From assembly GCA_030620925.1 (NCBI GenBank), contig JAUXIQ010000050.1, positions 1 to 9,291 of the forward strand: DNA of 9,291 bases, read 5' to 3'. A model generated the notes under the pieces. The model saw nothing but the letters and a program-made list of their open reading frames with translations. It made no database searches and was not told the origin of the DNA. Positions 1 to 9,291 of the stretch are shown piece after piece (positions within the stretch are counted from its first letter, which is position 1; the number at the start of each line of letters is the position of its first letter). The stretch comes from JAUXIQ01 sp030620925 [NCBI: Nitrospinota bacterium] (GTDB lineage Bacteria; JAUXIQ01). The position numbers and the translations under genes are program-made.

Positions 1-118
1 CGGTGCGGTCGTTGACCCGGCCCTGTTCATCGGGCAGGCAGGTGCCCATGGGAGCGAAAACGATCCTGTTTTTAAGCTTCAGGGAGCCGATTTTGAACTC
101 TGAAAACAGCATGCCCAT
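1..118 (-). CDS. Old Yellow Enzyme-family FMN oxidoreductase (2,4-dienoyl-CoA reductase/NADH:flavin oxidoreductase type), N-terminus only
   Basis: Only the first 39 codons are in the window; the gene continues off the left edge. Its start, MGMLFSEFKIGSLKLKNRIV followed by FAPMGT, is the typical first beta strand of the OYE/FadH TIM barrel: LF-x-P-[FI]-K-I-G-x-L-x-L-K-N-R-[IV] and then the FMN-contacting A-P-M. In this family a flavin accepts hydride from NAD(P)H and reduces activated C=C bonds, often in enoyl- or dienoyl-CoAs; larger members also carry an FeS cluster and an FAD domain, which cannot be judged here. I chose ATG 118 because GGAG lies 6 nt upstream and the protein then starts like its relatives. 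An in-frame ATG at 148 with GAGGG 7 nt upstream is a real alternative. The gene lies about 165-195 nt downstream of the mutase A small subunit on the same strand, so it may share that operon or have its own promoter. Confidence 0.82.
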   Translation of the reverse strand, partial: MGMLFSEFKIGSLKLKNRIVFAPMGTCLPDEQGRVNDRT

Positions 119-190
119 CTTACTCTCCGGATCAAAAGCGGGCCCCATCCGGTATCCCTCTGGAAAAATCTTCTATTATGTATGGACTAA

Positions 191-224
191 CCCCCACGTT
201 TCGGGCCGGGTAAGAACGCGGGGG
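191..224. other. Imperfect hairpin in the gap before the flavoprotein gene
   Basis: CCCCCACGTT (191-200) and AACGCGGGGG (215-224) form a 10-bp inverted repeat with one mismatch around a 14-nt loop. It lies between the mutase A small subunit stop (313) and the flavoprotein start. No T-run follows on the minus strand, so it is not a standard intrinsic terminator. It could be an RNA-processing or attenuation hairpin, or an operator. Nothing else convincing is seen in 149-312. Confidence 0.3.
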
Positions 225-312
225 AATCGTGATTGGATTCATTAAATCCGGACCCCGGGCGGAAAAGTTTAACCCATCCCGGTCAACCGTGGGAAAGGAT
301 CGAATTCACCGG

Positions 313-720
313 CTAATGTTGTTTGCGGACGTTGTCGCGAATATAGCCAACCATGTCTTTGGTGAGGGAACCCGCTGTAAACACTTCGTCAATACCCAGG
401 TCTTTCATCTCCGGGATGTCCTCCCTGGGAATGACCCCGCCCACCACCACCAGGACGTCTTTTATCTCCTTACCCTGGAGGATTTTGGTGACTTCGGGTG
501 CGAAGGTGAGGTGTTCACCGGAGAGGCAACTCAGGCCGATGACGTCTACGTCCTCCTCGAGGGCCGCCTGGACAACGTTTTCCGGTGTCTGGTAGAGTCC
601 CAGGTAGATTACTTCCATTCCCGCCTCCCGAAAGAGTGAGGCGACAACTTTCGCCCCCCTGTCGTGTCCGTCCAGTCCCAGCTTGGAAATCAGCACTTTT
701 ATCTTTTTATCTTCGTTCAT
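313..720 (-). CDS. Cobalamin-binding small subunit of B12-dependent acyl-CoA mutase (A)
   Basis: This 135-residue protein is a stand-alone B12-binding Rossmann-like domain, the size of the C-terminal domain of methylmalonyl-CoA mutase and of separate small subunits such as those of isobutyryl- and 2-hydroxyisobutyryl-CoA mutases. The three family motifs are present. D17-G-H19-D-R-G22 is the D-x-H-x-x-G element whose His coordinates cobalt from below (base-off/His-on). S64-C-L66 is the S-x-L element. G94-G95 sits in VVVGGVIP near the nucleotide tail. AGGAG lies 8 nt before the ATG. It follows the large subunit A gene by 86 nt on the same strand and is almost certainly its partner, giving a cytoplasmic alpha/beta mutase. 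Homology is certain; the reaction depends on the large subunit, which is atypical. Confidence 0.93.
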   Translation of the reverse strand: MNEDKKIKVLISKLGLDGHDRGAKVVASLFREAGMEVIYLGLYQTPENVVQAALEEDVDVIGLSCLSGEHLTFAPEVTKILQGKEIKDVLVVVGGVIPREDIPEMKDLGIDEVFTAGSLTKDMVGYIRDNVRKQH

Positions 721-768
721 CTATGCTGCTCCTATCCTGTCATTATTCATGATGCCTCCGGTGGCGAA

Positions 769-796
769 ATGCGGGCCCTACGCCGGCATCCCGCAT
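769..796. other. Hairpin between mutase A large and small subunit genes
   Basis: ATGCGGG (769-775) and CCCGCAT (790-796) form a perfect 7-bp inverted repeat around a 14-nt loop in the 86-nt gap between the two mutase A genes. Reading the minus strand, only three Ts follow, so full termination is unlikely. It may set the large:small subunit ratio by partial attenuation or mRNA stability; that is inference. Confidence 0.3.
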
Positions 797-806
797 CCAG
801 GCGGTG

Positions 807-2468
807 TTACTTGAAAGGATTTTCTATGACTTTCAGTGGATCGTAGCTGTAGCCGTAAGCCTCGCGCATGGTGCCCACAATTTCGCCCAGGGTGGCGTAA
901 GCCTTGACGGCGTCAATTATTTCCGGCATAAGGTTGGCTTTTTCGCCCTGGTCTGCTTTTCTGCTCACCGCCTCAAGGGCGTTTCTGACCTTGGTGTTAT
1001 CGCGTCGCTCCTTGAGCTCCCTCACTCGTTTGACCTGTATTTCGGTTGTCTCCGCCGGTATGCGGTGCACTCCGCCGGGGGTCTCCTTTTCCGCTTCAGA
1101 GACGAAAGCGTTAACGCCTACGGTGATCTGCTTAGATTCTTCCAGCTCTTTCTGGCGTTTGAGTGCGGCCTTTTCCATCTCCTTGTCGATCCATTCGGTG
1201 CGCATGGCTTCGTACATACCGCCCAACTCTTCTATTTGCGCCAATATCTCCTCCGCCTTCTTTTCGATCACCCCGGTCAGTGATTCCACGTAATAGGAAC
1301 CTCCCAGAGGGTCGGCCACGCGCGCCACGCCCGTCTCATAGGCCAGTATCTGCTGGGTGCGCAGCGCCAGGAGCTGGGCTTCCTCGGTGGGGAGGGCTAT
1401 CGGCTCGTCGTAGGAGCAGCAGTGGAGAGACTGCACTCCGGCCAGGACGGCGGCCATCGCCTGGTAGGCGACACGGATGATGTTATTGAGCGGCTGTTGG
1501 GGCACCAGTGAGCAGCCGGCGGTGTGCACGGCGAACCTGAACTTGAGGGACCGGGGGTCCTGTGCCCCATACTTCTCTTTGAGTATCTTGGCCCACAGCT
1601 TACGGGCCGCCCTGAGCTTGGCCACCTCCTCGAAAAAATCGACGTGGGAGGAACAGTAGAAGGCCATGCGAGGTGCGAACTGGTCAATTTTCAGGCCCCG
1701 CTCCAGAGCCCCGTCTATGTAGCACATGGCCATGCCCAGCCCGAAGGCTACCTCCTGGGGAGCGTCGATGCCCTGTTCTCTCAAATCGTACATGTTTACG
1801 GTGGTGTTATACCAGTGGGGCATGTTGCGGGCCGTATACTCTATGCTGTCCACGCCCGTCTTGAGGGCCAGTTTCAAGGGCACGGCGGTCCTGAAGCCGC
1901 AGTAGCGGAAGTGCACGGGGTCGTTCTGTATGGTGCCCCTGAGAGTGGAGGGATCGATTCCTCTTTTCTCAGCCACCACCAGGTACTGGGCGAGAATGAC
2001 CGGCGTAGAGCAGGAGGTGGTAATGAGGGACATGCTGGTCTTGTCTATGGCGATGCCGTCCACGAGGTCTTCCATGTCCTCTAAGGAACAGAAGTTGCAC
2101 CCGGTGACACCGATTTCGTCGAAAGCCCTCGGGTGGTCGGGGTCTATCCCCATATGGCTGGGTATATCCAGGATAACGTTCAGCCCTCCAACCCCCTCCG
2201 CCATCTGAAACTTGAGCCTCTTATTGGTGTCGGAGGCGGTGCCGTAGCCGCAGACCTCGCGCCGGGTCCAATATTTACCCCGGTACATATCGGGATGAAT
2301 CCCCCTGGTGTAAGGGTATTGTCCGGGGTCGGCTATTTCCTTTTGGTAATCGATTTGCTCCACGTCTTCCGGCGTATATCTATCAGAGACCGGCAGTCCG
2401 GACCATGTCTCCAACCTCTTCGGTTTCTCAAAGTAGGCATCTTCCATGCCGCTGTTTTCTTCAGCCAT
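807..2468 (-). CDS. B12-dependent acyl-CoA mutase large subunit (A), methylmalonyl-CoA mutase family, non-canonical active site
   Basis: This 553-residue protein is the substrate-binding TIM-barrel subunit of an adenosylcobalamin radical mutase, without a fused cobalamin domain. Family blocks run in order: YPYTRG (51-56), the W-T-R-R-E-V-C-G-Y-G-T segment (67-77), LDIPSHMG (100-107), GTIQND (178-183), DQFAPR (262-267), FFEEVAKLRAAR (278-289), QSLH (346-349), RTQQ (370-373) and DPLGGSYYVE (386-395). These enzymes swap a hydrogen with a neighbouring group such as a CoA-thioester carboxyl. Gln181 matches conserved Gln197 of P. shermanii methylmalonyl-CoA mutase. Tyr89, Arg207 and His244 are replaced by Val72, Gly191 and Asp228; the gene is therefore not a normal methylmalonyl-CoA mutase. 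Ile99 replaces the Asp117 of 2-hydroxyisobutyryl-CoA mutase. It is cysteine-rich (ten Cys). GGAGG lies 6 nt before the ATG. The partner small subunit is 86 nt downstream, and a small membrane protein gene is 38 nt upstream. Confidence 0.93.
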   Translation of the reverse strand: MAEENSGMEDAYFEKPKRLETWSGLPVSDRYTPEDVEQIDYQKEIADPGQYPYTRGIHPDMYRGKYWTRREVCGYGTASDTNKRLKFQMAEGVGGLNVILDIPSHMGIDPDHPRAFDEIGVTGCNFCSLEDMEDLVDGIAIDKTSMSLITTSCSTPVILAQYLVVAEKRGIDPSTLRGTIQNDPVHFRYCGFRTAVPLKLALKTGVDSIEYTARNMPHWYNTTVNMYDLREQGIDAPQEVAFGLGMAMCYIDGALERGLKIDQFAPRMAFYCSSHVDFFEEVAKLRAARKLWAKILKEKYGAQDPRSLKFRFAVHTAGCSLVPQQPLNNIIRVAYQAMAAVLAGVQSLHCCSYDEPIALPTEEAQLLALRTQQILAYETGVARVADPLGGSYYVESLTGVIEKKAEEILAQIEELGGMYEAMRTEWIDKEMEKAALKRQKELEESKQITVGVNAFVSEAEKETPGGVHRIPAETTEIQVKRVRELKERRDNTKVRNALEAVSRKADQGEKANLMPEIIDAVKAYATLGEIVGTMREAYGYSYDPLKVIENPFK

Positions 2469-2506
2469 GATTATCCTCCAGGTCTCTTGTTACGTGCGTC
2501 TTAATT

Positions 2507-2773
2507 TCACATGGGTTTGGGCGGGTCTCCCCTCTCCTCCTCGTCCATAACTTTCATGGAGTTTTTTCCCGACCCGCCGTCCTTATCAGCAGCTATCTCG
2601 CGGAGGTGCTTTTCCATGAGGTCCAATTTATCCAGCATCTCCTTGAGCAGCGGTTTGACCCCGAATATGGAAAAGGGTACTATTATCCACAGAATAGTAA
2701 GAAATAGACTCAGGCCCAGAAATGCCGCCATTAAGCCCCATATATAGCCTGGCATATCCTGCAGTAATTCCAT
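2507..2773 (-). CDS. Small single-pass membrane protein with a charged helical tail, uncharacterised
   Basis: I do not recognise a family. The 88-residue protein has a short acidic N-terminus, one strongly hydrophobic segment at about residues 11-37 (rich in Leu, Ile, Phe and Trp) and an amphipathic charged helix at about 40-62 (KPLLKEMLDKLDLMEKHLREI), which may form a coiled coil. A polar, acidic tail ends in PPKPM. More positive charge after the membrane segment predicts a cytoplasmic C-terminus. GAGG lies 5 nt before the ATG. It is the first gene of the minus-strand cluster, only 38 nt upstream of mutase A large subunit, so the two are very probably co-transcribed. It could tether the mutase or a partner to the membrane, or be an unrelated envelope protein; the sequence does not decide. 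Confidence 0.72.
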   Translation of the reverse strand: MELLQDMPGYIWGLMAAFLGLSLFLTILWIIVPFSIFGVKPLLKEMLDKLDLMEKHLREIAADKDGGSGKNSMKVMDEEERGDPPKPM

Positions 2774-2846
2774 CTCGACCTCTTTTTTATATAAAAAGGC
2801 TCTTTTGGTTAAACATCGTCTGTTTCACTTTCGCAATTAAGTGTAA

Positions 2847-2875
2847 GTATTAGCAAATTGAGAAGACCAGTTCAA
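2847..2875 (-). promoter_or_regulatory. Candidate promoter of the minus-strand mutase A cluster
   Basis: Read on the minus strand, TTGAAC (2875-2870) is separated by 17 nt from TAATAC (2852-2847), preceded by TGC as in an extended -10. The match to consensus is partial (4/6 and 3/6). Position fits: about 70 nt upstream of the first gene of the cluster. No better candidate was seen in this stretch. Confidence 0.35.
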
Positions 2876-3036
2876 GAAAAAACCTATGTTCGCTGAGGGG
2901 ATGAGCGTTGAGAATATTAGGAACCCTTTTTTCCATAGGCCTCCCCGGATAACATCGAGCTCACTCAGAAGAGGCCATCCCCGGGGAACCGACGACGAGC
3001 TCTATACTGACCCCTCCCCCAATTCTGGCACGCCGA

Positions 3037-3051
3037 GGACAGGATTTGTCC
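3037..3051. repeat. Inverted repeat GGACA-N5-TGTCC upstream of the -35 box, candidate operator
   Basis: GGACA (3037-3041) and TGTCC (3047-3051) form a perfect 5-bp dyad with a 5-nt spacer, ending 15 nt before the TTGACA of the plus-strand promoter. A related half-site recurs in the palindrome at 3103-3112. Position upstream of -35 would suit an activator or one arm of a looping repressor; this is inference. Confidence 0.35.
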
Positions 3052-3066
3052 AGTAATAATTTAATG

Positions 3067-3094
3067 TTGACAATGGGGCTTCATCACCTATAAT
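3067..3094 (+). promoter_or_regulatory. Perfect-consensus sigma70-type promoter for the plus-strand cluster
   Basis: TTGACA (3067-3072) and TATAAT (3089-3094) both match the sigma70 consensus at all six positions, with a 16-nt spacer. Transcription should start near 3101, giving a leader of about 94 nt before the MaoC-like gene at 3195. Such a strong core promoter is often held in check by a repressor, and a perfect 10-bp palindrome sits at the predicted start site. Confidence 0.8.
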
Positions 3095-3102
3095 CGAAAG
3101 CG

Positions 3103-3112
3103 GACAGCTGTC
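3103..3112. repeat. 10-bp palindrome at the predicted transcription start, candidate repressor site
   Basis: GACAGCTGTC is a perfect palindrome covering roughly +2 to +12 of the plus-strand promoter. Its half GGACA/TGTC resembles the dyad at 3037-3051; the centres are about 63 bp apart, near six helical turns. The spacers differ (2 versus 5 nt), so a shared regulator is not certain. Confidence 0.4.
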
Positions 3113-3194
3113 ACCTGCCAAACGTATTTACGGAGTATTCTTAGAGATAAAGGCCTTAACCTGGGCGATTCGCTCATTCTGAGAGGAGGCGGGC

Positions 3195-3617
3195 ATGGTA
3201 GACCAGAGTCACATCGGTAAAGTTTTTGACCCCTTTGAGGTAGAAGTGGAGAAGGGAGCAATAATAAAATTTGCAGATGCCGTGGGAGATCAGAATCCCC
3301 TGTACAGTGATCGCAAAGGAGATTTGGAGGCTCCTCCCACGTTCGGAACGACCTTCCGCCCCGCTGAAGGTTTCTTCCAGACCTTTACGGACCTGGATAT
3401 AGACCTCACCAGGGTGCTCCACGGCGAGGAAGAATACGAATATTTAAAGCCTATTAAGCCCGGCGATACGTTGGTTTGCCAGACCAAGGTGGCGAATGTG
3501 TTTGAGAAATCGGGGAAGAGCGGGGGCATGGATTTCGTGGTGCTGGAGACGGAGTGCAAGAACCCCGCCGGTGAACTGGTGCTCATACAGCGGGGCACCA
3601 TAGTGGTGAGGAAATAA
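3195..3617 (+). CDS. MaoC-like N-terminal dehydratase-domain protein (hot-dog fold), catalytic His replaced
   Basis: This 140-residue protein is a single hot-dog domain of the MaoC_dehydrat_N type, found in hydratase/dehydratase subunits acting on acyl-CoA or acyl-ACP. Family features are the long helix block with A-V-G-D-Q-N-P-L-Y-S-D (29-39), APPTF (46-50) and the VLHGEEEYEY...KPGD segment (74-91). The hydratase-2 motif is G-D-x-N-P-[LIV]-H-x-[DE]; here Asp32, Asn34 and Pro35 are kept but the catalytic His is Tyr37. That is common in the N-type half, which pairs with a catalytic MaoC partner, as mycobacterial HadA pairs with HadB. No such partner is visible in the window. AGGAGG lies 5 nt before the ATG. 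The gene is first behind the strong promoter and is followed by a terminator hairpin, so it may be expressed above the genes downstream. Confidence 0.85.
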   Translation: MVDQSHIGKVFDPFEVEVEKGAIIKFADAVGDQNPLYSDRKGDLEAPPTFGTTFRPAEGFFQTFTDLDIDLTRVLHGEEEYEYLKPIKPGDTLVCQTKVANVFEKSGKSGGMDFVVLETECKNPAGELVLIQRGTIVVRK

Positions 3618-3660
3618 CTGACCGCCGTTGTCTGTCAAGCCTCTGTAGGGTTATTATATT

Positions 3661-3695
3661 GAAAACGGGCTGTCGCCTTTCGCGTGCCCGTTTTC
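3661..3695 (+). terminator. Intrinsic terminator-like hairpin after the MaoC-like gene
   Basis: GAAAACGGGC (3661-3670) and GCCCGTTTTC (3686-3695) form a perfect 10-bp stem around a 15-nt loop that can itself pair CGC with GCG. The G+C core is flanked by an A-tract on the left and TTTT on the right, as in an intrinsic terminator, though the T-run is short. It lies 43 nt after the stop at 3617 and could terminate or attenuate read-through to the PrpD-mutase genes. Confidence 0.7.
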
Positions 3696-3698
3696 GTG

Positions 3699-3704
3699 TA
3701 TAAT
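3699..3704 (+). promoter_or_regulatory. Consensus -10 box upstream of the PrpD gene
   Basis: TATAAT lies directly after the terminator hairpin and 57 nt before the PrpD start codon. No good -35 is found 16-18 nt upstream (CTTTCG or CCTTTC), so this is a weak or activator-dependent promoter, or chance. Confidence 0.3.
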
Positions 3705-3761
3705 AGACTAAAAGACCGGCGTATGACTTCTTAAACCAAAAGTATCGCAATAGAGGAAGAG

Positions 3762-5150
3762 ATGGGGATAACCGCCGAACTGGTGAACTTCTACCAGGGG
3801 TTAAAGTTTACGGGCCTTCCCCCGGAAGCCGCGGATAGAGCCAAATACTTTCTGCTCGATTACCTTGGGGTAGCTGCCAGGGGCTCGCTTGAGGAGTCCT
3901 GCAAGGTCATGTACGGGACACTGCGGGCCATGCATCCCTCCGATGACGGTTCGGTGATAATAGGGCGGAAGGGCCGGCTGCCGGCATACATAGCCGCCCT
4001 GGTCAACGGCACCTCAGGCCATAGTATCGAGCTGGACGATGTGAACAACAGCGCATCCCTTCACCCCGCAGTGGCCATATTCCCTACCGCGTTAGCCGTG
4101 GCCCAGGAGCAGGGCAGCGGGCCGGAAGAATTCATCACCGCCGCGGTTGTCGGCTACGATGTTGCCGTTAGGCTGGGAATGGCCCTTGATCCCGCTATGC
4201 ATTACGCTCATGGCTTCCACCCCACAGCCACCTGCGGTACGCTGGGAGCAGCGGCGACGGCGGCCAAGCTTCTGGGCCTGAATGAGGACCAGACGGCCTC
4301 CGCCCTGGGCGTTGCGGGTAGCCAGGCGGCGGGGTCGATGGAGTATTTGAGTAACGGCGCCTGGACCAAGCGTATGCATCCCGGTTGGGCGGCCCACAGC
4401 GGAATTACCGCCGCCTATCTGGCAAAAAACGGCTACGTGGGCCCCGCCACCATCATCGAAGGCAAATCGGGTTTCCTCCATTCATATTCCGACCATTCCA
4501 ATCCCGGCGTGGTGCTTGAGGAATTGGGAGAGGTGTTCCACATCACCCGCACCAGCATCAAACCGCACGCCTGCTGCCGCTATAAACAGGCGGGCATAGA
4601 CGGCGTGCTTAAAATAGTGGGAGAGAACGACCTCACCCCTGCCGATATTAAGAAAATAAGGGTGGGCATTCTGTCCGGGGGGTGGGACATAGTGGTCGAC
4701 CCGCCGGAACAGAAGCGCAACCCCCGCTCCACCGTTGACGCCCAGTTCAGCATGCCCTACGGGGCGGCGGTGGCGGTCGCACGACGCAGGGCATTCATAG
4801 ACGAGTATCAGGTGGAATTATTGTCAGACCCGGTTTTAAAAGAGTTGATGGGGAAAGTCGAGTGTTTCAAAGACCCCGATCTTGACAAGGAATACCCCGC
4901 CCACTGGCCGTCCAGGGTCGAAGTCGAAACGGTCGAGGGGGCCAAACACAGCGTAAAAGTGGATTTCCCGAAGGGGGACCCGGAGAACCCTCTCTCCTGG
5001 GAACAGATAGAAGATAAATTCAGATCACTGGGCTCTTCCGTTTATAGCGGTGAGCGATTGGAGGAGATTATAAAGACCGTAAGGGGCCTGGAAACGAAGG
5101 AGATGGGCGCCCTTTACGGGCTTCTGGAAGCCGATCCGCCCACCTCCTGA
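3762..5150 (+). CDS. MmgE/PrpD family protein (2-methylcitrate dehydratase / cis-aconitate decarboxylase fold)
   Basis: This 462-residue protein has the usual family length. The family includes 2-methylcitrate dehydratase, cis-aconitate decarboxylase and epimerases of polycarboxylic acids; most members act on free di- or tricarboxylates. Motifs in order are GHSIELDD (86-93), H101-P, GYDVAVRLG (131-139), GFHPT (151-155), WTKRMHPGWAAH (201-212), KPHACCRY (267-274) and DAQFSMPYG (326-334). Asp93, His101, His153, Lys203 and His269 line up with the catalytic residues described for cis-aconitate decarboxylase (Asp93, His103, His159, Lys207, His277), so the enzyme looks active. GAGG lies 5 nt before the ATG. 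It is followed after 27 nt by mutase B, so the two are very likely co-transcribed. The substrate is unknown; a branched tricarboxylate feeding or leaving the mutase step is possible. Confidence 0.92.
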   Translation: MGITAELVNFYQGLKFTGLPPEAADRAKYFLLDYLGVAARGSLEESCKVMYGTLRAMHPSDDGSVIIGRKGRLPAYIAALVNGTSGHSIELDDVNNSASLHPAVAIFPTALAVAQEQGSGPEEFITAAVVGYDVAVRLGMALDPAMHYAHGFHPTATCGTLGAAATAAKLLGLNEDQTASALGVAGSQAAGSMEYLSNGAWTKRMHPGWAAHSGITAAYLAKNGYVGPATIIEGKSGFLHSYSDHSNPGVVLEELGEVFHITRTSIKPHACCRYKQAGIDGVLKIVGENDLTPADIKKIRVGILSGGWDIVVDPPEQKRNPRSTVDAQFSMPYGAAVAVARRRAFIDEYQVELLSDPVLKELMGKVECFKDPDLDKEYPAHWPSRVEVETVEGAKHSVKVDFPKGDPENPLSWEQIEDKFRSLGSSVYSGERLEEIIKTVRGLETKEMGALYGLLEADPPTS

Positions 5151-5177
5151 AAGAAGGGCATCGAGGAGATATCCGAC

Positions 5178-6848
5178 ATGTATGAAAAGAAGAAGCTTGA
5201 GGAGATAAAAAAGGAGCGTGAGCGCTACGAAAAGACCACCCTGGAAAAAGTCCTCAGCAAGGTGCCGGAGAAGGACCGTAAGTTCACCAACCTGTCGGGG
5301 ATAGAAATCAAGCGGCTCTATACCCCGGAGGACGTCAAGAGCAGTGATTATCTCGGTGATATCGGCTTCCCCGGTGAGTATCCGTTCACCAGGGGGGTGT
5401 TCCCCGGCGGTTTCAGGAGCAGGGAGTGGACCAGGCGGCAGGTGTGCGGGTTCGGGACGCCGGTGGAGACGAACGAGCGATTGCGCTTCCTGTTCGAAAA
5501 CGGGCAGACCGGCTTCAGCGTGGTCTTCGATCATCCCACCAACAACAACCTGGATAGCGACCATGAGCTTTCCGTGGGTTTCGTGGGGCGCGAGGGTTGC
5601 CCCATAGACACCCTCTGGGACATGCAGACGCTGCTGGAGGGGTTGGACCAGCGCGAAATATCCGCCAACCTGATCACGGGCTCGCCCTCCCTGTACGCCA
5701 TGTACCTGGCCGTGGCCGACGAGCGGGAGGTGCCCCGGGATTGCCTGCGGGGGACACTGCAGAACTTCGCTCTCACCGGCTGGTCCAGCGGCCCCAAGGT
5801 GCGGGACAACATGCGATACAGCGTGGACCAGCTGGATTTCGCCGCCCTCCACCAGCCACTATGGAATCCCCTGAGCATATCCGTGCGAAACGTTCGCGAC
5901 GGGGGCTGCACCGCCGTGCAGGAAGCGGCTTTCGGGCTTGCCGGGGGCATAGCCTATATCGAGCACATGCTGAAGCGCGGCCACGATATAGACAAGTTCG
6001 CCTCGCGCATCACATTCTTCCTTAATGCGCATAACGACCTCTTTGAGGAAGTAGCCAAGTACAGGGCCATGCGCCGCATGTGGGCTAGAATTCTTCGGGA
6101 ACACTTCGGGGCAAAGGACCCCCGGTCGTGGATGATGCGATTCCACGTGCAGACTTCCGGCGATTCGCTCACTGCCCAGCAGCCCCTCAACAATATAGTG
6201 CGCACCAGCCTCCAGGCCCTGGCCGCCGTGCTGGGAGGGGCGCAGTCCATGCACGTGAACTCTGTGGACGAGGCCTTCGCCATACCCACCGAGGACGCCG
6301 CCGTGCTGAGCCTTCGCACCCAGCAGATAATCCTTTATGAGTCCGGCGTGGCCAACACCGTGGACCCCCTGGGCGGCTCCTATTTCGTGGAGCATCTCAC
6401 CGACCGCATTGAAGAAGAGGTCAACCAGCTCATAGAGAAGATAGACGGCATGGGCGGCATGGTTGAAGCCTGCGCCTCGGGGTGGGTGGCCCGCCAGACA
6501 CAGGATTCGGCGTGGGAATACCAGAAGCAGGTGGAGAGGAATGAGAGGATAGTGGTGGGGGTTAACGAGTTCCAGAGCGAGAAGGAGAGCATGCCCATAG
6601 AGGTTTTCGAGGTGGACCCCGTGCTGGAAAAGAAGCAGATTGAGCGCCTCAAAAAAGTTCTCAAAGAAAGGGATGAAGCGAAGGCGGAGAAAGCCAAGAA
6701 AGATCTGCTCGACGTATGCCGCGGCAAGGAGAACACCATGCCCGCCACGATCGAGGCGGTTAAAGCCTACGTTTCAGTCGGCGAGATCGGGGGCATATAT
6801 GATGAAGCCTTAGGGGAAGATCTTTCAAACGCCTGCGCCAGCCAGTAG
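5178..6848 (+). CDS. B12-dependent acyl-CoA mutase large subunit (B), methylmalonyl-CoA mutase family, non-canonical active site
   Basis: This 556-residue protein is a second TIM-barrel subunit of an adenosylcobalamin mutase without a fused B12 domain. A charged helical N-terminal arm (1-35) recalls that of 2-hydroxyisobutyryl-CoA mutase and is absent from copy A. Family blocks are YPFTRG (68-73), RRQVCGFGT (86-94), FDHPT (117-121), GTLQN (192-196), DKFASR (272-277), LFEEVAKYRAMRR (288-300), NNIVRTSLQALAAVLGGAQS (338-357) and DPLGGSYFVE (396-405). Gln195 matches Gln197 of P. shermanii mutase. Tyr89, Arg207, Tyr243 and His244 correspond to Val89, Gly205, Arg237 and Asn238, and the Arg207 region is four residues shorter. 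Val116 replaces Asp117 of 2-hydroxyisobutyryl-CoA mutase. None of the named mutases fits. GAGGAG lies 9 nt before the ATG; the small subunit follows after 50 nt. Confidence 0.93.
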   Translation: MYEKKKLEEIKKERERYEKTTLEKVLSKVPEKDRKFTNLSGIEIKRLYTPEDVKSSDYLGDIGFPGEYPFTRGVFPGGFRSREWTRRQVCGFGTPVETNERLRFLFENGQTGFSVVFDHPTNNNLDSDHELSVGFVGREGCPIDTLWDMQTLLEGLDQREISANLITGSPSLYAMYLAVADEREVPRDCLRGTLQNFALTGWSSGPKVRDNMRYSVDQLDFAALHQPLWNPLSISVRNVRDGGCTAVQEAAFGLAGGIAYIEHMLKRGHDIDKFASRITFFLNAHNDLFEEVAKYRAMRRMWARILREHFGAKDPRSWMMRFHVQTSGDSLTAQQPLNNIVRTSLQALAAVLGGAQSMHVNSVDEAFAIPTEDAAVLSLRTQQIILYESGVANTVDPLGGSYFVEHLTDRIEEEVNQLIEKIDGMGGMVEACASGWVARQTQDSAWEYQKQVERNERIVVGVNEFQSEKESMPIEVFEVDPVLEKKQIERLKKVLKERDEAKAEKAKKDLLDVCRGKENTMPATIEAVKAYVSVGEIGGIYDEALGEDLSNACASQ

Positions 6849-6898
6849 AGACTCTTTGGGTGTTTTGATATGACCGAGAGATAAGGATAACTTAAGAT

Positions 6899-7312
6899 AT
6901 GATAGCTGACAGAAGGATAAGGGTGCTTTTAGCCAAACCGGGGTTGGACGCCCAGCACGACAGAGGCTATTTCATTGTGGGCAGGGCCTTGAGAGAAGCG
7001 GGCATGGAGGTGATAATGGCGGGTAAATATCTTACCCCCGCCCAGATAGCCCAGGCCTCCATACAGGAGGACGTGGATTTCATCGGCCTCAGCCTCCTCT
7101 CAGGCACGCCGCTGGCGATAGTGACGCCCCTCCTGGAACGACTCAAGGAAATGGCGGGAGAAAACATTCCCATCCTGCTGGGGGGCATCATCCCCAAAAG
7201 GGAGGTTCCGGAGCTTCAAAAGCTGGACATTCTGGGTCTGTTCGGCCCGGGAACGCCGACCAATAAAATAGTAGAGTTTATCCGACAGAAAGCCGGGGCG
7301 GCCAAAGAATAA
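6899..7312 (+). CDS. Cobalamin-binding small subunit of B12-dependent acyl-CoA mutase (B), altered cobalt-ligand motif
   Basis: This 137-residue protein is a stand-alone B12-binding domain, similar in length and layout to the copy at 313-720 and encoded just after mutase B large subunit, its expected partner. The S-x-L element (S65-L-L67), the GG of LLGGIIP (95-96) and the FGPGT loop (115-119) are present. The cobalt-ligand motif is unusual: D17-A-Q-H20-D-R-G23, so one residue is inserted between Asp and His compared with D-x-H-x-x-G. The Asp that normally hydrogen-bonds the ligand His is therefore three, not two, residues before it. The codons are clear (GAC GCC CAG CAC), so this is not a frameshift. 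AAGGA lies 11 nt before the ATG, a weak site that may lower its expression or rely on translation from upstream. Confidence 0.9.
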   Translation: MIADRRIRVLLAKPGLDAQHDRGYFIVGRALREAGMEVIMAGKYLTPAQIAQASIQEDVDFIGLSLLSGTPLAIVTPLLERLKEMAGENIPILLGGIIPKREVPELQKLDILGLFGPGTPTNKIVEFIRQKAGAAKE

Positions 7313-7389
7313 CCAGAGTCTTTTTTGGTTTTGAAATATGTTTTGGGTATTTGCATGCCTGCGCAGTTACTTCAAGGCGAGCCGGTATA

Positions 7390-8331
7390 ATGGGTGAGAA
7401 CAGGATAGCTGTCATAGGAATGGGGCCTATAGGCTCTCTGATGGCGGCGCTGCTGCTGGCAGAAGGTGAAGACGTGATACTGGTGGGGAGGCCCAACGCT
7501 CACCTCCAGGCCGTAAGGGAGCATGGGCTGACGCTGCGGGGCGTCTTTGAGGCCGGTGTACGGCCTCAGAAGATATGCGATTCGGTGTCCGAGCTGAGAG
7601 AACACGACGTAGACCTGGTCTTCGTGACGGTGAAGACGCCCGACCTGTTGTCCCTGATGGATGAGCTTCAGCCTCTGCACCGGCCGGGAATCAGGTACGT
7701 CAGCGCGCAGAACGGGTTGGATACCGAGAAAGTCATTGCCGACCGGATGGGCCCGGAATCGGCTTTCAGGATGGTCCTCAACATGGGTTCCTCCATAGTA
7801 GAGGAGGGGGTAATTGAAACCACCTTTTTCAACCGCCCCCATCAGTTGGGGTGTTTGACCGAGGAGAACCGCGAAGAGGGCCAGCGGATAGCCCGCATGC
7901 TTACCGATGCGGGGTTGGAGACCGTCTTCACCGATGATATAGACATGCTGATCTGGAAGAAGTCCATCATGAAATCCACCCTGGCCCCTATATGCGCCCT
8001 GGCGGATACCACGCTCAAGGGGAGCATAGACCACCCCATGACCAAACAGGTGGCGGAGGGGGCGCTGCGGGAGGGAATCGAGGTGGCGCTGGCCGTGGGG
8101 ATAGAACTCCCTCCCGACTTTTTCGAGCAGTGTATGGATTTTTTCAACAGGGCGGGCTATCATAAAGACTCCATGCGTGTGGACATAGAGAACAGAAAAC
8201 CAACCGAAATAGATTATCTGAACATTAAAATCATGGACTACGCCCGGCAGAAGAACATCCCCACCCCTTATCTCCTTACTACTGCCAGCCTGGTGAAAGC
8301 GCTGGAGTCGCAATACGCGAAGGATAAGTAG
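7390..8331 (+). CDS. Ketopantoate reductase (ApbA/PanE) family NAD(P)-dependent dehydrogenase, atypical substrate site
   Basis: This 313-residue protein has the two-domain plan of 2-dehydropantoate 2-reductases, which reduce ketopantoate with NADPH for pantothenate and CoA synthesis. The N-terminal Rossmann motif is G10-M-G12-P-I-G15; Q-N108-G-L is the hinge Asn motif. In the helical domain, Lys191 (in IWKKS), Ser261 and Glu273 (in TEIDYLN) match E. coli Lys176, Ser244 and Glu256. The positions of substrate-binding Asn180 and Asn184 are Lys195 and Ala199, so the substrate may not be ketopantoate. I chose ATG 7390 rather than an in-frame TTG at 7351, because it places the nucleotide motif at the usual distance from the start; its Shine-Dalgarno is weak (AAGG, 12 nt). 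It follows mutase B small subunit by 77 nt and could reduce an oxo intermediate of the same pathway. Confidence 0.87.
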   Translation: MGENRIAVIGMGPIGSLMAALLLAEGEDVILVGRPNAHLQAVREHGLTLRGVFEAGVRPQKICDSVSELREHDVDLVFVTVKTPDLLSLMDELQPLHRPGIRYVSAQNGLDTEKVIADRMGPESAFRMVLNMGSSIVEEGVIETTFFNRPHQLGCLTEENREEGQRIARMLTDAGLETVFTDDIDMLIWKKSIMKSTLAPICALADTTLKGSIDHPMTKQVAEGALREGIEVALAVGIELPPDFFEQCMDFFNRAGYHKDSMRVDIENRKPTEIDYLNIKIMDYARQKNIPTPYLLTTASLVKALESQYAKDK

Positions 8332-8467
8332 CTTTACTTCACGTAGAAACGGCGCCGAGTGGGTGTATACTAGTTGTGTTTGGAGGATTAGCTTAAGCAC
8401 CGCAGCGCGTTCGGCGGGGATGGTATATTAAAGGTAGTTTGAGGAGACCTTTTTTCGAGGGTTAATC

Positions 8468-9291
8468 GTGCAGATCGATTACCGAAAGATAATAAAAGTC
8501 GTTTTATCGTTCCACGTGATTGTCCCCATCGTGATCGGCACGGTAATAGGGTCGGTAATAGCCGCCCGGGGGAACCTCCCTTCAGTGGACCTCCTGGAGA
8601 ACTATAAGCCCAGCACCATCACCCGGGTATACGACGTGAATAACGAGGTAGTAGCCGAATTTTACCATCAGCGCAGGACCGTCGTCCCCCTGTCCAGCAT
8701 GCCTGACCACCTTATAAAAGCCGTGCTGGCGGTGGAAGACACCGATTTTTACAAACATCGGGGGCTGGATTTCTCGGGTATTGCCCGGGCCATGTGGCGG
8801 AATATCATGGCGGGGCGGATCAAGGAGGGCGGCAGCACCATCACGCAGCAGCTCTCCAAGCTGCTGTTTCTCACTCCCGAGAGGAGTTTCATGCGGAAAC
8901 TAAAAGAGGCCATTCTGGCGCTGAGGATAGAGCGGCGCTACACTAAAGACGAAATCCTCGCACTCTACTTGAACCAGGTCTATCTGGGCGGCGGGGCCTA
9001 CGGGGTGGAATCCGCCTCACGGCGCTATTTCGGGAAGGGGGTTTCCGACATCAACCTTTCTGAAGCCTCCCTCCTCGCCGGTCTCTTGAGAGCACCCTCG
9101 GCTTACTCCCCCTTAAAGCATCCTGAGCGCGCCAAGCGCAGAAGGTCGCTGGTCCTTCGGCGCATGGTAGTGGAAAAATTCATTACCCGAGAGAAGGCCC
9201 AGCAAGTTAATTCCGAGCTGTTAAACGTCGTCGTAGGGGGTGGGGAGAGGATCAACAGGGCGCCATATTTTGTCGAATATATACGCCGATA
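8468..9291 (+). CDS. PBP1A-type peptidoglycan glycosyltransferase (GT51), partial at the right edge
   Basis: The first 274 codons are in the window and the frame is open to its end. A membrane anchor spans about residues 9-33, followed by the GT51 domain that polymerises lipid II into glycan strands at the outer face of the inner membrane. Motifs are A-V-E90-D-T-D-F-Y-K-H-R-G (catalytic Glu90), GGSTITQQ (121-128), RKLKEA with the second Glu147, and the block from K160 to K190 with LALYLNQVYLG and YGVESASRRYFGK. A transpeptidase domain is expected downstream but not seen. The start is GTG 8468, supported by GAGG 7 nt upstream; no in-frame ATG occurs before the catalytic block except at codon 78, which would remove the anchor. 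It is separated by 136 nt from the reductase and is probably unrelated to the mutase pathway. Confidence 0.92.
   Translation, partial: MQIDYRKIIKVVLSFHVIVPIVIGTVIGSVIAARGNLPSVDLLENYKPSTITRVYDVNNEVVAEFYHQRRTVVPLSSMPDHLIKAVLAVEDTDFYKHRGLDFSGIARAMWRNIMAGRIKEGGSTITQQLSKLLFLTPERSFMRKLKEAILALRIERRYTKDEILALYLNQVYLGGGAYGVESASRRYFGKGVSDINLSEASLLAGLLRAPSAYSPLKHPERAKRRRSLVLRRMVVEKFITREKAQQVNSELLNVVVGGGERINRAPYFVEYIRR

Follow-up and report, generated by a model that had tools for sequence, protein, structure and literature searches.

The DNA analyzed here, hereafter the window, is a stretch of 9,291 nucleotides from JAUXIQ01 sp030620925 (GCA_030620925.1), contig JAUXIQ010000050.1, positions 1–9,291 of the forward strand, of which the pieces shown span positions 1–8,331. 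It carries two large/small subunit pairs of B12-dependent acyl-CoA mutases, termed mutase 1 and mutase 2, in the following arrangement:

2–118, minus strand: start of an OYE/NADH:flavin oxidoreductase-family gene (Oxidored_FMN), cut by the contig end
313–720, minus strand: small B12-binding subunit 1 (B12-binding, 93.9 bits; TIGR00640, 154.8 bits, above cut-off)
807–2468, minus strand: mutase large subunit 1, 553 aa (PF01642, 585 bits; TIGR00641, 551.7 bits)
2507–2773, minus strand: 88-aa ORF, upstream of mutase 1 and sharing its strand (ORF only)
about 2774–3194, no strand: divergent intergenic region with a sigma70-type site inside
3195–3617, plus strand: MaoC-like/FAS1_DH hydratase-fold protein (PF13452, 105.7 bits)
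3762–5150, plus strand: MmgE/PrpD-family protein (PF03972/PF19305)
5178–6848, plus strand: mutase large subunit 2, 556 aa (PF01642, 574.1 bits)
6899–7312, plus strand: small B12-binding subunit 2 (B12-binding, 61.5 bits; TIGR00640, 117 bits, above cut-off)
7351 (or 7390)–8331, plus strand: ketopantoate-reductase-fold oxidoreductase (ApbA/ApbA_C; TIGR00745, 184.6 bits, above cut-off)

The two complete, divergent large/small pairs recognized in the sequence-only reading are upheld by Pfam, with PF01642 and B12-binding matches in each pair; the scores given above place both pairs in the B12-dependent acyl-CoA mutase superfamily (PF01642/PF02310), and their reading frames are intact. The description of the pairs as lying back to back around one regulatory region is correct as to the divergent region, but the 88-aa ORF separates mutase 1 from it. 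This ORF has no Pfam match, and tblastn (1e-6) across 57 loci, window included, found nothing else. A sigma70 consensus (TTGACA-16-TATAAT) lies at 3067–3094 on the plus strand with 12/12 positions matching, and four sigma70-type sites occur in 2400–3800, versus 1.4 ± 1.1 in shuffles. No Rfam family, riboswitches included, was detected in the window at gathering score.

Both large subunits match the N-terminal (alpha-type) model at 545–552 bits versus 180–188 bits for the MCM beta model. Their scores against the NCBIfam equivalog NF006944 (454.9 and 441.4 bits) lie below its cut-off of 876 bits, which split subunits are not expected to reach since its 721 positions span a fused protein. The best PDB sequence match of both is 4r3u, the 2-hydroxyisobutyryl-CoA mutase HcmAB, which shares their two-subunit architecture; the large/small arrangement is also that of isobutyryl-CoA mutase (ICM). 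Mutase 2 was also modeled with AlphaFold; the model, moderately confident (pLDDT 70.9; rmsd 12.8 to 4r3u) and used for fold only, gave 4r3u_A as the best Foldseek match (E 4.1e-39), with IcmF in complex with pivalyl-CoA (5cjw) ranked lower.

Active-site residues were read by alignment to 1req, 2xij, 6oxc, and 4r3u and are given in 1REQ numbering. Position 89 was anchored by the 5req chain, titled Y89F, which has Phe where 1req has Tyr; position 244 follows from the same numbering, with 1e1c titled H244A. His244 is present in all four aligned structures, of MCM and HCM. In both window large subunits, the MCM residues Tyr89, Arg207, and His244 are all replaced: positions 89, 116, 207, and 244 are Val, Ile, Gly, and Asp in mutase 1, which also has His330, and Val, Val, Ser (a gap in some alignments), and Asn in mutase 2, where Arg243 precedes Asn244. 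Neither subunit carries the MCM set (Tyr89, Arg207, His244), the set Phe89, Gln207, and His244, which we take to be the ICM pattern, or the HCM set read from 4r3u (Ile89, Asp116, Gln207, His244). The signature R-[EQ]-V-C-G-[YF]-G-T noted earlier is indeed present, as WTRREVCGYGT in mutase 1 and WTRRQVCGFGT in mutase 2, and its proposed distinctness from MCM, ICM-type, and HCM enzymes agrees with substrate-site residues that match none of these three. The changed residues are kept across distant genomes. His330 accompanies Asp244 in 36 of 38 rows while Gln330 accompanies His244 in 77 of 88, an exchange that counts as few events because it falls mostly in one clade. Arg-Asn at 243–244 is common to the eight rows of the mutase-2 clade; in mutase 2, the residues R237, N238, and R240 are invariant positions of these rows (8/8).

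In a tree in which MCM, ICM-type, and HCM rows stand for the known reactions, the window large subunits both branch outside the clade that these rows form and outside HCM's own 4-row clade, with the F89/H244 rows (n = 21) forming a separate clade. Placement inside the canonical group was strongly rejected for mutase 1 (p-AU 2e-54) and weakly for mutase 2 (p-AU 0.0195), the groups of the AU test having been named after the tree was seen. The expectation that the two would not both group inside a characterized clade is borne out for MCM, ICM type, and HCM, although weakly for mutase 2. The window mutases belong to different well-supported clades, two conserved subfamilies, and their grouping as sisters was rejected (p-AU 2.4e-72); as they are not sisters, the VCG motif does not mark a common subfamily. 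Nor does the shared signature establish a common specificity, given the separate clades and the other active-site residues, which differ. Among plasmid sequences, no named ECM was found in the 60 rows listed of 421 and no named IaaG or McmL in the 15 listed of 426, and a search with mutase 2 gave no match of at least 60% identity.

The small subunits also differ from each other. Small subunit 1 keeps the cobalamin motif (K..LDGHDRG), as in MCM, while small subunit 2 has one additional residue within its DxHxxG motif (LDAQHDRG). Lys604 and Asp608 are missing in four relatives of small subunit 2, with Arg in place of Lys604 in one of them (L177), a loss that could mean that their cobalamin chemistry is changed or lost. 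His610 is invariant in all 11 aligned small subunits.

Pfam supports the proposed MaoC-like, MmgE/PrpD, and ApbA/PanE-like partners of the mutases, whereas the Oxidored_FMN piece (2–118, minus strand; 39 aa, E 5.4e-4) is weak, its 19.8 bits lying below the cut-off of 27. The MaoC-like/FAS1_DH protein has two weak PDB matches, a peroxisomal multifunctional enzyme type 2 (31.2 bits) and a UPF0336 protein (28.6 bits). The "PrpD" partner does belong to the MmgE/PrpD family, but not to its 2-methylcitrate dehydratase branch: judged by its PDB matches (2hp3, 144.1 bits; 12vw, 127.1 bits; 5mvi, 28.9 bits), it is closer to iminodisuccinate epimerase and cis-aconitate decarboxylase (144 and 127 bits), its nearest solved relatives, than to the far more distant 2-methylcitrate dehydratase (28.9 bits), and it misses the NCBIfam equivalogs of the latter (52.7 versus 950, 25.1 versus 575, and 19.3 versus 458 bits). 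The ketopantoate-reductase-fold gene, for which the ATG at 7390 seems the more likely start, has 3wfi as its best PDB match (83.2 bits) and matched nothing else in the 57 loci searched. The scanned window ORFs yielded no CoA ligase, CoA-transferase, or acyl-CoA dehydrogenase, and no VOC-type epimerase was reported among the eight scanned, a difference from MCM, as are the unfused subunits. Compared with the ICM type, and IcmF in particular, the window also lacks a fused GTPase.

The exact neighborhood of the window was not found in any of the other genomes sampled. Its predicted conservation holds for pieces, since PrpD-family genes, a second mutase, and an OYE-family gene recur near mutases of the mutase-2 type, and fails for the arrangement as a whole. 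PrpD-family genes together with a second mutase occur in two closely related genomes (G063 and G069; RpoB 95%), in a stretch that also holds TRAP transporter, AMP-binding, CoA-transferase, and enoyl-CoA hydratase genes; the OYE-family gene occurs in two genomes. Around 27 Asp244 mutases examined for context (a count that omits those in L059, L061, L062, L167, L169, and L170 and one in L185), a neighbor no more than 5 kb away is an acyl-CoA dehydrogenase cluster in 15 cases, another mutase in 11, and an enoyl-CoA hydratase in seven. Calling genes by their longest ORF is not dependable where loci are GC-rich, for example in L167, L169, L170, L180, L182, L184, and L185. In two loci (L149 and L150), a single small subunit is flanked by two unlike large subunits. 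A contig scan with mutase 2 produced 21 pattern matches, of which none was confirmed as a relative. Neither these mutase subfamilies nor their expansion came up in the literature covered, which excludes most subscription journals.

The genome has 19 PF01642 hits, corresponding to at least 17 genes, compared with 0–4 in 58 other genomes and 1–30 in 19 genomes picked by motif; five of the other copies carry Y89/R207/H244. Strain duplicates are unlikely to lie behind the 19 hits, the best pairwise identity being 63%. Because the MAG is fragmented (89.47% complete) and 3.55% contaminated, a foreign origin is conceivable for some of its 17 mutase contigs. Its RpoB is 56–63% identical to the other bacterial RpoBs listed. 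Several of the Deltaproteobacteria MAGs with such mutase sets come from groundwater, to judge by their titles. The reported lack of a MeaB/ArgK chaperone is true of the scanned window ORFs and not of the genome, which has a single copy elsewhere (G000:C209, 368.9 bits). With 0–3 copies above cut-off in a further 18 genomes, which are for the most part mutase-rich, the absence is a window effect and no argument against propionate metabolism.

We consider it probable (roughly 0.6) that the window encodes two separate AdoCbl-dependent two-subunit acyl-CoA mutases of uncharacterized specificity, set in a carboxylic-acid (branched-acid) catabolic cluster. Each small subunit would hold AdoCbl over the barrel of its large subunit, the 5'-deoxyadenosyl radical would take a hydrogen from the acyl chain, and the CoA-thioester group or a substituent would shift to the adjacent carbon, relocating the branch so that β-oxidation could go on. 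With neither Arg207 to bind a carboxylate nor a bulky residue 89 in the pocket, the acyl group is likely larger or differently substituted. The polar contacts of His244 may be replaced by Asp244 and His330 in mutase 1 and by Arg243-Asn244 in mutase 2. The MaoC-like, OYE-type, PrpD-family, and ketopantoate-reductase-fold proteins would then hydrate, reduce, epimerize or decarboxylate, and oxidize the products.

Among the other readings, a use of dicarboxylic acyl-CoAs has the most in its favor, though we regard it as unlikely. As in IaaGH or the proposed alkylsuccinyl-CoA mutases, a substituted succinyl-CoA would be converted to a substituted malonyl-CoA, then decarboxylated or oxidized, its carboxylate held by a newly acquired arginine (Arg243 for mutase 2, an Arg at about 204 for mutase 1). 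The invariance of Arg243 in the mutase-2 clade (8/8 rows) fits this scheme, as do the acyl-CoA dehydrogenase clusters near 15 of 27 Asp244 mutases; against it stand the missing Arg207 and the scanned window ORFs without an acyl-CoA dehydrogenase. PMC8360864 describes IaaGH, the benzylmalonyl-CoA mutase of indoleacetate degradation, as working alongside a CoA-transferase and an acyl-CoA dehydrogenase from one degradation cluster; IaaF is a decarboxylating acyl-CoA dehydrogenase that acts after it. The clusters of several relatives suggest a similar setting, a likeness drawn from the description of IaaGH.

Inactive or regulatory homologs, or decayed paralogs, would account for the loss of His244 in both large subunits, for the disturbed cobalamin motif of small subunit 2 and its relatives without Lys604/Asp608, and for the two unlike large subunits around one small subunit in L149 and L150. 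Heterodimeric MCM has a silent beta subunit. That one or both window pairs are of this kind is nonetheless improbable, given the intact reading frames, the conservation of the altered residues across distant genomes, the invariant His610, and alpha-type scores far above those of the MCM beta model. Lower still do we rate ordinary methylmalonyl-, isobutyryl-, or 2-hydroxyisobutyryl-CoA mutases with drifted motifs: 4r3u is the best solved match of both and the best fold match of mutase 2, which is weakly rejected from the canonical group, but residues 89, 116, 207, and 244 fit none of these enzymes, mutase 1 is strongly rejected, and the same genome carries five copies with Y89/R207/H244. Least probable of all is a joint role for the two large subunits, either combined in a single mixed complex or working on a shared substrate in opposite directions; a second mutase does lie near 11 of 27 Asp244 mutases, but in the window a separate small subunit accompanies each large one, and the tree sets the two large subunits far apart.

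Returning to two separate mutases of uncharacterized specificity, we tentatively propose a wider picture, which we hold to be somewhat less probable than its opposite: uncultured Deltaproteobacteria, Rokubacteria, and the deep lineage of the window may have diversified their B12 acyl-CoA mutases into a toolkit that reaches about 30 gene matches in one genome, with the catalytic His244 replaced in several ways (Asp244 with His330, Arg243-Asn244, and others). These enzymes would carry out radical skeleton rearrangements of branched or alicyclic acyl-CoAs that no mutase is known to use. If true, anaerobes would gain a modular route past quaternary or misplaced carbon branches. The known reactions of B12 acyl-CoA mutases are, to our knowledge, few; enzymes with His244 replaced could extend the substrate range of radical carbon-skeleton rearrangements, and natural Asp244/His330 or Arg-Asn enzymes would directly test the role of His244. 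Mutase sets this large, in Deltaproteobacteria MAGs and in the lineage of the window, suggest that a way to degrade branched or refractory acids, perhaps an anaerobic one, has been overlooked. Active sites that differ from those of the compared relatives of known reaction, amid so large a set of mutases, point at the level of sequence to unknown routes of branched-acid breakdown.

The window, contig C122 of a 2.5-Mb MAG (G000; 445 contigs, 89.47% complete, 3.55% contaminated), carries two acyl-CoA mutase pairs, both complete as the sequence-only reading had held: the two large and two small B12-binding subunits were all confirmed.

313-720, minus strand, small subunit 1
807-2468, minus strand, mutase large subunit 1 (mutase 1)
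2774-3194, divergent region with a sigma70 consensus
5178-6848, plus strand, mutase large subunit 2 (mutase 2)
6899-7312, plus strand, small subunit 2

The sigma70 consensus (TTGACA-16 nt-TATAAT, 12/12 match, positions 3067-3094, plus strand) lies about 100 bases upstream of a MaoC/FAS1_DH-like gene, and upstream of mutase 1 stands an ORF of 88 aa that has no Pfam match. The remaining genes encode an MmgE/PrpD-family protein, a ketopantoate-reductase-fold protein and the start of an OYE-family protein, truncated at the contig end. In PDB comparisons, the PrpD-family protein is nearest to iminodisuccinate epimerase (144.1 bits), followed by cis-aconitate decarboxylase (127.1 bits), with 2-methylcitrate dehydratase distant (28.9 bits); the best match of the ketopantoate-reductase-fold protein is 3wfi (83.2 bits), and those of the MaoC-like protein are all weak.

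Both pairs appear to be genuine AdoCbl-dependent mutases whose acyl pockets have been rebuilt. The window enzymes were aligned with 1req, 2xij, 6oxc and 4r3u and numbered after P. shermanii methylmalonyl-CoA mutase (MCM, 1req); position 89 was anchored on 5req, titled Y89F, whose chain departs from 1req there in the printed alignment. Position 244 follows from that numbering, and 1e1c is titled H244A. Positions 207 and 244 are substrate or catalytic residues; His244 makes a hydrogen bond to the thioester carbonyl and shields the radical, and a study by Thoma et al. from 2000 reportedly bears on it. In the part of PMC4428469 available, the sole passage on H244 concerns a methionine synthase variant. 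All three MCM references carry Y89/R207/H244, the isobutyryl-CoA mutase (ICM)-type rows F89/Q207/H244, and 2-hydroxyisobutyryl-CoA mutase (HCM, 4r3u) I89/Q207/H244 with Asp at 116. For mutase 1 the alignment gives Val89, Gly207, Asp244, Ala328 and His330, and for mutase 2 it gives Val89, Arg243, Asn244, His328 and Gln330, with Ser or a gap, depending on the alignment, in place of Arg207. The proposed substrate-site mismatch thus holds, as neither enzyme fits MCM, ICM type or HCM.

The altered residues recur in relatives. The alignment has 158 rows: four are PDB references and the others come from fetched loci, picked as relatives or best matches rather than as a survey, with rows <380 aa dropped. 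Of these, 88 have His244, 38 Asp244 and eight Arg243-Asn244. His330 accompanies Asp244 in 36/38 rows, a pairing that represents few events because Asp244 falls mostly in one clade; the His244 rows have Gln (77), Gly (8), His, Val or Ala (one each) at 330. R237, N238 and R240 (mutase 2 numbering) are invariant in all eight rows of the mutase-2 clade. Mutase 2 was modelled with AlphaFold from a 14-row alignment (pLDDT 70.9, pTM 0.71); the model's best Foldseek match is 4r3u_A (E 4.1e-39, TM 0.74, 42% identity, rmsd 12.8), and its strand 229-235 is predicted to stop just ahead of Arg237-Asn238. Small subunit 1 contains the K..LDGHDRG motif, and small subunit 2 a version one residue longer. In the four aligned relatives of small subunit 2, both the Lys (Arg in L177) and the Asp of the motif have been lost. 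The cobalamin-motif His is invariant in 11/11 aligned small subunits; we take the motif Lys, Asp and His to be MCM 604, 608 and 610.

In a FastTree phylogeny of the 158 rows, mutase 1 falls within a 41-row, mainly Asp244 clade (SH 0.997) and mutase 2 within an eight-row clade (SH 1.0), neither of which includes a PDB reference; the forks immediately outside the latter are weak (0.27, 0.115, 0.587). The MCM, ICM-type and HCM rows form a single 19-row clade (SH-aLRT 99) that excludes both window enzymes in a quick IQ-TREE tree of 49 chosen rows; named ethylmalonyl-CoA (ECM) or pivalyl-CoA (PCM) mutases, IaaG and McmL are absent from these trees. AU tests, on groups defined after tree inspection, rejected placing mutase 1 within the 19-row clade (2.2e-54) and, more weakly, mutase 2 (0.0195). 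The proposed separation from these characterized mutases stood, but the shared R[EQ]VCG[YF]GT motif marks no single subfamily, since pairing mutase 1 with mutase 2 was also rejected (2.4e-72).

We infer that the altered residues confer a new substrate. The strongest rival, a reaction on dicarboxylic acyl-CoAs like that of the benzylmalonyl-CoA mutase IaaGH, has a precedent in the portion of PMC8360864 available, where such a mutase is followed by a decarboxylating acyl-CoA dehydrogenase; we consider it unlikely. An inactive role is possible, chiefly for mutase 2. Among the papers listed, our literature search found no account of either subfamily or of the mutase expansion; known mutases are the subject, in the parts available, of PMC11599936 and PMC10481361.

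The genome itself is rich in mutases. G000 has 19 PF01642 matches, of which 13 are near full length and six partial, spread over 17 contigs, and their top pairwise identity is 63%. They represent at least 17 genes because four partial matches are overlapping N-terminal pieces. Among the 17 with readable residues, ten lack His244 and five carry Y89/R207/H244. With mutase 2 as query, G000 gave 19 matches and 58 other genomes 0-4 each. The 19 genomes chosen for the motif W[TS]xR[EQ][VILM]CG[FY]G (23 stretches), a choice biased to mutase-rich genomes, hold 30, 16, 6, 1, 19, 9, 26, 11, 11, 26, 13, 23, 5, 6, 9, 15, 7, 19 and 22 PF01642 matches, fragments counted; the counts above 20 belong to four Deltaproteobacteria MAGs and a genome titled only 'bacterium'. 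Eight more, picked by high score or many candidates, hold 13 (G105), 5, 4, 3, 3, 5, 6 and 5. When 386 genomes were scored with the mutase-2 profile, G105 came first (958.6 bits) and the window second (908.5), the next score being 665.2; with the mutase-1 profile, the top scores belonged to three G000 genes (962-1018 bits), G308 (763.7) and G169 (744.4), ahead of 678.8. The argument from a missing MeaB chaperone fails, as G000 has one above the TIGR00750 cut-off; G064 and G070 have none and the other 16 of the 19 genomes checked one to three. Further forms were seen in G076 (L212-L216), a MAG titled Alphaproteobacteria (Arabian10_MAG_43) with 19 PF01642 matches including an Ala89/Asn244 form, and at L163, L226, L227 and L228 (G063, G065, G059), more divergent classes with Val or Phe at 244.

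The window's gene arrangement was not found a second time in the compared genomes, but PrpD-family, OYE-family and second-mutase pieces of the proposed neighbourhood recur near relatives. G063 and G069, which as close kin (RpoB 95%) are hardly independent, carry a mutase-2-type gene with its small subunit next to a gene for a TRAP transporter; the same stretch includes PrpD-family, AMP-binding, enoyl-CoA hydratase, GntR and CoA-transferase genes, along with another mutase (Val89/His244). OYE-family genes adjoin the pair in G069, occur with two CoA-transferase-like genes near the mutase-2-type pair of G105, and lie near mutases on G000 contigs C118 and C97. On a Rokubacteria contig (L182), ~4.6 kb separates a PrpD-family gene from an Asp244 mutase; in L153, a relative (49%) of the MaoC-like gene is ~5 kb away from a Leu89/Asp244 mutase. 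Within 5 kb of 27 Asp244 mutases, with gene families named from one representative each, we found an acyl-CoA dehydrogenase cluster (15/27), another mutase (11/27), enoyl-CoA hydratase (7/27) and SDR (5/27). At L149 (4498-4905) and L150 (2140-2565), a single small subunit is tightly flanked by Ile89/Val244-type and Asp244-type large subunits and might serve both; the order in L151 resembles this, but the genes are spaced more widely. Next to a mutase on G000 contig C226, L058 3471-4448 appears VOC-fold-like by eye and is possibly an epimerase. At L233, on a plasmid of Paraburkholderia sp. PGU19, an Ile89/Asp244 mutase and its small subunit are accompanied by MeaB, two acyl-CoA dehydrogenases and an enoyl-CoA hydratase; this plasmid provides a named source for an Asp244 enzyme.
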